NCBI RefSeq assembly: GCF_036327775.1
Contig: NZ_CP109598.1
Coordinates: 1,240,001 to 1,304,000 of the forward strand
Direction of reading: 5' to 3'
From: Streptomyces sp. NBC_01498
GTDB taxonomy: Bacteria; Actinomycetota; Actinomycetes; Streptomycetales; Streptomycetaceae
Length of the DNA: 64,000 bases
Shown: positions 1-64,000 of the stretch, one piece after another
How the letters are laid out: each line of letters opens with the position of its first letter
Position numbering within the stretch: position 1 is the stretch's first letter
Notes under the pieces: model-generated
The model's input: the letters and a program-made list of their open reading frames with translations, nothing else
The model's database searches: none
What the model was told of the DNA's origin: nothing
Made by a program: the position numbers and the translations under genes

Positions 1-162
1 CTCAGCTTTGGCGCCGGCGGCCATCATCTGGGCGGCGTACTCCGGGTTGCTGGCCGCCAGCAGCCCGGCGGAGAAGCTGAGCAGGGGGAGGACCTCGGTG
101 AGGGCGGCTCGCAGGAGGGTGATGCGCTGATCGCGGGGGTCAGGCGGGGGTGTGGTGGTCAT
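1..162 (-). CDS. Partial hypothetical phage protein (runs off the left edge)
   Basis: The frame opens with ATG at 162 and stays open for 54 codons to the window edge. It begins MTTTPPPDPRDQRI and continues with an Ala/Leu-rich amphipathic stretch (LLSFSAGLLAASNPEYAAQM). It is the next gene leftward after the transglutaminase-like gene. No Shine-Dalgarno is evident before the ATG. No family is recognised and the C-terminus is not visible. Confidence 0.5.
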   Translation of the reverse strand, partial: MTTTPPPDPRDQRITLLRAALTEVLPLLSFSAGLLAASNPEYAAQMMAAGAKAE

Positions 163-228
163 GGCCGGACGGTAGCTGCGGGACGGTCGTGCGGGGGCGG
201 AATGCCGGACTCCCCCTCGCGCGGGTGA

Positions 229-702
229 TCAGGCTCCGATGCGCACCTGTTCGAGCCACTGGTTGAACGCGCGCTGGTACGCGCGCGCCGCACAGATGGA
301 CGGCGCAGCACCCCCGTTGGGTACGGGCTCGGGCCCGCCTCCCGGCCGCCACACTTCTCCGCAGGGCGGGTATGCCGGTGCGGTGTCCGTGAGCCCGTCC
401 CAGTCGGCGACCGTGAGACCCGCCGCAGCGAGCTCCGGGTCGTGCGTGGGGTCGACGAGCACCCACGCCCCGTCGAGCCGGATCTCGCACGCGGTGTGCA
501 CATCCTCGCGCGACGGCAGCAGCTGCACCTCGGCGGGCTGGTCGCCGAGGTGGTAGAGCCAGCGGACGCGGCGGGCCTGGTGGCCGAGCCGGGTGAACTC
601 CCGAAGCAGGTAAGCGGACTTCGCGAGGCAGTCGCCGCGGCCGACGGCGAGCAGGGTGTCGGCGGTGTGGGCGCCGTCCGTCGCGTACGGGATGTTGCGC
701 AC
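229..702 (-). CDS. Transglutaminase-like (papain-fold) protein
   Basis: The protein has the transglutaminase-like signature: GRGDCLAKS with Cys25, a His in EDVHTACE (His69) and Asp84 in WVLVDPTHD, spaced as in the Cys-His-Asp triad. Such domains act as peptidases, amidases or crosslinking enzymes; the substrate here is unknown. The GTG start at 702 is 30 nt past the PIN gene stop. A CTG at 735, overlapping that stop and preceded by AGGAGAGG, would add LIDQRLRLFHT, which looks like part of the domain, so the true start may be there. It is the last member of a three-gene leftward cassette with the PIN gene and its upstream partner. The C-terminal half is Pro/Gly-rich. Confidence 0.75.
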   Translation of the reverse strand: MRNIPYATDGAHTADTLLAVGRGDCLAKSAYLLREFTRLGHQARRVRWLYHLGDQPAEVQLLPSREDVHTACEIRLDGAWVLVDPTHDPELAAAGLTVADWDGLTDTAPAYPPCGEVWRPGGGPEPVPNGGAAPSICAARAYQRAFNQWLEQVRIGA

Positions 703-731
703 CGTGTGGAAGAGGCGGAGCCGCTGGTCGA

Positions 732-1181
732 TCAGAACAGGCCCTCTCCTCCGTACTGGTAGGGCTCGTCAATCCACACACCCCGCAGCACCTGCCCCGG
801 GGTGAAGTCCTTGGTGCTGGTGCTGAGCAGGACTTCGGCCCGCGCGACCACTGCGGTTGCCAGGTGCACCGCGTCCCAGTTCCGGATCCGGGGCGTGTCC
901 GCGATGATCTCCCGCGCCGTGAGGCCAACCCGTCGGCTTACATCGACCAGGGTGACGTACGGCTCGGTGAGCAGTGTCCGGATTCGGGCTTCGGCCTGCG
1001 GGTTCGGCTGGGCGCGGGAGCCGCCTCGCGCTTCCGCTAAAAGCAGGGTGCTGGCGAAGAGCTGGAGCTTCTTGGCGCGGGCCGCCTCGACCCAGGAGTC
1101 AACGACGTGGCTCTTGCCTGTCGCCCAGTCGATGTAGCAGCACGCGTCGAGATAGGCGGACTTCGGTTCGTTACGCCTCAC
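732..1181 (-). CDS. PIN-domain protein, VapC-like putative ribonuclease
   Basis: At 149 aa this has the acidic residues of the PIN nuclease fold: Asp12 in AYLDACCYIDW, Glu50 in LLAEARGG, Asp103 in NWDAVHLATA and Asp125 in STKDF. PIN proteins are Mg-dependent RNases, often toxins of type II toxin-antitoxin systems. The GTG start overlaps the stop of the upstream 291-aa gene (GGTGAGGCGTAA), so the two are translationally coupled, as expected of a toxin and its partner. That partner is much larger than a normal VapB antitoxin and has no visible DNA-binding motif, so the toxin-antitoxin reading is inference. Confidence 0.8.
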   Translation of the reverse strand: MRRNEPKSAYLDACCYIDWATGKSHVVDSWVEAARAKKLQLFASTLLLAEARGGSRAQPNPQAEARIRTLLTEPYVTLVDVSRRVGLTAREIIADTPRIRNWDAVHLATAVVARAEVLLSTSTKDFTPGQVLRGVWIDEPYQYGGEGLF

Positions 1182-2046
1182 CGCGGATCACCGCCAGGTG
1201 CTCGCGGGCACTGAGGCCGCCGGTCATGTCGGGCCAGAACCCGCCCTTCAGTTCTTCGGCCGTGAGCGACGGCTCGGTCGGCAGGATCTCCAGGTCGTCC
1301 ACGATGATCCTCATAACCTGGCCGCGCGCGTTCTCGATGATGTTCCCGGTGACTTCGACCCGGTCCTCGCCCCAAGCGCCACGCAGGTCCTCGCGCAGGG
1401 ATTCCGGGCACACCAGGGGGATGCGTTCGTTCCCGACTTCGGACTTGAGGACGCCCTTGATGGTGCCCTTGTCGGTGTCGAAGAGGCTGTTCAGGTGGCC
1501 CCGCCGTGACCCGAAAGAGGTGTAACGCTCGACTACGGCGGCGCGAAGGTTTTGGTGCGCCCGCTGCGTGACGTCGACGCGCAGGGGGGTGGCGCCGTAC
1601 AGCAGCAATTCCATGCCAACGTCGGGGGAGGCGCCTAGGCGGCGTACGGCGTCGGCGCCCAGCCGGGCGGCCCGAGGGGTCCACCGGGGTGGGAGTTCGG
1701 CGGTCTTCTCGGCGGCCTCGAATCCGCCGACCATCTGTTCCAGGACGCGTTCGAGGGTGGTGTAGCTCGACTCGGGGGCAAGTTCGAGCGGTTCCAGGGT
1801 GGCGTTCACGCTGCCGAGGCGGAGTTCCTGGAATGTCCAGCGGCTGACCTTCGACTTCGAGTTCTTCTGGCCTTCGGTCCGTTCCAGTTCGGCGATGACC
1901 TTGAGGAGCTTCGACAGCGTCTCCAGGGAGGCGTCCGCGTCCATGCCGGCCTGGGGCCCGCGGAGGGAGATGCCTACCTTCGTGGCCATGGTCGAGGCTC
2001 CCGATTCTGGATGCGTCCCGGCGTGCGCCAGTAAGGCGCCATCCAT
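1171..2046 (-). CDS. Unknown 291-aa protein, partner of the PIN-domain gene
   Basis: I do not recognise the family. ATG at 2046 is chosen because GGGGGAGG lies 5 nt upstream; ATG at 1989 (MATKVGISLRG) is a weaker alternative. The open frame extends further upstream, but that part is low-complexity shadow of the opposite strand. The protein is soluble and mixed alpha/beta, with a charged helical stretch at about residues 40-75 and a C-terminal half rich in beta-like segments (VEVTGNIIENARGQVMRIIV). The end overlaps the PIN gene start, which implies joint function. It is transcribed away from the DUF6233-like gene, with a shared upstream region of about 180 bp. Confidence 0.7.
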   Translation of the reverse strand: MDGALLAHAGTHPESGASTMATKVGISLRGPQAGMDADASLETLSKLLKVIAELERTEGQKNSKSKVSRWTFQELRLGSVNATLEPLELAPESSYTTLERVLEQMVGGFEAAEKTAELPPRWTPRAARLGADAVRRLGASPDVGMELLLYGATPLRVDVTQRAHQNLRAAVVERYTSFGSRRGHLNSLFDTDKGTIKGVLKSEVGNERIPLVCPESLREDLRGAWGEDRVEVTGNIIENARGQVMRIIVDDLEILPTEPSLTAEELKGGFWPDMTGGLSAREHLAVIRGEA

Positions 2047-2211
2047 GGAATCCTCCCCCGAGGTCGGCGCGTGGTCACTTCGGGGATGGACGGTAGCAAT
2101 GATCGGGGGTGCCGTCTGCGGGTTTGGCAACGTTGGCCCGGTGCCGGTCACTCGTCTGATTGGGGTGGGCCTCATGTCTGCGGGTGGGCCCGGTCGGGAA
2201 TCGGTGCCCTC

Positions 2212-2217
2212 TACACT
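2212..2217 (+). promoter_or_regulatory. Putative -10 hexamer of a leaderless promoter (DUF6233-like gene)
   Basis: TACACT lies 7 nt before the ATG at 2225, and no purine-rich ribosome binding site lies between. The same layout is seen before the Phd-like gene (14815) and the repressor (25926). No clear -35 is visible. Confidence 0.4.
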
Positions 2218-2224
2218 CGAACGC

Positions 2225-2550
2225 ATGTCCGAATCCACTCCGGAGGAGCGTCTGGCCGCGCTGCGCTTCCTGCTGCGCGTCCAGGAGCAGGATCTTGCGC
2301 GCACTCGGGCATGGATCCGGGCCGAGGAGCAGCGGGCCGCCGAGTACGCCCGTCGTCGCCGGACTGGGCGATTGAGTACGGGCCCAGCGGGCGCACACAG
2401 CCGCTCGCGGTGCACACCGCCGAATGCTGGCAAACAAATTTCCGCATGCGACCGCTCAGCCGAGAGCAGGCCCTGGAGGCGATCACCCAGCTCGGGGTGG
2501 AGCCGTGCATCATGTGCCGGCCCGAGCGCGTACTCGGGATACTCGACTGA
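2225..2550 (+). pseudogene. DUF6233-type small protein gene with an internal frameshift
   Basis: Two adjacent frames together make one protein of the Streptomyces DUF6233 type. The first starts MSESTPEERLAALRFLLR and carries a charged helix ending EYARRR. The second continues PDWAIEYGPSGRTQPLAVH, then ECW, and ends EPCIMCRPERVLGILD. The frame must change near 2350-2365, in the run cgtcgtcgccgg. In the first frame the protein would read into unrelated Arg/Ser-rich sequence. This looks like a one-base indel; a sequencing error or recoding is possible. There is no Shine-Dalgarno; TACACT ends 7 nt before the ATG. Confidence 0.6.
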
Positions 2551-2559
2551 CGCACGGAT

Positions 2560-2588
2560 GCCCGCCCCGGAAAGTGGCCGGGGCGGGC
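2560..2588. terminator. Strong hairpin, bidirectional terminator
   Basis: A perfect 11-bp GC-rich stem (GCCCGCCCCGG / CCGGGGCGGGC) with a 7-nt loop, 10 nt after the stop of the DUF6233-like gene. Confidence 0.7.
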
Positions 2589-2705
2589 GCACAGTGGGCA
2601 CCAGGTCGCGACCCCAGCGCAGTTGACGGCTCGATCGGACAGCACCCCCGGGGCGCTGCGCCGTCCCGCTCAGCATGGCAGAAACGGCGCTCGTTCACGC
2701 ATGGG

Positions 2706-3467
2706 TCATGCGGCCAGTCCGGTCTCCGACCAGGTCCGTCCGCATGCGGTGCAGCGGGCGACGGGTGCGGCGCCGGACCCGCCGTGGATGCTGATGGTCC
2801 CAGCGCAGTCCGGGCAGGGGATACGGAGGCTCTCCTGCCGGGCGGCGAGGTCGAGGGCGCGCTCCACCCGACCGAGGGCCAACCTCGCGGCGGTGGCGAT
2901 GTGCTCCTCCTGCGCGGGGGTGAGCGGCCGGAACGGGCCCGGCGCGCTGGTGACCCTGCCCAACAGCCAGAGCGCGGCGTACCGGCCGTCCGGTCTGCGC
3001 CCGGTCCAGGACCACCTGCGCGGGTCGGCGGCATCATCCTGCGCAGCCTGGACGCGGCGGGCGTGATCCGCCCACGCGACCCGGTCCGCCCGCGTCTTGG
3101 CGTAAGCAGCACGCCGGGGGGCCGGCATGGGCATCGGCGGGCGCTGGACGTGCTCCGCTGTGGCGTCGGCGGTGGCGAGGAGCAACTGCTCGACGGTGCG
3201 CATCGTGTCGTAGATGCCGAGGACGAGGGGTGCGGGGGTGATGGCGAGCGGGGTGGGCAGTCCCTCGTGGGCGCGGGCGGTTGCGTCTCGGTGGCGGCGG
3301 GCTTCGTCCTCGTCGGTCTCCTCGCGTTCGACGGCGGCGAGGTGGGCGCGGAGCCCGGACGGCGGCCAGGCGCTGACGTTCGACGCGGCGAGGGCGTCGG
3401 CGAGGTCGGGCCAGTGGCTGATGATCAGCCGGAGGTGTGTGGCGGTCGTGGCGGTGGTGGTGGTCAT
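2706..3467 (-). CDS. Hypothetical phage protein with C-terminal zinc ribbon
   Basis: At 253 aa this starts at ATG 3467, with AGGAG 8 nt upstream; an in-frame start 7 codons earlier lacks a binding site. The N-terminal part is Thr-rich, then helical (HLRLIISHWPDLADALA). The C-terminus has IPCPDCAGTIS and ARCTACGRTWS, two CxxC pairs forming a zinc ribbon. This architecture is common in Streptomyces phages and integrative elements, where the role is unknown. It is monocistronic between two hairpins. Confidence 0.65.
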   Translation of the reverse strand: MTTTTATTATHLRLIISHWPDLADALAASNVSAWPPSGLRAHLAAVEREETDEDEARRHRDATARAHEGLPTPLAITPAPLVLGIYDTMRTVEQLLLATADATAEHVQRPPMPMPAPRRAAYAKTRADRVAWADHARRVQAAQDDAADPRRWSWTGRRPDGRYAALWLLGRVTSAPGPFRPLTPAQEEHIATAARLALGRVERALDLAARQESLRIPCPDCAGTISIHGGSGAAPVARCTACGRTWSETGLAA

Positions 3468-3510
3468 CGCGGTGCTCCTGGTGCTCAAGCGGTACGGTTT
3501 CCATCACCTG

Positions 3511-3547
3511 GGGGCGCGCCGGTCCGGGAAGACATCAGGCGCGCCCC
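3511..3547. terminator. Hairpin between phage gene blocks
   Basis: A perfect 10-bp stem (GGGGCGCGCC / GGCGCGCCCC) with a 17-nt loop, just past the stop of the HTH gene at 3558. It may end the leftward transcript of the upstream block. Confidence 0.5.
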
Positions 3548-3557
3548 TCACGCATGC

Positions 3558-4232
3558 TCAGCGGCGCGGCACAGCGACGGCTTGAAGCTCAAGCGGCAAT
3601 TCGCCGTCATGCAGCCAGGCCGTCAGCCGGAAGTAGAGCGCCCAGCCAGCGACGTAGCCCGCGCGGATGCGGCTGATCCGGGCTGGGTCGATGCCTGCGG
3701 CCAGGGCGACGTCAGCCCAGTGAAGGGCGTCTTTGCTGCGCTTCGCGTCGATTGCTTCGAGCAAAGCTGCCCGCTTGGGGACGTAGTCCGGCTGTTGAAG
3801 AGGGGCGCTGTTCGCCCGTGCGGCCTCTCGCACCTGCTTCAGCCGTTGGCGTTCCGCCTTCCGCTTCCGCTGGGTGGCGGTCCATTCCTCGACGTCCTGT
3901 CGCCAGAAGTAGCGGTAGTGAGAGTGTCCGGTGGGCGGCTGTTCAGCCTGTTTCGGGCCCTGCCCGTGCGCGCACTCCTGGCTGAAGACTCTGTGGCTCA
4001 TGCCACTGATGACGGCCGCTTCCCTGGTCGTGATCATTCGGGCAGGCAGGAGGTCGTCATGCGCTCGGGTAGACACTCCCGCCTCCTTCAACAGGACGCG
4101 GATCGTGCCCCTTGAACAGCCGATCTTCTGCGCCGTCGCGCTAATCGTGGCGCCGTTGGTGTAGATGTCAGCTACTCGCTCGCGTAGCCGATCGCGCCGC
4201 TCTCGTTTCGAGCGGTTCCCATCGTGATTCAC
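3558..4232 (-). CDS. Multi-HTH DNA-binding phage regulator
   Basis: The protein is 224 aa with a GTG start at 4232 preceded by GAGGAAGG. Three DNA-binding-like segments are visible: an N-terminal resolvase-type HTH (ISATAQKIGCSRGTIRVLLK), a central MerR/excisionase-like segment (ITTREAAVISGMSHRVF, with YFWRQDVEEW), and a C-terminal segment resembling an XRE helix pair (WADVALAAGIDPARISRIR). It is probably a transcriptional regulator; targets are unknown. The start lies 2 nt past the stop of the zinc-ribbon gene. Confidence 0.65.
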   Translation of the reverse strand: MNHDGNRSKRERRDRLRERVADIYTNGATISATAQKIGCSRGTIRVLLKEAGVSTRAHDDLLPARMITTREAAVISGMSHRVFSQECAHGQGPKQAEQPPTGHSHYRYFWRQDVEEWTATQRKRKAERQRLKQVREAARANSAPLQQPDYVPKRAALLEAIDAKRSKDALHWADVALAAGIDPARISRIRAGYVAGWALYFRLTAWLHDGELPLELQAVAVPRR

Positions 4233-4234
4233 GG

Positions 4235-4465
4235 TCAGCCTTCCTCAACCGTCGTGTGCGGGGTGTTCTGTACGGCTTCGTCCCAGGCGTAGCCGCAGGT
4301 CCCGCAGGTGCGGTGCAGGCGCTCGTTGGGGTTGAGGCCGATCACGTCGTCGGTCGGGCTGTGGAGGCAGGTGCCGTGGGCGCGGTACTCGGTATCGGCG
4401 CCTTCGCCGCCGCACTTAGGGCAGACGACGCCGGGGCCGGTGTACGGGGGCAGGGCGCTGCTCAT
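4235..4465 (-). CDS. Zinc-ribbon mini-protein (76 aa)
   Basis: The start ATG overlaps the upstream stop as TGATG, with AGGAAGG upstream. CPKCGGEG and CGTCGYAW are two CxxC knuckles about 35 residues apart. It is one of many Cys-pair small proteins in this phage's early region and probably binds zinc, partner unknown. Confidence 0.65.
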   Translation of the reverse strand: MSSALPPYTGPGVVCPKCGGEGADTEYRAHGTCLHSPTDDVIGLNPNERLHRTCGTCGYAWDEAVQNTPHTTVEEG

Positions 4466-4914
4466 CAGTTGGCCTTCCTGAACGGGCCGGGTGTGCCGAG
4501 CGCCTCGGCGAGATAGGCGATGTGCTCGTACTTCGCTTCGGTCGTGTGGCCGTCCCACTGGGCGCGCGGGTCGTCGGCGGTCACGTGGTCGAAGAACTCG
4601 AAGAGGCCCGCGTCCTGCGGGGCGATGTGCCATGAGCACTGGCGGCCGTGAAGCGTGATGTACAGGATCTGCCAGCCGGGCTCGGTGACGTCCGGCGCGG
4701 GCGCGACGACAGCCCGTTCGGCGAGGCCTCCGGCGACGAGGGCGACGAGGTGGGCGCGTTCGCGGTACGCCCCGTCGCGCTGCTCCTCGGCCTGCTGGGC
4801 GCCGTCGGCCATGGCGACGAAGGGCCGCAGGCGTTCGACTTCGGATTGGGCGTGACGCAGTTCCACCAGGGCTGAACGCAGGTCGGTGGGCTCGGCGTTG
4901 TGTGCAATGGGCAT
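4465..4914 (-). CDS. Hypothetical phage protein (149 aa)
   Basis: ATG at 4914 with GAAGGAG 8 nt upstream. An N-terminal helical, coiled-coil-like part (LVELRHAQSEVERLRPF) precedes a compact domain (GWQILYITLHGRQCSWHIAP) ending in an acidic/helical tail. No family recognised. It sits in a four-gene overlapping block, 4235-5653. Confidence 0.6.
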   Translation of the reverse strand: MPIAHNAEPTDLRSALVELRHAQSEVERLRPFVAMADGAQQAEEQRDGAYRERAHLVALVAGGLAERAVVAPAPDVTEPGWQILYITLHGRQCSWHIAPQDAGLFEFFDHVTADDPRAQWDGHTTEAKYEHIAYLAEALGTPGPFRKAN

Positions 4915-4916
4915 GG

Positions 4917-5417
4917 TCAGTTCTCCTTCGGTCCGTTGATCGCGCTGCGGAGGTCGCGGGCCATGGCTTGGGCGAGGGGGTCGGGCGCGTCGTCCCACAC
5001 AGCGGCGAGCTTCATGACGCGGTCGAGAGCGGTGACGCGCGGGTCGTCAGGGACCGGGAGGTCGTGGCTGATGGTCTGGAGCGCGGCCCGGATGCGGGTG
5101 GCCGCTACTCGGCGGCCCATGAGGGCGACTGATGTCGAGCTGGCCGACTCGGCGAGGACGGCGTCGCACTCGGTACGGACGGCGTCGGTGCGGGCTCGGT
5201 ACCGGTTGGCCCGGTCGCGGTGCTGCTCGCCCCACGCCTGCGCTCGCTCGGCCAGCGCCTTGAAGTAGCGGGCGACCTCGTGCGCGTCGTTGAGGTGTTC
5301 GTCTGTCTTGGCGTCGCACTCGGTACGGATCGCGGCGTCGTTCTCCAGCTCGGCGATCCGCTCGTACAGGGCGTCGAGTTGGTCGCTGGTGATGTCGTTG
5401 ACGGACAGGCGGGTCAT
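4917..5417 (-). CDS. Coiled-coil phage protein (166 aa)
   Basis: ATG at 5417 overlaps the upstream stop (ATGA). Long heptad-like stretches (SDQLDALYERIAELENDAAI; HEVARYFKALAERAQAWGEQ) indicate a coiled coil. The C-terminal third contains DDPRVTALDRVMKLAAVWDD. No catalytic motif is seen and the function is unknown. Confidence 0.6.
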   Translation of the reverse strand: MTRLSVNDITSDQLDALYERIAELENDAAIRTECDAKTDEHLNDAHEVARYFKALAERAQAWGEQHRDRANRYRARTDAVRTECDAVLAESASSTSVALMGRRVAATRIRAALQTISHDLPVPDDPRVTALDRVMKLAAVWDDAPDPLAQAMARDLRSAINGPKEN

Positions 5418-5653
5418 GCGGCGTGGCCTTTCTGTGCGGCGAGCGCGGCTTCCAGTCGGCGGATCTGCGCCCGTGCGTCGGCGAGTTGGAAGGCGAGGGC
5501 GTCTTCGCGGGCGGTGCCCGGCCGGGCGGCGCGTTCGGCCCGGCGTGCTGCGGCCTGCCGCTCGCGCCGTTCCGACGTGAGGAGCGCGATGAGCCACGCG
5601 CACGCGCCGATGAGCGCGAGCGGGATCACGAGGTACACCACGGGGGCGGTCAC
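5414..5653 (-). CDS. Small single-pass membrane protein with coiled-coil tail
   Basis: At 79 aa, the GTG start overlaps the upstream stop as GTGA. Residues 5-25 (VVYLVIPLALIGACAWLIAL) form a transmembrane segment, followed by an Arg/Ala-rich helical tail (LADARAQIRRLEAALAAQ). It is probably anchored in the inner membrane with the tail in the cytosol. Role unknown. Confidence 0.6.
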   Translation of the reverse strand: MTAPVVYLVIPLALIGACAWLIALLTSERRERQAAARRAERAARPGTAREDALAFQLADARAQIRRLEAALAAQKGHAA

Positions 5654-6216
5654 GGCGTGGCCTCGCCGTCTTCATCGGGCAGCGGGAACCCGGCGCTTCC
5701 CAGTCGGCTCACGAGGTCGTTGGCGTCCAGGCCGCCGATGTCGTTCGACTCGACCACGTACTCGGTGATGATCCGCAGCATCGTGTCCAGGTCGGCCTCG
5801 GCTTTCTGGCGGGCCTGGTGCGGGGTGATCTTCCCGACGCGCTGGAGGGTGAAGGCGTACCGCTCGGGGGATTCGCCGACCTTGACGACCATCTCGACCG
5901 GTGTCTCGGTGTAGTTCGGGGCGTCGCCGAGCATCGCCCGTGCGGCACCGACCCATTGGGCAACCATGTCGCGGGCGGGTTCGAGGTCCATGCTCATGCC
6001 GTTGCGGAAATCCATGGACTTGAGTCCGGTCTCGGCGATCTGCTTCTCGACCCACTGCTGCGCGGCGGCCTCTTCGAGGACGATCTCGATCATGGGGCGC
6101 AGCACGGTCGACGGGTCATCGGGCAGGGCCGTCGTGATGGCGGAGCATTGGTTGTCGAGGAAGTCCCCGGCGAGCTGTGCCAGTTCGCCGATCGGGTCCG
6201 TGTCGGGTGTGGTCAT
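5650..6216 (-). CDS. Hypothetical phage protein (188 aa)
   Basis: ATG at 6216 has GGAGG 5 nt upstream and opens the block. The protein is acidic and mostly helical (MIEIVLEEAAAQQWVEKQIA), with a beta-like centre (TPVEMVVKVGESPERYAFTL). No known motif. Its end overlaps the small membrane protein gene. Confidence 0.6.
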   Translation of the reverse strand: MTTPDTDPIGELAQLAGDFLDNQCSAITTALPDDPSTVLRPMIEIVLEEAAAQQWVEKQIAETGLKSMDFRNGMSMDLEPARDMVAQWVGAARAMLGDAPNYTETPVEMVVKVGESPERYAFTLQRVGKITPHQARQKAEADLDTMLRIITEYVVESNDIGGLDANDLVSRLGSAGFPLPDEDGEATP

Positions 6217-6301
6217 GTGGTCCTCCGTGGCGTTGTGCGGGCTTGTGGCGCCCTCGGGGTGGCTGGGTGCCGTCGGGCGGGTGTTCGGGCGGGAGACGGG
6301 C

Positions 6302-6338
6302 GTGTGGCGCGCCCCGTGGGGGTCAGGGCGCGCCACAC
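6302..6338. terminator. Hairpin between phage gene blocks
   Basis: A perfect 13-bp stem (GTGTGGCGCGCCC / GGGCGCGCCACAC) with an 11-nt loop, directly downstream of the small zinc-finger gene ending at 6344 on the minus strand. Confidence 0.65.
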
Positions 6339-6343
6339 CGGGG

Positions 6344-6517
6344 TCAGGTAGTCGGATGCGCGGCGGGATCGATGGCCCGGCCGCACGTGTTCTCGTGGCG
6401 CCGCAGGTCCGCTTCAGGGGTTCCCGGGGGCCGCCGATCTCCGCAGCGCCCGCACTCCCAGACGGGGCAGCTGTTGACGTAGATCGACCGGTAGCGAGCG
6501 GGGCGCCGGTACGTCAC
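6344..6517 (-). CDS. Small zinc-finger protein (57 aa)
   Basis: The GTG start at 6517 overlaps the stop of the HIT-domain gene (GTGA). The protein has VWECGRCGDRR followed by RRHENTCGRA, a CxxC...HxxxC arrangement typical of a single zinc finger. It is coupled to the HIT fusion gene. Confidence 0.6.
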   Translation of the reverse strand: MTYRRPARYRSIYVNSCPVWECGRCGDRRPPGTPEADLRRHENTCGRAIDPAAHPTT

Positions 6518-7461
6518 GACTGCGCCCCGTCCTCGTCGGCCTGTTCCTGCGCCACCCATGCAGGCAACACCCCCGTCTCCGTCACGTGCCGAAGATCGTG
6601 GGCGGCCTGGCACAGAACGACGGCCCGGCCGCGCATCAGGTCGGCGGCCGAGAGCCGGGGGTGGTACTCGTCGGCCCACGCGCGCAGTCGGCGGGCGTGC
6701 CGTTCCCACTCGTCGGCAAGCTGCGCCAGAAGAACCTGCTGCGCCTCGGGCGCCCCGTCCTCGGCCTGCCCACCGGACCCGGCGGCGGCCTCTTCGGCCA
6801 GGCGGCCGAGGAGCACGACGGCCCTCGTCATGCCCTCCCTGTAGGCCGCAGGGACACCGGCGCTGGCGTCGCGGTCGAGCGCGACTGCGCCTGCGGCTGC
6901 CCACAGCGCCGTGCCCCGGTCGGCGGTCGTGGCGGCCTCGGCGTCGGGCACAGGCCGGGCGGGGGCGCATCCGGGGCAGTCGCTCACCACCAGGCCGCGC
7001 ATGAACCGGTGACGCGAGTGCGGCTGCTGACCGCCGCACGACTCGGGCCGCACCCTGGCCGTGGGCAGTGCCGCCGTGCCCGGCAGCACCCACCGCACTC
7101 CGCCGGTCGGGTCCGGCACATCCCCGAGACGCCGAGGGATCAGGTGGACGTGCACGTGATCCACCGTCCGCCCCGCCGCCCGGCCCTCGTTCACCCCGAC
7201 CGTCCACCCGTCCGCATCCGGGACGTGCGCGCCGGCATCGCAGGCCAGCGCGTAGATGTCACGGACCTCCACCGACGACAGGTCGTAGAACGACTCCACA
7301 TGCCGGCGCGGCACCACCTCCATGTGGCCGGGACTGGACGGGAAGTTGTCCAGGCGCACGTAAGCGGTCTCGGCCGACGCGATCACGGTGCTGCCCTGCG
7401 AGCCGGGGCAGAACAGGCAGCCGGGCAAGTCGGTCACGGTCGATTCGGGCGTGGTGCTCAT
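6514..7461 (-). CDS. HIT-domain protein with a long C-terminal extension
   Basis: ATG at 7461 follows AGGAG by 7 nt. The first ~130 residues are a HIT domain: CLFCPGSQGS near the N-terminus, HMEVVPRRHVESFYDL, and the nucleotide-binding HxHxH motif in RTVDHVHVHLIPRR. HIT proteins hydrolyse nucleotide phosphoramidates or dinucleotide polyphosphates. Residues ~140-315 are a separate part with Cys pairs (ESCGG, DCPGC) and helices (AQQVLLAQLADEWERHARRL). I do not know this fusion. The reading frame extends further upstream but without a binding site and through shadow sequence. Confidence 0.75.
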   Translation of the reverse strand: MSTTPESTVTDLPGCLFCPGSQGSTVIASAETAYVRLDNFPSSPGHMEVVPRRHVESFYDLSSVEVRDIYALACDAGAHVPDADGWTVGVNEGRAAGRTVDHVHVHLIPRRLGDVPDPTGGVRWVLPGTAALPTARVRPESCGGQQPHSRHRFMRGLVVSDCPGCAPARPVPDAEAATTADRGTALWAAAGAVALDRDASAGVPAAYREGMTRAVVLLGRLAEEAAAGSGGQAEDGAPEAQQVLLAQLADEWERHARRLRAWADEYHPRLSAADLMRGRAVVLCQAAHDLRHVTETGVLPAWVAQEQADEDGAQS

Positions 7462-7499
7462 GTTGATCTCCTGCGGGGTTGGTTGGGATGCTGGGGCCA

Positions 7500-7530
7500 G
7501 GCCCGCCCCTGTTACGAGCAGGGGCGGGCC
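7500..7530. terminator. Strong hairpin between phage genes
   Basis: A perfect 12-bp stem (GGCCCGCCCCTG / CAGGGGCGGGCC) with a 7-nt loop, just after the gene ending at 7542 and upstream of the HIT gene start. Confidence 0.7.
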
Positions 7531-7541
7531 GCAGTGCGAGG

Positions 7542-7874
7542 TCACGGGGCGGGGAGCGCGAGCGGCGGCTGCACCACGGCGGCCGCGACGGACACATCGG
7601 GTTCGGGCAGCGGCGCCGGGTCCCACTCGATCCGCGCGGTGGCCCAGCCCATCTCCCGCATGCCGTCGAACGAGACCATCGACCACAGCGTCTGGCCGCC
7701 GGCCGCCATGGACATCCGCCCGTCGGGGTGGAGGGTGCAGTCCTGGGTCCGCCCGTGAGGCTGGTGGACACGGAACCGGCGCGGCACCTCGGGAAGTCGC
7801 ACCGGCTCGTGCACGACCGGCCCCGTGGTCTCACCACGCGGGGGCCAGCGGGGGTCACGCTGCTTGCTGCTCAC
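7542..7874 (-). CDS. Hypothetical phage protein (110 aa)
   Basis: The GTG start at 7874 lies inside the end of the upstream zinc-ribbon/HTH gene, overlapping by 20 nt. The sequence is Pro-rich at both ends, with a central domain-like segment (LHPDGRMSMAAGGQTLWSMV). No family recognised. Moderate confidence, because GC-rich shadow frames run alongside. Confidence 0.5.
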   Translation of the reverse strand: MSSKQRDPRWPPRGETTGPVVHEPVRLPEVPRRFRVHQPHGRTQDCTLHPDGRMSMAAGGQTLWSMVSFDGMREMGWATARIEWDPAPLPEPDVSVAAAVVQPPLALPAP

Positions 7875-8481
7875 GCGACAACCCCCGTCCAGCGCCGCGC
7901 TGCTGGGTCAGCCCGTTGCGCTCGCAGATCCACCACGCGTGCCGCAGCGAGCACCCCGTCCGGGCTGCGATCAGCTCGTACGTCAGCCCGTACAGCCGCA
8001 GTTGCACGACCGCGGTCTCCAGCTCGGCCGCCGTGACCCGGGCCGGCCGGTCCCCGGAGGCGGTCCGCTCCACCACCATCTCGTCCACGTCGTGGTCGCC
8101 GCGGGTGCAGGTGCGGCAGTAGCGGCGACCGTCCCGGGTGGGGATGACGTCGTGCCCCTGGTGCCGGTACGTGAACCGGCGCTCGGTGTATGTCTTCTCG
8201 GTGACGTACCGGCAGGCCCGGCAGTAGCGGACCCCGGCCGGGGTGTAGCGCAGGTTCGCGGCGTTCAGCCGGTGTCCGTGGCCGCAGAACGCGGGGATGA
8301 TTCGGGTGGCCTTGGCGCGCGGCTTCGGAGTTGTCTCGCCGGGCTGCGGCGGGCCGCTGGCGGGTCGCCCGTGGTACACCCAGCGGGTGTAGCAGGTCAC
8401 GCAGTAGCCGTGGCCGCGGTGAGGGCCGGGCTGCTGGCAAGCAGCGCAGGTGATGGTGCGGCGTCTGGTGCGGTCGTTCAC
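7855..8481 (-). CDS. Multi-zinc-ribbon protein with C-terminal HTH
   Basis: At 208 aa, the GTG start at 8481 has GAGGAGG 5-6 nt upstream. Three Cys clusters are visible: ITCAACQ with YCVTCY, FCGHGH with YCRACRY, and YCRTCTRGD. The C-terminus holds an HTH (YGLTYELIAARTGCSLRHAW). It is likely a nucleic-acid-binding regulator. Related architectures recur in Streptomyces phages; the exact role is unknown. Confidence 0.65.
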   Translation of the reverse strand: MNDRTRRRTITCAACQQPGPHRGHGYCVTCYTRWVYHGRPASGPPQPGETTPKPRAKATRIIPAFCGHGHRLNAANLRYTPAGVRYCRACRYVTEKTYTERRFTYRHQGHDVIPTRDGRRYCRTCTRGDHDVDEMVVERTASGDRPARVTAAELETAVVQLRLYGLTYELIAARTGCSLRHAWWICERNGLTQQRGAGRGLSREQQAA

Positions 8482-8563
8482 AGGGTCCTCCTCGTACATG
8501 TGCAGGCGTGGTGGGCGCGGGCCGGCGAGAACCGGATCCGCGGCGGTCAGACGGCGAGGTAGG

Positions 8564-8773
8564 TCACGGGCGGCGCCTTGAGGAAGCAAAGGGGCAGTCA
8601 GACCGAGGACATGAGCAGCGAACGAGGTTGTCCATGCGCGATGCCGACATGTACGGCTGTCCGAGGCGCGAAACCTTCACGTGGACGAAGTGGAATGGGA
8701 CGCCGCCGATTTCCCGGGTCCAGAAGTGCTGGACGTGGTTTTCCATTTCCCCGGTACGCGGGCCGATCTTCAT
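8564..8773 (-). CDS. Small hypothetical protein (69 aa)
   Basis: ATG at 8773 with AGGAG 7 nt upstream. The sequence is HVQHFWTREIGGVPFHFVHV in the middle and ends with a CSCPRSDC cluster that could bind metal. No family recognised. Confidence 0.55.
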   Translation of the reverse strand: MKIGPRTGEMENHVQHFWTREIGGVPFHFVHVKVSRLGQPYMSASRMDNLVRCSCPRSDCPFASSRRRP

Positions 8774-8823
8774 GGGTTTCTCCTGTTGGGTCGGGGTGTG
8801 GTTGGTCAGGCGGCGGTGGGGAT

Positions 8824-9021
8824 CTAGCGGTGCTCTCGGCACATGACCCCGGCGTCGTTCAGCACCGGGGCGAGACGGGGCCAGCGGGTGAAGCGGGCAT
8901 CGCAGCGGCAGCAGGTGTAGATCCGCCACCACTTCGGGCGTTCCAGGCTGACGGCGACGGCGTGGCAGTTGGGGCAGCGGTGGGGTTTGTCGTGGTTCCA
9001 GCGGGCGGGACGGGCAAACAC
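8824..9021 (-). CDS. Zinc-ribbon mini-protein (65 aa)
   Basis: GTG at 9021 is preferred over the earlier TTG because GGAGG lies 5 nt before it. HRCPNCHAVAV and YTCCRCDARFTRW are the two CxxC knuckles of a zinc ribbon. Confidence 0.6.
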   Translation of the reverse strand: MFARPARWNHDKPHRCPNCHAVAVSLERPKWWRIYTCCRCDARFTRWPRLAPVLNDAGVMCREHR

Positions 9022-9058
9022 GGGGACCTCCAAGGGTGGGTTTCGGCGGCGACCGGTC

Positions 9059-9382
9059 TCAGGCCGCCACTCGGGTGCGGCTCTGGGAACGCCAGCGGTG
9101 GACGGTGCGCGGGTCGACCTGAAAGATCCGCGCGATCTCGTTGGCGGGCAGGCCGAGTTCGGTGAGCCGCACCCCCGCCGCGCGACGCTCGGCGGGCCGC
9201 ATGCCGGGCAGTGGGCTTCGGTTGGCCACGGCCATGTCGATGGCGAGCGCGTCGGGCGGGGTTGCCTTTTGGTGCGGGTCGCCGTGCCTCCACTGACGAG
9301 TGCGGTGGGTGCTGCACAGGGTGCGCCGCCCGCCTGGGGTACGCGGGCAGCCGGGGACGGCGCAGCGGGTTTCGGTGCTCAT
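9059..9382 (-). CDS. HTH protein with N-terminal Cys/His motif (107 aa)
   Basis: ATG at 9382 overlaps the upstream stop (ATGA). The N-terminus, CAVPGCPRTPGGRRTLCSTH, is a small zinc-binding knuckle. The C-terminus (GLPANEIARIFQVDPRTVHR) is a clear HTH of the Hin/resolvase or MarR-like linker type. It is probably a DNA-binding phage regulator. Confidence 0.65.
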   Translation of the reverse strand: MSTETRCAVPGCPRTPGGRRTLCSTHRTRQWRHGDPHQKATPPDALAIDMAVANRSPLPGMRPAERRAAGVRLTELGLPANEIARIFQVDPRTVHRWRSQSRTRVAA

Positions 9383-9690
9383 GCCGCGGTCGCCTCCGCC
9401 TCGGAGTGCCGGACTGCGTGCACGGCACCGCCGTCGAGTTCGCGCCCGTCCTTGTGGCACGGGACTCCGGGGGCGACTTGGCAGGTGGTGCAGCAGGCGG
9501 TCAGCCTGGCCCATGCGTCCTTGCGACTGTGGTGAACGTTGACACTGGGCGTTCCGGATGACCGGATGACGCACGGCTTGTGGGCGCCCGCGTGGCACCA
9601 GGGGCAAGTGGTGCTGCGGGCCGGGTGCTGGCCGGCGCGCATGAAGTGCCGGATCGACTCGGGCATCGGGGCGGCAATGTGGCGGGTCAT
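9379..9690 (-). CDS. Zinc-finger phage protein (103 aa)
   Basis: ATG at 9690 overlaps the stop of the Gp37/Gp68 gene. CPWCHAGAHKPCVI followed later by CCTTCQVAPGVPCHKDGREL matches the CPxCxAxxGxPC zinc-finger type common in actinobacteriophages. Function unknown; it probably binds nucleic acid. Confidence 0.65.
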   Translation of the reverse strand: MTRHIAAPMPESIRHFMRAGQHPARSTTCPWCHAGAHKPCVIRSSGTPSVNVHHSRKDAWARLTACCTTCQVAPGVPCHKDGRELDGGAVHAVRHSEAEATAA

Positions 9691-10667
9691 GACGCCACCG
9701 CCACGACCTGAGTCGGGTACTCGCGGACGTGCAGCCCTTCGGGCCAGTCGGCGGGCTTGCCGCCCTTGGCGTCGGAGGCGTGGTTGTCGCGGGCCCAGAT
9801 GGAACCGAGCTGCTTGACGAACGGCGCGGCACCGATGGTGCGCGAGTCGGTGATGAGGTCGGTAACCCATGCGGTGTCGAGGGGGCGGGCGCCGGGGCCG
9901 GACTCGCCGCCGATGATCGTCCAGGCGATGCCGAGGTTGGTCGGGTCGGTGATGCGCCACGGGACGGTCGTGTCGTCGGTGGAGCAGTCGAGGCACACCC
10001 AGTCGGCACCATCCCAGTCGCGCTGGTGCTGGGCGTGGTCCTGGTTGGTCAGCCTGACCGGCCCGAGGAGCGGTTCGCAGGACAGGAACCGCACGGCGGC
10101 CGGGGTGTCGATCAGGGCGGGGATGCGGAGGTCGGCGCGCTTCTGGTCCTCGACGCTGACGCCCAACCACACGTTCGGCAGCGGCCACGTCTTGAGTAGT
10201 CGTGCTCCCGGATTCCAAGCGGGCATGGGGTGCTTCTCATCCTGCTGGCGCGCAGTCCAGGCCAGCACCGACAAGTGGAAGGCGTCGTTGTTCAGCAGTG
10301 ACCGCATCCGCCCGTGCCGCTTGGTGAGGAGCTGGTACGTGTGCTGCGGCGTGAGCGCCATGACGGCGAAGACCTGGGCGATGAACTCGCTCGTGACGTC
10401 CTTGTGGAACAGGTCGGACATGGAGTTCACGAAGACCTTGCGGGGCTTCTTCCAGCCCAGCGGGTCGGTCAGCGTGTCCTGGTGCATGGCCAGGCCGAAG
10501 CCGGGGCCGGAAGTGCTCGGGTCGCCGTCGGTCTGGTACTTCGCCGAGCCCATGCCCTTGAGCCGCTGGGCCATGGTCAGCGCGTAGCAGTTCGTGCACC
10601 CGTCGCTGATGCGGTCGCACCCGGTCGTCGGGTTCCACGTCTGCTCGGTCCACTCAATGCTGCTCAT
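9687..10667 (-). CDS. Phage Gp37/Gp68 family protein (DUF5131)
   Basis: At 326 aa this is close to the family's usual length. The N-terminus IEWTEQTWNPTTGC...GCTNCYA carries the conserved WNP and GCxxCYA Cys cluster. Further family features are KVFVNSMSDLFH, YQLLTKRHGRM, WLGVSVEDQ and FLSCEPLLGP. The family is widespread in phages and the Cys triad suggests a metal cluster, but its activity is not established. ATG at 10667 has AAGGAG 6 nt upstream and overlaps the preceding stop (TGATG). Confidence 0.9.
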   Translation of the reverse strand: MSSIEWTEQTWNPTTGCDRISDGCTNCYALTMAQRLKGMGSAKYQTDGDPSTSGPGFGLAMHQDTLTDPLGWKKPRKVFVNSMSDLFHKDVTSEFIAQVFAVMALTPQHTYQLLTKRHGRMRSLLNNDAFHLSVLAWTARQQDEKHPMPAWNPGARLLKTWPLPNVWLGVSVEDQKRADLRIPALIDTPAAVRFLSCEPLLGPVRLTNQDHAQHQRDWDGADWVCLDCSTDDTTVPWRITDPTNLGIAWTIIGGESGPGARPLDTAWVTDLITDSRTIGAAPFVKQLGSIWARDNHASDAKGGKPADWPEGLHVREYPTQVVAVAS

Positions 10668-11002
10668 CAGTTCTCCTTCGTGAGTTGGCAGGTGACGCAG
10701 CCGCACGGCTGGTCGGAGGTGAGCTGTGTGTGGTCGTCGGCCATGAGCGCGGCCCGGTGTTCGTTGAGCGCCGCACCCCATGCCGCGGGCGGGTGAGCCT
10801 GAGGTCTCGCTTCGGGTGGGCTGGTGCCGGACGGCCAGGCGCCCGGCCGGTGACCCGGCGGTCGCGGGGGCGGGGCCGCGGCGGTGGGCATGTCCCGGCG
10901 CTGCTTGCCGACCCGAAGTTGGTCGCGCATGAACCGCTTCAGGTCGGCGCCGCCGTTCTCCCGGCGCATTGCCGCGATGTCGTCCTGGTCGAAGTCCGTC
11001 AT
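10667..11002 (-). CDS. Small hypothetical protein with C-terminal Cys pair (111 aa)
   Basis: ATG at 11002 overlaps the upstream stop. An acidic N-terminus (MTDFDQDDIAAMRRENGG) is followed by a Pro-rich linker and ends QPCGCVTCQLTKEN. No family recognised. Confidence 0.55.
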   Translation of the reverse strand: MTDFDQDDIAAMRRENGGADLKRFMRDQLRVGKQRRDMPTAAAPPPRPPGHRPGAWPSGTSPPEARPQAHPPAAWGAALNEHRAALMADDHTQLTSDQPCGCVTCQLTKEN

Positions 11003-11292
11003 GACGCGTCCTCGGGAATGGCGGGCACATCGAGGCAATCGGCATCCGGCGGGCGCCAGCCCGCGTCAAGAAGGCGGGCAATGATTCGCCGGGCAGTTTC
11101 CGCCGTGCTGCCGTCGCCGAATCCCGGATAAGCCGCGGGGTCCTTGGCTCGCCATTCCCTGACGCTGAGGAGCGCTTCCAGGTACGGAACGATCCAGTCC
11201 TCGGCCACCTCGATACCGCTCTTGCCAGACACGTAACTCATGCGGGCCAGTTCGCAGACCACACCGTCCATGCGCGGGTCGTCGGCCTTCAT
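10999..11292 (-). CDS. Hypothetical phage protein (97 aa)
   Basis: ATG at 11292 overlaps the stop of the helicase-loader gene. The protein is helical with a central VAEDWIVPYLEALLSVREWR and a GWRPPD segment typical of small Streptomyces phage proteins. Function unknown. Confidence 0.6.
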   Translation of the reverse strand: MKADDPRMDGVVCELARMSYVSGKSGIEVAEDWIVPYLEALLSVREWRAKDPAAYPGFGDGSTAETARRIIARLLDAGWRPPDADCLDVPAIPEDAS

Positions 11293-12008
11293 GCCGCACC
11301 TCGCCGACGGTCGAAGCCGCCCATCGGGACGATGGTCGTCATCTGCGAGAGGCGCGAGGTGATGCGCTCCCCGAGCTTGTCGACCAGGTCCGGGCCGTTG
11401 GGGTCGCTGGCCGGCAGGTTGCTGGTGATGATCAGCGGGCGGCACTCGTTGTAGCGGGTGTTCAGGAGCCGGTAGGTGGCCTCCTCGGTGAACTCGCTGA
11501 TCTTCTCTGTGCCGAGGTCGTCGATGAGTAGCAGCGGGATGCGCATGAGGCGCTTCACTTCGAACTCGGGTCCGTTGTCGCTGCCGCCGGGCCGCATCAG
11601 GGCGTACATGTCCGGTGCGGTGAGCGCGAGGACCTCGTACTTTTCGGGGCCTGCGTCGGCGATCTGCCGGAGTGCTCCGTATGCCTGGTGGGTCTTGCCG
11701 GTGCCGAACGAGCCTGTGAGGAAGAGGAATCCGGCCTTGCGAGGGTCGGCCGCGACCTGGTCTGCCCAGGCGATTACGTCAGGGTGGGTGGCGGTGGCTT
11801 CCTGGTAGCGGAAGGGGGTTGCGGTTGTCCAGCGGCGAAGTGCCCATTCGGCGCGCCGACGGCGGTGGTATTCGGGGTGGCCGGGCTCGTCGGGTGCGGG
11901 ATTGTCGTCAAAGGGGCCGGCGGCCACTTGGCCGAGGCCACGCGCATCGAGTTGGGTCTGGAGTCGGCGGGTGAGGTTCTCGCCGCCGAGGCGTTGGGGT
12001 TCGGGCAT
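11289..12008 (-). CDS. DnaC-like helicase loader (AAA+ ATPase)
   Basis: The Walker A motif GSFGTGKT is at residues 99-106 and Walker B LLLIDDLG at about 159-166, followed by the sensor-type ITSNLPA. This is the DnaC/IstB-type AAA+ ATPase that delivers the replicative helicase to phage origin complexes. The gene directly follows the O-like initiator, as P follows O in lambda. The 239-aa length fits. The N-terminal ~80 residues are charged and would contact helicase or initiator. ATG at 12008 is 3 nt past the initiator stop. Confidence 0.88.
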   Translation of the reverse strand: MPEPQRLGGENLTRRLQTQLDARGLGQVAAGPFDDNPAPDEPGHPEYHRRRRAEWALRRWTTATPFRYQEATATHPDVIAWADQVAADPRKAGFLFLTGSFGTGKTHQAYGALRQIADAGPEKYEVLALTAPDMYALMRPGGSDNGPEFEVKRLMRIPLLLIDDLGTEKISEFTEEATYRLLNTRYNECRPLIITSNLPASDPNGPDLVDKLGERITSRLSQMTTIVPMGGFDRRRGAA

Positions 12009-12010
12009 GG

Positions 12011-12847
12011 TCAGAATCCGTTCGCGTAGGCGCTGGGTGAGGTTGTGGCTTGGAAGGGCGTGTGGCGGTTGCCGCCGACGGCTTTGAGGTCGGGCTTGCC
12101 GTTGGGCTCGGGAGGGAACTTGTCCTCGTAGCGGCGGGCGCGGACCCAGCCGGCGGACTGCTTGATGAACTTGAAGTCCTGGCCGGCCATCTCGCGGGCG
12201 TATGCCTTGGCCGCTTCGGTGATCTTCTTGGGGTCTGCGCCAGCGAGGACTGCGGCGACCCAGGCTTCGCGGGTCTTGTCCATGTCGCGGCTCTTGGGGT
12301 GGAGCTGCCAGAAGCGGCCGAACTCAAGCTTCTCTTCGGCGGTGATTTCGCGGGCCGCAACAGAAGGGGTAGCGGTGGCTCCCCCTAGGCCCGAAGAAGC
12401 TTCTACTTCTTGAGGAGCTGAGGAGTATGAGGAGAAGGGGGTAGCCCCGGCACCTTCTGAGTGAGCCGTGGCACCTTCTGAATAAGCCCCGGCTACCCCT
12501 ATGGGTAGCGGTGGCTCCCCCTTAGAGGTAGCCCCGGCTACCCCTTCGAAGGTCGGGACGATGAAAGTCATCCGCGTACCGGGCACCGCGTACAACGTCC
12601 GGCCGTCCCTGCCCTTGCCGATGGCGACCCGGAACTCCCACCCGGCCGCCGCGAGGCGCTTCAGGGCATTACGAACCACGACTGCGTCCTTCGCCCCGGT
12701 CCACCGGGCGAGATCCTCCAGGGCAACCCAACTGCGCCGAGTCGCCTCGTTGGCATCGTCGGCGATCTCCAACGCGACGGCACGCTGTAGGCCCGTGATG
12801 CTCGGACCGAGCGCCTCACGCAGCTTGCGACGGAGGTCGTAACCCAT
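12011..12847 (-). CDS. Phage replication initiator, lambda-O-like (replisome organizer)
   Basis: The N-terminal ~100 residues form a winged-helix-like domain (GLQRAVALEIADDANEATRR; WVALEDLARWTGAKDAVVVR; LKRLAAAGWEFRVAIGKG). A low-complexity Gly/Ala/Ser linker (~100-165) is encoded by DNA containing iteron-like repeats. The C-terminal domain (EEKLEFGRFWQLHPKSRDMD; GADPKKITEAAKAYAREM) resembles the helicase-loader-interacting part of phage replication proteins. It is followed by the DnaC-like gene. The role (origin recognition and loader recruitment) is inferred from architecture and position. Confidence 0.78.
   Translation of the reverse strand: MGYDLRRKLREALGPSITGLQRAVALEIADDANEATRRSWVALEDLARWTGAKDAVVVRNALKRLAAAGWEFRVAIGKGRDGRTLYAVPGTRMTFIVPTFEGVAGATSKGEPPLPIGVAGAYSEGATAHSEGAGATPFSSYSSAPQEVEASSGLGGATATPSVAAREITAEEKLEFGRFWQLHPKSRDMDKTREAWVAAVLAGADPKKITEAAKAYAREMAGQDFKFIKQSAGWVRARRYEDKFPPEPNGKPDLKAVGGNRHTPFQATTSPSAYANGF
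12366..12545. repeat. Iteron-like repeats inside the initiator gene, putative phage origin
   Basis: Six copies of a core like AGCCCCGGCWMC or AGCGGTGGCTCC have their GGC(A/T) centres at 12377, 12449, 12470, 12491, 12513 and 12536. Spacing of the last five is 21, 21, 22 and 23 bp, about two helical turns. A 20-bp block (12367-12386) recurs exactly at 12503-12522. The spacing is not a constant multiple of three, so the repeats act on the DNA level, not only in the protein linker. Position inside an O-like gene matches lambda ori. Confidence 0.6.
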
Positions 12848-12930
12848 CGGATCTCTTCTCTGGCTGGCAGGTACGGATACGGGGCGGCGGGTGCGGCCCG
12901 GTCAGGTGGGGGCGCGGGGCCGGCGACTGG

Positions 12931-14640
12931 TCACGCGGCGGCTGCCTCCAGCTCGGGTGCGGCGTACCGCTCCAACTCGTCGCCGGTGACGGCTTCGACG
13001 AGGGCGCAGAGGATCACTTCGGCGGCGTTGGGGGTGACGGCGTTGCCGTACTGGCGGACCTTGTCGCGCTTGGAGCCGAGGACGATGTACTCGTCGGCGA
13101 AGCTCATGGCCCGTCCGATTTCGTGGGGCTCCAGCATCCGAAAGCGGACATCGTTGAGGTCGACTTCGCCGCGCACGAGGGCGTATCGGTCTCGGGTGGA
13201 GAGCGTGCCGATCGGCTCGGCCACGGTCCGCGCGGTGCCGTTGCTGTAGTAGGGGATGAGGATGTCCCGCCACGTGACGAGCGACTGGTGCCCGGCTGTG
13301 GTCAGAGTGCGCATCGGCTCGGTTGCCGGGGTGCAGTGCTCGCCCCATGCCCCCTTGCTGCTGTTGTTTCGCATGACCATTGCGGGCAGTTCCGGTGTGA
13401 CGAGCCCGTGGTGGTTCCCCGAGGCGGTGACCGTGGCGAGAGCGTCGGTCACGGACCGGGCGCCGGATCCTCCGCCGCGGAGTTCGGCGATGAATGGCAG
13501 CCACGCCAGCCCGGTTTCGTTGCGTGTCGTCATAGTGCGCAGCGGGTCGTGCGCGGATCGGGCCTCCTTGCCGTCACGGCCCTCGACGGGAACGAGGAGC
13601 GGGGGGACCATGAGCCCGTCGTTCTCACGGGTCGTGCGTGCGGCCATCGGTTCGCCGACGCTGACCGCGTTGTCGCGCCAGGTGCCGCCGGCCGGGACCA
13701 TCATTGGCACGGGCCTGCTGAACTTCTTCAGCCCGGCCTCGATGCGGGCGATCGTCTTGTCGGCGAGGGGCTTGGCGCGGTCGCCTATGCGCTGACCCGG
13801 GATGGTCCAGTCGATCGCCGCCGCAGCCGGTAGGGCGCGGGGTTCGACGATCTGGTTCCGGCACGAGGTGTGCGGGCAGCGGTACACGTACTGGGAGCGG
13901 TAGCGGCCCATGTCCCGGCCGGGCTGCTTGAACACCTGCATGGCCTGCACCCACTGGTCGCAGCCGGAGCACCAGGCGCGCGGGCGCAGCCACTTGTCCC
14001 AGTCCGGGGTGCGGTTCAGGGACTTGTGCCAGTAGCCGACGTACAAGCGGTCGCGGGACTGCGGGGCCTCGTGCACGGTGCGCGGGTTGGCGTGCATCGA
14101 GTTGAGGGCGATGATCCGGGTGCGGTAGCCGAGCTTGTGCAGTTCGCCTATCCACCGGTCCCACTGGTCCCACGCGCGGACGTCGGTGACGTTCTCCACC
14201 ACTCCGGCCTTGACGAGGCCGCCGCGCTCCTGGACGCCGCGCAGGTACAGCGGCACCTCCTCCATCAGCGCCCGCGACTCCTCCTCCAGGTCGGCCGGCT
14301 CCTCCTCGTGCTGCTCAACCAGGAGGTCGAGGAGGCTGCCCTGCATCGCGGTGTCGAAGTTGCGGCGCTTCCCCTTCGCGACACTCCAATTAGTACATTC
14401 CGGACTAGCCCAGAAGATGTCTGTGACGGGCCAGTCCCACACCGGGGCCTTGCGGATGTCACCGCGGTAATGGCTGGCCTGAGGGAAGTTCGCCTCGTGG
14501 GAGTCGATGGCCTTCGCCCAGTGATTGGCGGCCCTGGTGACCTGCACATCCGGCACGGCGTGCGCGCCCTGTGACGACCCGCCTGCGCCACAGAACCAGT
14601 CCATGACGCTCAGGGCGTCCCCGTCGTTTCGGTAGCTCAT
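12931..14640 (-). CDS. DNA (cytosine-5) methyltransferase
   Basis: The 569-aa protein carries C5-MTase motifs in order: I, DWFCGAGGSSQG at 14-25; IV, SPECTNWS with catalytic Cys82; VI, VVENVTD with Glu149; VIII, QSRDRLYVGYW near 194; and X, QYGNAVTPNAAEV near the C-terminus. Between VIII and X lie a zinc-ribbon insert (CSGC at 224-227, CPHTSC at 255-260) and four T-rich target-region repeats (for example LRTMTTRNETG and IGTLSTRDRYA). It probably protects phage DNA from host restriction. ATG at 14640 has GGGAGGG 7 nt upstream. No cognate nuclease is adjacent. Confidence 0.92.
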   Translation of the reverse strand: MSYRNDGDALSVMDWFCGAGGSSQGAHAVPDVQVTRAANHWAKAIDSHEANFPQASHYRGDIRKAPVWDWPVTDIFWASPECTNWSVAKGKRRNFDTAMQGSLLDLLVEQHEEEPADLEEESRALMEEVPLYLRGVQERGGLVKAGVVENVTDVRAWDQWDRWIGELHKLGYRTRIIALNSMHANPRTVHEAPQSRDRLYVGYWHKSLNRTPDWDKWLRPRAWCSGCDQWVQAMQVFKQPGRDMGRYRSQYVYRCPHTSCRNQIVEPRALPAAAAIDWTIPGQRIGDRAKPLADKTIARIEAGLKKFSRPVPMMVPAGGTWRDNAVSVGEPMAARTTRENDGLMVPPLLVPVEGRDGKEARSAHDPLRTMTTRNETGLAWLPFIAELRGGGSGARSVTDALATVTASGNHHGLVTPELPAMVMRNNSSKGAWGEHCTPATEPMRTLTTAGHQSLVTWRDILIPYYSNGTARTVAEPIGTLSTRDRYALVRGEVDLNDVRFRMLEPHEIGRAMSFADEYIVLGSKRDKVRQYGNAVTPNAAEVILCALVEAVTGDELERYAAPELEAAAA

Positions 14641-14814
14641 GCAGAGCCCTCCCGTGGTCGGCATCTGGTGAATCGGGGCGCACGGAACCAGGCCCTTGCG
14701 GGCCTCGCAGTTCGTGATTCGCACCCGGTCAGGTCTGGCGTTTCTGGGGTCCACTCTGCCATAGTTCTTTAAAGGTTGGCCAGGACGAACAGATTGGAAT
14801 TCTTGGAGATGGCT

Positions 14815-14820
14815 TACACT
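14815..14820 (+). promoter_or_regulatory. Putative -10 hexamer of a leaderless promoter (Phd-like gene)
   Basis: TACACT ends 6 nt before the ATG. TTGGAA at 14794-14799 lies 15 bp upstream as a possible -35. No Shine-Dalgarno lies between. Confidence 0.45.
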
Positions 14821-14826
14821 CTGGCC

Positions 14827-15105
14827 ATGGCTACTGGGAAGGGCATCGAGATCGCCGAGGACGGCGTGGCGACGGTTGGCATGACCGAAGCTCGCGCGCT
14901 GCTTACGGCCCTGATTCGCGACGTTCGATACGGCGGACAGGTCGGCGCCTTCACGGAGCGCGGAGCCCGACGGGCGTACCTCGTCACGCCCGACTTCTAC
15001 GAGCAAGCCCTCGCGGACCGGCGTGCCCTCGAAGAACTCCAAGGAGACGCCAAGCCGAAGCGCCGCATCGTGCGCCGTAAGAAGCCGACCACCGAGTCCG
15101 ACTGA
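14827..15105 (+). CDS. Phd/YefM-like antitoxin (orphan)
   Basis: The 92-aa sequence MTEARALLTALIRDVRYGGQ...TERGARRAYLVTPDFYEQAL matches the Phd/YefM fold (SEAR...L..LV..V..G..V.IT..G.PVAVLV). The C-terminus is very basic (KPKRRIVRRKK). No toxin gene follows; the next element is a hairpin and then oppositely oriented genes. ATG at 14827 is chosen because TACACT ends 6 nt upstream, suggesting a leaderless mRNA. A longer start at 14776 lacks a binding site. Confidence 0.65.
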   Translation: MATGKGIEIAEDGVATVGMTEARALLTALIRDVRYGGQVGAFTERGARRAYLVTPDFYEQALADRRALEELQGDAKPKRRIVRRKKPTTESD

Positions 15106-15123
15106 CATCCCTTTCTCCTTCAT

Positions 15124-15140
15124 GCCCCGCTGTGCGGGGC
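15124..15140. terminator. Hairpin with T-rich tail after the Phd-like gene
   Basis: GCCCCGC TGT GCGGGGC followed by CTTTGT, 19 nt past the stop. It is located between convergent genes. Confidence 0.65.
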
Positions 15141-15153
15141 CTTTGTCGTGCGC

Positions 15154-15321
15154 TTAGGCGTTTCGGCGGGCGGGTTGGCTGGTGAGGTGCCAGCCGCGAC
15201 AGGTGTTGCACCGGTAGGCGCGGGTTTCGCGGCGGTCGCGGCGACGGGTGTCGGTGAGCGCGATCTTGGCGTCGAGACGGTTGCGGTACCGGCGCTTCCC
15301 CGTCGCACAGGCCGCGGTCAC
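15154..15321 (-). CDS. Small basic zinc-knuckle protein (55 aa)
   Basis: A short gene with a GTG start at 15321 that overlaps the upstream stop (GTGA). The sequence is very basic (GKRRYRNRLDAKIALTDTRR) and ends with YRCNTCRGWHLTS, a CxxC...H knuckle typical of small phage nucleic-acid-binding proteins. It is reported here because it is easily missed by length cut-offs. Confidence 0.65.
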   Translation of the reverse strand: MTAACATGKRRYRNRLDAKIALTDTRRRDRRETRAYRCNTCRGWHLTSQPARRNA

Positions 15322-15722
15322 GGCGCCTCTCCGAAGATCGCCTTGTACTGCTCGCGCATGGGCTGGTCTTCAACGTGTGCGGGGTGAACGCACCGGTTCC
15401 GCCCGCACCCGGTCATGACGTTGCCGACCGGGTCCCGCTGGTTGCCGATGCGGAACGCGACCCGGTACACGGAGACCTTGTTGTCGCCGCCGCGCAGTTG
15501 CCGGCCGGGGGCGGTCCACAGGAGGTGTCCGTCGTCGGTGGGTCGGGTGCGGCGCCAGAAGATCGCTTCCGGGGCGCTGGGCTTGGGTCCCGGCCTGGCC
15601 GGGGGCAGATCGAGTTCTCTGCGGACAGCGGTGATAGTCCTTGTGTGGACGTGGATCCGGCGGGCTATGGCCTTGGTGGTGAGACCGGCCTGGAGAAGTT
15701 CGGCGATCGCGGCGCGGGACAT
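15318..15722 (-). CDS. HTH plus HNH-like protein (134 aa)
   Basis: The N-terminus LLQAGLTTKAIARRIHVHTR is an HTH. The C-terminal part resembles an HNH endonuclease fold (VYRVAFRIGNQRDPVGNVMT...CGRNRCVHPAHVEDQ), where C-x4-CVHPAH is the usual metal and catalytic segment. It could be a homing-type or phage HNH nuclease. The start overlaps the upstream stop (TGATG). Confidence 0.7.
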   Translation of the reverse strand: MSRAAIAELLQAGLTTKAIARRIHVHTRTITAVRRELDLPPARPGPKPSAPEAIFWRRTRPTDDGHLLWTAPGRQLRGGDNKVSVYRVAFRIGNQRDPVGNVMTGCGRNRCVHPAHVEDQPMREQYKAIFGEAP

Positions 15723-16684
15723 CAGGCCGCCTCCTGGCGTTGACGCCACAGTTCCTGCGTGAGGTGCTGACGGGTGATGCCGATGCGCGCGGCGGCGGTG
15801 TCGTAGTCGCAGCCCTGGGCGAGGAGTTCGCGGGCGTCGTGGGCGATGGCGGCACCGCGCCCGGATGCGGCGGCCCGCGCATGACCGAGTTCGATCATGA
15901 GATCCCGCTGCGGCAGGTGCTTGCGCTCCGCCTTCCACGCGAGATGTGCCTTGTCGCAGGCCGGGCAGACGGGGATGCCGGCCTGCCGGTGTGTCCACCA
16001 GCCGCGGTCCGTCCCGCAGTGCCCGGTCCAGTTCGGGACGGCCGCTGGGTCGTCGATGGTGTCGTCGTCCCATGCTGCCGCCGGTGCCCAGTGGGACTTC
16101 TTGGCGCGACCAATAGCCCTCTTACTGGCGCCGGGGGCCGCGGCGAGCTTCCTGTACGCCAAGTCCGCCTTGGCATCCGTGCGGCCGTCGATCTTGCCGT
16201 AGCGGCCGTTGACGAGATGGGAGATCGTGGCCACGTTCATCCCGCTGACCATGGAGATGGCTAGCTGACCATGGCCGATGGCGTACAAGGCCTGCATCTT
16301 GCGCTGCGCCCCGACGGCGGGCCGCTCACTGATCGAGTCGAACGTGTTCGGGGTGAGTGCGAGGAGCCGATCGGCCTTGTCACGCTGGCAACCGCGGGTC
16401 AAGCCGTTGACGATGTAGCTGATCGTGGTCTGGGAGACGCCGGACTGGCGGGAGATCGCCCCCTGGGTCATTCCGGAGTCGGTGAGCGTCTTCAGGTGGG
16501 CCTGGAGGACCGCGTTGTCGACGAGGTTGCCGCCTTCGTTCATGCGGACCAGCTCGCGGCGGACGTTGGCGAGACGCTGCCCGCGGCGGCAGGTGGCGCA
16601 CCGGCAGGGCGGCCGGCTTCCGCTTCGGGTGCCCTTGTAGCGGCCTTCGCTTCCGTGGGGCGGGGTCGGGTAGATCCTTTTCAT
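15722..16684 (-). CDS. Large HTH protein with zinc motifs (320 aa)
   Basis: ATG at 16684 has AAGGAG 6 nt upstream and overlaps the previous stop. RPPCRCATCRRGQR is near the N-terminus, then two XRE-like HTHs (MTQGAISRQSGVSQTTISYI and LAISMVSGMNVATISHLVNG), a central GWWTHRQAGIPVCPACDKAH, and a third HTH near the end (DYDTAAARIGITRQHLTQEL). It is likely a transcriptional regulator of the phage; the family is common in Streptomyces mobile elements but not functionally known. Confidence 0.65.
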   Translation of the reverse strand: MKRIYPTPPHGSEGRYKGTRSGSRPPCRCATCRRGQRLANVRRELVRMNEGGNLVDNAVLQAHLKTLTDSGMTQGAISRQSGVSQTTISYIVNGLTRGCQRDKADRLLALTPNTFDSISERPAVGAQRKMQALYAIGHGQLAISMVSGMNVATISHLVNGRYGKIDGRTDAKADLAYRKLAAAPGASKRAIGRAKKSHWAPAAAWDDDTIDDPAAVPNWTGHCGTDRGWWTHRQAGIPVCPACDKAHLAWKAERKHLPQRDLMIELGHARAAASGRGAAIAHDARELLAQGCDYDTAAARIGITRQHLTQELWRQRQEAA

Positions 16685-16842
16685 GTCCGCTCCTTCCGAG
16701 CACGGTTGGCCCGCCGGGTGCCGGTGACGGCGGCCCAGGCGAGGGCGAGGCAGATGGCGAACGGGACGGTGGCGACGGCGTAGGTGCAGAGGACGGCGAA
16801 CCACATGCCGGCCGCCGCGAGGAGGGCGGTCAGCGGGTTCAT
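16681..16842 (-). CDS. Small membrane protein (53 aa)
   Basis: ATG at 16842 with GGGAGG 5 nt upstream. Two hydrophobic runs (LTALLAAAGMWFAVLCTYAV and VPFAICLALAWAAV) and a basic tail (TRRANRARKERT). Role unknown. Confidence 0.55.
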   Translation of the reverse strand: MNPLTALLAAAGMWFAVLCTYAVATVPFAICLALAWAAVTGTRRANRARKERT

Positions 16843-16925
16843 GTCCGCCTCCCGCGCCACGCGTCCCACAGGCCGAGGAGGGCACCGGCGGTGAGGAGTG
16901 CGGGCCAGATCCAGACGAGGTTCAT
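16839..16925 (-). CDS. Tiny membrane peptide (28 aa)
   Basis: ATG at 16925 overlaps the upstream SLOG gene stop (ATGA), and its own stop overlaps the next start the same way. MNLVWIWPALLTAGALLGLW is one transmembrane helix followed by DAWRGRRT. The double overlap is the main support for its being real. Confidence 0.45.
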   Translation of the reverse strand: MNLVWIWPALLTAGALLGLWDAWRGRRT

Positions 16926-17299
16926 GCGGTCCACCGCCTGACCGGGATTCCGGCGGTTTCGGCGAGGTCGGCGCAACCGGTGGCCCCGCGGCTTCCGTTG
17001 CGGATGAACGCCAGGCAGGCGTCGGCGCCGAGGTGGACCATGTGCTGGTTGCGGATCGGTCCGGCTCCGCGGCCGTGGGTGCGCCACTGCGCGGGGTGGC
17101 GCTCCTCGGTGACGCCGAGGTGGCGGTAGCGGCGGACCCACCAGGAGGCCATTGCGTCGGCGCCGGACGGGCAGGCGCCGTGGATGATGACCGCGGGCAC
17201 GTTCTGGTAGATCGCGACGACGAGGGCGCTGCGGACCACGTCGTGGTCGGTCCAGTCGCGGGAGCCGGTGACGAGAATCCGGTACGGGCGGTCGCTCAT
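16922..17299 (-). CDS. SLOG-family protein (YspA/DUF2493 type)
   Basis: The 125-aa protein starts YRILVTGSRDWTDHDVVRSA and continues PAVIIHGACPSGADAMASWW, the two glycine-rich nucleotide-binding motifs of DUF2493/SLOG proteins. Related proteins bind nucleotide-like ligands; phage members are of unknown role. ATG at 17299 overlaps the J-domain gene stop. Confidence 0.85.
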   Translation of the reverse strand: MSDRPYRILVTGSRDWTDHDVVRSALVVAIYQNVPAVIIHGACPSGADAMASWWVRRYRHLGVTEERHPAQWRTHGRGAGPIRNQHMVHLGADACLAFIRNGSRGATGCADLAETAGIPVRRWTA

Positions 17300-17697
17300 G
17301 CCGTCCTCCGGGCTGCCCGCTCGAACCGGGTGCGAGCGGCGATGAACGCGGCGTCGGTGCCGCCACGGTCGGGGTGAGCGGCGGCCATAGCCGCTTTCAG
17401 CTCGCCAATGTCTGGGCGGCTGGTGTAGTCGGGCAGTTCGGGCGAGGTCAGGTAGAGGGTGCCGTCCGGCTCCCACCACCCGGCTGACCGACGCCTGATC
17501 TCTCCATCCCGCTCGATGGTCTGACGGTCGACGTACCGCTCGGGCCACCCGGCGCGCCGCAGGTAGTAGATGCGGCGGGCTGTCTTCCTGGTGATCCGGA
17601 ACTGGACGACTCTGGGAGGCTCGTAGAACCGGGAGTCGTCGTTGACGCTGCTGTCGACTCCGTACAGGAACTCGATGGTCTCGGGCGCCTTGTTCAT
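17296..17697 (-). CDS. J-domain-like phage protein (133 aa)
   Basis: The C-terminal ~45 residues (DIGELKAAMAAAHPDRGGTD, then AFIAARTRFERAAR) have the helix-HPD-helix layout of a DnaJ domain, including the HPD tripeptide. The N-terminal part is basic with an Arg/Tyr-rich segment (TARRIYYLRRAGWPERYVDR). It may recruit host DnaK. The start overlaps the upstream stop. Confidence 0.75.
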   Translation of the reverse strand: MNKAPETIEFLYGVDSSVNDDSRFYEPPRVVQFRITRKTARRIYYLRRAGWPERYVDRQTIERDGEIRRRSAGWWEPDGTLYLTSPELPDYTSRPDIGELKAAMAAAHPDRGGTDAAFIAARTRFERAARRTA

Positions 17698-18056
17698 GCG
17701 GCGGCCCTCCGCTCACGCCTCGCGGCGGCGATCTGGTGCCCCTTGGCGGTGAGCCTCCACACGTGGATTCCATGGCCCTTGGTGGCGGCCGAGGTGGACG
17801 GCACCAACTGCCCGGTGGTGACGATGACGCCGCCCCCGCGCAGGGCGCTGATCGCAGCACCGAGAAAGCCGTGGCCCAGCTCGGGGAGCAGGTTGCGAAG
17901 CGTGTTGCATGTGAAGGTGTCGTTGGTGAGGCCGACCGCATACACGGCCTGCTCGACGAGGAACTGGGACCACTTGGACTGGGCGGTTATCTCCGACAGC
18001 AGCAGGTCTTTGTCGGCGGCGGCGTGGCGCTCGGCGACCGTGAGACGGCGGGTCAT
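17694..18056 (-). CDS. Winged-helix-like phage protein (120 aa)
   Basis: The segment NDTFTCNTLRNLLPELGHGF followed by LRGGGVIVTTGQLVPSTSAA and VWRLTAKG resembles a winged-helix DNA-binding domain in phage replication or regulatory proteins. The C-terminus is basic. The function is inferred only from the fold-like pattern. Confidence 0.6.
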   Translation of the reverse strand: MTRRLTVAERHAAADKDLLLSEITAQSKWSQFLVEQAVYAVGLTNDTFTCNTLRNLLPELGHGFLGAAISALRGGGVIVTTGQLVPSTSAATKGHGIHVWRLTAKGHQIAAARRERRAAA

Positions 18057-18271
18057 GACGTCACCTCGGGCTTCGTGTCGGTGATCAGGTAGTCGGGGGC
18101 GCGGCCCGTGGTGAGTACGTGTCGGATGTCAGCGGCGGCCTGGCTGATTTGCCGGGCCCGGCTCTTGCCGACGTCGGTGGTGGCGCGGCTGGCGGTGGCC
18201 TCGTAGCGGGCCGCCAGGTCGCTGAGGGCGGCGCGGAGATGGGTCTCGGTCGGTGTGATGGTGTCGGTCAT
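18053..18271 (-). CDS. Hypothetical small helical protein (72 aa)
   Basis: ATG at 18271 with AAGGAG 8 nt upstream opens a seven-gene overlapping block ending near 15722. It is helical, with no recognisable motif. Confidence 0.55.
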   Translation of the reverse strand: MTDTITPTETHLRAALSDLAARYEATASRATTDVGKSRARQISQAAADIRHVLTTGRAPDYLITDTKPEVTS

Positions 18272-18293
18272 GGCGTGTTCTCCTTGAGGCAGA

Positions 18294-18332
18294 GGGGCCG
18301 CCCCGCCTGATTTCGGCGGGCGGGACGGCCCC
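18294..18332. terminator. Strong hairpin between phage gene blocks
   Basis: GGGGCCG and CCCCGCC pair with GGCGGGCGGG and CGGCCCC around a TGATTTC loop, giving a long GC stem just past the gene ending at 18345. Confidence 0.65.
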
Positions 18333-18344
18333 GGAAGCGGTGGA

Positions 18345-18818
18345 TCAGGTGGTGGGCTGGGGAGGGGCGTCGGCCCACGGGTCGGCTTTCACGTCCCACG
18401 GGCCAGGCGCGGCGTCCCGCTTGGCCCTGCGGTCGGTCGGCGAGAGTCGCGCGTCGCGCGGGTCGCCCCAACCGAGGCCATCGATATAGGCGTCGACTTC
18501 GCGGTCGATGTTCAGGCCAACGGAGTCCAGGTACTCGGCGAGACCCGCCGCGTGCTGGTGTGCTTCGTCGCCTTCGCTGAGCGCGAGCCCTTCACCGACC
18601 TGCCGGATCAGGGCGAAGCGCAGAGTGTGGATGGCGTGCCGGTATGAGGCGGTGTCGGCCGAGGCGGTCTCTCCGGCGGCGAGGGTGGCGTGGATCTGGG
18701 CCATGCGGAGGTGAAAGTCGGTGGCGACCGGGTCAGTCGGATGGGCGCGGTCGGGGCTGCTGACGAACGAGCCCCGACTGAGGTGCCGTTCGGCTTCGGT
18801 GCGGTGGTTGGTGTTCAT
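18345..18818 (-). CDS. Hypothetical phage protein (157 aa)
   Basis: ATG at 18818 overlaps the RecT-like gene stop (ATGA). A helical core (SYRHAIHTLRFALIRQVGEG) precedes a C-terminal Asp/Pro-rich tail (PGPWDVKADPWADAPPQP). The tail resembles the acidic C-terminus of single-strand-binding proteins, but no OB-fold motif is evident, so function is unassigned. Confidence 0.55.
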   Translation of the reverse strand: MNTNHRTEAERHLSRGSFVSSPDRAHPTDPVATDFHLRMAQIHATLAAGETASADTASYRHAIHTLRFALIRQVGEGLALSEGDEAHQHAAGLAEYLDSVGLNIDREVDAYIDGLGWGDPRDARLSPTDRRAKRDAAPGPWDVKADPWADAPPQPTT

Positions 18819-19600
18819 GCGACAGCACCGCCCGTCAGGGTCGTAGCGGGCCAGTCGGTGGAGCCCTCGGCGGCGTCGGTGTCCCATTCGCCATCGGTGG
18901 TCTGGTCGTCTCGGGTGACCGCGTACTCGGACGCGGCGGCCGGAGCATCAGGCGGCGTCGGCACGGTGAGAGCGGCGACACTGAGCGGGGCCTTGGCGGG
19001 GGCGACTTCGGCGTGCGCGATCCCCCCGAGCTCCTCGGCGACGTAGGCCATGCCGTGCAGCGCGTCGGATGCGATCAGCCTGGACAGCTCGCCGGTGGCG
19101 CGGGCGACGAGCATGTTCTGCGGCTGCTTCTTCCACTCCGGCTTGTTCAGCAGCCCGAGCTGGTTGGCGCGGGCGGTCGTCCACTCGACGGTCTGCCAGC
19201 TGTCGCTCCCCTTGCGGCGGCCACGCATGACGCACCGCTCCGGGGTGGACTCGACGAGTTCGATCTCGTGGCCCTGCTTCTGGACGACGGCCCGCATGGC
19301 GTGGGCCCGGAGGGCGGGGGTGCCCTGGATGACGTCGATCGACTTGAGGGTGGCCATGGGCTTCAGTCCGAGCTCGGAGCCGGCGAGGATCGCGGCGGCG
19401 ATGTCGCCAGGCTTGCCCCGCAGGGTGGCGGGAACGAAGGAGGTGGCGGCCAGCTTCTGCGCCATCTGGTACGCCAGGTCGGCTTCCTGCGCCCACGCCA
19501 TGAGGGCGTTGGCTCCCTCGGTCGGGGCCGGGGCGGGGAGGGTGTTGGTCTGCTGGGTGGCGACGGTCTGGTCGTCGCGGGTGGCGATCTCGTTGGTCAC
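18815..19600 (-). CDS. RecT-like single-strand annealing protein
   Basis: The core (AAAILAGSELGLKPMATLKS, HAMRAVVQKQGHEIELVEST, and QPQNMLVARATGELSRLIAS) is typical of the RecT/RedB superfamily, which anneals single-stranded DNA in phage recombination. The C-terminus is acidic and low in complexity. The GTG start at 19600 overlaps the stop of the exonuclease gene (GTGA), giving the usual exonuclease-plus-annealase pair. Length 261 aa fits the family. Confidence 0.85.
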   Translation of the reverse strand: MTNEIATRDDQTVATQQTNTLPAPAPTEGANALMAWAQEADLAYQMAQKLAATSFVPATLRGKPGDIAAAILAGSELGLKPMATLKSIDVIQGTPALRAHAMRAVVQKQGHEIELVESTPERCVMRGRRKGSDSWQTVEWTTARANQLGLLNKPEWKKQPQNMLVARATGELSRLIASDALHGMAYVAEELGGIAHAEVAPAKAPLSVAALTVPTPPDAPAAASEYAVTRDDQTTDGEWDTDAAEGSTDWPATTLTGGAVA

Positions 19601-20472
19601 TTGAGGTACTCCTCGGTTTCGTTGAGCACGGCCCAGGTGGGCATGGAGATGACGGGGATGTCTTCGACGGGCCCGGTCCAGTCGGGCCAGATGCCGGTGG
19701 TGGTGCAGTCGGCGTAGATGCGGAGGGCGCGTTCGTTCTTGGCGCGGCCGATGTCGCGGTCCTGTCCGGCGAGTTCGCGCACGGTGATCAGGTACGGGGC
19801 GGTCTTCTGCTGGAACACGAAGAGGAACCGACAGCCGTCGGGGGCGAGCCCAGCGGCCTCGATGCCGTCGACGTACAGGGCGTCTTGCTGGTGATAACCG
19901 TGATCGCGGATGGCCTTGGAGATGGTCTCCGGATCGGCCTTGGTGATCGTCTTGTAGTCCACGGCGAGGGTCAGGCCCGGCAGTTGCTTGAGGTAGTCGG
20001 GTCGGACGCGGCAGCGGATGCCGGTGGCCGGGTCGGTCCAGAAGATCGACCGTTCGGCAACACCACTGCCGGGTGCGAACAGCGGGCCGGCGAGCGGGTG
20101 CTGACGGATCGCCGCAGCCATCGCTGTGACCACCTCGAAATCCTTCGTCAGCAGCGGCACTTTGCCCTCGGCGTAGGCGTCGTCCCGCTCGGACTGCGCG
20201 TCCTTCTTCCGCCAGTCCGGGTAGTCGATGACCGCCAGCTCCGGCCCCTCACCGAGCACCAGGAGGTGCGCGGCGTGCCCGAGGTCGAACTCCTTCTTGT
20301 GGGGCTGCGGGTTGTCGCGGTCGTACTTGAACTGGGCGGGGCAGCCGGGCGCGAGGAGCTTCCGCAGGCCGGTGGACGAGATGGATGCCCTATCGGCGTG
20401 GTACTCGTCGGTGGACAGGCCGTCCACGACAACCGGGTCGGCTATCGCGGCCGGTTCGATGGTCGTGGTCAC
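19597..20472 (-). CDS. PD-(D/E)XK exonuclease (RecE/Cas4-like)
   Basis: The N-terminus has the RecE-type ISSTGLRKLLAPGCPAQFKY and FDLGHAAHLLVLG. The nuclease core is RCRVRPDY (Asp159) followed by LAVDYKTI (Asp172-x-Lys174). The C-terminal QQDALYVDGIE completes the fold. It should resect double-strand ends to feed the RecT-like protein. GTG at 20472 overlaps the upstream stop; the longer in-frame extension is a shadow. Confidence 0.87.
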   Translation of the reverse strand: MTTTIEPAAIADPVVVDGLSTDEYHADRASISSTGLRKLLAPGCPAQFKYDRDNPQPHKKEFDLGHAAHLLVLGEGPELAVIDYPDWRKKDAQSERDDAYAEGKVPLLTKDFEVVTAMAAAIRQHPLAGPLFAPGSGVAERSIFWTDPATGIRCRVRPDYLKQLPGLTLAVDYKTITKADPETISKAIRDHGYHQQDALYVDGIEAAGLAPDGCRFLFVFQQKTAPYLITVRELAGQDRDIGRAKNERALRIYADCTTTGIWPDWTGPVEDIPVISMPTWAVLNETEEYLK

Positions 20473-20579
20473 TTCGTGCCGTCCTGTTCTTCGAGGCAGT
20501 CTTCGCACACGGGGCCTTCGGGTTGCCGGGCGAATGGTCCGGCGGTTCCTTCGCAGCGGGCGCAGGCGATCGGCGGCAT
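20469..20579 (-). CDS. Zinc-ribbon mini-protein (36 aa)
   Basis: MPPIACARCEGTAGPFARQP...VCEDCLEEQ: two CxxC pairs in 36 residues. ATG at 20579 overlaps the upstream stop (TGATG), and its stop overlaps the exonuclease GTG. The tight coupling supports reality. Confidence 0.55.
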   Translation of the reverse strand: MPPIACARCEGTAGPFARQPEGPVCEDCLEEQDGTK

Positions 20580-20815
20580 CAGAAGGGGGTCCTGTCTGCG
20601 AGTTGCCGGGCGCTTCGCCGCCAGAGCGGGAGTCGCCAGGCGATGAAGTCGAAGCAGTGGCAGTAGTCCCAGTCGCCGTCGCCGCCTTCGGTGATGTAGC
20701 CGTGGCCGCCCTTGCCCTGGCAGTCGGGGCACTTCGGGTTGGCCTGCGGTTCGCGGGTGATGTGGATGGCGCGCTGGTGGTACTCCACCTGCCAGCGGCC
20801 GAGTCGGATGTCCAC
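20579..20815 (-). CDS. Small protein with DnaJ-type Cys motif (78 aa)
   Basis: GTG at 20815 with AAAGG upstream. CPDCQGKGGHGYIT and YCHCFDF resemble the CxxCxGxG zinc modules of DnaJ. It sits directly upstream of the zinc-ribbon and exonuclease genes. Confidence 0.6.
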   Translation of the reverse strand: MDIRLGRWQVEYHQRAIHITREPQANPKCPDCQGKGGHGYITEGGDGDWDYCHCFDFIAWRLPLWRRSARQLADRTPF

Positions 20816-20834
20816 GGTGTGCCTTTCGTTGGGG

Positions 20835-20864
20835 CCCGCCGCCCGGTGGGGGCCGGGCGGCGGG
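20835..20864. terminator. Hairpin downstream of the clamp-like gene
   Basis: A perfect 12-bp stem (CCCGCCGCCCGG / CCGGGCGGCGGG) with a 6-nt loop, 45 nt past the clamp-like gene stop. Confidence 0.65.
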
Positions 20865-20908
20865 TGGGCGGCGCGGAGTTGGGGCTCGACGCGCCGCAGG
20901 GAGGGTGG

Positions 20909-21943
20909 TCAGGTGGCGGGCTGTTCAGCGGCCCGCTTCTCGGCGAGCTTCTTGAGGTGCGCGGCGTAGTCGTCGTGCCACGCCTGTGGGTCGTGACCGG
21001 CTTTCGCGGCGATGTCCCACGCGTGCTCGCTGAAGTCCCCCGCGTCCAGCTCCTCACCGAGTTCGGCGACGACCTTTTCGGCGAGCCTCGGGTCAGCCGT
21101 GTGGAGGGCGTCGAGGAACCGGTACGCGGACCAGGCGTTCACCCCGGCCAGGGCGAAGGAAGCCATGGCGCCCGGATCCCGACTCGGGGCGCCGAGCATG
21201 TCGCCGGTGGATCGGAGCGTCTGCTGTAGGAGGGACCTCACCATCTCGGGGATGGTGCCCATCTCGTCGACCTCGGCGGGCATGTCCGTGGCCATGTCGG
21301 CGGTGTCGTCGGCATCGGCGAAGATGCCGGGCCACAGTTCGAGGGCCTGCTCGAACGTCTCTTCCTCAACCGGTCCGATGCCGGCGTACCGCTCCGGCAT
21401 TTGGACTCCGATGAAGTCCTCGCCGAACAGCATGAAAGCCTTGAGGTCGGTGGTGACGTGGACTCGCAGGGCCTGTCCGGTGTCGGCCCAGCGGGCGAGC
21501 AGCCGGGAGCTGACGGCCGGGAACGCGAAGATGGTTCCGGGCTGGACAGATGCACCCCGCAGGAGGCGCCGCCAGTCCGCGAACTCCTGGTCGTCCGTGA
21601 CGGGGATGCGGATCTCGGTGTACTCGGTACCGAAGACGACGAATCCCTCGGCGAGGGCGATGCGGATCGTGTCGCCGCCACCGTGGGCGCTGACCCATTC
21701 GCGGAGCGGCTTCAGCCAGGAGGTGGGGATGGTCCGCGCCCACGGCTCCTGCTTGGCGTCGTCGTACTTGAGCCGGTAGCGGGCGGCGGCGAGGGTGAAC
21801 CGGTCGGTCGCGACGGCGTACAGGTGGCTGGAGTCGGCGTCGAGGCGAATGCCGTTCAGGATCTCGATCGACTCGCTGCCGACATGTCCACGGACCTTGT
21901 CGATGAGCTGGCCGAGCCTGTGGGCGTTGATGGTGACGGACAT
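20909..21943 (-). CDS. DnaN-like (sliding clamp-like) phage protein
   Basis: At 344 aa, the N-terminus INAHRLGQLIDKVRGHVGSE, ILNGIRLDADSSHLYAVATD and RFTLAAARY matches the first-domain pattern of bacterial beta clamps (L.GI.l....l.l.aTDr..la). The rest is divergent, and the C-terminal ~100 residues are acidic and helical, unlike a clamp. It may load onto DNA or replace the host clamp. ATG at 21943 has GAGAGG upstream. Hairpins flank it on both sides, so it is probably its own transcription unit. Confidence 0.65.
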   Translation of the reverse strand: MSVTINAHRLGQLIDKVRGHVGSESIEILNGIRLDADSSHLYAVATDRFTLAAARYRLKYDDAKQEPWARTIPTSWLKPLREWVSAHGGGDTIRIALAEGFVVFGTEYTEIRIPVTDDQEFADWRRLLRGASVQPGTIFAFPAVSSRLLARWADTGQALRVHVTTDLKAFMLFGEDFIGVQMPERYAGIGPVEEETFEQALELWPGIFADADDTADMATDMPAEVDEMGTIPEMVRSLLQQTLRSTGDMLGAPSRDPGAMASFALAGVNAWSAYRFLDALHTADPRLAEKVVAELGEELDAGDFSEHAWDIAAKAGHDPQAWHDDYAAHLKKLAEKRAAEQPAT

Positions 21944-21975
21944 GGGGTCCCTCTCTGGGATGCTGGTCTCGGATG

Positions 21976-21998
21976 CCCCGCCACTTCGACTGGCGGGG
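21976..21998. terminator. Short hairpin upstream of the clamp-like gene
   Basis: An 8-bp stem (CCCCGCCA / TGGCGGGG) with a 7-nt loop in the 110-bp gap that also contains the stronger hairpin at 22014-22050. Confidence 0.4.
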
Positions 21999-22013
21999 TG
22001 TTCTCGTGTGGCC

Positions 22014-22050
22014 CGCCGTCGCGCCGGTTTGCGGGCACGGCGCGACGGCG
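22014..22050. terminator. Strong hairpin after the early gene block
   Basis: A perfect 13-bp stem (CGCCGTCGCGCCG / CGGCGCGACGGCG) with an 11-nt loop, 3 nt past the stop of the gene at 22054. Confidence 0.7.
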
Positions 22051-22053
22051 GTG

Positions 22054-22488
22054 TCAGGCGGCGTGCTCGCGCAGCGCGTCCCACAGGGGCCGCACGTCGA
22101 TGGGTGCGGTCGCTTGGTCGGCACCGTTGCTGGTGTCGCGGACCATCGACGGCACGGTGATCGCGGTGTTCTGGGCCTTGTACGCCCGCAGTTCGAGGAG
22201 TTCGGCCCGCATGTCGGCGGCCTGCTGCTCGGCTTCCTGGGCGCGCGCGGTGGCCTCGCAGGCGGCGACGAGTCGCGCGGTCGCGATGTCGTCGGCGAGG
22301 TCAGCCCGGTGCACGGCGTCCCGCCAGGCCGCGTACATGTCGGCCCGGTCGGCGAGGAGGACGGCGAAGTAGTCGTCCGCCGCCGCCTGCCGGTCCAGCA
22401 ACCGCACGTTCTCGTCACGGAGTTCGGCTATCCGGTCGTCGGCGCGGTGGGTGCCAGTGCCGCGCTGCCACGGGATGGTCAGGCTCAC
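22054..22488 (-). CDS. Coiled-coil phage protein (144 aa)
   Basis: The GTG start at 22488 overlaps the upstream stop (GTGA). Residues ~18-105 are an almost continuous Ala/Glu/Arg-rich helix (RIAELRDENVRLLDRQAAAD; LVAACEATARAQEAEQQAAD), typical of a coiled coil. The end contains PLWDALREHAA. Function unknown. Confidence 0.6.
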   Translation of the reverse strand: MSLTIPWQRGTGTHRADDRIAELRDENVRLLDRQAAADDYFAVLLADRADMYAAWRDAVHRADLADDIATARLVAACEATARAQEAEQQAADMRAELLELRAYKAQNTAITVPSMVRDTSNGADQATAPIDVRPLWDALREHAA

Positions 22489-22778
22489 GAGGCTGCCGCC
22501 TTGGCCTTGACGTGCGGGCACTTCGCGGCCAAGTCGATTTCCGCGCGGTACCGACTCCAGCCCATGAGTTCGAGTCGGTAGCCCTGTCGCCGGTACTTGG
22601 CGCGCTCGCGCTTCATCGGGTACTTCTCCTGCCACGCCTGCTCTTCGGTGGCGTGCGCCTCGTCGCCGTATGCGGCGGTGAGCACGCCGCAGGGGCAGCC
22701 GCACGGCGCCCAGGTGATCCAGACGCAGTTGGCGAGCGGCAGCGTCTCCTCGCCGATTCGAACCATCAGGTCAGGCAT
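22485..22778 (-). CDS. Cys-rich small phage protein (97 aa)
   Basis: ATG at 22778 lies within the end of the upstream gene (8-nt overlap). WITWAPCGCPCGVLTAA and a C-terminal CPHVKAK suggest metal binding. The middle is basic (YPMKRERAKYRRQGYRLELM). Function unknown. Confidence 0.55.
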   Translation of the reverse strand: MPDLMVRIGEETLPLANCVWITWAPCGCPCGVLTAAYGDEAHATEEQAWQEKYPMKRERAKYRRQGYRLELMGWSRYRAEIDLAAKCPHVKAKAAAS

Positions 22779-23037
22779 TGTGGCTTCCTCCGTGGTTGAG
22801 GTGGCGCCCCAGGAGGAGGAGCGCGGTGGATGCGGCGGCGAGGAGGGTGGTGGCGGGGCCGAGGCCGAGAACGTCGAGGAGGAAGCTGCGGTCGTCCTTG
22901 TCGCGGGCGGCACGATCAACGACCCGGCGCGCGGCGGCGATCTGGCCCGGTGTGCACGTTCCGAGGGCCACCTCGAAACCGGCGTCGGGCTGGTCGTCGG
23001 CGTGCCGGATGCCTTGGGTGCGGCGCTTCGGCGTCAC
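22771..23037 (-). CDS. Small protein with a C-terminal membrane helix (88 aa)
   Basis: GTG at 23037 overlaps the upstream stop (GTGA). A soluble N-terminal part (TCTPGQIAAARRVVDRAARD) is followed by a hydrophobic stretch (LGLGPATTLLAAASTALLLL), which could anchor it in the membrane. Function unknown. Confidence 0.5.
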   Translation of the reverse strand: MTPKRRTQGIRHADDQPDAGFEVALGTCTPGQIAAARRVVDRAARDKDDRSFLLDVLGLGPATTLLAAASTALLLLGRHLNHGGSHNA

Positions 23038-23246
23038 CGTGCACCCCCGGCGAGGTCGTCGCTGAGCTCGACGTATCCGGCGGCGATGTCGGCCCGCAGG
23101 TTCGGGTCGGTGATCCAGGCGGGGATGGCCCGTTCGACCAGATCCAGGGCTCGGAGGAGCGGGCCGGCGACCTCCGTTTGCATGACGGGTCCGGTGTCGC
23201 ACAGCAGCTCGGACAGGACGGCCGTTTCGGGGCGCATGAGGGTCAT
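23034..23246 (-). CDS. Hypothetical small protein (70 aa)
   Basis: ATG at 23246 overlaps the upstream stop (ATGA). It is helical and acidic (LLRALDLVERAIPAWITDPN). No motif recognised. Confidence 0.5.
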   Translation of the reverse strand: MTLMRPETAVLSELLCDTGPVMQTEVAGPLLRALDLVERAIPAWITDPNLRADIAAGYVELSDDLAGGAR

Positions 23247-23506
23247 GCCGCCACCTGCTCGCGCTGGTAGCGGACGCTGGTGGGCTGCCGGACACCGTCT
23301 TCGGCATCGAACTGTCCGGCCACGTCCGGCTCGCCGTCGGCGATGCCGTCGTAGTCGAGGGTCCACAGGACTCGGCGGAGCTCGGACCTGAGCGTCTCGT
23401 GCGAGCTGATGACCGCGAGCCGGTCGTCCAGGTCGACGTGCTCGGCTGCGGTCGCCGCAGTACGGGCGTGGGATATGGCGTCGGCGAGCAGCGGGGAGGC
23501 AGTCAC
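23243..23506 (-). CDS. Hypothetical small protein (87 aa)
   Basis: GTG at 23506 overlaps the upstream stop (GTGA). Acidic, with SELRRVLWTLDYDGIADGEP. No motif recognised. Confidence 0.5.
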   Translation of the reverse strand: MTASPLLADAISHARTAATAAEHVDLDDRLAVISSHETLRSELRRVLWTLDYDGIADGEPDVAGQFDAEDGVRQPTSVRYQREQVAA

Positions 23507-24084
23507 GCTGCCACCGTCTGACGGGCGTTGTAGACGGGCGTCGCGGTGTACTCGCGGCTGTACCGGCAGCGGAGGCTCGGCGCCCGCGTCTCACGCCACC
23601 GGATCGGACCGTGGCACTTCCGCAGCGGGTTGTGGAACCACTCGCGGCTCATGGCCAACTTGCCGCAGCCAGGGCACTGGACCATCGGGCCGAACGGGCT
23701 GGTGCCGAGGTTGTCGCGGCGCTGCCAGCTTTCGAGGCGGCGGACCTCGAAGCTGCCGTCGATCGCGTGCTCACCGTCAAGGTCGGGGTACTCGTCGCCG
23801 TAGTTGGCGAGAGCTTCGTCCTCGGTCGCGCCCGGGGCCCTGACCACGTAGACGGTCGTGACCTCGACGACGATCGGCCACTGGACCTCGTCCAGACCCC
23901 AGATGCCGCGCTTGTGGGCGGCGGCGGCGATCAGGTTGGTGATGTCCGGGTCCGGCTCGGTCAGCTCCGGGCGCGGGAACTTCTCGCCCAGGTAGTCGTG
24001 GTCCCCGGAGTGTCCGAGCTTCAACTGGCAGTCGCGGGAGGAGAACTCCTCGCCGTCCCTGTACAGCGGTTCGTCGCAGGTCAT
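23503..24084 (-). CDS. Hypothetical phage protein with zinc-like Cys/His cluster (193 aa)
   Basis: The N-terminus CDEPLYRDGEEFSSRDCQLK with LGHSGDHDYLG gives a Cys/His pattern. The centre (PIVVEVTTVYVVRAPGATED) is beta-like. The C-terminal QCPGCGKLAMSREWFHN provides a CxxC. Function unknown. ATG at 24084. Confidence 0.6.
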   Translation of the reverse strand: MTCDEPLYRDGEEFSSRDCQLKLGHSGDHDYLGEKFPRPELTEPDPDITNLIAAAAHKRGIWGLDEVQWPIVVEVTTVYVVRAPGATEDEALANYGDEYPDLDGEHAIDGSFEVRRLESWQRRDNLGTSPFGPMVQCPGCGKLAMSREWFHNPLRKCHGPIRWRETRAPSLRCRYSREYTATPVYNARQTVAA

Positions 24085-24254
24085 GACGTGCTCCTGGCGG
24101 TGTAGTTGGCGGCGAGTTGGGCGAAGTGGGTGTCGGCGTCCGTGTCGAGTGCGCGACGGTCCGGGTCGTCCAGCGGCAGGGATTCACGGATACGGGCCAG
24201 GTCAGCGAGGACGGTGTCCAGCGGCACATCCAGACGCTCGATCGGGGCGGTCAT
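24081..24254 (-). CDS. Small helical protein (57 aa)
   Basis: ATG at 24254 overlaps the upstream stop (ATGA). The sequence contains LDTVLADLARIRESLPLDDP. The start lies in a repeated junction sequence also found at 24469 and 24609. Confidence 0.5.
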   Translation of the reverse strand: MTAPIERLDVPLDTVLADLARIRESLPLDDPDRRALDTDADTHFAQLAANYTARSTS

Positions 24255-24472
24255 CGGTCGCCGCCCGTCGTGACGTCGATGTGGGTGAGGCTGATGCACG
24301 CGCCGTGCCCGTCGACCCAGACGACGTCGGTGTGACCGCCGAGGACCGAGGCGCGACTACGGGTGCGGGTGACGATGCGCTCGCCGCTGGGGTCGACCTC
24401 CGGACGGAAGCCGGGGTAGGCCACGACCGGCGTGCCCACCGGGTACAGGGAGTTGAACTCGTCGGCGTTCAT
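24251..24472 (-). CDS. Small hypothetical protein, KOW/SH3-like pattern (73 aa)
   Basis: MNADEFNSLYPVGTPVVAYP opens a small beta-rich protein of a type common in Streptomyces phages. The C-terminus ends TTGGDR, like the GGNR and GGDR ends of its neighbours. ATG at 24472 overlaps the upstream stop. Confidence 0.6.
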   Translation of the reverse strand: MNADEFNSLYPVGTPVVAYPGFRPEVDPSGERIVTRTRSRASVLGGHTDVVWVDGHGACISLTHIDVTTGGDR

Positions 24473-24612
24473 CGGTTGCCGCCCTTCGGCTTCACGGCGG
24501 CGAGGCCACGGCGTGTGGCCTTCCGCCGGGACGCGGCCGACGAACGGCGCGGGCGACCGGTCGGGTTCAGGCCCACCAAGTCAGGGCGGGTGCTGGGCTG
24601 CGAGGCGTTCAT
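24469..24612 (-). CDS. Small basic protein (47 aa)
   Basis: A short gene with both ends in ATGA overlaps. MNASQPSTRPDLVGLNPTGR is followed by a strongly basic region (RRSSAASRRKATRRG) and KPKGGNR. It is probably a nucleic-acid-associated peptide. It is easily missed because of its length. Confidence 0.5.
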   Translation of the reverse strand: MNASQPSTRPDLVGLNPTGRPRRSSAASRRKATRRGLAAVKPKGGNR

Positions 24613-25100
24613 CGGTCGCCGCCGATCGGGGTGCCGTCGGTGCGCTGCTCGTCAGCGGGGGCGGGATCGCCCAGGCGCCGGAGAGCGTCACAGACCTGGT
24701 CGGCCCGCAGCCATGTGGCGTCCATGGATTTGGCCTTGCGCTCGATCTTGTCGGCGGCCTCGTTCAGCACCTCGGCGCGGGTCGGGCGGGCTGCCAGCTC
24801 GGCGCGGACCCGGTCCAGCTCGGCCAGCAGTTCCGGGACCGAGCGCCGAGCACTCGCTACGAACTGAACGTCGGCCTCCGATGCGGCATCCGCGACTAGC
24901 AGCGGAAGCGCTCGAACCTCGCCGCCGTTGCCTTCACGCTCGACGTAGATGAGCGGTCGACCGTTCTCCGCGTCAGCCACCAGCCAAGGGCCAGCCGTAA
25001 CCTCGTCCAGCCGACGGGAGCGGATCTCCTGCTCGCGTTCCGGCGTCAGGGCGGTGGGGTTGGTGTCATCCGGGGTGGCGGATGGGATGATGTTGGGCAT
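24609..25100 (-). CDS. Hypothetical phage protein (163 aa)
   Basis: ATG at 25100 with AAAGG upstream. An early segment (REQEIRSRRLDEVTAGPWLV) and a central ADVQFVASARRSVPELLAEL match a common actinophage family with a WxxxD-like start and a helical C-terminus. Function unknown. It opens the long overlapping block 22054-25100. Confidence 0.6.
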   Translation of the reverse strand: MPNIIPSATPDDTNPTALTPEREQEIRSRRLDEVTAGPWLVADAENGRPLIYVEREGNGGEVRALPLLVADAASEADVQFVASARRSVPELLAELDRVRAELAARPTRAEVLNEAADKIERKAKSMDATWLRADQVCDALRRLGDPAPADEQRTDGTPIGGDR

Positions 25101-25142
25101 GGGTTCTGCCTTTCGTCTTCGCGGGTGGAGGTGGGACTCGTA

Positions 25143-25180
25143 GGCCCCTGCTGCCGGTCTCGACACCGGCGGTTGGGGCC
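25143..25180. terminator. Two-part hairpin after the excisionase-like gene
   Basis: GGCCCC...GCCGGT pairs with ACCGGC...GGGGCC around a short loop, between the excisionase-like gene (stop 25191) and the next gene start (25100). Confidence 0.5.
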
Positions 25181-25190
25181 GTTTGCCGCT

Positions 25191-25508
25191 CTAGGCGGCG
25201 TCGGAGAGCTGCGCGATTGCCTGCGGCTTGCGGGCGGCGGGGCGACTCCTGCGCCGGGTCCCGGTCCGGTAGTGGGGCTGGTCGCTGTGACGCTTGGCGA
25301 TCTCGGCAAGGTCGGAGTCCGAGAATTTGAGCTGTCCGGCCATGCGGTGCTTGGGGAACCCGTGACGGTTGACTCCGTCGCGGAGCCACTTCTCACCCTT
25401 CTTGCTGGCGTCGTCCTTGTCTCGGAGGCCGAGGCGGATCGCGGCCTCCGAGACGCTGTAGAAGTTCTCAAGGACCGGCTTCGGCTTCGGCTTCGTGGGG
25501 GCGGCCAT
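25191..25508 (-). CDS. Excisionase-like / MerR-type HTH protein (105 aa)
   Basis: YSVSEAAIRLGLRD...KWLRDGVNRHGFPKHRM...FSDSDLAEIAKRH has the HTH-plus-wing layout of recombination directionality factors and MerR-like phage proteins. The C-terminus is basic (TGTRRRSRPAARKPQA). ATG at 25508 has AGGAAGGAG upstream. The gene overlaps the end of the XRE gene by about 40 nt. Its position just inside the control region fits an Xis, though direct proof is lacking. Confidence 0.65.
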   Translation of the reverse strand: MAAPTKPKPKPVLENFYSVSEAAIRLGLRDKDDASKKGEKWLRDGVNRHGFPKHRMAGQLKFSDSDLAEIAKRHSDQPHYRTGTRRRSRPAARKPQAIAQLSDAA

Positions 25509-25764
25509 GGTTCTCCTTCCTGTGCTGGTCCTCGTCTGGGGCGAGGAGCCGGCGGTCGTCTTGGGGGATCTGGAGTGCGGTGCGTAGCGCCGTGTACGTG
25601 GGGCGCCTCATGTGCCGCCTCTCCCCCGTTTCGATCTGGGAGAGGTACGGCCTCGTTATCTGGGTCCTGGCGGCGCACTCGGCTTGGCTCATGCCGAGTT
25701 CCATGCGGCGGGTGCGGATTTCCGCCCCGTCCACCTGGTAGGTGGTGGCTGGGGGTTGTTCCAT
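25468..25764 (-). CDS. XRE-family HTH regulator (Cro-like, first gene of the leftward operon)
   Basis: AEIRTRRMELGMSQAECAAR and TQITRPYLSQIETGERR form a textbook XRE HTH. The gene is divergent from the repressor-like gene at 25939 across a 174-bp operator region, the classical lambda cI/cro layout. There is no Shine-Dalgarno; TAGGTT (25771-25776 on the minus strand) ends 6 nt before the ATG, suggesting a leaderless transcript. Confidence 0.8.
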   Translation of the reverse strand: MEQPPATTYQVDGAEIRTRRMELGMSQAECAARTQITRPYLSQIETGERRHMRRPTYTALRTALQIPQDDRRLLAPDEDQHRKENHGRPHEAEAEAGP

Positions 25765-25938
25765 GCGCAGAACCTAGTGGTTGCGCATATAGGTTTCTAG
25801 AGGTACCGATGAGTAACCTCTATTCATCTCTATCAAACTACAGAGACCTCTAGGCGAACCTATGGCCAAAGGTCACGTTCGGGCCATGGCGTGAGACGGC
25901 TCTAGCGGTAGCTATAGGTAGCTGGGATACTCCCCGGT
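25765..25938. promoter_or_regulatory. Divergent immunity/operator region
   Basis: Half-sites: TAGAGGT at 25798-25804 and ACCTCTA at 25816-25822 form one dyad (11-bp spacer). ACCTCTA recurs at 25846-25852. Flanking ATAGGTT (25789) and AACCTAT (25857) make a larger imperfect inverted repeat, 25789-25804 against 25846-25863. The AACCTA at 25771 and ATAGGT near 25914 are single-copy relatives. The likely bound proteins are the two flanking XRE proteins. Confidence 0.6.
25926..25931 (+). promoter_or_regulatory. Putative -10 hexamer of a leaderless promoter (repressor gene)
   Basis: GATACT ends 7 nt before the ATG at 25939, with no ribosome binding site between. Confidence 0.45.
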
Positions 25939-26388
25939 ATGGCCGCCCCCACGGATCACGACTCACACCGGCGCCGCATCCTTGGCGAGCTGGTCAAGCA
26001 GCAGCGCCGCGCCCTCGGGTACAGCAGCAAAGAGAAAGCGGCCGAGGCAGTCGGCTTGTCCCACGTCCCGTACCGGAACGTGGAGAACGGGCTGGCCGTC
26101 AGCGACCTCACCTACACCAAGGTGGAACTTGCCTTCGGCCTACTCCCCGGCTCATGCCGGGCGTTCCTTGACGGCGCCGACAGCATCAAACTGACCGACG
26201 GCGGCGAACTCATCCCCGGCGCCCGCAGCTGGCCGTCGCTCGCCGACATCGATGCCCGCGCCAGGGAAGCGATCCAGGCCGCAGTCGAAGTCACCGCCCC
26301 CGACCTCTCCGTCGGGCAGGCGAAGGAGCTCGCCCTCAAGGCACTTGAGGAGCTCCGCAAGCGAGACCTACTACCAAAGCCTGAGTGA
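25939..26388 (+). CDS. XRE-family repressor-like protein (149 aa)
   Basis: The N-terminal ~60 residues (RRRILGELVKQQRRALGYSS, then KEKAAEAVGLSHVPYRNVEN) form an XRE-type HTH. A C-terminal helical part (ARAREAIQAAVEVTAPDLSV) may mediate dimerisation. No autoprotease (LexA/S24) domain is seen, so induction would not be by RecA-type self-cleavage. Position and orientation make it the best prophage repressor candidate. Confidence 0.72.
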   Translation: MAAPTDHDSHRRRILGELVKQQRRALGYSSKEKAAEAVGLSHVPYRNVENGLAVSDLTYTKVELAFGLLPGSCRAFLDGADSIKLTDGGELIPGARSWPSLADIDARAREAIQAAVEVTAPDLSVGQAKELALKALEELRKRDLLPKPE

Positions 26389-26540
26389 TTCGCACCCGAT
26401 TCAGTACAACCATTCGTGTGTGACGCGATTGTGACGGTGCGTCTGGAAACAAACCCTGTGAGACGGGTGCCCTCCGTGTGCCCAACGTGGCACCCTGCAT
26501 CTACCTGGAGGGGTTCTCCGCGAGTGAACAGGGGGGACCT

Positions 26541-26738
26541 ATGAACACAGTCATCAACGTCGACCTCGGACCGGGCCACATAGCCAGCGTGTTCAAGATC
26601 GGCGATGGGATGGTGTGCGTCCTGACCCCGGAAGCGGTCGCTGACAGCGCAGTCCAGAAGCGCATCAGACGACTGCTCAAGGGACAAGGACTCGACTGCC
26701 GATCTTGCTGCGGGTGCCCGGTGGGCACGGCAGAGTAG
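26541..26738 (+). CDS. Small hypothetical protein with C-terminal Cys cluster (65 aa)
   Basis: ATG at 26541 is preferred over an upstream in-frame start because GGGGGG lies about 5 nt before it. The sequence ends GLDCRSCCGCPVGTAE. It lies between repressor and integrase on the plus strand and is probably co-transcribed with the integrase. The 150 bp before it holds no other visible gene. Confidence 0.5.
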   Translation: MNTVINVDLGPGHIASVFKIGDGMVCVLTPEAVADSAVQKRIRRLLKGQGLDCRSCCGCPVGTAE

Positions 26739-26812
26739 ACGCAGTCACGCGGAGACTGGCGGTCAGGGGTGCCCGCCGGTAATCCGCTCTCAACTCACCA
26801 GGGAGTACACGC

Positions 26813-28153
26813 ATGCCGTGGGTCGAGTGGCGGGGAAACAGCTGCCGGGTCCGGTGGGAGACCGGCAAACTGCACCCCGAGACCGGCAAGAAGCTCTTCG
26901 ACTCGAAGTCCAGCACCAAGTGGACCGAGACGGAGGCATACGACTACGGCCTCGACCGCGAGTCGGACGTCCGCAACGACCGGTACATCAGCCGGCGCGA
27001 CGGATCCGTCCTCATGGAGGACCTCTGCCCGGCGTGGCTGGCGCTACAAGACCTGGCCTACGACTCAATCCGCGCGTACCGAACTGTCATTACCGCCCAG
27101 ATCATCCCCTACTGGGGCGACAGGGCCGTTGGCGACATCAGTGTTCCTGAGTACGACGCCTGGGCCAACCAGGTCAGAGCGAAGTGGTCACGAAACTACG
27201 CGCAGAGCATCCTGATGGTCTTCGGCCTGATCATGAACTACGCAGTTGAGTGCGAGATGCGGAAGTCGTCCCCCGTCATCAAGCGCACCCGCCGGGGGCG
27301 ATTCGTCAAGAAGGCCCGACCGCGAAAGCGCCCACTCGACATGGCTGTCGTGCACCAGCTGGCCATGAATGCCCATACCGTGTGGGGCTTCCCCGGGTAC
27401 GTGTTCTTTCTGACCGTCCCGTTCACGGGACTGCGACGCTCGGAAATGTTCGGGCTGCGAAGGGAGTTCGCTTCCCCCACCTGGCCGGCATCCGATCCCA
27501 GAGCGGACCCCGAGGAGACTGAGCGGTACGACGACGACATGGAACGCTACGGCCAGGGCGAGGGGCTCATGCCTGCCCTGCGGGTTGAGTATCAGCACAA
27601 GTGGATGCACGGCCGCCCCACACTGACTGCACCGAAGTACGAGTCGAGTCGCACATTGGTGCTCCCCCCATTTCTTTCACGACTTCACGAGCAGCTGCTT
27701 GCGTCGCACACTTCCGAGTGGATGTTCCCGGCAATCGGCGGGGGCCCCCTGATTCGATCGAACTGGTCGATCAGCTACTACGGGCCCATCACTCTCGGGG
27801 CGGAGGAGAGAGTTGGCAAGCGCGCCCGGTCCAAGATCCCGCCCGTTGAGGCGTGGCGGGTCCGGCAGCCCGACGGCGAGTGGGGCCCCAAGCGCATGCA
27901 CCTGCTGAGGCACGGCCACAAGGAATGGCTCGACGAGGACGAGAAGCATTCGCGGGTGGCGGTTGAGGCGCGCATGGGACATGAAGTTGCCGGCGTGGAG
28001 GGGCTGTACGGAAACGTGACGCCTACGATGGAACGGCGCATCATGGCGGCACTTGAGGAACGGTGGGCAGCGTTCGCGGCGGCTCAAGGACCCGGTTGGG
28101 CGCCACCCGCTCCCATCCCCCTCCCAGTGGATCAAGAGGACATTGCTGGGTAG
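26813..28153 (+). CDS. int: Tyrosine site-specific integrase
   Basis: At 446 aa, the catalytic residues are visible: Arg208 in TGLRRSEMFGL, the HxxR box at 363-366 with a following His (HLLRHGH), His390 in RMGHE and the nucleophile Tyr399 in GLYGNVT. The N-terminal half contains a SAM-like DNA-binding segment (LAYDSIRAYRTVITAQIIPY). It is typical of actinophage integrases. AGGGAG precedes the ATG. The stop is about 30 bp from a chromosomal gene fragment, as expected for an integrase next to the attachment site. Confidence 0.93.
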   Translation: MPWVEWRGNSCRVRWETGKLHPETGKKLFDSKSSTKWTETEAYDYGLDRESDVRNDRYISRRDGSVLMEDLCPAWLALQDLAYDSIRAYRTVITAQIIPYWGDRAVGDISVPEYDAWANQVRAKWSRNYAQSILMVFGLIMNYAVECEMRKSSPVIKRTRRGRFVKKARPRKRPLDMAVVHQLAMNAHTVWGFPGYVFFLTVPFTGLRRSEMFGLRREFASPTWPASDPRADPEETERYDDDMERYGQGEGLMPALRVEYQHKWMHGRPTLTAPKYESSRTLVLPPFLSRLHEQLLASHTSEWMFPAIGGGPLIRSNWSISYYGPITLGAEERVGKRARSKIPPVEAWRVRQPDGEWGPKRMHLLRHGHKEWLDEDEKHSRVAVEARMGHEVAGVEGLYGNVTPTMERRIMAALEERWAAFAAAQGPGWAPPAPIPLPVDQEDIAG

Positions 28154-28190
28154 CTGGTCAGCGTGGGGTTAGGTGGAGGCACTTCGACAT
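28154..28190. other. Right prophage junction (attR) region
   Basis: Homology to the transporter gene starts at about 28183 (FDINQVSIS), directly after the integrase stop. The crossover must lie here or just inside the fragment. The left copy is outside the window, so the core cannot be defined. Confidence 0.55.
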
Positions 28191-28704
28191 CAACCAGGTC
28201 TCCATCAGCGAGTCGCGCAAGAAGGCCGTCGCCTTCTCCTCCGGCTACTACGACGTACGTCAGGCCGTCGTCGCCCTCAAGTCCTCCGAGGCGGCGCGGG
28301 CGACGAGCGTGGCGGACCTCAAGAACGTGAAGCTCGGCGCCCAGGTGGGCACCACCAGCCTCGACTTCATCAACGATCTCGTGAAGCCCGCCCGGCCGGC
28401 CGCCGTCTATCAGAAGAACGACTTCGCCAAGTCCGCGCTCAAGAGCGGCCAGGTGGACGCCATCGTCGTGGACCTGCCCACCGCCTTCTACATCACCGGC
28501 GCCGAGGTGCCGGAGGCGAAGGTCGTCGGACAGTTCCCCAACTCCTCGGCCACGCCGGAGCAGTTCGGGCTGGTACTCGACCGGGACAGCGCGCTCACCT
28601 CGTGTGTGAGCGGTGCCGTGGACGCCCTCCGGAAGGACGGCACGCTCGCCGCCCTGGAGAAGAAGTGGCTCTCCGAGGCCGTCGACGCGCCGGTACTCAA
28701 GTGA
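28183..28704 (+). pseudogene. 3' fragment of an ABC transporter substrate-binding protein gene, split by the prophage
   Basis: The frame encodes FDINQVSISESRKKAVAFSS, then YYDVRQAVVALKS and LKNVKLGAQVGTTSLDFIND, the C-terminal ~174 residues of a family-3 (polar amino acid) solute-binding protein. The signal peptide, lipobox and first lobe are missing, and no start codon with binding site is in frame. The end overlaps the permease GTG (GTGA). The gene was functional before phage insertion, judging by the intact remainder. Confidence 0.85.
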
Positions 28705-29615
28705 CCTCGTACACGCCGCCCACACGCGACAGGGAGCCGGTGACGGGGACGGAGGCGACGGCGAAGGGCGGGTACGTCCCGTCGGAGCGCCGTATCGCCC
28801 GCGAACGCCACCGGCGCGCCCGCGCCCGGCGCGCCACGGCCGTCGCCGCCCTCAGCACCCTGGTGACCGGCGTGGTGCTGTTCGTCCTGATCACCAACTC
28901 CCCCGGCTGGGACCGCACCAGGGAGACCTTCTTCAGCGCCCACTACGCGCGCGTGGCGCTCCCGCAGGTCCTGGAGGGCCTGTGGCTCAATCTGCGGCTG
29001 CTGGCGGTGTGCGGCGCGGCCGTGCTGGCTCTCGGCCTGCTGCTCGCCGTGGCGCGCACCCTGCGCGGGCCGGTGTTCTTCCCCGTGCGGGCGCTGGCCG
29101 CCGCGTACACGGACTTCTTCCGCGGACTGCCGCTGATCATCTGCCTGTTGCTGGTGGTCTTCGGTGTGCCCGCGCTGCGCCTCCAGGGGGTCACCAACGA
29201 TCCCGTGCTGCTGGCGGGAACCGCGCTCGTGCTGACGTACTCGGCGTACGTCGCGGAGGTCTTCCGGGCGGGCATCGAGTCCGTCCATCCCTCGCAGCGC
29301 GCCGCGGCGCGCTCCCTGGGGCTCAGCGGTGGCCAGGCGCTGCGCTTCGTCGTGCTCCCGCAGGCCGTGCGGCGGGTGGTCCCGCCGCTCCTCAACGACC
29401 TGGTGTCGCTCCAGAAGGACACCGGTCTCGTGTCGATCGCCGGCGCCGTCGACGCGGTGTACGCGGCGCAGATCATCGCCGGCAAGGACTTCAACTACAC
29501 GCCGTACGTCGTGGCGGGGCTGGTCTTCGTCGCGCTGACCATCCCGATGACACGGCTCACCGACTGGGTGACGGCCCGGATGGACCGGCGGCGGGCCCAG
29601 GGAGGGATCGTATGA
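28701..29615 (+). CDS. Polar amino-acid ABC transporter permease (HisM/GlnP family)
   Basis: GTG at 28701 overlaps the substrate-binding stop. After a basic N-terminus there are about five membrane segments and the EAA loop (YVAEVFRAGIESVHPSQRAA, then ARSLGLSGGQALRFVVLPQA), which contacts the ATPase. LNLRLLAVCGAAVLALGLLL and FFRGLPLIICLLLVVF are characteristic. It forms the membrane part of a His/Gln/Glu-type importer with the next gene. Confidence 0.9.
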   Translation: MTSYTPPTRDREPVTGTEATAKGGYVPSERRIARERHRRARARRATAVAALSTLVTGVVLFVLITNSPGWDRTRETFFSAHYARVALPQVLEGLWLNLRLLAVCGAAVLALGLLLAVARTLRGPVFFPVRALAAAYTDFFRGLPLIICLLLVVFGVPALRLQGVTNDPVLLAGTALVLTYSAYVAEVFRAGIESVHPSQRAAARSLGLSGGQALRFVVLPQAVRRVVPPLLNDLVSLQKDTGLVSIAGAVDAVYAAQIIAGKDFNYTPYVVAGLVFVALTIPMTRLTDWVTARMDRRRAQGGIV

Positions 29616-30451
29616 GTACGGCGAAGGACACGGCGCCCGCTACGGAGGAGACGCCGGGCGCGGTCGCAAAAGCCGGAGCAGGGGCCGTAGCAGGGGCCGG
29701 GGACGGGGCTCCGGTGCTGCGGATGGAGGCCGTCCGCAAGTCGTTCGGGGCGTCGCTGGTGCTGCGTGACGTGGATCTGGCGGTCGCCCCGCACACGGTG
29801 ACCGCGCTGATCGGCGCCTCGGGGTCCGGGAAGTCGACCCTGCTGCGCTGCGTGAACCTCCTTGAGGAGGTGGACGACGGGGCCATCTGGCTCGACGGCG
29901 AGGAGATCACCGACCCGGGGACCGACACGAACGCGGTACGCCGCCGGATCGGTGTGGTGTTCCAGGCGTACAACCTCTTCCCGCACCTCACCGTCCTCCA
30001 GAACATCACCCTCGCCCCCCGGCGCGTCCACGGCCTCTCCCGCCCGGAGGCCGAGGAGCGCGCCCGTGAACTGCTGGAACGGCTCGGGCTCGCGGCGAAG
30101 GCCGACGAGTACCCGGACCGGCTCAGCGGCGGGCAGCAGCAGCGGGCGGCGATCGTACGGGCGCTGGCGGTACGCCCCCGGCTGCTGCTCCTGGACGAGA
30201 TCACCGCCGCGCTGGACCCGGAGCTGGTGGGCGAGGTGCTCGGTCTCGTGCGCGAGGTGAAGGACGAGGGCATGACGATGGTCATCGCCACCCACGAGAT
30301 GGCCTTCGCCCGGGAGGTCGCCGACCAGGTCTGCTTCCTGGACGCCGGGGTGATGCTGGAACGCGGCACGCCGGACGAGGTCTTCGGCGCTCCCCGGGAG
30401 GAGCGCACCCGGAGGTTCCTGCGGCGGATCGTGGAGGCGGGGCGGCTGTAG
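29612..30451 (+). CDS. Amino-acid ABC transporter ATP-binding protein (GlnQ-like)
   Basis: Walker A GASGSGKST, Q-loop VVFQAYNLFPH, signature LSGGQQQR, Walker B LLLLDEITAALDP and the H-loop IATHEMAFAREV are all intact. ATG at 29612 overlaps the permease stop (ATGA). The Ala/Gly-rich first ~30 residues are an unusual extension. It energises import with the permease; the substrate-binding partner is broken by the prophage. Confidence 0.93.
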   Translation: MSTAKDTAPATEETPGAVAKAGAGAVAGAGDGAPVLRMEAVRKSFGASLVLRDVDLAVAPHTVTALIGASGSGKSTLLRCVNLLEEVDDGAIWLDGEEITDPGTDTNAVRRRIGVVFQAYNLFPHLTVLQNITLAPRRVHGLSRPEAEERARELLERLGLAAKADEYPDRLSGGQQQRAAIVRALAVRPRLLLLDEITAALDPELVGEVLGLVREVKDEGMTMVIATHEMAFAREVADQVCFLDAGVMLERGTPDEVFGAPREERTRRFLRRIVEAGRL

Positions 30452-30511
30452 GCCGTCACGGGGAAGGTCCCGCAGGGCGGGGGAACGGCCCTCCCCCTCG
30501 GTCCTCCCCCG

Positions 30512-31480
30512 TCAGTCCTCCTCCGGCCCCGACGGCGACACCAGCCGCTCCAGCAGGTCCTGGAAGTCGTCGCCGACCACGATGCGCAGCCCGCCCGCCT
30601 CCGTGTTGCCCTCGTCCCGGTCGCTGAGCTGCGTCAGCGTGCCGCCGCGCCACCAGTAGACGTACGGGCTGATCGCCCCCGGCGCGTCCTCGAAGCCCGA
30701 CGCGGCGAACGACGCCATCGCGTTCAGCGACGGGATGACGGTGGCGTCCCGTATCGCGTGGAAGGCCAGCTGATGGCGGAACGGGAACGCCACCAGCGCC
30801 CCGTCCGGGCCGAGCGTGCGCCCCGTGACCTGGTGGACGAGGCCGTCCAGGGCCAGGACGCGGCTGGCGGTGTAGAACGAGTCGCCCATGACGACCTCGA
30901 ACCGCATGTCGCCGTCCTTGACGGTCTCCCGTCCCTCGACGGGCAGTTGACGCAGATTGCCGAGGGCGCGCGCCCGCAGTTCGGGCAGCGGGCCGAGCGG
31001 TTCCAGTGCCTCGTCGGTGAGCATCATGACGCTCTCCGGGAGGTCGAGCGCGAGGATCTCGTACAGTCCGGGCGCCACCGAGCGCGCGTATCCGAACGCC
31101 TGCGCGTCGAGACTGTCGCCGCTGATCACCCTCGGGTAGAGCTGGGCGCGGATCTGCTCGGGCGGCAGCGTGTCGAGGGCGGACGGGCCGTCCATCGTGC
31201 GCAGCACCATCCCGGCGTGCCGGCGGATCAGGTCGCCCCACACGCGGGGGCCCCGGTCGTCGTGGTGGCAGACGGCGGCGAGATTGCCGAGTCCGAACTG
31301 GCGGCCCGCGCTGTCGGTAGCCATGTCCGCGTAGAGCGTGACCTCCAGGCCCCGTTCGGCGAACGCCTGCCGGACCTGGCTGCGGAAGTGCGCGGCCTCG
31401 TCGGTGGAGAAGAAGGAGAACTCGGGATCGCGCGGTGTCTCGCGCCCGTCCCGTCTCGGCCCGCGCCTGAACAACCCCAC
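30512..31480 (-). CDS. Conserved protein, DUF1444-like
   Basis: The 322-aa cytosolic protein has no signal peptide or membrane segment. Patterns such as SFFSTDEAAHFRSQVRQAFA, LRTMDGPSALDTLPPEQIRA and EILALDLPESVMMLTDEALE recall the DUF1444 (YtpQ) family. Function unknown. It is separated by 60 bp from the convergent ATPase gene. Confidence 0.6.
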   Translation of the reverse strand: MGLFRRGPRRDGRETPRDPEFSFFSTDEAAHFRSQVRQAFAERGLEVTLYADMATDSAGRQFGLGNLAAVCHHDDRGPRVWGDLIRRHAGMVLRTMDGPSALDTLPPEQIRAQLYPRVISGDSLDAQAFGYARSVAPGLYEILALDLPESVMMLTDEALEPLGPLPELRARALGNLRQLPVEGRETVKDGDMRFEVVMGDSFYTASRVLALDGLVHQVTGRTLGPDGALVAFPFRHQLAFHAIRDATVIPSLNAMASFAASGFEDAPGAISPYVYWWRGGTLTQLSDRDEGNTEAGGLRIVVGDDFQDLLERLVSPSGPEED

Positions 31481-31627
31481 GTCGTCCGCCTCCCCATGAT
31501 CGCGTCCACCGGGCGCCGCCCGTCCCCGTTGCCCCTGTGATCGTCCGCGTGCGTCGAACGATCGATGGTAGGCCCTGGGCGGCCGTCGGCAACCTCCCGG
31601 GTGTCCGTACGGTGCGGGGCGGCCGGG

Positions 31628-32257
31628 TCAGGCGGAGACCGGAACGACCAGGTCCGCGCGGTCCCGGCCGCGCGCCACCAGCCGGGCGTTGACCTCGTCG
31701 GAGTCCCGGACCCAGCGCTCGGCGTACGCCCGTTCCTTGCCGAAGCGCACATGCCGGTCGACCAGCCGCCGTACCCGTACGACGGGGTCGGTCTCCAGGA
31801 ACCACGCCTCGTCGACGAGCGCGCGGACCGGCGCCCAGGCGGCGTCGTCGTGCAGCAGGTAGTTGCCCTCGGTGATCACCAGCGGGACGTCCGGGGCGAC
31901 CGGGACACTGCCCGCCACGGCCTCCTCCAGCGCGCGGTCGAACGCGGGCGCGTAGACGACGACGCCCGGCTCGGGAGCCCGGAGCCGGGCGAGCAGCGCG
32001 GCGTAGCCCGGGGCGTCGAAGGTGTCGGGGGCGCCCTTGCGGTCGGCGCGGCCGAGGCGGTTCAGCTCGGCCTGGGCGAGGTGGAAGCCGTCCATGGGGA
32101 CGATCACGGCGCTGTCGCCGAGCGCCGCGACCAGCTGGGCCGCGAGCGTGGACTTGCCCGCGCCGGGCGGTCCCGCGATGCCGAGGATCCGGCGTCGGCC
32201 GGGGACGGCGAGCCGCCGGGCGCGGGAGGTGAGGGTGCCGAACTGCCGCGCGTCCAT
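31628..32257 (-). CDS. Nucleoside/pantothenate-kinase-like P-loop protein
   Basis: Walker A GPPGAGKST, then VIVPMDGFHLAQAELNRLGR and VPLVITEGNYLLHDDAAWAP, match the uridine-kinase/pantothenate-kinase-like family. The C-terminal DEAWFLETDPVVRVRRLVDR is the Arg-rich lid. The substrate is not determined; related proteins phosphorylate sugars or nucleosides. Length 209 aa is normal. Confidence 0.85.
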   Translation of the reverse strand: MDARQFGTLTSRARRLAVPGRRRILGIAGPPGAGKSTLAAQLVAALGDSAVIVPMDGFHLAQAELNRLGRADRKGAPDTFDAPGYAALLARLRAPEPGVVVYAPAFDRALEEAVAGSVPVAPDVPLVITEGNYLLHDDAAWAPVRALVDEAWFLETDPVVRVRRLVDRHVRFGKERAYAERWVRDSDEVNARLVARGRDRADLVVPVSA

Positions 32258-32341
32258 GGGGGCATTGTTCCATCCGGGTCCGACCGGCCGGGTGTGCCTG
32301 TCCGGGTGCGCGTGTCCGGGTGCGCGTCGCTCCGCCCCGTC

Positions 32342-32737
32342 TCAGGGCGTGGCGGTCGCCGGCTGGAGGAGGTCCCAGCGGTTGCCGTACAGGTCCTCGA
32401 AGACCGCCACCGAGCCGTAGGGCTCGTGGCGGGGCTCCTCCAGGAAGCGGACGCCGCCCGCCGTCATCCGGGCGTGGTCGCGCGCGAAGTCGTCCGTGTG
32501 GAGGAAGAACGCCACCCGGCCGCCCGTCTGCCCGCCCACGCGCGCCCGCTGCCCGTCGTCGGACGCGCGGGCCAGGAGAAGCGCGGCGTCGCCGCCGCGC
32601 GGCCGTACGACCACCCAGCGGGTGCCGTCGCCCCGGTCGGTGTCCTCGACCAGGTCGAAGCCGAGGGGGCCGGTGAAGAATGCGACGGACTCGTCGTAGT
32701 CGCGGACGAGGAAGGTGACCAGGGCGAGGGAGGGCAT
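32342..32737 (-). CDS. VOC-family (glyoxalase/bleomycin resistance-like) protein
   Basis: The 131-aa protein has the beta-alpha-beta-beta-beta pattern LVTFLVRDYDESVAFFTGPL, GFDLVEDTDRGDGTRWVVVR and VAVFEDLYGNRWDLLQP. Metal-ligand positions (His/Glu) are partly conserved (FEDLYGN carries Glu). The substrate is unknown. Confidence 0.85.
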   Translation of the reverse strand: MPSLALVTFLVRDYDESVAFFTGPLGFDLVEDTDRGDGTRWVVVRPRGGDAALLLARASDDGQRARVGGQTGGRVAFFLHTDDFARDHARMTAGGVRFLEEPRHEPYGSVAVFEDLYGNRWDLLQPATATP

Positions 32738-33249
32738 GGCCGCACGTTATACGTATGACCAGCGCCGGGCAAGGCCGCGTGCGGGCCACCGGGCGTGGCG
32801 AGCGGCACCGACCCGGCCACGGTCCCCGCCCGGACCGGCGGACCGGGCGGCCAGGTGGAGTGCGGTGACGATGGGCGCGGACGGCCGCCCGCACGGTTTC
32901 GCTGCACAGACCGACCAGCGAGGGTCACCGCCGAACACCTCAGTCACCGGCGGGGAGTCCGTCACGTACCCGTGAAAGGGAAACGCTTCCAGTTCGGCGT
33001 ACCGCCCGGGGACAGCGGACTGACCGCGCTCGCCGCGCGGATCAGCGCGTGGAACGCCGGCCCTGGGTGAGGGTGCCGGGTCCGTCGACGCGTTCGCCGC
33101 CGGACGTCGCCGGACGTCGCCGGAAGGCCGACGCGTTCCGGCGGAGCCCGCTTCCGGCGTGGTCCCGACCGCCCCGAGCGCCCCGCCGTGCCTTGTGTGC
33201 CGTCGGACCAGCCCGTCGGAACACCGCGCACGGCGGGGCCGCTCCGGGG
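32738..33249. other. 512-bp intergenic stretch without a supported gene
   Basis: Open frames exist on both strands, but none has a binding site or recognisable domain. An 11-bp tandem repeat (GACGTCGCCGG) occurs twice near 33103-33123. No terminator-grade hairpin stands out. Confidence 0.5.
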
Positions 33250-33804
33250 CTACGGTGTCCAGCCCGCCGGAAGTTCGTACTCCCAGCCCGGCCGCCACCA
33301 GTCCGGCGGCTCCTCGATCGCCTCGCGCAGCGGCGTGCCGCCGAGGAGGGAGGCCAGGGCCCAGCGGTTGGCCGAGTGGGCGACGACCAGGACGCGTTGG
33401 CCGTCGCGTTCCGCGCTCAGTTCGCGCAGGAAGTCCGCCGTGGAGCGCTGCACGTCGCGGTAGCTCTGGCCGTCGAGGAAGGGTTCCATGAGGTGGCGGG
33501 CGCGGCGCGGGCGGAGTTCGGCCAGCGGGCGGCCGGTGAAGTGGCCGTAGTCGCACTCCCGCAGCCGTACGTCCTGGAGCAGCGGCACCGCCGTCCCGGC
33601 GAACGCGATCCGCGCGGTGTCCACCGCCCGTGCCAGGTCGGAGGTGTACACCACGTCGATCCCGTCGTCGCGGCGGCGGTCGCCGAGTTCGGCGGCCTGC
33701 CGCCGGCCCGCCGCCGACAGCTCGCCGGGGCGCCAACCCGTCGCGAGACCGGCCTCGTTGTCGGTGGTGGTGGCATGGGTCTCGTAGACGAGTCGGACGC
33801 TCAT
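33250..33804 (-). CDS. Histidine-phosphatase-fold protein lacking the canonical RHG motif
   Basis: The 184-aa protein has the fold's later motifs (VVYTSDLARAVDTARIAFAG, LRECDYGHFTGRPLAELRPR and VVAHSANRWALASLLGG). The N-terminal RHG/RHA motif, however, reads LVYETHATTTDN, so the first Arg is replaced. A Streptomyces subgroup with YETHxTTxDNE is known to me, so this is probably a lineage feature. Activity may differ from acid phosphatase or mutase. Confidence 0.85.
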   Translation of the reverse strand: MSVRLVYETHATTTDNEAGLATGWRPGELSAAGRRQAAELGDRRRDDGIDVVYTSDLARAVDTARIAFAGTAVPLLQDVRLRECDYGHFTGRPLAELRPRRARHLMEPFLDGQSYRDVQRSTADFLRELSAERDGQRVLVVAHSANRWALASLLGGTPLREAIEEPPDWWRPGWEYELPAGWTP

Positions 33805-33820
33805 GGCAGTTGACGCTCCA

Positions 33821-35326
33821 TCAGTTTCCGGGTGAGGGGAAGGCCACGGGACTGCGCTTGCCGTTCCGGCCCACCGCGCGGACGCCGAAGAAGACATTGT
33901 CCTTGGACAGGTCCACCGTGTGCGTGGTGGTGAGCCCCACCTTGATGACGTGGGTCCACTCCGGCTCCGTCGTCTCCCGCCACACCACCTCGTAGCCCGC
34001 CAGGTCCGGCTCCGTCCCCAACGCCCATTTGAGTTCGGTGTCGTTGGTGAGGTTGCTGGTCACGATCCGCGCCTCGCGCGGGGTGCCCGGCGCCTGGGCC
34101 AGGGTCCACAGCACCGCGCCGTTCACCTTCGTGACGCGGGAGATGTAACCGAAGTCGCAGAACTCCGGCAGGTCGCCGTACTGCTTGCCGTCCTCCACCC
34201 GTACGTCCTGGTGCTGGTGCGCGAAGTCCTCGGCCGGTTCGGTGAACCGGGCCGCCGCGTAGCCCTGTTCGAGGAACGGGATGTGGTCGCCCCCGCGTAG
34301 GTACCGGTCGCGCCGGTAGACCACGCGCACGTTCATGCCGGTCGCGTCGTTGTCCCCGACGTCCCTGACGAACCTGGCCAGTTGGCGGGTCGCCGAGTCG
34401 TTCTCGCCGCCCACCGAGCGCCGCGTACTCGCCTGCGCCGGGGTCTCGGACGACGGCACGCCCTCGGCGAAGAGCCGCACCGTGTACGGGTCGCGGGTGC
34501 CGTCGTCGGCACGCGAGCTGCCGATGATGTCGTTGGTGAACATGCCCTGCACATCGGTGCCCGCCGCCTTGAACTGCCGTGCCGCGTAACCCGATCCGTA
34601 CAGTCCCTGCTCCTCGCCCGCGACCGCCACGAACACGATCGTCGCCGCCGGGCGCCGCTTCGCCATCACCCGCGCGAGTTCCATCACCAGCGCGACACCT
34701 GACGCGTCGTCATCCGCGCCGGGGGCGTCACTCGTCGCGTCCATCACGTCCGAGGCCCGCGAGTCGTAGTGCCCGGCGACGACGTAGACGCGCTCGGGCG
34801 TCACCGAACCGCGCAGCGTGGCGACGACGTTGGTGATCCGTGTCGCGACGGGTATGCGCGAGGCCGGTTCCTGGATGTACGACTGGAGCTCGGCGGTCAT
34901 CCGGCCGCCGGAGACCGCCGCGTACGTCCGCAGCTCCGCCAGGATCCAGTCACGCGCGGCGCCGATACCGCGCTCCGGGTCGTCCTGGACCGACAGTGTG
35001 TGCCGGGTCCCGAACGCCGCGAGCCGCCGTACGGTCGCCTCGATCCGGTCCTTGTCGATCTCCCCGAGCAGCTTCCGCAACTCCCGGTCGGGGGCCTGTA
35101 CGGTGGCGGACCCGCCGCCGTGCTCCCGCCCGCGCGGGCCACCGCCGGGCGCGGCGGCGGCCTGCCCGGCGGCGGCGATCAGCGGGACTCCGGCGGCGGC
35201 GGTCACGGCGGCCGAGGTGAGCACGGTTCTCCGGCGCGGGCGGCGCGCGTCGTGCGGGTCGTGCGGATGGCGCGGGTCGTGCGGGCTGTCGGGGCTGTCG
35301 GGCGTTCCAGCGGGCTTCTCGGGCAT
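33821..35326 (-). CDS. Exported M28-family metallopeptidase (Tat signal)
   Basis: The N-terminus RRPRRRTVLTSAAVTAAAGV is a twin-arginine signal. The peptidase core has zinc-ligand motifs: VVAGHYDSRASD (His and Asp), GADDDASGVALVMELARVM (Asp), AVAGEEQGLYGS (Glu pair), GMFTNDIIGSS and FLEQGYAAARFTEP. It should be an extracellular aminopeptidase. The C-terminal ~90 residues form a fibronectin-III-like segment (PDLAGYEVVWRETTEPEWTH). ATG at 35326 has AAAGGA 8 nt upstream; the upstream in-frame ATG is less likely. Confidence 0.88.
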   Translation of the reverse strand: MPEKPAGTPDSPDSPHDPRHPHDPHDARRPRRRTVLTSAAVTAAAGVPLIAAAGQAAAAPGGGPRGREHGGGSATVQAPDRELRKLLGEIDKDRIEATVRRLAAFGTRHTLSVQDDPERGIGAARDWILAELRTYAAVSGGRMTAELQSYIQEPASRIPVATRITNVVATLRGSVTPERVYVVAGHYDSRASDVMDATSDAPGADDDASGVALVMELARVMAKRRPAATIVFVAVAGEEQGLYGSGYAARQFKAAGTDVQGMFTNDIIGSSRADDGTRDPYTVRLFAEGVPSSETPAQASTRRSVGGENDSATRQLARFVRDVGDNDATGMNVRVVYRRDRYLRGGDHIPFLEQGYAAARFTEPAEDFAHQHQDVRVEDGKQYGDLPEFCDFGYISRVTKVNGAVLWTLAQAPGTPREARIVTSNLTNDTELKWALGTEPDLAGYEVVWRETTEPEWTHVIKVGLTTTHTVDLSKDNVFFGVRAVGRNGKRSPVAFPSPGN

Positions 35327-35529
35327 GGAAAATCCTTTCCGAAAGCGAGGGACCGGCGCTTCATCGTCGGGGAAGCGCCATCCCGCCACAAGGCCGCCGA
35401 GCCGGACCGTCCGATCAGTGCGGAAGGTCCAGTTCCGCCCTTACGGTCCTGCCCACCGGCACCCGGTCCCGCACCCTCCCACGGACTCCCCGGCGCCTCC
35501 ACGATCAGCGGCCCACGCCCGCTCCGCGC
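35327..35529. other. Upstream region of the M28 peptidase gene
   Basis: GC-rich, with no credible gene. The DUF397-like remnant begins near its right end. Confidence 0.35.
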
Positions 35530-35653
35530 CTCCAGCGGGAGGACCGGCGGCCGGTCGCCGCCTGCCCCACCACCATCCACCTCCGCGACTCCAAGGTCAC
35601 CGAGGGCGCCGGCTCGCCCTCGCCCCGGCGCCTGGACAAGCATCGTGACGTAG
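35530..35653 (+). pseudogene. Degenerate DUF397-like gene remnant
   Basis: Parts of the DUF397 C-terminus are spread over three frames: PTTIHLRDSKVTEG in one, LALAP in a second and PGAWTSIVT before a stop in the third. The expected order is RDSK, then a LALAP-like segment, then a final AWxxFV. At least two indels would be needed to restore one frame. No start or N-terminal half can be found. Confidence 0.4.
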
Positions 35654-35691
35654 GCGGCCGGCGCGGTCCGACAGCGCGCCCAACGACCGGA

Positions 35692-35719
35692 CGGCGAACG
35701 GCCCTTGGACCGTTCGCCG
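35692..35719. terminator. Hairpin after msrB
   Basis: A perfect 10-bp stem (CGGCGAACGG / CCGTTCGCCG) with an 8-nt loop, 29 nt past the msrB stop on the minus strand. Confidence 0.6.
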
Positions 35720-35747
35720 CCGTGTGTCGTGCTGCCCCGACCTGGTG

Positions 35748-36155
35748 TCAGGCTTCGTCGGGGGTCAGCCGCAGGGAGATCGAGTTGATGCAGTAGCGCT
35801 GGTCCGTCGGTGTCGGGTAGCCCTCGCCCTCGAAGACGTGCCCGAGATGAGACCCGCAGCGTGAGCAGCGGACCTCGGTGCGGGCCATGCCCATCGAGCG
35901 GTCCTCGATCAGCTCGACCGCGTCGGTGTCCTTCGGGTCGAAGAACGACGGCCAGCCGCAGTGCGACTCGAACTTCGTGTCGGAGCGGAACAGCTCCGCG
36001 CCGCACGCGCGACAGGAGTAGACGCCGGTCGTCTTGGTGTCGGTGTACTCACCCACGAAAGCGGGCTCGGTGCCGGCCTGGCGCAGCACCGCGTACTCGG
36101 CCGGGGTCAGCTCCTCGCGCCACTGCTCGTCGGGCTTGTCGATGTCGTACGCCAT
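35748..36155 (-). CDS. msrB: Peptide-methionine (R)-S-oxide reductase
   Basis: The 135-aa MsrB shows zinc pairs CRAC and CSRC, the substrate motif ESHCGWPSFFDP, GSHLGHVFEGEG and the catalytic Cys in RYCINSISL. It reduces methionine-R-sulfoxide with thioredoxin in the cytosol. ATG at 36155 has AGGAAGGA upstream. It directly follows murC on the same strand. Confidence 0.95.
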   Translation of the reverse strand: MAYDIDKPDEQWREELTPAEYAVLRQAGTEPAFVGEYTDTKTTGVYSCRACGAELFRSDTKFESHCGWPSFFDPKDTDAVELIEDRSMGMARTEVRCSRCGSHLGHVFEGEGYPTPTDQRYCINSISLRLTPDEA

Positions 36156-36189
36156 GACTTTCCTTCCTCGCACGCCGGTGGGACGCGCA

Positions 36190-37590
36190 TCAGCGGGACA
36201 GGCGGGCCAGGATCTCGGGACCGAGGTCCGTGACGTCCCCCGCCCCCATGGTGAGAACGAGATCCCCGGGCCTCGCCATTCCCGCCACGGCCTCGGGCAC
36301 CTCGGCGCTGTCGTGCACGGCCCGTACGTCGGCGCCCGCCGCCTTCGCCGCGTCCATGATCAGCTCGCTGGTGATGCCGGGGATCGGGTCCTCGCGGGCC
36401 GGGTAGATGTCCAGGACGACGGACCCGTCGGCGAGGGCGAGGGCCTGGCCCATCTCCGTACCGAGTTCCTGGGTGCGTGAGAAGAGGTGCGGCTGGAAGA
36501 CGACGAGCAGCCGGGATCCGGGAGCTGCGGCGGCGCGCATGGCCTCCAGGTCGGCGGCCATCTCGGTGGGGTGATGCGCGTACGAGTCGATGACCTGCAC
36601 GCCGTTCGCCTCGCCCTTGAGCTGGAGACGGCGCTTGACGCCGGTGTACTTGCCGAGCGCGGAGGCGAGATTGTGCGCGGGGACGCCGAGCGCGACGCCC
36701 GCCGCGAGGGCGGCCACGGCGTTGTGGGCGTAGTGGCGGCCGGGGACGGAGACGGTGAAGGTGAGGAGACGGCCGTCGAGCATGACGGTGACCTCGCTGG
36801 TCAGACCGCGTGCGGTGACCTTGTGGACACGTACGTCCGCGCCCGGCGTCTCGCCGTACGTCACGACCTTGACCGTGGAGCGGTCGCGGATCCTGCCGGT
36901 CAGTTCGACGGCGCCGGGCTGGTCGGCGGTGATCACCAGGGCGCCGCCGGGGACGATCTTGCCGACGAAGGTCTCGAAGGACTCGTAGATCTCGTCCATG
37001 GAGGCGTAGTTGGCGTGGTGGTCGAGTTCGACGTTGAGGACGATGGCGACCTCGGGGTCGTACTTCTGGAAGCTCCGGTCGCTCTCGTCCGCCTCCGCGA
37101 CGAAGATCGTTCCCTCGCCGTGGCGGGCGTTGGTGCCGGGGCCGTCGACGTCGCCGCCGATGGCGTACGAGGGGTCGAGGCCCAGCTCCGTGAGGGCGAC
37201 GGCCAGCATGGAGGTCGTCGTCGTCTTGCCGTGCGTGCCGGCGACGGCGAGGGACCGCAGGCCGTCGCCCATCAGGGCGGCGAGGGCGTCGGAGCGGTGC
37301 ACGACCGGGACGGACAGCTCGGCGGCCCGTACCAGCTCGGGGTTGTCCGCCCGGATCGCGCTGGAGACGACGACGCACGAGGCGTCGTCGGCGAGGTGGT
37401 CGGCGGCGTGGCCGATGTGGACGGTGGCGCCGAGGGCGCGCAGGGCCTCGGCGGTGCCGGACTCCTTGGCGTCACTGCCCGCGACCTTGGCGCCGCGCTG
37501 GGTGAGAATCTTCGCGATCCCGGACATTCCGGCGCCGCCGATGCCGATGAAGTGCGGCCGTTCCATGGCGGTGGGGATACCGGGTGCCAT
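36190..37590 (-). CDS. murC: UDP-N-acetylmuramate--L-alanine ligase
   Basis: The 466-aa protein has FIGIGGAGMSGIAKILTQRG (UDP-binding N-domain), the ATP loop GTHGKTTTTSMLAVAL, HANYASMDEIYESFETFVGK, IDSYAHHPTEMAADLEAMRA and FQPHLFSRT. It adds L-Ala to UDP-MurNAc in peptidoglycan synthesis. Full length with intact motifs. It stands away from the dcw cluster, as is common in Streptomyces. Confidence 0.95.
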   Translation of the reverse strand: MAPGIPTAMERPHFIGIGGAGMSGIAKILTQRGAKVAGSDAKESGTAEALRALGATVHIGHAADHLADDASCVVVSSAIRADNPELVRAAELSVPVVHRSDALAALMGDGLRSLAVAGTHGKTTTTSMLAVALTELGLDPSYAIGGDVDGPGTNARHGEGTIFVAEADESDRSFQKYDPEVAIVLNVELDHHANYASMDEIYESFETFVGKIVPGGALVITADQPGAVELTGRIRDRSTVKVVTYGETPGADVRVHKVTARGLTSEVTVMLDGRLLTFTVSVPGRHYAHNAVAALAAGVALGVPAHNLASALGKYTGVKRRLQLKGEANGVQVIDSYAHHPTEMAADLEAMRAAAAPGSRLLVVFQPHLFSRTQELGTEMGQALALADGSVVLDIYPAREDPIPGITSELIMDAAKAAGADVRAVHDSAEVPEAVAGMARPGDLVLTMGAGDVTDLGPEILARLSR

Positions 37591-37725
37591 ACGTGTTCTC
37601 CCAGGTGGTGCGACGGGGTGCGGGCCGCCGCGGGTGCGGGCCCGCGCGGGCCGGCGGCCGTGTGCCGTCGGCGCCCGCCCAGCCTATTCGCTCCGGCCCC
37701 GCCACCCGGACCCTCCGGCCGCCCG

Positions 37726-38253
37726 TCAGGCGCCGCCGCCTCCCGTAGCGCCGCCACCGGCGCCGCCGTCCGCGTCGTCCGCCTCCGCGCTGTGGGCGAA
37801 CAGCTTGAGCACGGGCACGCCGACCTTGTGGCGGGCGCGCGAGGCCCAGTCGCGGTGGAAGAACTCCTCCACGTAGTGCGGTTCGGTGAGCACGATCACC
37901 TCGTCGGCGGACGCCTGCTCCACCACGGCCTTGAGATGGTCCAGCGGGTGCTTGTCGACCACCACTCCGGTGGCTTCCCGGCCCGCCGCGCGCAGCACGG
38001 ACAGCGAGTGGGCGAGCGCGATCCCGGCCGGGCCCCGGGCCTCGGCGCCCTCGGGCTCGTCGCCCTCGCGGCCGGCTTCTCTCAGCTCGCCGTACGCGAC
38101 GTCGTCGATGGCCCGGAGCAGCGCGTCGGCCTGGTCGCCGCGGGGCTGCATGAGCAGGATGAAGGCGACGTCCTCGTCACCGTGGAGCGTGGTGACGAAG
38201 TCGACGTCCACGGACGACAGGGGCTTCTCGATCATCAATACGCTTGTGAACAC
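37726..38253 (-). CDS. Conserved hypothetical protein (175 aa)
   Basis: The GTG start opens MFTSVLMIEKPLSSVDVDFV. The pattern FILLMQPRGDQADALLRAID with TGVVVDKHPLDHLKAVVEQA and ADEVIVLTEPHYVEEFFHRD suggests an alpha/beta Rossmann-like fold, perhaps stress-protein-like. The C-terminal Gly/Ala tail is low-complexity. It is upstream of murC on the same strand. Function unknown. Confidence 0.65.
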   Translation of the reverse strand: MFTSVLMIEKPLSSVDVDFVTTLHGDEDVAFILLMQPRGDQADALLRAIDDVAYGELREAGREGDEPEGAEARGPAGIALAHSLSVLRAAGREATGVVVDKHPLDHLKAVVEQASADEVIVLTEPHYVEEFFHRDWASRARHKVGVPVLKLFAHSAEADDADGGAGGGATGGGGA

Positions 38254-38380
38254 GACAGGCGCCCTTCGTCGTTCAGGGGCCGCTGAGGCCCACTGAGGAA
38301 ACCATCCTTCCCCGTGTCCGCACGGGGGTCTGCGTGAGTAAGTGTGCCCAGCGGGGGCTAACCGGAACGGTGAATTCCGC

Positions 38381-39256
38381 TCAATGTCGGATCCGCCGGT
38401 ACCGGGTGAAAAGGAACCCGCCCTCCTCCAGCAGGGCGGCCAGCGCGAACCGTCCGGGGTCCGGGATCTCGGGGCCGCCGGTGATGCGCTGGGCGGTGCC
38501 CGCCGTGAGCAGCGGCGAGACGGACAGACAGAGTTCGTCCAGCACTCCGGCCGCCACGAACTGGCCGAGCAGACGGGGGCCGCCCTCGGTCAACTGGCGT
38601 GTCAGACCCCGTTCGGCGAGGGCCGCGACCGCGCGCGCGGGATCGACGGCGGACCCGTCCCCGGCCACGAGCACCCGCGCGCCCGCCTTCTCGGCGGCGC
38701 GCACGCGGGCGGGGGGCGCGGCGGCGCCGGTCAGGACCAGGGTCGGGACGAGGGGCGAGGTGAAGAGGGGGAGCGAGAAGTCCAGGTTCAGACTCGCGCT
38801 GACCACGGCGATCGCGGGCGCGGGCGCCTGACCGGCGGCGGCGCGGCGCGCGGCGAAGGCGTCCCGGGCGCGGGCGGGGCGGTAGCCCTCCAGACGAACC
38901 GTTTCAGCACCGGCGACGACGACATCCGCGAGGGCGCGCAGCGTGCCGAAGACGCGCATGTCGGCGGCGGAGGAGATGGCCTGCGAGCGGCCGTCGTGCT
39001 GGGCGGCGCCGTCGAGGGTGGAGACCATGTTGGCGCGCAGCCAGTGCGGGGCGCCGTGGGAGGTGCCGAGGGTGGCGGGGTACGCGTACGCGTCGGCCAG
39101 TTCGTCCAGCGTCCACTCGCGGTCGGACTCGTTGGCACGGTCGGACCCGTGGTTCCGGCCGGACCCGTGGTTCCGGTGGGACCCGTCGTTCCGGCCGGAG
39201 TCGTCGTTCCGGTCGTTCCGGTCGGTCTGCTCGGTCACGGGGAACAGGCGTCGCAT
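38381..39256 (-). CDS. RibD C-terminal-type reductase (pyrimidine reductase family)
   Basis: WLRANMVSTLDGAAQHDGRS, RALADVVVAGAETVRLEGYR and TRQLTEGGPRLLGQFVAAGV are RibD-C/dihydrofolate-reductase-fold motifs binding NADPH. It may act in riboflavin or deazaflavin-related metabolism; no other rib genes are nearby. The N-terminal ~45 residues are a low-complexity Asn/Arg/Ser/Gly segment encoded by 18-bp tandem repeats. ATG at 39256. Confidence 0.82.
   Translation of the reverse strand: MRRLFPVTEQTDRNDRNDDSGRNDGSHRNHGSGRNHGSDRANESDREWTLDELADAYAYPATLGTSHGAPHWLRANMVSTLDGAAQHDGRSQAISSAADMRVFGTLRALADVVVAGAETVRLEGYRPARARDAFAARRAAAGQAPAPAIAVVSASLNLDFSLPLFTSPLVPTLVLTGAAAPPARVRAAEKAGARVLVAGDGSAVDPARAVAALAERGLTRQLTEGGPRLLGQFVAAGVLDELCLSVSPLLTAGTAQRITGGPEIPDPGRFALAALLEEGGFLFTRYRRIRH
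39143..39214. repeat. 18-bp tandem repeat (4 units) in the reductase 5' end
   Basis: Units start at 39143, 39161, 39179 and 39197 with the form GGACCCGTGGTTCCGGCC and one to four substitutions. The unit is six codons, so it stays in frame, coding for repeated NHGSGR-like peptides. Confidence 0.75.
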
Positions 39257-39542
39257 GCGCAGCAGTCTGACACGCGGCGCCGCACCGGATCGTGCGCCGC
39301 GACACGACTCACGGGCGCCGGGGGCGGGGGTGGGCGGGAGCCCGTACGGCCGACCGGGAAAGGCCCCGACCCCGGGTGCCCCCGCATGCCATGATCGGCG
39401 GCGTACGGAGCCCGAGCCGGGGCGGCGGTGCCTCGCGCGTTCGCGACGCGTGCGTACGCCCGACCCGTAGCCCGACCGACACGTACGTACGGCCCGCACG
39501 CGGCCCGACCGAACAACACGCCCGACCGACCGGGAGGACACC

Positions 39543-39890
39543 ATGCCCGCCTATGCCATAGCTCACCTGCGAGAGGCCGCGCTCGTCCCCGAGATCGTGA
39601 AGTACGTCGAGCGCATCGGCGCCACGTTCGAGCCGCACGGCGGCCGATTCCTCGTGCACGCGGCCCAGCACGAGGTGAAGGAGGGCAGCTGGCCCGGAAA
39701 CGTCGTGGTGATCGGCTTCCCCGGCATCGCCGAGGCACGCGCCTGGTGGGACTCCCCCGCGTACCAGGAGATCGCGCCCCTGCGCGCACGGCACATCGAG
39801 GGCGACATCATCCTGGTCGAGGGCGTCCCCGACGGCTACGACCCCGCTGCCACCGCCCAGGCGATGCGGGCGGCCCTGCCCGACGAGTAG
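39543..39890 (+). CDS. DUF1330 family protein (115 aa)
   Basis: MPAYAIAHLREAALVPEIVK, GGRFLVHAAQHEVKEGSWPG and ARAWWDSPAYQEIAPLRARH match the DUF1330 dimeric alpha/beta barrel (ferredoxin-like) family. GGGAGG precedes the ATG. Function unknown. The ~280 bp upstream contain repeated GCCCGACCGA-like words but no gene. Confidence 0.88.
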   Translation: MPAYAIAHLREAALVPEIVKYVERIGATFEPHGGRFLVHAAQHEVKEGSWPGNVVVIGFPGIAEARAWWDSPAYQEIAPLRARHIEGDIILVEGVPDGYDPAATAQAMRAALPDE

Positions 39891-40035
39891 CCGCAGGTCC
39901 GAGCCCGGCGCGGCCGACAGCCGGAGGGGCGGGCGGCGCCACCGGTGGGGGCACCGGGGCGCGTCCGCCCGGACGGGCGGGAGTCCCGTACGGCTGGACG
40001 GGGGCCGGGTCCGGGACGGCCTAGAGTGGGACATC

Positions 40036-41115
40036 GTGTCCGTCTCCCCCGCCGAACCGGCGTCCAGCTCCAGCCCCGTGTCCCTCTGCGCGCGGGAGCC
40101 GCGTGTCGCGGCCGAGCGGCTGGTCGCCGAGATGGTGCCGCCGCCCCGTTTCGACTCCGTACGGTTCGCCACGTACGTCCCCGACCCGGAACAACCCAGC
40201 CAGACCGAGGCCGTCACCGTACTGAGCGCCTTCGCGGCCGGGCTCGTCGGCGACAACGGCCGGGAAGGCAAGCGGCGCTGGTTCGGGCGGAGCGGCCGAA
40301 CGGAGCCGGCCGGCCCCCGTGGTGTCTACCTCGACGGCGGTTACGGCGTCGGCAAGACGCATCTCCTCGCCTCCCTCTGGCACGCGACCCCCGCCGAACC
40401 GGAACAGAAGGCGTTCGGCACCTTCGTCGAGTTGACGAACCTCGTCGGCGCGCTCGGTTTCCAGCAGACCGTACGGACCCTGAGCGGCCACCGGCTGCTC
40501 TGCATCGACGAGTTCGAGCTGGACGACCCGGGCGACACCGTCCTCGTGTCGACCCTGCTCAGCCGTCTGGTGGAGGCGGGTGTGGCGCTCGCCGCCACCT
40601 CCAACACACTGCCCGGCAAGCTCGGCGAGGGCCGCTTCGCCGCCGCCGACTTCATGCGGGAGATCCAGGGCCTGTCCGCCCGCTTCCGCCCGCTGCGCAT
40701 CGACGGCGAGGACTACCGGCACCGGGGCCTGCCCGAGGCGCCCGCCCCGCTGAGCACCGAGCGGGTGGAGCGCGCCGCGCACGCGACCGAGGGCGCCAGC
40801 CTGGACGACTTCCCCGCGCTGCTCGCCCATCTGGCCACCGTCCATCCCAGCCGCTACGGCGCGCTGACGGAGGGTCTGCGGGTCGCCTGCTTCACGGACG
40901 TCGGCGCCGTGCCCGACCAGTCGACGGCGCTGCGCCTGGTCGTCCTCGCGGACCGGTTGTACGACCGGGAGATACCGATTCTGGCGTCCGGGCTGCCCTT
41001 CGACCGGCTTTTCAGCGACGAGATGCTGAACGGCGGCTACCGGAAGAAGTACTTCCGTGCGATCTCACGTCTCACAGCGCTGGCACGCGACGCGAAGGGC
41101 CTGCTCGGCGAGTAA
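40036..41115 (+). CDS. zapE: Cell division protein ZapE (AFG1-like ATPase)
   Basis: The P-loop GGYGVGKTHLLASLW and Walker B LLCIDEFELDDPGD are exact family motifs, followed by ATSNTLPGKLGEGRFAAADF and a C-terminal LFSDEMLNGGYRKKYFRAIS. ZapE is an AAA-type ATPase that in E. coli acts at the Z ring. Length 359 aa is usual. The GTG start at 40036 is taken from the N-terminal pattern. Confidence 0.92.
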   Translation: MSVSPAEPASSSSPVSLCAREPRVAAERLVAEMVPPPRFDSVRFATYVPDPEQPSQTEAVTVLSAFAAGLVGDNGREGKRRWFGRSGRTEPAGPRGVYLDGGYGVGKTHLLASLWHATPAEPEQKAFGTFVELTNLVGALGFQQTVRTLSGHRLLCIDEFELDDPGDTVLVSTLLSRLVEAGVALAATSNTLPGKLGEGRFAAADFMREIQGLSARFRPLRIDGEDYRHRGLPEAPAPLSTERVERAAHATEGASLDDFPALLAHLATVHPSRYGALTEGLRVACFTDVGAVPDQSTALRLVVLADRLYDREIPILASGLPFDRLFSDEMLNGGYRKKYFRAISRLTALARDAKGLLGE

Positions 41116-41208
41116 GTTCGGACCGTAACGATGTGCGGTGCGCGAGACACGTGATCATGCGGCATCGATCGGCTCTCGCGTGCCCGATACAGAAGGGTTC
41201 ACGTCACC

Positions 41209-41634
41209 ATGGCTACCACGCGCCAGGCACACACCGTCTGGGAAGGCGACCTCCTCAAGGGGAGCGGAGTCGTCACGTTCGACTCCTCCGGCATCGCCGA
41301 GCAGCCGGTTTCCTGGGCCTCCCGCGCCGAGCAGGCGAACGGCAAGACCAGCCCCGAAGAGCTGATCGCCGCCGCTCACTCCAGCTGCTTCTCGATGGCC
41401 CTGTCCAACGGCCTGGCCAAGGCCGGCACCCCGCCGACCAAGCTGACCACGCAGGCCGAGGTGACGCTGGTGCCCGGCACCGGGATCACCGGCGTGCACA
41501 TCACGGTCCAGGGCGAGGTCGAGGGCCTGGACGAGGCGGGCTTCGTGAAGGCCGCCGAGGACGCGAAGGCGAACTGCCCGGTCAGCCAGGCGCTCGCGGG
41601 CACGAGCATCACGCTCACCGCCTCGCTCGCCTGA
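41209..41634 (+). CDS. OsmC-family peroxiredoxin-like protein
   Basis: The 141-aa protein has the two reactive cysteines in AAHSSCFSMALSN and DAKANCPVSQAL and the start GVVTFDSSGIAEQPV. OsmC proteins reduce organic hydroperoxides. The ~90-bp upstream region separates it from zapE. Confidence 0.92.
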   Translation: MATTRQAHTVWEGDLLKGSGVVTFDSSGIAEQPVSWASRAEQANGKTSPEELIAAAHSSCFSMALSNGLAKAGTPPTKLTTQAEVTLVPGTGITGVHITVQGEVEGLDEAGFVKAAEDAKANCPVSQALAGTSITLTASLA

Positions 41635-41651
41635 CCGGCCCCTTTCGTCCC

Positions 41652-41683
41652 GGGATCAGTGGTTCGGCCGAACCACTGATCCC
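41652..41683. terminator. Perfect 32-bp palindrome after the OsmC gene
   Basis: Two 16-bp arms (GGGATCAGTGGTTCGG / CCGAACCACTGATCCC) meet with no spacer, 18 nt past the stop. It could be a terminator with a tiny loop or a protein-binding operator in the promoter region of the PhoX-like gene (about 105 bp downstream). Confidence 0.55.
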
Positions 41684-41788
41684 TCAGGACACATGAGGCT
41701 CTGTGGCCCGCACGGTTCTCGGGTGTGGTACGCCCGTGATACACACGTGCGGGTCACGTTTCCTGTCCGCCAACAGGGAGTTGCCTTC

Positions 41789-43150
41789 ATGTCCGCAACA
41801 CGACGTCAGGTCCTGGCCACCGGAGCATCGGTCGCCGGAATCGCGTTCACCGGAGCGGTGTCGGAGCTGTTCGCCGGCACCGCCGCCGCACAAGAAATGG
41901 GACGGGGCGGCTACGGGCCGCTCGTCCCCGACCCGGACGGCCTGCTCGATCTGCCGAAAGGTTTCCGATACCGCGTCCTGTCCCGAACGGGCGAGGAACT
42001 GTCCTCGGGAGAGGGCCAGGTACCCAGCAATCCCGACGGGATGGCCGCCTTCGCCGGGCGCCGGGGCCGGGTCCATCTGGTCCGCAACCACGAGAACCGG
42101 GCCGACGGAAAGATCGGCGTCCCGACCGTCGACGGCCTGACCTACGACCCGATGGGCAAGGGCGGCTGTACGGCGCTCGAACTCGACGGGCGCAACAACG
42201 TCCTCGGCGAGCGCGTCGCCATCGCGGGCACCGCCGTCAACTGCGCGGGCGGGCCGTCCCCTTGGGGGACCTGGCTGACCTGCGAGGAGACCGAGGACAA
42301 GGCCGGTACCAACGGCTACACCAAGGACCACGGCTTCATCTTCGAGGTCGACGGCGCCGATCCGCGCCGTACGGGCGCCGTACCGCTGAAGGCGATGGGC
42401 CGCTTCCAGCACGAGGCGATCGCCGTCGACCCGCGTACGGGAGTGGTGTACGAGACGGAGGACGCGTTCGAGCGGCCGTTCGGTCTCTTCTACCGCTTCC
42501 TGCCCGAGAAGCCGCTCGGCGGCCTCGGGTCGCTGCGCGCGGGCGGCACGCTGGAGGCGATGCGTGTCCCCGGTGTACCGGACCTGTCGGCGATCCTGGA
42601 GCCGGGCGCGACGTTCGACCGCGTCGAGTGGGTGCCCGTGCCGGACTCGCAGGCGCGGGAAACACCCATCCGCCTCCAGGACTTCGGGAAGAAGGGCATC
42701 ACGCACGCCCAGAAACTGGAGGGCTGTTACTGGGGCGACCGGGCCGTGTACTTCGTGTCGAGCTTCGCGAAGAGCGCGGAGGGCTCGGCGGCCGACCACT
42801 ACGGACAGGTGTGGAAGTACGAACCGCAGCGGCGTCGGCTCACGCTGGTGATCGCCTTCGGTCCGGACACGGACATCCAGCTGCCCGGCGAGTCGCCCGA
42901 CAACATCTGTCTGGCGCCGAGCGGCGGGCTGATGGTGTGCGAGGACGGCGGCGGCGCGCAGCACGTGTACGGGCTGACGCGGCACGGCGAGCTCTACGAG
43001 ATGGCGCGCGGCGCGGAGAACATCGGAACGCCGGAGGACCCGGAGTGGGGTGAGTTCGCGGGAGTCACGTTCGCGCCGGACGGCCGGACGATGTACGTGA
43101 ACTGCTACACACCGGGGACGACATACGCGGTGACGGGGCCGTGGCACTGA
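41789..43150 (+). CDS. Exported PhoX-like protein (DUF839), Tat signal
   Basis: The 453-aa N-terminus TRRQVLATGASVAGIAFTGA is a twin-arginine-like signal ending near AAAQ. The mature part has PhoX/DUF839 features: VRNHENRADGKIGVPTVDGL, PWGTWLTCEETED, VYETEDAFERPFGLFYRFLP, GCYWGDRAVYFVSSFAKS and PDNICLAPSGGLMVCEDGGG. PhoX enzymes are Ca/Fe alkaline phosphatases; this member may be a phosphatase or phytase-like enzyme. Start chosen at ATG 41789 after AGGGAG. Confidence 0.87.
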   Translation: MSATRRQVLATGASVAGIAFTGAVSELFAGTAAAQEMGRGGYGPLVPDPDGLLDLPKGFRYRVLSRTGEELSSGEGQVPSNPDGMAAFAGRRGRVHLVRNHENRADGKIGVPTVDGLTYDPMGKGGCTALELDGRNNVLGERVAIAGTAVNCAGGPSPWGTWLTCEETEDKAGTNGYTKDHGFIFEVDGADPRRTGAVPLKAMGRFQHEAIAVDPRTGVVYETEDAFERPFGLFYRFLPEKPLGGLGSLRAGGTLEAMRVPGVPDLSAILEPGATFDRVEWVPVPDSQARETPIRLQDFGKKGITHAQKLEGCYWGDRAVYFVSSFAKSAEGSAADHYGQVWKYEPQRRRLTLVIAFGPDTDIQLPGESPDNICLAPSGGLMVCEDGGGAQHVYGLTRHGELYEMARGAENIGTPEDPEWGEFAGVTFAPDGRTMYVNCYTPGTTYAVTGPWH

Positions 43151-43970
43151 GGGCTCGGGCCTGAGCACCGGGCTGGCAGGGCTGCCTGAGGGGCTGGGCT
43201 TCGGCTCGGGCGCCTGAGGGGGCGGGCCTGAGGACCGGACCGGGCACGACGGCCTGACGGCGGGGCTTGAGGGGTGGGCTTCGGCTCGGCGGCGTGCCGG
43301 GCCGCCTCAGGACCGAACGGGCACGGCAGCCCGAGCGGCCGGCTTCGGCTCCGGGCTGGGCTCGGTGGCCTGCCGGGCCTGGCCCGGCAGCCCGAGCGGC
43401 CGGGCCTCAGGGCCGGACCAGGCTGAGCAGCCAGGCTGGGCTCGGTGGCCTGACGGGCCGCCTCAGGACCGAACGGGCACGGCAGCCCGAGCGGCCGGGC
43501 CTCAGGGCCGGACCAGGCACGGCAGCCCGAACAGCCGGGCCTCAGGACCGGACCAGGCACGGTGCCCTGCCGGGCCGCCTCAGGACCGAACGGGCACGGC
43601 AGCCCGAACAGCCGGGCTTCGGCTCCGGGCTGGGCTCGGTGCCCTGCCGGGCCTGGCACGGCAGCCCGAGCGGCCGGGCCTCAGGGCTGGACCGGGCTGA
43701 GCAGCCAGGCTGGGCTCGGTGCCCTGCCGGGCCTGGCTCGGCGGCCCGCGCGGCCGGGCCTCAGGGCTGGACCGGGCTGAGCAGCCAGGCTGGGCTCGGT
43801 GGCCTGACGGGCCTCAGGGCCGAACCTGGCACGGCAGCCCGAGCGGCCGGGCCTCAGGGCCGGACCGGGCTCGGCGGCCCGCGCGGCCGGACGTCAGGAC
43901 CGAACCTGGCACGGCAGCCCGAGCAGCCGGGCTTCGGCTCGGGCGACGGGTCGTGGGGTCGGTAGGGGCT
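43151..43970. repeat. GC-rich imperfect repeat array (about 820 bp) between convergent genes
   Basis: About ten copies of a module centred on GGCAGCCCGAGCGGCCGGGC alternate with GCCTCAGGGCCGGACC-like and CTGGGCTCGGTGGCCTG-like modules, spaced roughly 40-75 bp. All frames on both strands are nearly stop-free because of composition; the encoded peptides are low-complexity Gly/Pro/Arg. It lies between the PhoX-like gene (plus) and the protease gene (minus). I regard it as non-coding. Confidence 0.75.
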
Positions 43971-43992
43971 GTGAAGCCGTACAGCCGTACGA

Positions 43993-44030
43993 GAGGGCCG
44001 GACGGGGTGCTTGACGCCCGTCCGGCCCTC
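43993..44030. terminator. Strong terminator at the end of the protease gene
   Basis: A perfect 14-bp stem (GAGGGCCGGACGGG / CCCGTCCGGCCCTC) with a 10-nt loop, 56 nt past the protease stop. Confidence 0.75.
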
Positions 44031-44085
44031 CTCGTGTTCGGCGTTCGGTATTCGGCGGTCGGTGTCAGCCGGGCGCCGGGCGCCG

Positions 44086-45372
44086 TCAGTGGTTGTCGCC
44101 GGCGTCCACGCCCTGGTCGCCGACGCCGCTCTCGTCGCCGATACCGTTGCCGTTGCCGTTGTCGTCGGCTCCGGCGCCGCCCGTGCCCTGCTCGGCGCCC
44201 TCTTCGCCGTCACCCTCGTCACCGGCACCGGCGCCCGCGCCACCGCCCGCGCCGATCTCCGCGCCCACGGCGGCCAGCGCCGTGGTCACCGGCTGGAAGA
44301 ACGTCTCGCCGCCCGACGTGCAGTCGCCGCTGCCGCCCGACGTGAGACCGATCGCGGTGCCGTCCGCCGTGAACAGAGGACCGCCGCTGTCGCCGGGCTC
44401 GGCGCAGACGTTGGTCTGGATGAGCCCGCTGACGGAGCCCTCCGCGTAGTTGACGGTGGCGTTGAGACCGGTGACCGTACCGTCGGACAGGCCGGTCGTG
44501 CTGCCCATCCGGATCACCTCCAGGCCCACAGCGGCCTCACCCGCCTGCCCGATCGGCAGGATCTGCCCGTCGCCGAGGTCCACCTCGCTCGGCGCGTCCA
44601 CCGCCGGGTCGTCGTATGTGACCAGCGCGAAGTCCCCGTCGCCGGGGAAGGTCGCGGCCTGGACCGTACCGACGGGCGCGCCGTTCTGCGCCTCGGACCA
44701 CTGATCGGCCCCGACGCCGCAGTGCCCGGCCGTGAGGAAGCCGGGTGTGCCGTCCTGCGCCAGGACGTTGAAGCCGAGCGAACAGCGGGCCCCGCCGCCG
44801 AAGATGGCGTCGCCGCCCTCCAGGAACGGTTTGAACTCTCCCGCCGACTTCTGGAGCCGGGCCATGCCGTCACCGAGGGAGCGTACGGCCGACTCCACGG
44901 TGTCCCAGCGCTCGCCGGTCACCGTACGGTCGGCGGTGACCACGACCTTGTTGGTCCGGGGGTCGACCGCCCACGCGGTGCCGGGGACGGTCGCCACCCG
45001 GGCCAACGTGCCGGTGGCGGACCGGAGTTCACCCATACTGTTCGGCACGCTTCTGGCCACGGCGCCCGCGGCGCGCACCCGCGCGGCCGACTCGCCGCCG
45101 CCGTCGGCGACATTCACCACGACCTGCTTCTTCTGCGTGTCGTACCACGCCCCCGCGTAGTCCTCGCCGAGCTGGTCGGACAGTCGCGCGACGATCTCCG
45201 GCGCCGACGCGGCGCTGACCGTCCTCGGGTTCTGTCCCGCGCCGCCCGCGCCGTCGTCCGTGCCGGACTGGGACGCGTTGGCGTTCGGCAGCAGGATCGC
45301 CGCAGCAGCGACACCCACCGCCCCGGCTCCCGCGAGTACGGCCTTGCCCTTGGATATTCGCCTGTGACTCAA
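44086..45372 (-). CDS. Secreted trypsin-like serine protease (streptogrisin-like, S1 family)
   Basis: TTG at 45372 (MSHRRISKGK) is favoured by GGAGG 7 nt upstream. A signal peptide (AVLAGAGAVGVAAAAILLPN) precedes a ~150-residue propeptide-like region. The catalytic triad is His in FLTAGHCGVG, Asp in GDGDFALVTYDD and Ser in EPGDSGGPLF. The C-terminus is a Gly/Asp/Asn-rich tail. An extracellular protease; the propeptide implies autocatalytic maturation. Confidence 0.88.
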   Translation of the reverse strand: MSHRRISKGKAVLAGAGAVGVAAAAILLPNANASQSGTDDGAGGAGQNPRTVSAASAPEIVARLSDQLGEDYAGAWYDTQKKQVVVNVADGGGESAARVRAAGAVARSVPNSMGELRSATGTLARVATVPGTAWAVDPRTNKVVVTADRTVTGERWDTVESAVRSLGDGMARLQKSAGEFKPFLEGGDAIFGGGARCSLGFNVLAQDGTPGFLTAGHCGVGADQWSEAQNGAPVGTVQAATFPGDGDFALVTYDDPAVDAPSEVDLGDGQILPIGQAGEAAVGLEVIRMGSTTGLSDGTVTGLNATVNYAEGSVSGLIQTNVCAEPGDSGGPLFTADGTAIGLTSGGSGDCTSGGETFFQPVTTALAAVGAEIGAGGGAGAGAGDEGDGEEGAEQGTGGAGADDNGNGNGIGDESGVGDQGVDAGDNH

Positions 45373-45468
45373 CTCGTCGCCTCCTGTGGGGGGATTACGG
45401 AGTGGCCCCTTGATACGGGCGCCGCGCGAGTTGTGTTCAGCGGAGAACAGGAAAGTGAGGGGAAGGCG

Positions 45469-45506
45469 GAGAGGCCGGCCGGACACGCCGGTCCGGTCGG
45501 CCTCTC
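45469..45506. terminator. Terminator downstream of the flotillin gene
   Basis: 16-bp arms (GAGAGGCCGGCCGGAC / GTCCGGTCGGCCTCTC) with one mismatch and a 6-nt loop, between the flotillin and protease genes on the minus strand. Confidence 0.65.
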
Positions 45507-45554
45507 CGCATCCACTCCCTGACGATGCGTCAGATCAGTGGAGGATGGGGTGTC

Positions 45555-46958
45555 TCAGGCTTTCGGAGTGACCGCGGGAGTCGTCGAACCGGCGCGCTGC
45601 GAAAGGCCCTTGAGCAGCTCCGTGAGGTCGACCCCGGTGGTCGACGTCAGCAGTTCCAGTCCCTGCGCGACGTTGGCCGTGACCGTGCGGGACAGCTGGC
45701 TCGCGCCGTCCGTGGAGATGACGGTCATCTTGTCGATCGCGCTCAGCGGCTCGGACGCCTTGGCCACGACGGACGGCAGCACCTCGACCAGCATCTGGAG
45801 GACGGCCGCGTCACCGTACCGGGCGAACGCGTCCGCCTTCTTGTGCATGGCCCCGGCCTCCGCCGTACCGCGCGCCGTGATCGCGTCGGCCTCCGCCTCG
45901 CCCTCGATGCGTACGGCCTCGGCGAGGGCCGCGCGGCGCAGCTTCTCGCCCTCACCGGTCAGCCGCGACCGGTCGGCGTCCGCCTCGGCCTGCTTGACCT
46001 GCGCGATACGGCGGGCCTCGGCCTCCTGTTCGGCCTGGTAGCGGGCGGCGTCGGCGGGCTTGCGTACCTGGGTGTCGAGTTGACGGTCCGTCAGCGCGGC
46101 CTGGCGCTGGGCCACCTTCTCCTGCTCACCGAGTACCTCCTGCTGGCGTGCGGCCTCGGCCAGCGGGCCCGCCGCGTTCGCCTTGGCCTTGGCCGCCTCG
46201 GTCTCGACCTTGATCTCCGCCTGCTTCAGGTAGAAGGTCCGCTCGGCCACCGCGATCTCCTCGGCGGCCTTGAGCCGGGCCTGCTCGGAGGCCCGCTTGG
46301 CGATCGCCTCGGCGATGTCCGCCTCCTGCCGGGCGCGCGCGGCCTCGGGACGGCCGAGGTCCTCCAGGTAGGAGCCCTCGGTGGTGATGTCCTGGATCTG
46401 GAAGGCGTCCAGGATCAGCCCCTGCCCGGACAGGCTGGCCTCGGCCTCCTCCGCGACCTGACCGGCGAACGCGGCACGGTCACGGATGATGTCCTCGACC
46501 GCCATCCGGCCGACGATGGCGCGCAGCGCGCCGGAGAGCACCTCCTGGGTGAAGCCGACGATGCCCTTCTGCTGGCGCAGGAAGCGCTGGGCGGCGGCCC
46601 GGATGGCGTCCTCGTTGCCGCCGACCTTGACGATGGCGACGCCTTCGAGATGGGCCTTGACCCCGCGCAGGGTGACCGCGCCCCGGACGGCGACGGGGAT
46701 GTGCCGGCTGGACAGGTCGAGGGTGAACTTCTGCTGGACGAACGGGACGACGAAGACTCCGCCGCCGACCACGACCTTCTGGCCGCTGTTGTCGGTGACG
46801 GTCCGGCCGGTGACGGGGTCCGTGGACGACTTGCCCCGGCGGCCGGTGATGATGAACGCCTCGCTGGGTCCGGCGACCTTGTAGCGGGTGATGACGACAA
46901 GAGCGAGCAGGACGAGGAGTACGACGACTCCCGCCACCGCGATGATCACTGGGCTCAT
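45555..46958 (-). CDS. Flotillin-family SPFH protein
   Basis: The 467-aa N-terminal membrane segment (VIIAVAGVVVLLVLLALVVI) precedes an SPFH domain (SEAFIITGRRGK; KFTLDLSSRHIPVAVRGAVT; VGGNEDAIRAAAQRFL) and a long Glu/Ala/Lys-rich coiled coil (QADIAEAIAKRASEQ-like). Flotillins organise membrane microdomains. The NfeD-like gene upstream on the same strand is the usual partner. ATG at 46958. Confidence 0.92.
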   Translation of the reverse strand: MSPVIIAVAGVVVLLVLLALVVITRYKVAGPSEAFIITGRRGKSSTDPVTGRTVTDNSGQKVVVGGGVFVVPFVQQKFTLDLSSRHIPVAVRGAVTLRGVKAHLEGVAIVKVGGNEDAIRAAAQRFLRQQKGIVGFTQEVLSGALRAIVGRMAVEDIIRDRAAFAGQVAEEAEASLSGQGLILDAFQIQDITTEGSYLEDLGRPEAARARQEADIAEAIAKRASEQARLKAAEEIAVAERTFYLKQAEIKVETEAAKAKANAAGPLAEAARQQEVLGEQEKVAQRQAALTDRQLDTQVRKPADAARYQAEQEAEARRIAQVKQAEADADRSRLTGEGEKLRRAALAEAVRIEGEAEADAITARGTAEAGAMHKKADAFARYGDAAVLQMLVEVLPSVVAKASEPLSAIDKMTVISTDGASQLSRTVTANVAQGLELLTSTTGVDLTELLKGLSQRAGSTTPAVTPKA

Positions 46959-47192
46959 CTGGTTCCCCCTGTGCTGATGTGCGTGATGTGGATGTGCGCG
47001 ACGCTGATGTGGGATCGGTGGATGTATGACGTGCAGGCGTGTGACGTGTGGGCGTTTGACGTGACGGCTGTGAGTACGGCTGCCGAGGCCGACGGCGGGC
47101 GCAGGGCGTTGGACGACGCATCTGGGGGACGCCGGAGGGCCGGGCGGCGGTTCGGCGGCCGACCGGGAGAATGAGCACGGGTGCCGGGGTGC
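46959..47192. other. Gap between NfeD-like and flotillin genes
   Basis: A 234-bp stretch with GATGTG/GTGACGT-type short repeats (46975-47075) but no supported gene. The gap is long for a simple two-gene operon, so the flotillin gene may have its own promoter. Confidence 0.4.
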
Positions 47193-47702
47193 TCAGCGTT
47201 CGACGGGCCGGACCCCCACCGAGGTGGACGACAGCGTCGACTCCACCCAGACCTCGGCACCCCGCGCGAGGGGCACCGGGCACTTCGCGGCGAACTTGAC
47301 CGGCTGTCCCGCCACCCGGAGCATCACCTCGCCGTACCCGTCGGTGGGAATGGCCGTGACCACGGACCCCGACGTACCGAGGAGGTCCGCTCCCCGTGGC
47401 GTGGCGTCCGTCTGATCACGCATCAGTACCCGTCCGAGCTTCCAGGCGAGCAGTCCGGTGACCGCTCCGGCGACGGCGCCCACCGCGACGGCGGCGCCGA
47501 CACCGAGGTCGGTCGTACCGAGCACGATCGCGCCGCCGAAGCCCAGCATCGCGACGAATCCCGCCACGACCGGCAACGACAGCAGGCCCGCGAACAGGCC
47601 GTCGAGCACTCCGCCGAACAGGCCCTCGAAGATGCCGTCGAAGATCAGCGCCACGGCCAGCAGGACCACGCCCGCGATACCGAGACCGAGGAACACATCC
47701 AT
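47193..47702 (-). CDS. NfeD-like membrane protein
   Basis: The 169-aa protein has three or four hydrophobic segments (FLGLGIAGVVLLAVALIFDG; LLSLPVVAGFVAMLGFGGAI; AVAVGAVAGAVTGLLAWKLG) and a C-terminal OB-fold-like domain (GTSGSVVTAIPTDGYGEVML). Position just upstream of the flotillin gene fits the NfeD/flotillin pair. ATG at 47702; earlier in-frame extension is unsupported. Confidence 0.8.
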   Translation of the reverse strand: MDVFLGLGIAGVVLLAVALIFDGIFEGLFGGVLDGLFAGLLSLPVVAGFVAMLGFGGAIVLGTTDLGVGAAVAVGAVAGAVTGLLAWKLGRVLMRDQTDATPRGADLLGTSGSVVTAIPTDGYGEVMLRVAGQPVKFAAKCPVPLARGAEVWVESTLSSTSVGVRPVER

Positions 47703-47858
47703 GGGTCGTCCCTCCTCCGGCTCTCTCGCCGGACCCCCTTGAACCCTTGAATGGGACGCAATTTTCCCACGGTCCCCGGAAGGGAGCACTGCCGAGTTCC
47801 GGCAATCTTCGAGTGCCGTAACCGCATGACGAACACCCGGTCCACTATTTTTTCCGAT

Positions 47859-48815
47859 ATGACTATAAATGTACGGAGAAGCATCACCCGAAGCATCGCC
47901 GCCGTGACCACGCTGGGCACCGCGCTCGTCGGATGCGGTGCCGGGGCCGCCGGGAAGGACCCCGTCGCCCGGCCGGCGAAACCGCCCTCCGCGACGGCCA
48001 CGGCGCAGCGGCCCGCGGGGCCCGAGCACCCGGCCCTGATGCCGGTCTTCCTGCGGGGCCCGGAACCGGCGGGCGCGACGGGGAGGGAGGCGCGGACGGG
48101 GACAAGGACGGGCACGGGCACGGAGGAGATCAGGGCGGGGGCGCGGTCGGGCGCGGAAACCGGGACACGCGCGGGCGCGGGGGGCAAAACGGTCGCGCTC
48201 ACCTTCGACGCGGACATGACGCCCGATCAGGGGCCGGGCGCCGCCCGTGGCGAGCGGTTCGACAACCCGGCCCTGATCTCCTCACTGCGCCGGCTGGAGG
48301 TCCCGGCGACGGTCTTCATGACCGGCCGGTGGGCGGAGGAGTACCCGTACCAGGCGCGCGAGATCGGCTCGGACCCTCTGTTCGAGGTCGCGAACCACTC
48401 GTACAGCCACCACTCCTTCACGCCCGACTGCCACGGGCTGCCCGTGCTGGCCCGGAAGGAGTTGGCCGCCGACGTGCGGCGGGCGTTCGGCGCGTTCCGG
48501 AAGGCGGGGGTGCGGCAGGTCGTGCCGTACTTCCGTTTCCCCGGCGGCTGTTACGACACCTCGACCCTGCGGGCCCTGGCCCCGGCCGGCCTGACGGCGG
48601 TCCAGTGGGACGTGGTCAGTGGTGACGCCTTCGCGACGGACGCGGAAGCGGTGGCCGAACGGGTGCTGGCCGAGGTGCGCCCCGGCTCGGTGGTGGTCAT
48701 GCACTGCACGACGGGCGCGGCGCCCGTGACGGACGAGGCCGTTCGTGCGATCGTGCCCGCGCTGCGGGCGCGCGGCTACCGCTTCGTGAAGGTGTCGGAG
48801 CTGATGAAGGGCTGA
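47859..48815 (+). CDS. Lipoprotein polysaccharide deacetylase (NodB domain)
   Basis: ATG at 47859 gives MTINVRRSITRSIAAVTTLG with lipobox LVGC, a lipoprotein signal; ATG at 47826 is possible. A Thr/Arg/Gly-rich linker (~60 residues) precedes the NodB domain: VALTFDADMTPDQ (Asp-Asp), NHSYSHHSF (metal His), FRFPGGCYDTSTLRAL and VVMHCTTGAAP. It de-N-acetylates wall glycans outside the membrane. A weak or absent binding site leaves the exact start uncertain. Confidence 0.85.
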   Translation: MTINVRRSITRSIAAVTTLGTALVGCGAGAAGKDPVARPAKPPSATATAQRPAGPEHPALMPVFLRGPEPAGATGREARTGTRTGTGTEEIRAGARSGAETGTRAGAGGKTVALTFDADMTPDQGPGAARGERFDNPALISSLRRLEVPATVFMTGRWAEEYPYQAREIGSDPLFEVANHSYSHHSFTPDCHGLPVLARKELAADVRRAFGAFRKAGVRQVVPYFRFPGGCYDTSTLRALAPAGLTAVQWDVVSGDAFATDAEAVAERVLAEVRPGSVVVMHCTTGAAPVTDEAVRAIVPALRARGYRFVKVSELMKG

Positions 48816-48882
48816 GCGCGCGCCTCGTGCGTACGGTGCCCTCCCGGGCGGAGGTCGCGCTGCCGTCCCGGACCAAGGGCGG

Positions 48883-48932
48883 TCGGACAGAGAAGGCCGG
48901 ACGGAGAAGGGCCGGACGGAGAAGGGTCGGGC
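48883..48932. repeat. Short tandem repeat after the deacetylase gene
   Basis: Three copies of about 15 bp of the form CGGACGGAGAAGGGC in the 125-bp gap between two genes. Confidence 0.6.
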
Positions 48933-48940
48933 CGAGGGGG

Positions 48941-49201
48941 TCAGACCGAGCGGCGGGTCAGTCGCTTCGATGTCCCGCAATGCACGGTCCGCTGATGCCG
49001 CCACAACTGCACCACGGTCACCGCCAGCAACCCGGCGAACACCACCACCAGCACCATCGCGATCTCCGCCTGCCGCCCGCTGCTCACCCGCCCCGACTGA
49101 AGGAACAGCCCCAGCACGGACAGCAGCGTCCCCACCAGATAGACGGAACGCACCCGCCGCAACTGCCGTACCGCGCGAGGAGCAAGAGCAATACGCTTCA
49201 T
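48941..49201 (-). CDS. Small two-helix membrane protein (86 aa)
   Basis: MKRIALAPRAVRQLRRVRSV is followed by VYLVGTLLSVLGLFLQSG and AMVLVVVFAGLLAVTVVQLW, two transmembrane segments. The tail is basic. No family recognised. Confidence 0.6.
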   Translation of the reverse strand: MKRIALAPRAVRQLRRVRSVYLVGTLLSVLGLFLQSGRVSSGRQAEIAMVLVVVFAGLLAVTVVQLWRHQRTVHCGTSKRLTRRSV

Positions 49202-49368
49202 GAGTGATCAGCTCGATCCGGTCGTTGACGACGGGACGACACGACGTCGTGGGTCCTTGACCACCGATTGCCCCACACGCCCGTTGAGAAACCCCTTTCG
49301 CGGAGCGGGAAGAGGCATCCGAGGGGCGATGGGAGCGGGATTCCGGCGGGTTCGGTTACGGTCTGCCG

Positions 49369-50295
49369 ATGACCTTGATTGCCCCGGTCCTGCCTTTCGG
49401 CTACCACGCGCGGCCCGCGCGCGCCGACGACGTCCCGGCGATCCACGCCCTGATCACGGAGTGCGACCGGGAGGTATACGAGCGGCCCCGCAAGGACGTG
49501 GGCGCGATCATCGCGGATCTCGGGCGCCCCAGGCTGGTGCCGGAGTTGGACACCGTGCTCGTGTTCGACCGGACCGGAAGTCCGGCGGCATGGGCCTGGG
49601 TGGACCGGCGCTCGGAGATCGACGTGCATCCGGAGCACCGGGGCCGGGGACTGGGTACGGCGCTGCTCCGCTGGGCGCAGGAGCGGGGACGACAGGCCGG
49701 CGCGGACCGGCTCGTACAGATCGTGCCCGACGGGAACGCCGGCGCGGGCGCGCTGCTGCGCGCGTGGGGGTACGACCCGCTGCTGACGTCGTGGCTGATG
49801 GAGTTCCGCATGCCGGACGAACCCGCCCTGCCGCGGTCGCCGACGGGTGTGAGCGTACGGCCGTACCGTGACGGTGACGGGCCCGCCGTCCATCTGCTCG
49901 TCGAGGACGCGTTCGACGAGTGGCAGGAGCGGCGGGCGGCGTACGAGGAGTGGGCCCTGCGCACCGTCGAGCGGCCCGCGTTCGCCCCGGACCAGTCGGC
50001 CCTGGCGTTCGCCGACGGCCAACTCGTGGGAACGGCGCTGGCGTTGGACGTTCCGGGCGCGGACGAGGGCTATCTGGAACAGGTCGCCGTACGCCGCAGC
50101 CATCGGCGTCTCGGCATCGCCCGGCTGCTGCTGCGCCACTCGTTCCGCGCGTTCCACCGGGCGGGCCGACGTTCCTGCACGCTGTGGACGCACTCGGACA
50201 CCGGCGCGGTGGACTTCTACCGCGCAGTGGGCATGGGCGTCCGGCACAACTCGACGGTCTTCCGGAAGGAACTGCGTTCCCCGGCGGCCACATGA
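49369..50295 (+). CDS. Tandem GNAT acetyltransferase (two domains)
   Basis: Two GNAT domains: residues ~10-150 with the acetyl-CoA loop HPEHRGRGLGTALLRWA, and ~160-300 with AVRRSHRRLGIARLLLRHS and FYRAVGMGVRHNSTVFRKEL. Such double-GNATs include mycothiol synthases; this one lacks specific features to call that. Substrate unknown. ATG at 49369. Confidence 0.85.
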   Translation: MTLIAPVLPFGYHARPARADDVPAIHALITECDREVYERPRKDVGAIIADLGRPRLVPELDTVLVFDRTGSPAAWAWVDRRSEIDVHPEHRGRGLGTALLRWAQERGRQAGADRLVQIVPDGNAGAGALLRAWGYDPLLTSWLMEFRMPDEPALPRSPTGVSVRPYRDGDGPAVHLLVEDAFDEWQERRAAYEEWALRTVERPAFAPDQSALAFADGQLVGTALALDVPGADEGYLEQVAVRRSHRRLGIARLLLRHSFRAFHRAGRRSCTLWTHSDTGAVDFYRAVGMGVRHNSTVFRKELRSPAAT

Positions 50296-50300
50296 CCGCC

Positions 50301-50324
50301 GGATCACCGGATCACCGGATCACC
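50301..50324. repeat. 8-bp tandem repeat (3 units)
   Basis: GGATCACC is repeated at 50301, 50309 and 50317 just past the acetyltransferase stop. Confidence 0.6.
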
Positions 50325-50386
50325 TGACCGGCTGATCACTTGACCACCTGACCGGCCGACCGGCTCCCGCGCGGCCGGGCGACCGT

Positions 50387-50426
50387 CCGCCGCCCCCTCC
50401 GGTTCGATACGAGGAGGGGGCGGCGG
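50387..50426. terminator. Bidirectional terminator between convergent genes
   Basis: A perfect 14-bp stem (CCGCCGCCCCCTCC / GGAGGGGGCGGCGG) with a 12-nt loop, followed on the plus strand by TTTCTCC. Confidence 0.8.
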
Positions 50427-50533
50427 TTTCTCCGGTGCGGTTTCTTCTGTCAGTACCGCATGTCGGTGCGGCGGGTCAGCGCCGCGTGTCGGTGGCGCGG
50501 CTCAGCACCCGTCGACACCGATTCGCTCACCGC

Positions 50534-53206
50534 TCATATGGTGAATCCGTCGAGGGTGCTGTATTGGCCGGACAGCTTGGTCACCACGATGGTGTGTCTC
50601 CCCGAGGAGAGCTGACCGGACGTGAACACCGCGACGTTCGCATGGCGTACGCCGTCGCTGGGCAGTGTGCTGACGACCTGCTGCGGCCCGCCGTCGATGC
50701 TGATGCCGATGTTTCCCTGGTCGGTGTTCTGCTCGCCGTACACCGTGACTTTGGTGCCGGTGAAGGTGAGCGACGCGGTCGACCCGTTCGCTGTCGCGTA
50801 GTGGACGTCGTTCTGATGGTCGCCGTAGGAACGGCCGCCCGCGTACGAGAATCCGCTGTAGCTGATCGCGCCGTCGTCGTCGTTGAGCCGGATGGATCCG
50901 GGGACCTGGGGAGTGACGGAGATCTGCCCGGCCGAGGTGCCGGCCGGAACCGGGACGATCATGAATCCGCTGGACAGGCGGGTCACGTTCGAGACCGGGG
51001 TGGTGCCGATGTAGACGGTCGTCGCCGGGCCGAAGCCCTCACCGGCGACGAGGACCTCCGTCGCGTTGGCGGTGGGCGACACGTAGAAGATCTTCGCGGG
51101 GACGGAGAGGGCCGGTGTGAAGGAACCGGAGCCTGTGCCCGCGCCGCGCAGCAGGGCTTGCGGAAGGTCGGCCGGCCGGGGGTTGGCCGGGATGGTCGTG
51201 TTCCCGCTCGCGTGGGTGTCGATCGGCTGGGCGCAGGGGTACGACTGGATGCCGGCGGAGAAGTAATTGTTGGTGATCCAGAAGTGGCCCGTGGGGCTAC
51301 AGCCGCCGTGTGACTTGTCACCGGCCCGGAAGGCGATGTTTCCCTGCCAGTTGATCCATTCCGAGCCGGCGTCGTTGTAGTAGGTGAAGTTGGTCGTGGG
51401 GCCGTTGTAGGCGACGTTGCCGGTGACCTGAAGGCCCTTGGCCAGGGTCCGCACCGGGTCGATCGTCGTGCCGTCCGACTGGTACACGTACTGCGCCTGG
51501 TGTCCCTCGACGTAGACGGCGCCGCCGTCGCTGCGGACGGACAGGTAGTCGTGGAGGATGTTGTTGCTGATGGTGTTGGAGCTGTTGATGTTGGTGGTGT
51601 TCTGCGGGGTGGTCGCCTGATTGACGTGCCCCTGGATGACTCCGGCGGTGATGCCGGTGTACGGCAGGTCGTACAGGTTGTTCCGGGTGATGGTCGTGTT
51701 CTGCGAGAACAGCAGGGTGATGCCGCTGGCCGAGGAGTAGTCGGTGCCGATGTGATGGATGACGTTGTCCGCCACGGTGGTGCCGGTAAGGATTTCGTTG
51801 GTGCCGATCGTGGCGGTCTCACTCGCCCCGTTGGGCGTGCAGTTCTGCTTGATCCCGGCGGCGTCGGCCGGGTTCGTCGGCAGCGGGTCGTAGGTGCAGC
51901 CGAGGAGGATCCCGGTGGAGGCGATGTCGGTGAACTCGTTGCCCTGAATGAGGGTGTTGGCCGCTCCGTACATCACGCCCAGTCCGGCTCCGCCGAGTCC
52001 GGTGAACCGGTTGCCGGTGAGCGTGATGTTCTTCGAGGCGGTGAACGAGACGTTCGCCAGGGGCTGGGTCAGCGATCCCCAGGGGCAGCTTCCCGCCGGA
52101 TTGGAGAACCCGCACATTCCCTGGTTGTTCGCGCCGGTCATCCGCAGATTGCTCTGCACGTCGGAGAACCCGGCGCTGGTCGAGGGAGCGTTCCAGGTCG
52201 CGTACGAGAACTGGAGGCCGCTGAAGGTGATGTCGTGGATGGGCGCGGCGAGCGTACCGGCGCCCTGGACCAGGGTCTCCAGGCGCGGCAGTTCCACGTC
52301 GAGGGCGGACATCTGCTGCCCTGCGGAAGGCCGGTAGTACAACGTGCCGCCGGGGCCGTCCAGGAACCACTGCCCGGAAGCGATCAGGGTCTGCGCGTTC
52401 TCGATCCGGGCGGGCATCGTCTGGGTCGACATGGACGGCAGACCGCCACTGGCCTGCGCGTACGACGCACGGGCGGTCACATTGGTCCAGCAGGGCTGGC
52501 TCATCCTCAGCGTGCCGGCCGACGCGGAGAAGCTCGCCACGCGGCATCTCGACTCGGTCCACGGCCCGTTGCCACCGGGGTAGGCGAACTCGACTCCCGC
52601 CACCTGGCTCGCGGTCAGCGAGCCGAACCACGCCATCGCCGCCTGGTCACCGGAGATCGTGTAGCCCGTCGACGTACCGGTCCACGAACCCCGGAATCCC
52701 AGGCTCGCCGGGGTCGCCTGCGCTATCGGGACCTTACGGCCGTCGATGTAGAGCTGGCGGCTGTTGCTGGTGCTGGGCACCGGGGCGGACCACACCCCCG
52801 TCGTTCCGCGCTGGGTCCAGCCGGTGACCCGTGAGGCCCCCGAGATCACCGGGCGCGCCCCCGGAGCGGCCTTCCACACCACCGGGTGGCCGGGCGTGCC
52901 CGAGTCCGCCCGGCCGAGGGACCAGGTGCTCGACAGGCGGTACACACCGTCGGCCAGCAGTACGGTGACGTCCGCCGACGGGTCGGCGGCGATACGCGTG
53001 CGTACCGCCGCCTGGGCACCGGACAGGGAACACGGGGCCGAGGAGGAACAGGTCGAACCTGTCCCGGACGGCGACGCGTAGAGCGTCACGGAGGCCGCGG
53101 CGGTGGCGGTCTGGACGACGGGTGCCGTCAGGATCAGACCGAGGGATGCCGCGATCGGGCCGACGCGGCGCAGCAGCCTTCGCGTGATCGAACCTTGTGG
53201 TGACAC
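50534..53206 (-). CDS. Large secreted right-handed beta-helix protein (890 aa)
   Basis: GTG at 53206 has GGAAGGA 7 nt upstream. A signal peptide (RRLLRRVGPIAASLGLILTA) ends near TATAAA. The N-terminal ~150 residues fit a pectate-lyase-like opening (ASPSGTGSTCSSSAPCSLSG; VWKAAPGARPVISGASRVTG). Residues ~330-700 are many short repeats (ITLTGNRFTGLG, NTLIQGNEFTDIASTGILLG, TTITRNNLYDLPYTGITAGV), a parallel beta-helix. Then comes an IPT-like segment (ANATEVLVAGEGFGPATTVY) and a C-terminal carbohydrate-binding-type domain (IGISIDGGPQQVV). Probably polysaccharide binding or cleaving; the substrate is unknown. Confidence 0.82.
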   Translation of the reverse strand: MSPQGSITRRLLRRVGPIAASLGLILTAPVVQTATAAASVTLYASPSGTGSTCSSSAPCSLSGAQAAVRTRIAADPSADVTVLLADGVYRLSSTWSLGRADSGTPGHPVVWKAAPGARPVISGASRVTGWTQRGTTGVWSAPVPSTSNSRQLYIDGRKVPIAQATPASLGFRGSWTGTSTGYTISGDQAAMAWFGSLTASQVAGVEFAYPGGNGPWTESRCRVASFSASAGTLRMSQPCWTNVTARASYAQASGGLPSMSTQTMPARIENAQTLIASGQWFLDGPGGTLYYRPSAGQQMSALDVELPRLETLVQGAGTLAAPIHDITFSGLQFSYATWNAPSTSAGFSDVQSNLRMTGANNQGMCGFSNPAGSCPWGSLTQPLANVSFTASKNITLTGNRFTGLGGAGLGVMYGAANTLIQGNEFTDIASTGILLGCTYDPLPTNPADAAGIKQNCTPNGASETATIGTNEILTGTTVADNVIHHIGTDYSSASGITLLFSQNTTITRNNLYDLPYTGITAGVIQGHVNQATTPQNTTNINSSNTISNNILHDYLSVRSDGGAVYVEGHQAQYVYQSDGTTIDPVRTLAKGLQVTGNVAYNGPTTNFTYYNDAGSEWINWQGNIAFRAGDKSHGGCSPTGHFWITNNYFSAGIQSYPCAQPIDTHASGNTTIPANPRPADLPQALLRGAGTGSGSFTPALSVPAKIFYVSPTANATEVLVAGEGFGPATTVYIGTTPVSNVTRLSSGFMIVPVPAGTSAGQISVTPQVPGSIRLNDDDGAISYSGFSYAGGRSYGDHQNDVHYATANGSTASLTFTGTKVTVYGEQNTDQGNIGISIDGGPQQVVSTLPSDGVRHANVAVFTSGQLSSGRHTIVVTKLSGQYSTLDGFTI

Positions 53207-53234
53207 GGGTGGGTCCTTCCCATGTGCGACGAGA

Positions 53235-53253
53235 CGATTACTCTGAGTAATCG
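53235..53253. promoter_or_regulatory. 19-bp palindrome, putative operator of the beta-helix gene
   Basis: CGATTACTC T GAGTAATCG has 9-bp arms around one central base, 29 bp upstream of the GTG start. It is AT-rich against a GC-rich background, as expected for a regulator binding site (LacI, TetR or GntR type). Confidence 0.6.
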
Positions 53254-53300
53254 AGAGTGGGCGTGGGGAGCCGGGCAACGCGCGCGATCATCAGGTGTGT

Positions 53301-53410
53301 TCACCTGCGTTCACATGAGTTCACGTACGTTTCGCGCGCGTTCAAGGGCGTGCAGGGGCGTGCAAGGGCAAGCAAGGTCGTTCAGGAGTGCTCAAGCGTG
53401 CTTAAGGCGT
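53301..53410. repeat. Eleven-copy 10-bp phased repeat upstream of the beta-helix gene
   Basis: Consecutive decamers share the frame TTCAAGGGCG: tcacctgcgt-like units at 53301, 53311 and 53321, then ttcgcgcgcg, ttcaagggcg, tgcaggggcg, tgcaagggca, agcaaggtcg, ttcaggagtg, ctcaagcgtg and cttaaggcgt. Period is exactly 10 bp for 110 bp, that is, one helical turn per unit. It lies 95-204 bp upstream of the start. Confidence 0.75.
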
Positions 53411-53762
53411 GCCGGGTCGGCGACGGGCGCTCAGGCCCGGGTACCGAAGGACGAACGGGTAGGGCGTTCGCTGGAAAACTCGCGTACGTCCGAGAGATGC
53501 CTCCGGGGGGCTGAGGACCTGAACCGCACGCTTACATCCCATGTTTGGTGAATGGTCGAGCGGCCCGCCGCTTCTGTCAAGGGTCTGCGCAAGCCGTGCT
53601 ACACCAACGGCTATGTCCGTCAAGGGCGTTGAGCGTGCGGTCGGCGCCGCGCACCTGCCATGCAGTCCGAACTGCCACCAGGCGCGGATTCATCGGGTGT
53701 CTGGTTCGTCCGACCCGGGAGGTGAAGCGCCCGGCCGGGGGCACCTCCACCGGATCGCGCGG

Positions 53763-53870
53763 GTCGGGCGTCTCCGGGGGGGCGGGACGGGTCGGGCGTC
53801 TCCGGCGTGTCGCGCAGGTCGGGCGTCTCCGGCGGGGCGCGCGGGTCGGGCGTGTCCGGCGGGGCGGGTG
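53763..53870. repeat. 27-28-bp tandem repeat (4 units)
   Basis: GTCGGGCGTCTCCGG-headed units begin at 53763, 53791, 53818 and 53845 (spacing 28, 27 and 27). Confidence 0.7.
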
Positions 53871-53887
53871 CCGTACGGTCCCGCCGT

Positions 53888-53952
53888 GCAGGCCCGCCAC
53901 GCAGGCCCACCGCGCAGACGTGCCGCGCAGACGCGCCGCGCAGACGTGCCGT
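53888..53952. repeat. 13-bp tandem repeat (5 units)
   Basis: GCAGRCSYGCCGC-like units begin at 53888, 53901, 53914, 53927 and 53940, spaced exactly 13 bp. Confidence 0.7.
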
Positions 53953-53965
53953 TCGGCTGGGCTGC

Positions 53966-54634
53966 TCAGCCGCGCCGGGTGCCCAGGACGCAGACCGCGC
54001 CCCCGGCCAGGGCCGCGATCAGCGCGGCGGCGGCCAGCGGCGGGGCGTGGGTGGGGATCCCGCCGCCGTGCGAGCTGTTCACCAGATCGTTGACGACCGT
54101 GTTCGCCGGGGAGCCGGGGGCGACCAGCGCCAGCAGCGAGAAAAGCCCCGTCAGCAGGATCGACCAGCCCCGGCCGCGCAGCAGCGGGCGGGAGAACAGG
54201 GCACCGACCGTGACTCCGGTCAGGAGACAGACCAGGGCACCGAGCAGTCCGCTCGTCCCGGCGCTCAGCGGCGTGATGTCCACCAGGTCTTCGACGCGCC
54301 GTGGGTTGGCGATCGCCGTGACGACCGCCGTACCGACGAGACCGATCGCCGCCGCGCAGACCGTCGCGGTGAGCAGCGCGGCGAGATGGGCGCGGGGCAT
54401 CCCCGTGGCGGCGGCCGTCACGTCACGTGCGGCGTCCGGTTCCTGCGTGACGCAGATCCGGACCAGCCAGGCGGTGACCGGCAGCAGCGCGGCGGCGGAG
54501 AGCCCGAGGGAGTCGAGCACTCCTCCGGAGCTGTCGACGCCGACAGCGAGGAGGACCATGTAGAGCAGGAGCGGCGAGAGCCAGCGTTGCGACCGCAGCA
54601 GCATGGCGAGGTGGTAACGGAACAGCGCGGTCAT
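53966..54634 (-). CDS. ABC transporter permease-like membrane protein (222 aa)
   Basis: About six transmembrane segments (for example LSPLLLYMVLLAVGV; LAALLTATVCAAAIGLVGTA; LLGALVCLLTGVTVGALF; PPLAAAALIAALAGGAVCVL). ATG at 54634 overlaps the ATPase stop (ATGA), so it is the membrane partner of the next upstream gene. Probably an exporter; substrate unknown. Confidence 0.82.
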   Translation of the reverse strand: MTALFRYHLAMLLRSQRWLSPLLLYMVLLAVGVDSSGGVLDSLGLSAAALLPVTAWLVRICVTQEPDAARDVTAAATGMPRAHLAALLTATVCAAAIGLVGTAVVTAIANPRRVEDLVDITPLSAGTSGLLGALVCLLTGVTVGALFSRPLLRGRGWSILLTGLFSLLALVAPGSPANTVVNDLVNSSHGGGIPTHAPPLAAAALIAALAGGAVCVLGTRRG

Positions 54635-55638
54635 GGCCTGATGTGCTCCCTGATCTGTTCCGTCGTACCTTTCGCGCCCACGGCGTTCGACTCGTCCGTC
54701 GCGTTCATCTCGTCCGCCGCGTTCGTCACGTTGATCACGTTCATCGCGTTCGCCGCTTCCGCCGTGCCCGGTTCGCTCTCGGGTGCGCGCACCTCCCGGA
54801 TGTGCCAGGCCGGGCGCGCCGTCAGCAGGGCACGGAGCAACGCGTCGGAGTGTGCGGCGGCGACGCTCAGCAGAACGGTCCCGTCCTCGGGCCTACGTTC
54901 GGGCCCGTGCTCGGGCTCGTGCTCGCGGGTGGGGGCGCCGGGCAGCCCCTGCGGGAGCGCGGCACCCGGTGGCGCGACGGCCACCACCCGTACGCGGGGC
55001 CCCTGTTCGGCCGGGAAGTCCGCCGCCGTACCGCGTACGAGGGCGTTCCCGGCCACCGCGTACACGGCGTCGGCGGCCCCGGCCAGGCGCCGGGGGTCGT
55101 GGTCCACGAAGACGACGGTGCCGCCGGCCGCCACACGCTCCGCCACAACCAGGTCGAGCTGGGCACGGGCGGCGGTGTCGAGCCCCGTCCACGCCTCGTC
55201 CAGCACCAGCAGCTCCGGCACGGCGAGCAGCGCCTGCGCGACGGCGACCTTCTGGCTGGTGCCCTTGGACAGTTCGGCGAGCGGCGTACGGGCGTGCTCC
55301 CCGGCTCCGAAGCGTTCGAGCCACTCCCCCGCGCGGGACGCCGCCCCGGCGCCGCGCAGTCCGTGGATCCGGCCCAGGTGGGTCAGATATCCGACGGCGG
55401 TGAAGGGCAGCGCGACGGGGAAGCGTTCGGGGACGTACGCCGTACGGCCGGGCCGGCCGGTGACACGGCCCTCGGTCGGCGCGTCGATCCCGGCGACCAG
55501 CCGCAGCAGGGTGGACTTGCCGCTGCCGTTGACGCCCTCGACCCGGATCAGGCGGCCGGGCGGCAGCGAGAGGTCGACGCCGCGCAGTACCCAGGGGCCG
55601 CCGAGACCGTAGCGGCGGCCCACTCCTCGCAGTTCCAC
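54631..55638 (-). CDS. ABC transporter ATP-binding protein (exporter type)
   Basis: Walker A VEGVNGSGKSTLLRLVAG, signature LSKGTSQKVAVAQALL, Walker B LLVLDEAWTGLD and the H-loop VVFVDHDPRRLAG. The C-terminal ~110 residues are extra, ending in an Asn/Ala/Thr-rich low-complexity tail (NAMNVINVTNAADEMNATDE). The GTG start at 55638 is preferred. It pairs with the permease gene through an ATGA overlap. Confidence 0.9.
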   Translation of the reverse strand: MELRGVGRRYGLGGPWVLRGVDLSLPPGRLIRVEGVNGSGKSTLLRLVAGIDAPTEGRVTGRPGRTAYVPERFPVALPFTAVGYLTHLGRIHGLRGAGAASRAGEWLERFGAGEHARTPLAELSKGTSQKVAVAQALLAVPELLVLDEAWTGLDTAARAQLDLVVAERVAAGGTVVFVDHDPRRLAGAADAVYAVAGNALVRGTAADFPAEQGPRVRVVAVAPPGAALPQGLPGAPTREHEPEHGPERRPEDGTVLLSVAAAHSDALLRALLTARPAWHIREVRAPESEPGTAEAANAMNVINVTNAADEMNATDESNAVGAKGTTEQIREHIRP

Positions 55639-55645
55639 GTGCGGG

Positions 55646-56329
55646 TCAGTTTCCGGACGGCTTGGTGGGCGTCAGCTCGCTCGGCCGGACGATGACGAAG
55701 CCCTCGCCCTGGAGTCTGAGCTGGACGGCCTCGCCGGAACCACCGCGAATCATCGAGCCCAAGGACTGTGAACGGTGCAGCGAGGTGTCCAGGTGCGCGC
55801 TCCAGCCGACGACGGCGTCCGTGTCCACGCAGACCGGCTCCTGCGCGGTGACGGGGATCACGATGGGGTTGCCCTCACAGATGATGGCGAGCTTCCCGTA
55901 TCCGGTGAAGACGCTGTTGAAGAGGCCGCTGCTCATGCCGGCGCCCTTCACTGTCTTGATCTCGTAGGAGAGCGTGGCGTCGAAGCACAGGACGTTGCGG
56001 CCGTTGACGGTGAGCACGTCGCCCTGGTCGAGGTCGACGATGAAGCAGTTCGCCGCCTCGTGCGCGAACCACGCCTCGCCCTGACCCCTGACAGCCATCA
56101 GCGCCAGGCCCTCACCGGTGACGGCGCGCTTGAGCATCCCGCCGATGCCCTGGCCCTTGCGCTCGAACTGGAGGTTGCCGCGGAAGGCGATCATCGACCC
56201 CTGGCGCGCGTGCATTTCGCCGTTGACGGCGTATTTGACGGATTTGGCGTTCTGGAGGCTCATCCCGGGGGCGGTCGCCTGCTGCGCCATGTTCTCGCTG
56301 GCAAAAAGGTCGCTCTTCATGCCGGGCAT
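55646..56329 (-). CDS. AIM24-family protein
   Basis: The protein has the AIM24/TIGR00266 beta-rich domain: MHARQGSMIAFRGNLQFERK, GEAWFAHEAANCFIVDLDQG, LTVNGRNVLCFDATLSYEIK and GNPIVIPVTAQEPVCVDTDA. Bacterial members have no settled function. ATG at 56329 or 56320 are both possible; the latter (MKSDLFASENM) looks more natural. Confidence 0.85.
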   Translation of the reverse strand: MPGMKSDLFASENMAQQATAPGMSLQNAKSVKYAVNGEMHARQGSMIAFRGNLQFERKGQGIGGMLKRAVTGEGLALMAVRGQGEAWFAHEAANCFIVDLDQGDVLTVNGRNVLCFDATLSYEIKTVKGAGMSSGLFNSVFTGYGKLAIICEGNPIVIPVTAQEPVCVDTDAVVGWSAHLDTSLHRSQSLGSMIRGGSGEAVQLRLQGEGFVIVRPSELTPTKPSGN

Positions 56330-56391
56330 CGTCCCCCGGAGGGTCGCGTTCCGCCAACAAACCGGCCGAGCGGGACTGGCACACTGGCCCC

Positions 56392-57345
56392 GTGAGCATC
56401 GACAACACCCCAGGCACCGGAGCTGCGGACCCGTCCGACGGCCAGGCGAGCGGTCCCGGCGACCCGGCCGCCGACAGTCCGGCGAGCGGTTCCGGCGATC
56501 CCGCCGACAGTCCGTTCCGGCATGAGCGGACCGCGCGCGACGAGGCGCCGCAGTTCGTGCTGCCGCTGGTGGTACGGATCGAGAAGGCCGCGCCGCCGAC
56601 CCGCACCGACGCGCTGGAGGCCGCGGCCCGCGCCGTACTCCTGATGCTCGCCGACGAGCGGTCGACGGGCGGGGGCGGCGAGGGCGGAGATGAGGGTGAG
56701 TGGGCTCGGGCGATGCGGGACTGGCAGGACGCCCGTATCCGCAAGGTGGTGCGCCGGGCGCGCGGCGGCGAGTGGCGGAAGGCGTCCGGGCTGCCGGGAA
56801 TCACGGTGACCAGCCCGGCGGCCCCCGCCCCGGCTTCGGCTCCGACTCCGACTCCGGGTGAGGTTGCGGCTTCGCCCCGCCCTGCGGCTCCGACTCCGGG
56901 TGCGGAGAACCTGGGGACGTACGAAACGCCCGCCTTCGCCCCGTACGCGGAGGTACGGGTCTTCCCGCCCGTCCCGCTGGACGGCTGGCCCAAGGAGCTG
57001 GCGAAGCTCCAGGTCTCGGGTACCGAACTGGACGACCCCGCGCCTCCGCCCGCCGCCGACCCGGCCACGCCCGTACTGTGGCTCAATCCCGACCTCGGGA
57101 TGTCGGCGGGCAAGGCGATGGCGCAGGCCGGTCACGGCGCGCAACTGGCCTGGTACAGGCTGTCGGAGCAGGACCGCGAGGCGTGGTGTGAGACGGGTTT
57201 CACACTCGCCGTTCGAACGGCCGATCCGGCGCGCTGGCGCGAACTGACCAGCGGCGGGCTGCCGTTGGTCCGGGATGCCGGTTTCACGGAAATCGCACCA
57301 GGGTCGAGCACGGTGGTGGCAGATCATCCGGCGCTACGGCGTTGA
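56392..57345 (+). CDS. PTH2-type peptidyl-tRNA hydrolase-like protein
   Basis: The C-terminal ~115 residues carry the Pth2 pattern: LWLNPDLGMSAGKAMAQAGH (Lys and His), GAQLAWYRLSEQDREAWCET and the final APGSSTVVADHPAL. The first ~200 residues are Ala/Pro/Gly-rich linkers and a separate segment (QFVLPLVVRIEKAAPPTRTD) of unknown role. The enzyme would release peptides from tRNA; activity is untested. The GTG start follows the AIM24 gene divergently. Confidence 0.78.
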   Translation: MSIDNTPGTGAADPSDGQASGPGDPAADSPASGSGDPADSPFRHERTARDEAPQFVLPLVVRIEKAAPPTRTDALEAAARAVLLMLADERSTGGGGEGGDEGEWARAMRDWQDARIRKVVRRARGGEWRKASGLPGITVTSPAAPAPASAPTPTPGEVAASPRPAAPTPGAENLGTYETPAFAPYAEVRVFPPVPLDGWPKELAKLQVSGTELDDPAPPPAADPATPVLWLNPDLGMSAGKAMAQAGHGAQLAWYRLSEQDREAWCETGFTLAVRTADPARWRELTSGGLPLVRDAGFTEIAPGSSTVVADHPALRR

Positions 57346-57459
57346 ACACTCGCGGGCGTACATTCGTATCTCCCCATACTGCTAAGTAGGTTGAACGGCC
57401 GCTCTGTGCGCGGTTGATTCTGCGGTGGTAAGCGGTTGCTCATCGGCTCGGGAGACACT

Positions 57460-58251
57460 TTGTTGCGACGTATCAACGGCACGGCACTCATCATCGCGGC
57501 ACTCGTCGCGACGGTAGGGGCCCTGGCCTTTCCTGTCTGGTCGTACGCCGACCGATCCGGCACGGGGGAGGCGAATCTCGCGGCGTCGAGCGTGTCCACC
57601 CAGTGGGGACCGCTCTCGGCGACGGACCGCGACTTCCTCGTGAAGGTGCGACTGGCGGGGTTGTGGGAACTGCCCGCCGGACAGCAGGCGATCGAGCGGG
57701 CCCCGAGCCAGGCCATCAAGGACGCGGGCGACCACCTGGTCGTCGGGCACACCGACCTGGACGTCCGCGCGCGCGACGTGGCCGCGAAGCTCGGCGTCGC
57801 CCTGCCGAACCAGCCCAACGAGCTCCAGCAGGGCTGGCTGCGGGAGTTGTCGGCGGCGACGGGAGCCGAGTACGACCGTAAGTTCGCCAACCTGCTGCGC
57901 AACGCGCACGGCAAGGTGTTCGCGCTGATCGCCGAGGTCAGACACACGACCCGCAACACCCTGATACGGCAGCTCGCGACCGACGCCAACCAGACGGTGC
58001 TCGACCACATCACGATGCTGGAGGGCACCGGGCTCGTCGACTTCGACGCGATCGCGCGGGAGGCCGCGGGCACCAAGACCGCCAGCCCGACCGGCCCGCC
58101 GCCGCCGGACGGGAACCTGCCCCCGTCGCCGCCGGCCGCTTCGCCGACCGGGGACAGCTCGTTCACCTCCCGGCCGTCCACGCAGCCGGGCCCGCCGACC
58201 GCCATCAACACCAACCGCCCGCCGGTCACGGGCGACGAACCGACGCCGTAA
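57460..58251 (+). CDS. Exported DUF4142 protein
   Basis: TTG at 57460 follows GGGAGA; an upstream TTG at 57436 is possible. The N-terminal hydrophobic segment (TALIIAALVATVGALAFPVW) is a signal or anchor. The DUF4142 helical domain spans TDRDFLVKVRLAGLWELPAG to LDHITMLEGTGLVDFDAI. The C-terminal Pro/Ser/Thr-rich tail fits a cell-wall-associated protein. Function unknown. Confidence 0.82.
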   Translation: MLRRINGTALIIAALVATVGALAFPVWSYADRSGTGEANLAASSVSTQWGPLSATDRDFLVKVRLAGLWELPAGQQAIERAPSQAIKDAGDHLVVGHTDLDVRARDVAAKLGVALPNQPNELQQGWLRELSAATGAEYDRKFANLLRNAHGKVFALIAEVRHTTRNTLIRQLATDANQTVLDHITMLEGTGLVDFDAIAREAAGTKTASPTGPPPPDGNLPPSPPAASPTGDSSFTSRPSTQPGPPTAINTNRPPVTGDEPTP

Positions 58252-58414
58252 GCCGGCGTTCGGAGGCCGGGCCCGGGACCGCGTACCGGCGGTCCGACGG
58301 GCCCGGGAACCTCAAATGATGCTCTGAACGTCCCCTCCTCCGGGTTCACCGGCACCCGGCGGGGCCATTACCCCTGAACCGGCGGTCGCCGGGGCACGGA
58401 GGAGGGGGAGCATC

Positions 58415-59971
58415 ATGAGGAGCCAGAACGGCACGGCGGAGCGGCGCGGTACGGGGAGCACGCGGAGTACGGGCGCCGGTACGGGCCAGGCGGACCACGC
58501 GGGTCACGCGGGTCACGCGACGGATGCGAGTGACACAAGGGCCACGAGGGGTGCGGCCGACGCGGGGAAGCCCGGGAGTCACAGCACCCTCGGGATCGGG
58601 ATCGGCTGGCGACCCGAGATCGCGGACGCGGTCGAGTCGCTGCCGGGCATCGACTGGGTCGAGGCCGTCGCCGAGAACCTCTGCCCCGGCCACCTCCCCG
58701 ACTCGCTGCTGCGACTGCGCGCCCGAGGCGTCACCGTCGTCCCGCACGGCGTCTCGCTCGGACTGGGCGGCGCCGGTCGCCCCGACCCCAAGCGCCTCGC
58801 CGATCTGGCGGAGCGCGCCGAGGCCCTGGACTCCCCGCTGGTCACCGAGCACATCGCCTTCGTACGGGCCGGTGGCGCGCTCACCGCTTCCGTCTCGCTC
58901 GAAGCCGGTCATCTGCTGCCGGTCCCCCGCACCCGGGACGCGCTGCGGGTGCTGTGCGAGAACGTACGGATCGCCCAGGAGTCGCTGCCGGTGCCGCTCG
59001 CGGTGGAGAACATCGCCGCGCTGATCAACTGGCCGGACAAGGAGTTGACGGAGGGTCAGTTCCTGGCGGAGCTGGTCGAGCGCACGGGCGTACGGCTGTT
59101 GATCGACGTCGCGAACCTGCACACCAACCATGTCAACCGGGGCGAGGATCCGGCGACCGCGCTCGACCGGCTGCCGGTCGAGGCCATCGCATACGTGCAT
59201 GTGGCGGGCGGTGTCGAACGGGACGGGGTGTGGCACGACACCCACGCCCACCCGGTGAGCGCGCCGGTGCTGGACGTGCTGGCGGAGTTGCGCGCGCGGG
59301 TCTCGCCGCCGGGGGTACTGCTGGAGCGGGACGACAACTTCCCGCCGACGGCGGAGTTGGCCGCCGAACTGGACATGATCCGGGCGACGTTGCGGGAGCC
59401 GGGGTGGGGGTCGTCGCAGGGGGCGTCGCGAGGGACGGGGCCGGAGTCTCGTACAACTGCCGCCCGGGAAGGCGCGGTTGCGGCACCGACAGCGGCCACC
59501 CCCGCGCCCGAGTCCGAGCCTGCGCCTGCGCCTGCGCCTGAGTGCGTGACCGAGGGCACCGACCGTGCCCGTGAGCGGCTCGCCCTCGCGCAGACCGCGC
59601 TCCTCTCCGCCCTGGTCGCCGGGACTCCCGCGCCCGAGGGCTTCGACTCGCGGCGGCTCGGGGTGCAGAGCCGGGCGCTCGCCGCCAAGCGGGCGGAGGT
59701 CGTCGCCAAGGTGGCGCCGGAGCTGCCGCGCATCCTCGGGGACGGGTACCGGGCCGCGTACCTGGCGTACGCCAAGTCCCGCCCCATGCACGCCGGTTAC
59801 CGGCGTGACGCACTCGACTTCGCCGAGCATCTGCTGATCGCCGACCGGCCCGAGGACCCGGAGGCGCGGCGTGAACTGACGCAGTGGTGGCGCGACCGGT
59901 CGGGACCGCGCCCGCCCCGCCGTGCGGCCCGGATCGCACGTGCTGCCCGTACCGTGCTCGTGGGGCGGTGA
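58415..59971 (+). CDS. DUF692/MNIO-type multinuclear iron oxidase fused to a partner domain
   Basis: At 518 aa, after a ~55-residue low-complexity head, residues ~57-330 are a DUF692 TIM-barrel with metal-ligand motifs: His111 (VPHGVSL), Glu145-His146 (TEHIAF), Glu198-Asn199 (VENIAAL), Asp231/His236 ([12 protein letters not shown]), His262 (YVHVAGG), Asp275/His277 (WHDTHAHPV) and Glu304 (LLERDDNFP). These enzymes modify Cys in ribosomal peptides. Residues ~385-495 look like the usual separate partner protein ([40 protein letters not shown]), here fused. SD GGAGGAGGGGGAG precedes ATG 58415. Confidence 0.9.
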
Positions 59972-59976
59972 CCGGC

Positions 59977-60945
59977 ATGAACACACTGGTCACCGCGCTC
60001 CAGATCGCCATCCCGCTCTCCTTCGTCTCGCTCGTCGTCGGCGTGATCTCCCTGCGCTCGGGCGGCGGCGGGAACGAGATCCACGACCCGATGGAGATGG
60101 CCTTCCTCGGCGGCGGGCCGGGCCGGGTCGCCGAGACCGCGATCGTCGCCATGCACACGGACGGACGGCTGCGCGTCGGCGGCCCCGGCATCGTCGCCCT
60201 CCACAGCGACATCGCACGGAATCCTGTCGAACACGCGGTCGTACAGGAGTACCGGCGGGCGCCCAACGGCGCCCTGCACGCGCTGCGCCTCGCCGTGATG
60301 CGCAGCCCCGCCGTCCAGGAGATCGGCCACTCCCTCGCCGCCCGCGGACTGCTGGTCCCGGTACGGAAGACCCGGCTGTGGGTGCTCTGGGGCGTGACGC
60401 AGGCGGTCGTCTGCGTGCTGGCCATTCCGCTGTCGATCGTCCTGCTCGTCAGCACCACGGACCCGGCGGTCATCCCGACGCTGCCGCTGGCGTTCATCGG
60501 TGTCTTCGCGGGCGTCATCTGCGCGGTGGTGGCCCGGCAACGGCTCACGGCCGCAGGAGTGAAGGCCCGGCTGAAGTTCCGTACGGCCTACCAGCACATC
60601 AGGACCCCCGCCCACCAGGTCGCCGTGAACGGGCACATGGCGCTGGACGACCCACAGCTGCGCGACCACCTGACGGCGGCGCGCGCCATGCGGGCCGGCC
60701 GTGACTTCCAGCCGGCGCCGCATCTGGCCGCCGGCGCCGTGGTGGTGTGGTGCGCGAGCGCGGGCTTCGGCGACGGCAGTGGCTCGGGCGACGGGGGCGG
60801 TGGCTGCGGCGGCTCCGGAGGATCGGGCTGCGGCGGGGGTGGCGGAGGCTGCGGCGGTGGGGGCGGGTCCGGTGACGGCGGAGGCGGTGGAGGGGGCGGT
60901 GGCTGCGGCGGGGGTGGCGGAGGCTGCGGAGGAGGCGGTGGCTGA
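59977..60945 (+). CDS. TIGR04222-type membrane protein with Gly/Cys-rich C-terminal tail
   Basis: At 322 aa, transmembrane helices lie at about 8-27, 134-158 and 164-187. A soluble part (PVEHAVVQEYRRAPNGALHA; FRTAYQHIRTPAHQVAVNGH) fits the TIGR04222 family known for low-complexity C-termini. The last ~55 residues are almost only Gly and Ser with Cys at about 277, 285, 292, 310 and 317, plus Cys259 (VVVWCASAGF). ATG at 59977 follows a GGTGA-type site; GTG at 59968 overlapping the MNIO stop is an alternative. It is the likely substrate or partner of the upstream MNIO. Confidence 0.85.
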   Translation: MNTLVTALQIAIPLSFVSLVVGVISLRSGGGGNEIHDPMEMAFLGGGPGRVAETAIVAMHTDGRLRVGGPGIVALHSDIARNPVEHAVVQEYRRAPNGALHALRLAVMRSPAVQEIGHSLAARGLLVPVRKTRLWVLWGVTQAVVCVLAIPLSIVLLVSTTDPAVIPTLPLAFIGVFAGVICAVVARQRLTAAGVKARLKFRTAYQHIRTPAHQVAVNGHMALDDPQLRDHLTAARAMRAGRDFQPAPHLAAGAVVVWCASAGFGDGSGSGDGGGGCGGSGGSGCGGGGGGCGGGGGSGDGGGGGGGGGCGGGGGGCGGGGG

Positions 60946-61170
60946 CGGGGCGGGGGGAAACGGCTGGTGCGGCGGGGCGGGTGAGGCGGGTGAGGCGGGC
61001 AGAACGGAAGGGGCTGCTGGGACTGCTGGTGCGGCTGGGACGTCTCGCCGTACACCGCACCGCTCACTCCCGCACCCCGTACGGGCTCATTGAGTGACTG
61101 TATGACGCATCGGAGTCACAGGCCCCGACACCGCTCACAGATCCTTTACATACCCAGGGGTCCGTAGATG

Positions 61171-61210
61171 ATCGCTTTCCCCCACGCGCCACGCCCGAAG
61201 GGAAAGCGAT
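61171..61210 (+). promoter_or_regulatory. Hairpin covering the ribosome binding site and start of the hydrolase gene
   Basis: ATCGCTTTCCC (61171-61181) pairs perfectly with GGGAAAGCGAT (61200-61210), an 18-nt loop between. The right arm contains the purine-rich site and runs into the ATG at 61209. Folding would hide the start of translation. Confidence 0.55.
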
Positions 61211-62879
61211 GAGAGCAGTTGCGAAGTACGGGGCCCTGGCCACCCTCGGCTCCTTGGTCCTGTCCACCCTCTCCGCCGCCCCGGCGGGGGGCGCGGACTT
61301 CGCCGGAGCCTCGTCCGAGGCGCGCGGCACGGTGATCGCCGCCCAGCGCGCCGCTGCCAGGGGCATCGCCTTCCGCGCCTGCCCCAAGGCGGAGATGCTG
61401 CCCGATCCCCTCACCTGCGGCACAGTCGAGGTCCCGCTCGACTACGCCCGGCCGGACGGTGAGCTGATCACCCTCACCGTCAGCCGGGTCAAGGCGTCCG
61501 GCCGGACGGGCGCGGCGGGCGGCGAGGGCAAAGCAGTGGAAACCGTCCGGCGCCAGGGGGCGCTCGTCTACAACCCGGGCGGCCCCGGCGCCTCCAGCAT
61601 GGCGTTCCCGCTGGCGGCCGAGCTGCCCGAGTGGAAGCGGATCGCGACGGCGTACGACCTGGTCGGCTACGCCCCGCGCGGCGTCGGCCGCTCCGCGCCG
61701 CTGTCCTGTCAGTCCCCCGCCGACTTCACGAAGGCGCCCACGCTCGCGCCGACGCACCCCTCGGAGTCGTACAAGCAGGAGCGTGTCGCCGGTGCCAAGG
61801 CGTACGCGCAGGGCTGCGCCCGCACCACGGGACCGGCCCTGCGCCACTACACGTCGCTGAACAACGCCCGCGACCTCGACGTCCTGCGGGCCGCGCTCGG
61901 CGAGAAGAAGCTGTCCTTCATGGGCGCCTCCTACGGAACGTACTTCGGCTCGCTGTACGCCACGCTCTTCCCGTCCCATGTCCGCCGCATGGTCTTCGAC
62001 TCGGCCGTCAACCCGGCTCAGGAGCAGATCTGGTACCGCAACAACCTCGACCAGTCCCTCGCGTTCGAGCAGCGCTGGGCGGACTTCCGGACCTGGGTGG
62101 CCAAGCACGACACGACGTACCGCCTCGGCAGCACACCCGACGCGGTGCAGCGGAACTACGAGCGGGTGAAGGCGGCGGTGACCGGCCGCCCGGCGGGCGG
62201 CAAGGTCGGCCCCGGCCAGCTGCACGCGGCGATGCTCGGCGCGGGCTACTACGACGACTACTGGGCGATGCGGGCGACGGCCCTCTCGGAGTTCCTGAAG
62301 GGCAACACCAAGCCACTGATCGACCAGGCGACCCCGCGCCCGGCGGCAGCCGCGGACAGCGAGAACGGCAACGCCGTCTACACGGCCGTGGAGTGCAACG
62401 ACGCGCCGTGGCCGACGGACTGGAAGACCTGGGACCGGGACAACACCGAACTCGCCACGCGCGCCCCGTTCGAGACCTGGGACAACGCGTGGATGAACCT
62501 CCCCTGCGCCTTCTGGCCGGCCCCCCGCCAGCGCCCGCTGAACGTCGGCACGGCCCCCGGCCGGCTCCCCCCGACCCTGATCCTCTCCGCCGAACGCGAC
62601 GCCGCGACCCCGTACCCCGGCGCCCTCGAACTCCAGCGCCGCCTCCCCGGCTCGGTCCTGATCACCGAACGAGCCGCCGGCGCCCACGGCCTCGCGGGCG
62701 GCCCGAACCAGTGCGTCAACGACCACCTGGAGGCCTACCTCCTCACCGGCAAAACCCCACCCCACCACGCCGACTGCGCCCCACACCCGGAGCCGAACCC
62801 GGTATCGCTGCCCCCGGACACCGATCAAGAAAAGCGCACGGACCTACGCCGCAGGTTGATCCCGAACGGCCACATCTGA
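61209..62879 (+). CDS. Secreted alpha/beta-hydrolase, tripeptidyl-aminopeptidase-like
   Basis: The N-terminal signal (YGALATLGSLVLSTLSAAPA) is followed by a Tap/SlpD-like domain: VYNPGGPGASSMAFPLAAEL (oxyanion), VGYAPRGVGRSAPLSCQSPA and the nucleophile Ser in FMGASYGTYFGS. The C-terminal TAP-like part has LPPTLILSAERDAATPYPGA (Asp) and AAGAHGLAGGPNQCVNDHLE (His). It releases N-terminal tripeptides in Streptomyces relatives. Length 556 aa is typical. The stop-to-hemQ gap holds a 20-bp terminator. Confidence 0.9.
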   Translation: MRAVAKYGALATLGSLVLSTLSAAPAGGADFAGASSEARGTVIAAQRAAARGIAFRACPKAEMLPDPLTCGTVEVPLDYARPDGELITLTVSRVKASGRTGAAGGEGKAVETVRRQGALVYNPGGPGASSMAFPLAAELPEWKRIATAYDLVGYAPRGVGRSAPLSCQSPADFTKAPTLAPTHPSESYKQERVAGAKAYAQGCARTTGPALRHYTSLNNARDLDVLRAALGEKKLSFMGASYGTYFGSLYATLFPSHVRRMVFDSAVNPAQEQIWYRNNLDQSLAFEQRWADFRTWVAKHDTTYRLGSTPDAVQRNYERVKAAVTGRPAGGKVGPGQLHAAMLGAGYYDDYWAMRATALSEFLKGNTKPLIDQATPRPAAAADSENGNAVYTAVECNDAPWPTDWKTWDRDNTELATRAPFETWDNAWMNLPCAFWPAPRQRPLNVGTAPGRLPPTLILSAERDAATPYPGALELQRRLPGSVLITERAAGAHGLAGGPNQCVNDHLEAYLLTGKTPPHHADCAPHPEPNPVSLPPDTDQEKRTDLRRRLIPNGHI

Positions 62880-63031
62880 GGGCTCCCGGGCACCGCCCCG
62901 CCGACGGGGCCACCCGCTCGACGGGACGGGTAGGGGCGGGGCGGGCTGCGGGCGGGGCAGCCCTCAGGCACCGAGAGGTGGGGGACGGGGGTACCCCACG
63001 GAACGGGAAACGGCATCCCCTCATCACGTAG
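62880..63031. other. Gap before the terminator, no gene seen
   Basis: GC-rich (GGGGCGGGGCGGGCTGCGG), with no supported gene on either strand. Confidence 0.4.
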
Positions 63032-63076
63032 GAACCCCGCGTGCGGCGCGCCCAAGGCGCGCCGCACGCGGGGTTC
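63032..63076. terminator. Very strong bidirectional terminator
   Basis: A perfect 20-bp stem: the left arm 63032-63051 starts GAACCCCGCG and the right arm is its exact complement at 63057-63076. The loop is CCAAG. It lies between the hydrolase gene (plus) and hemQ (minus). Confidence 0.9.
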
Positions 63077-63249
63077 GGACCCGGTGTCGCTGGACGAGAG
63101 GTCCGGCCGCGGGGTGCCGCCGGTCGTCTGATCTTCCGGGTGGGGACGGCCGGGGTGCCCGAGGGCGGGTCCGGTCGTCGTGCAGTTGTGCCGTCACGCT
63201 ACGCGGCGCGCGGGCCGTGCCGGTGGATCAGGCACGGTACAGGCGTGGC

Positions 63250-63966
63250 TCAGGCGAGTCCGGCGACGAGGTCCGCGACCGACTTGCGGCGGCCGGTGTA
63301 GAAGGGCACCTCTTCCCGTACGTACAGGCGGGCCTGCGAGCCGCGCAGGTGGCGCATCAGGTCGACGATCCGGTCCAGTTCGTCGGCCTCGAAGGCGAGG
63401 ATCCACTCGTAGTCGCCCAGCGTGAAGGACGAGACGGTGTTGGCGCGGACGTCCGGGTAGCCGCGGGCCATCTTGCCGTGGTCGGCGAGCATCGTGCGCC
63501 GTTCCTCGTCGGGCAGCAGATACCAGTCGTACGAGCGCACGAACGGGTAGACGCTGACGTAGTCGCGCGCCTTCTCGTCGGCCAGGAAGGCCGGGACATG
63601 CGACTTGTTGAACTCGGCGGGGCGGTGCAGCGCCATGTTCGACCAGACGGGGTCGAGGGTCCGGCCGAGCTTCGTGCGGCGGAAGAGGTTGTACGCCCCC
63701 TGGAGTTCGTCCGCCGTCGAGGCGTGCCACCAGATCATCAGATCGGCGTCGGCGCGCAGCCCGGACACGTCGTACGTGCCGCGCACGGTGATGTCCTTGG
63801 CGGCGAGCTGGTCGAAGAGGTCCTGGACCTCTTCGGCGTAACCGGCCCGGTCCTCCGGCAGCAGATCGCGCAGCTTGAAGACGGACCACAGCGTGTACCG
63901 GATGACGTCGTTGAGGTCCTTGGCCTTCTTGCCCGCGTTGGGCGTCTTCTCTGGTGCGGAAGTCAT
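63250..63966 (-). CDS. hemQ: HemQ, coproheme decarboxylase (chlorite dismutase family)
   Basis: The 238-aa protein has the HemQ landmarks: [40 protein letters not shown], the axial-ligand segment [20 protein letters not shown] and [20 protein letters not shown]. It oxidatively decarboxylates coproheme to heme b in the actinobacterial (coproporphyrin) pathway. ATG at 63966. Confidence 0.93.
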
Positions 63967-64000
63967 ACGGCTATTCTCCCGTGTCCCGGTCCGTGCCCCG

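Follow-up and report, generated by a model that had tools for sequence, protein, structure and literature searches.

A variant of the MNIO-TIGR04222 system in Streptomyces sp. NBC_01498, with a fused partner domain and a probably cytoplasmic, carrier-independent cysteine tail

TIGR04222 proteins, which occur mostly in Actinomycetota and carry Gly/Ser tails with Cys residues, were put forward as putative MNIO substrates by Antoine et al. in 2025 (PMC12452194), who also published a Pth-MNIO-TIGR04222 arrangement and predicted a periplasmic location for the tail. The pairing analysed here is therefore not new, since it is already in print (PMC12452194). As pointed out by the same authors, many TIGR04222-MNIO clusters seem to be devoid of a partner gene, and it was left open whether, and how, the TIGR04222 proteins are modified when no such gene is visible (PMC12452194). 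Two better-known groups of MNIO systems offer further points of comparison. Bufferins and captophorins (BufABC, FonABC, oxazolin HvfABC) share with the present locus an MNIO working with a partner and repeated Cys-Gly sites in the substrate, but their partners are of PME-type 1, whereas a PME-type 2 partner is found here, and bufferins and oxazolins bear Sec signal peptides in place of a carrier anchored by transmembrane (TM) segments. In the TglHI system of 3-thiaglutamate, on the other hand, the substrate TglA-Cys is a short peptide with a single Cys, at its C-terminus, and the partner TglI, which has an RRE domain, is separate from the enzyme instead of fused to it. To this picture our analysis adds a fused or nearby partner, a rule of Cys spacing, the exchange of carriers and the probable side of the membrane on which the tail lies.

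The window, the whole stretch of 64,000 nucleotides that was analysed, occupies positions 1240001-1304000 of a genome of 7.27 Mb in one contig, in which a single MNIO gene was found by search. The features of the locus are collected in Table 1. Both genes, the Gly/Ser/Cys tail, the PME-type 2 partner and a Pth-like neighbour are shared with the TIGR04222-MNIO clusters of Antoine et al., and the gene order resembles their 'adjamnio-II (Pth) - MNIO - TIGR04222' cluster (PMC12452194). The Pth2-like gene lies two genes upstream of the MNIO gene and encodes 317 aa, with the match confined to the C-terminal third. Where they are named, the closest homologues of the MNIO and of the TIGR04222 protein are from Streptomyces. 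The ATG of the latter (59977) sits 5 nt past the MNIO stop codon; a start at the alternative GTG, 59968, would produce an overlap with that stop.

Table 1. Coordinates of the features described, as positions of the window
Feature	Position	Strand	Basis
Peptidyl-tRNA hydrolase (Pth2)-like gene	56392..57345	+	NCBIfam Pth2 below cut-off, E 3.4e-8
DUF4142 protein gene	57436..58251	+	PF13628, E 2e-19
Shine-Dalgarno-like AGGAGG	58400..58405	+	direct read of sequence; 9 nt 5' of ATG 58415
MNIO (DUF692) enzyme with fused PME-type 2-like partner domain, 518 aa	58415..59971	+	ORF, Pfam, NCBIfam
MNIO TIM-barrel domain, residues 60-326, nine iron ligands	58592..59392	+	PF05114, ligand columns, Foldseek
C-terminal partner domain, residues 385-518	59567..59968	+	homology to stand-alone partner genes
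TIGR04222 membrane protein with Gly/Ser/Cys tail, 322 aa	59977..60945	+	NCBIfam, AF2
TM1, residues 8-26, predicted N-out/C-in	59998..60054	+	hydropathy, charge, family statistics
TM2, residues 140-158	60394..60450	+	hydropathy/charge; AF2 helix 129-160
TM3, residues 168-186	60478..60534	+	hydropathy/charge; AF2 helix 168-187
Trp258-Cys259 directly before the tail	60748..60753	+	invariant in 62 aligned homologues
Gly/Ser tail, disordered, with five spaced Cys; putative substrate of the MNIO	60754..60942	+	sequence, pLDDT, family spacing

A DUF692 domain with all the expected metal ligands, fused to a partner-like domain, had been recognised in a sequence-only reading of this DNA, and both observations hold. 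The PF05114 (MNIO/DUF692) match has an E-value of 1.3e-78 (264.3 bits against a gathering score of 25), and the nine iron ligands of TglH (His71, His107, Glu151, Asp184, Asn187, His216, Asp229, His231 and Glu258; PMC10880893) have their counterparts in H111, H146, E198, D231, N234, H262, D275, H277 and E304, a correspondence partly read from alignments and partly deduced from the order of motifs. All nine ligand columns hold the identical residue in the 79 MNIO loci surveyed. The top Foldseek match of the model, and thus the closest solved structure, is chain 8hi7_B of the TglHI holoenzyme (E 7.9e-12), in a search made with a low-confidence AF2 model (mean pLDDT 57.7, with block means of 71-95 for residues 421-500). 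The enzyme misses the equivalog cut-offs of BufB (181.7 bits vs 310) and HvfB (145.3 vs 360), and by analogy with its relatives its reaction is a putative oxidation of a peptide.

The C-terminal residues ~385-518 are homologous to a stand-alone partner encoded beside other actinobacterial MNIOs, with 28-74% identity to 20 such copies. The distribution of this domain was followed with a profile built from the last 135 residues and searched against the neighbourhoods of MNIO and TIGR04222 genes in the class and phylum samples. Of 79 MNIO loci, 37 carry the domain fused to the enzyme, 33 encode it as a separate ORF within the same stretch, and 9 lack it. A second set consists of 80 named loci, the top 80 among 490 matched by a Frankia-type MNIO profile; here 8 have the fusion and 72 a separate ORF, so that a partner, fused or nearby, accompanies the enzyme in 70/79 and 80/80 loci. 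For the loci surveyed here, the objection of a system with no visible partner thus falls away. The fused domain is equated with PME-type 2 because the stand-alone ORF of Micromonospora matsumotoense, counted from its Met, has the same length of 158 aa as the PME-type 2 example of 158 residues printed for that species (PMC12452194), an equation that sets the accession-level match aside. As regards the DUF2063 domain of PME-type 1 partners, no match above the cut-off was found in the ORF at 58415-59971, that of the partner domain (E 0.01) being below it. When a structural relation to DUF2063/NGO1945 was looked for with hhalign, four DUF2063-type rows (P 0.0043) were surpassed by an unrelated control (P 0.00063). 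Searching PDB sequences with a profile of the domain returned ALKBH1 as the sole match (E 0.38), and fold searches with the model of the fused protein bore chiefly on the MNIO barrel. In PMC12452194 'fused' or 'fusion' appears in 11 places, none of which concerns an MNIO fused to PME-type 2.

The second protein matches the TIGR04222 model with 118 bits (curated cut-off 43), and its AF2 model has a mean pLDDT of 79 and a pTM of 0.73, the tail (residues 261-322) staying below a pLDDT of 50. As initially perceived, this tail is a nearly pure Gly/Ser sequence with five spaced Cys; one further Cys stands just before it, in a Trp-Cys pair which is invariant in an alignment of 62 homologues, this protein included, chosen from 120 listed. 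Across 100 distinct tails of the family, the composition is 55.9% Gly, 24.2% Ser and 13.3% Cys, and the Cys residues are regularly spaced: 254 of 298 Cys-Cys pairs are 4-8 residues apart and just one is 1-2 residues apart, a class for which shuffling the tails predicts 27%. Gly follows Cys in 344/396 cases and Gly or Ser precedes it in 385/389, giving a [GS]CG motif. Fontiphorin and oxazolin have EGKCG repeats (PMC12668002); as only Cys-Gly is common to both and the rest differs, the chemistry of the tail is a guess by analogy. These figures also bear on the suspicion that such a tail is a low-complexity artefact of slippage in GC-rich repeats, in which Gly (GGC) is one step away from Cys (TGC) and Ser, equally one step off, is indeed frequent. 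The other one-step neighbours are nevertheless almost missing (Ala 1.3%, Val 0.2%, Arg 0.1%, Asp 2.3%), the spacing is regular, and ORFs of this kind are rare away from the enzyme, with 69 near the MNIO on its strand and 5 elsewhere in the 80 named loci. Composition and Cys spacing together rule the artefact out, leaving it a negligible probability.

The association of the two genes was followed in a class sample of 296 genomes, with TIGR04222 in 81 and MNIO in 76. Surroundings were fetched for all listed TIGR04222 matches and for most MNIO matches, the exceptions being those of genomes G483, G450, G273, G053 and G094 and the second matches of G258, G355 and G391; 18 weak MNIO rows under 60 bits, many of which match the partner profile, were left out, and a G049 protein (locus L160) missed by the TIGR04222 profile was later found by another route. 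Taking as tailed a gene whose last 30 residues include three or more Cys and no less than 50% Gly+Ser, and as near an MNIO within 2.5 kb, tailed genes have the enzyme near in 39 cases and not in 8, against 23 and 35 for untailed genes (p 8e-6, genes counted without kinship correction, as in the following tests). By this rule the protein at 59977-60945, with just two Cys in its last 30 residues, scores as having no tail; a rule of 60 residues gives 36/3 against 26/40 (p 3.6e-8). The co-conservation that had been anticipated is borne out outside Streptomyces (30/8 against 5/26, p 1.8e-7) and is less clear within the genus (9/0 against 18/9, p 0.076). At the genome level, MNIO occurs in 42 of 44 genomes with a tail and in 19 of 37 without one; the two tailed genomes lacking it are G383, with an irregular tail (L178), and G300 (L167), where an ORF running to the contig end gives a weak MNIO match of 34 bits. 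Moreover, in 67 of the 80 named loci a tailed protein stands beside the MNIO on the same strand by the strict rule; of the 13 misses, five start at a contig edge, four (L222, L246, L261 and L282) bear 2-3 Cys in their tails, and L225, L228, L277 and L294 remain. The same TIGR04222-MNIO-partner layout is also seen in records of Singulisphaera (L261, L273), a genus which we take to belong to Planctomycetota.

Streptomyces itself provides an argument for a substrate other than the tail. Only 10 of 27 fetched MNIO loci of the genus encode a Cys-tailed protein, and all 17 without one keep the nine iron ligands; the misses are better counted as 16 of 26 readable loci, because the stretch of L194 stops 158 bases past the MNIO ORF. 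In 13 of these 17 loci there is a Cys-less TIGR04222 paralogue, of a kind that has a conserved CxxLC motif at the end of TM1, the two Cys of the motif being present in 18/19 and 17/19 sequences, and this motif is a possible alternative target of the enzyme. Loci with this paralogue include L106, L108, L109, L113, L116-L120, L123, L125, L129 and L131, among others. That the MNIO acts on another protein such as this one, the tail being merely co-encoded, is in our view very unlikely, given the association of tail and enzyme across families, the unrelated carriers in three blocks of the MNIO tree described below and the regular spacing of the Cys residues. Sixteen of the 17 tail-less loci (L194 included) are adjacent in the tree, which looks like one main loss, with L193 as a separate case and L277 of the named set as another. 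In tail-less loci, either the MNIO has a different substrate or a Cys-tailed protein is encoded elsewhere in the genome; the genome search for Cys-tailed TIGR04222 proteins scored part of its candidates.

As for the neighbours in these 27 loci, relatives detected by blastp were found for the Pth2-like gene in 24 and for the DUF4142 gene in 17. The DUF4142 protein has a Pro-rich C-terminus, and its gene lies between the Pth2-like and MNIO genes; in L117 a DUF4142-like gene separates the MNIO from a Cys-less TIGR04222 gene. A hemQ relative (63250-63966, minus strand) is near the MNIO in 24 of the 27 loci and recurs in L229, L241 and L280, named Yinghuangia, Umezawaea and Gandjariella; its proximity may reflect either ancestral gene order or a connection with iron and heme. 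SCO6045 is presumably the MNIO homologue of S. coelicolor. Expression of SCO6045 rose ~3-fold in the wild type under oxidative stress (PMC4991794).

The same tail is also found beside an MNIO on carriers that are not TIGR04222 proteins: single-TM proteins of 83-119 aa (L195, L199, L200, L202, L204, L205, L207, L209), including by name some of Pseudofrankia and Frankia, and proteins of ~450 aa without a TM-like stretch (L198, L201). A Pfam scan of one carrier per kind (L217, single-TM; L201, soluble) gave no match. In the MNIO tree the exchanged carriers form three separate blocks of the printed leaf order. On this tree 17 changes account for the carrier labels and 7 for the partner labels, where 200 shuffles never gave fewer than 31 and 28, respectively. 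This tree leaves out eight loci of other clades, five at contig edges and 13 identical sequences; its tail labels follow a 2-Cys rule for the first set, were set by hand for L286, L222, L246, L261 and L242, and read 'no tail' for L160, L204, L282 and L148 although tails are present there. A tail that recurs on unrelated carriers looks like the working part of the system, and carrier exchange suggests that the substrate is the tail and not the membrane protein, which would make the system accessible to tests with short soluble constructs. Exchangeable carriers would also suit a leader-like role, in which the tail is a RiPP core cut from its carrier and released once modified. MNIO substrates are described as RiPP precursors (PMC12452194), the invariant Trp-Cys precedes the tail, and downstream lies an alpha/beta hydrolase (61209-62879) with a weak, below-cut-off likeness to proline iminopeptidases and relatives in 21 of the 27 Streptomyces loci. 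Among the loci searched by blastp, this hydrolase was, however, met almost exclusively in those of Streptomyces, and it is present also where the Cys tail is missing, and a large membrane protein is unlike the usual leaders, which makes release of the tail a distinctly unlikely outcome.

The side of the membrane is where our reading departs from that of Antoine et al., whose tail is periplasmic (PMC12452194), and from the cell-surface product originally proposed for this locus, which is not favoured. A cytoplasmic tail is supported, though not proven, by predictions of several kinds. The K/R asymmetry at TM1 is strong, being present in 83 of 97 Cys-tailed sequences, and judged by charge inspection and family statistics the pattern is unlike that of a signal peptide. 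L170, a Cys-tailed homologue adjoining an MNIO, lacks TM1-TM3, and both it and L167 lack these segments as well as a strong fourth hydrophobic stretch. All nine single-TM carriers have an Arg-rich segment after the TM, and the ~450-aa carriers appear to be soluble. Finally, the soluble domain of the TIGR04222 protein (59977-60696) shows profile similarity and fold resemblance to GOLPH3/GPP34, from which it differs by the absence of a Pfam GPP34 match, by a TM hairpin placed in an interruption and by the added Cys tail. With respect to this likeness, Foldseek gave no match with E < 0.001 for the TIGR04222 model, GOLPH3 rows appearing only in a second look and below the top, and Pfam GPP34 was not matched to E 1 in the full protein at 59977-60945 nor to E 10 in its residues 1-240 or in L126, L162, L170 and L188. 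PF26136 is a precomputed annotation on homologues. GOLPH3 and TIGR04222 were not found together in the literature searched, in which few papers come from subscription journals; a single paper there names both DUF692 and TIGR04222, and TIGR04222 is mentioned in one other (PMC5183585). A second TIGR04222 gene of the genome encodes a protein with no predicted TM and a Gly tail without Cys.

The alternative keeps the same substrate but places the tail outside, as an extracytoplasmic metal-binding coat modified before or during membrane insertion. It is the location predicted by Antoine et al., and bufferins are known to sequester copper in the periplasm (PMC12452194). Many non-Streptomyces members have a weak fourth hydrophobic segment and a TM2-TM3 loop that is not depleted in K/R, and L188, with a single hydrophobic stretch directly before the tail and after an Arg-rich segment, fits an external tail better; both observations point in the opposite direction to those above. 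In Streptomyces, on the contrary, the segment matching the fourth stretch is more polar (mean KD 0.93), in a comparison restricted to the 144 matches reaching TM3. Set against the TM1 charges, L170 and L167, and the single-TM and soluble carriers, an external tail seems unlikely, if still worth serious consideration.

Altogether, the locus is a real, conserved candidate enzyme-substrate pair of a published but uncharacterised kind, in a variant with a fused partner whose tail is probably cytoplasmic and carrier-independent. The best reading, to which we give somewhat better than an even chance, is that the adjacent MNIO modifies the membrane-tethered Cys tail in place, in the cytoplasm. The two genes would then form a self-contained modification system, in which the fused C-terminal domain may act as the recognition partner of the MNIO domain, and the latter would oxidise the [GS]-Cys-Gly sites that recur at regular intervals along the tail. 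With tail and enzyme both on the cytoplasmic side, the modification would take place in situ and the product would stay tethered to the membrane on its inner face. The remainder of the TIGR04222 protein, a GOLPH3-like domain broken by a TM hairpin, would serve as an exchangeable anchor. By analogy, the modified Cys may be of the thiooxazole or thioamide type, and their probable task would be to ligate a metal, for instance Cu(I), or to buffer against thiol/redox stress; this metal binding and physiological role is what we infer from related systems. In a broader and more tentative proposal, which we rate somewhat below an even chance, the portable Cys-Gly tail would define a distinct class of MNIO substrates that are never exported, borne on unrelated anchors (GOLPH3-like TM proteins, single-TM stubs and ~450-residue soluble proteins), served by an MNIO that has PME-type 2 as a fused domain or a separate partner, and acting, once modified at the cytoplasmic face, as a membrane-tethered, heterocycle-bearing buffer of metal or redox state. 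If the tail is indeed cytoplasmic, no export step would be needed to bring enzyme and substrate together, and what results would be a fixed protein instead of a released or exported peptide.
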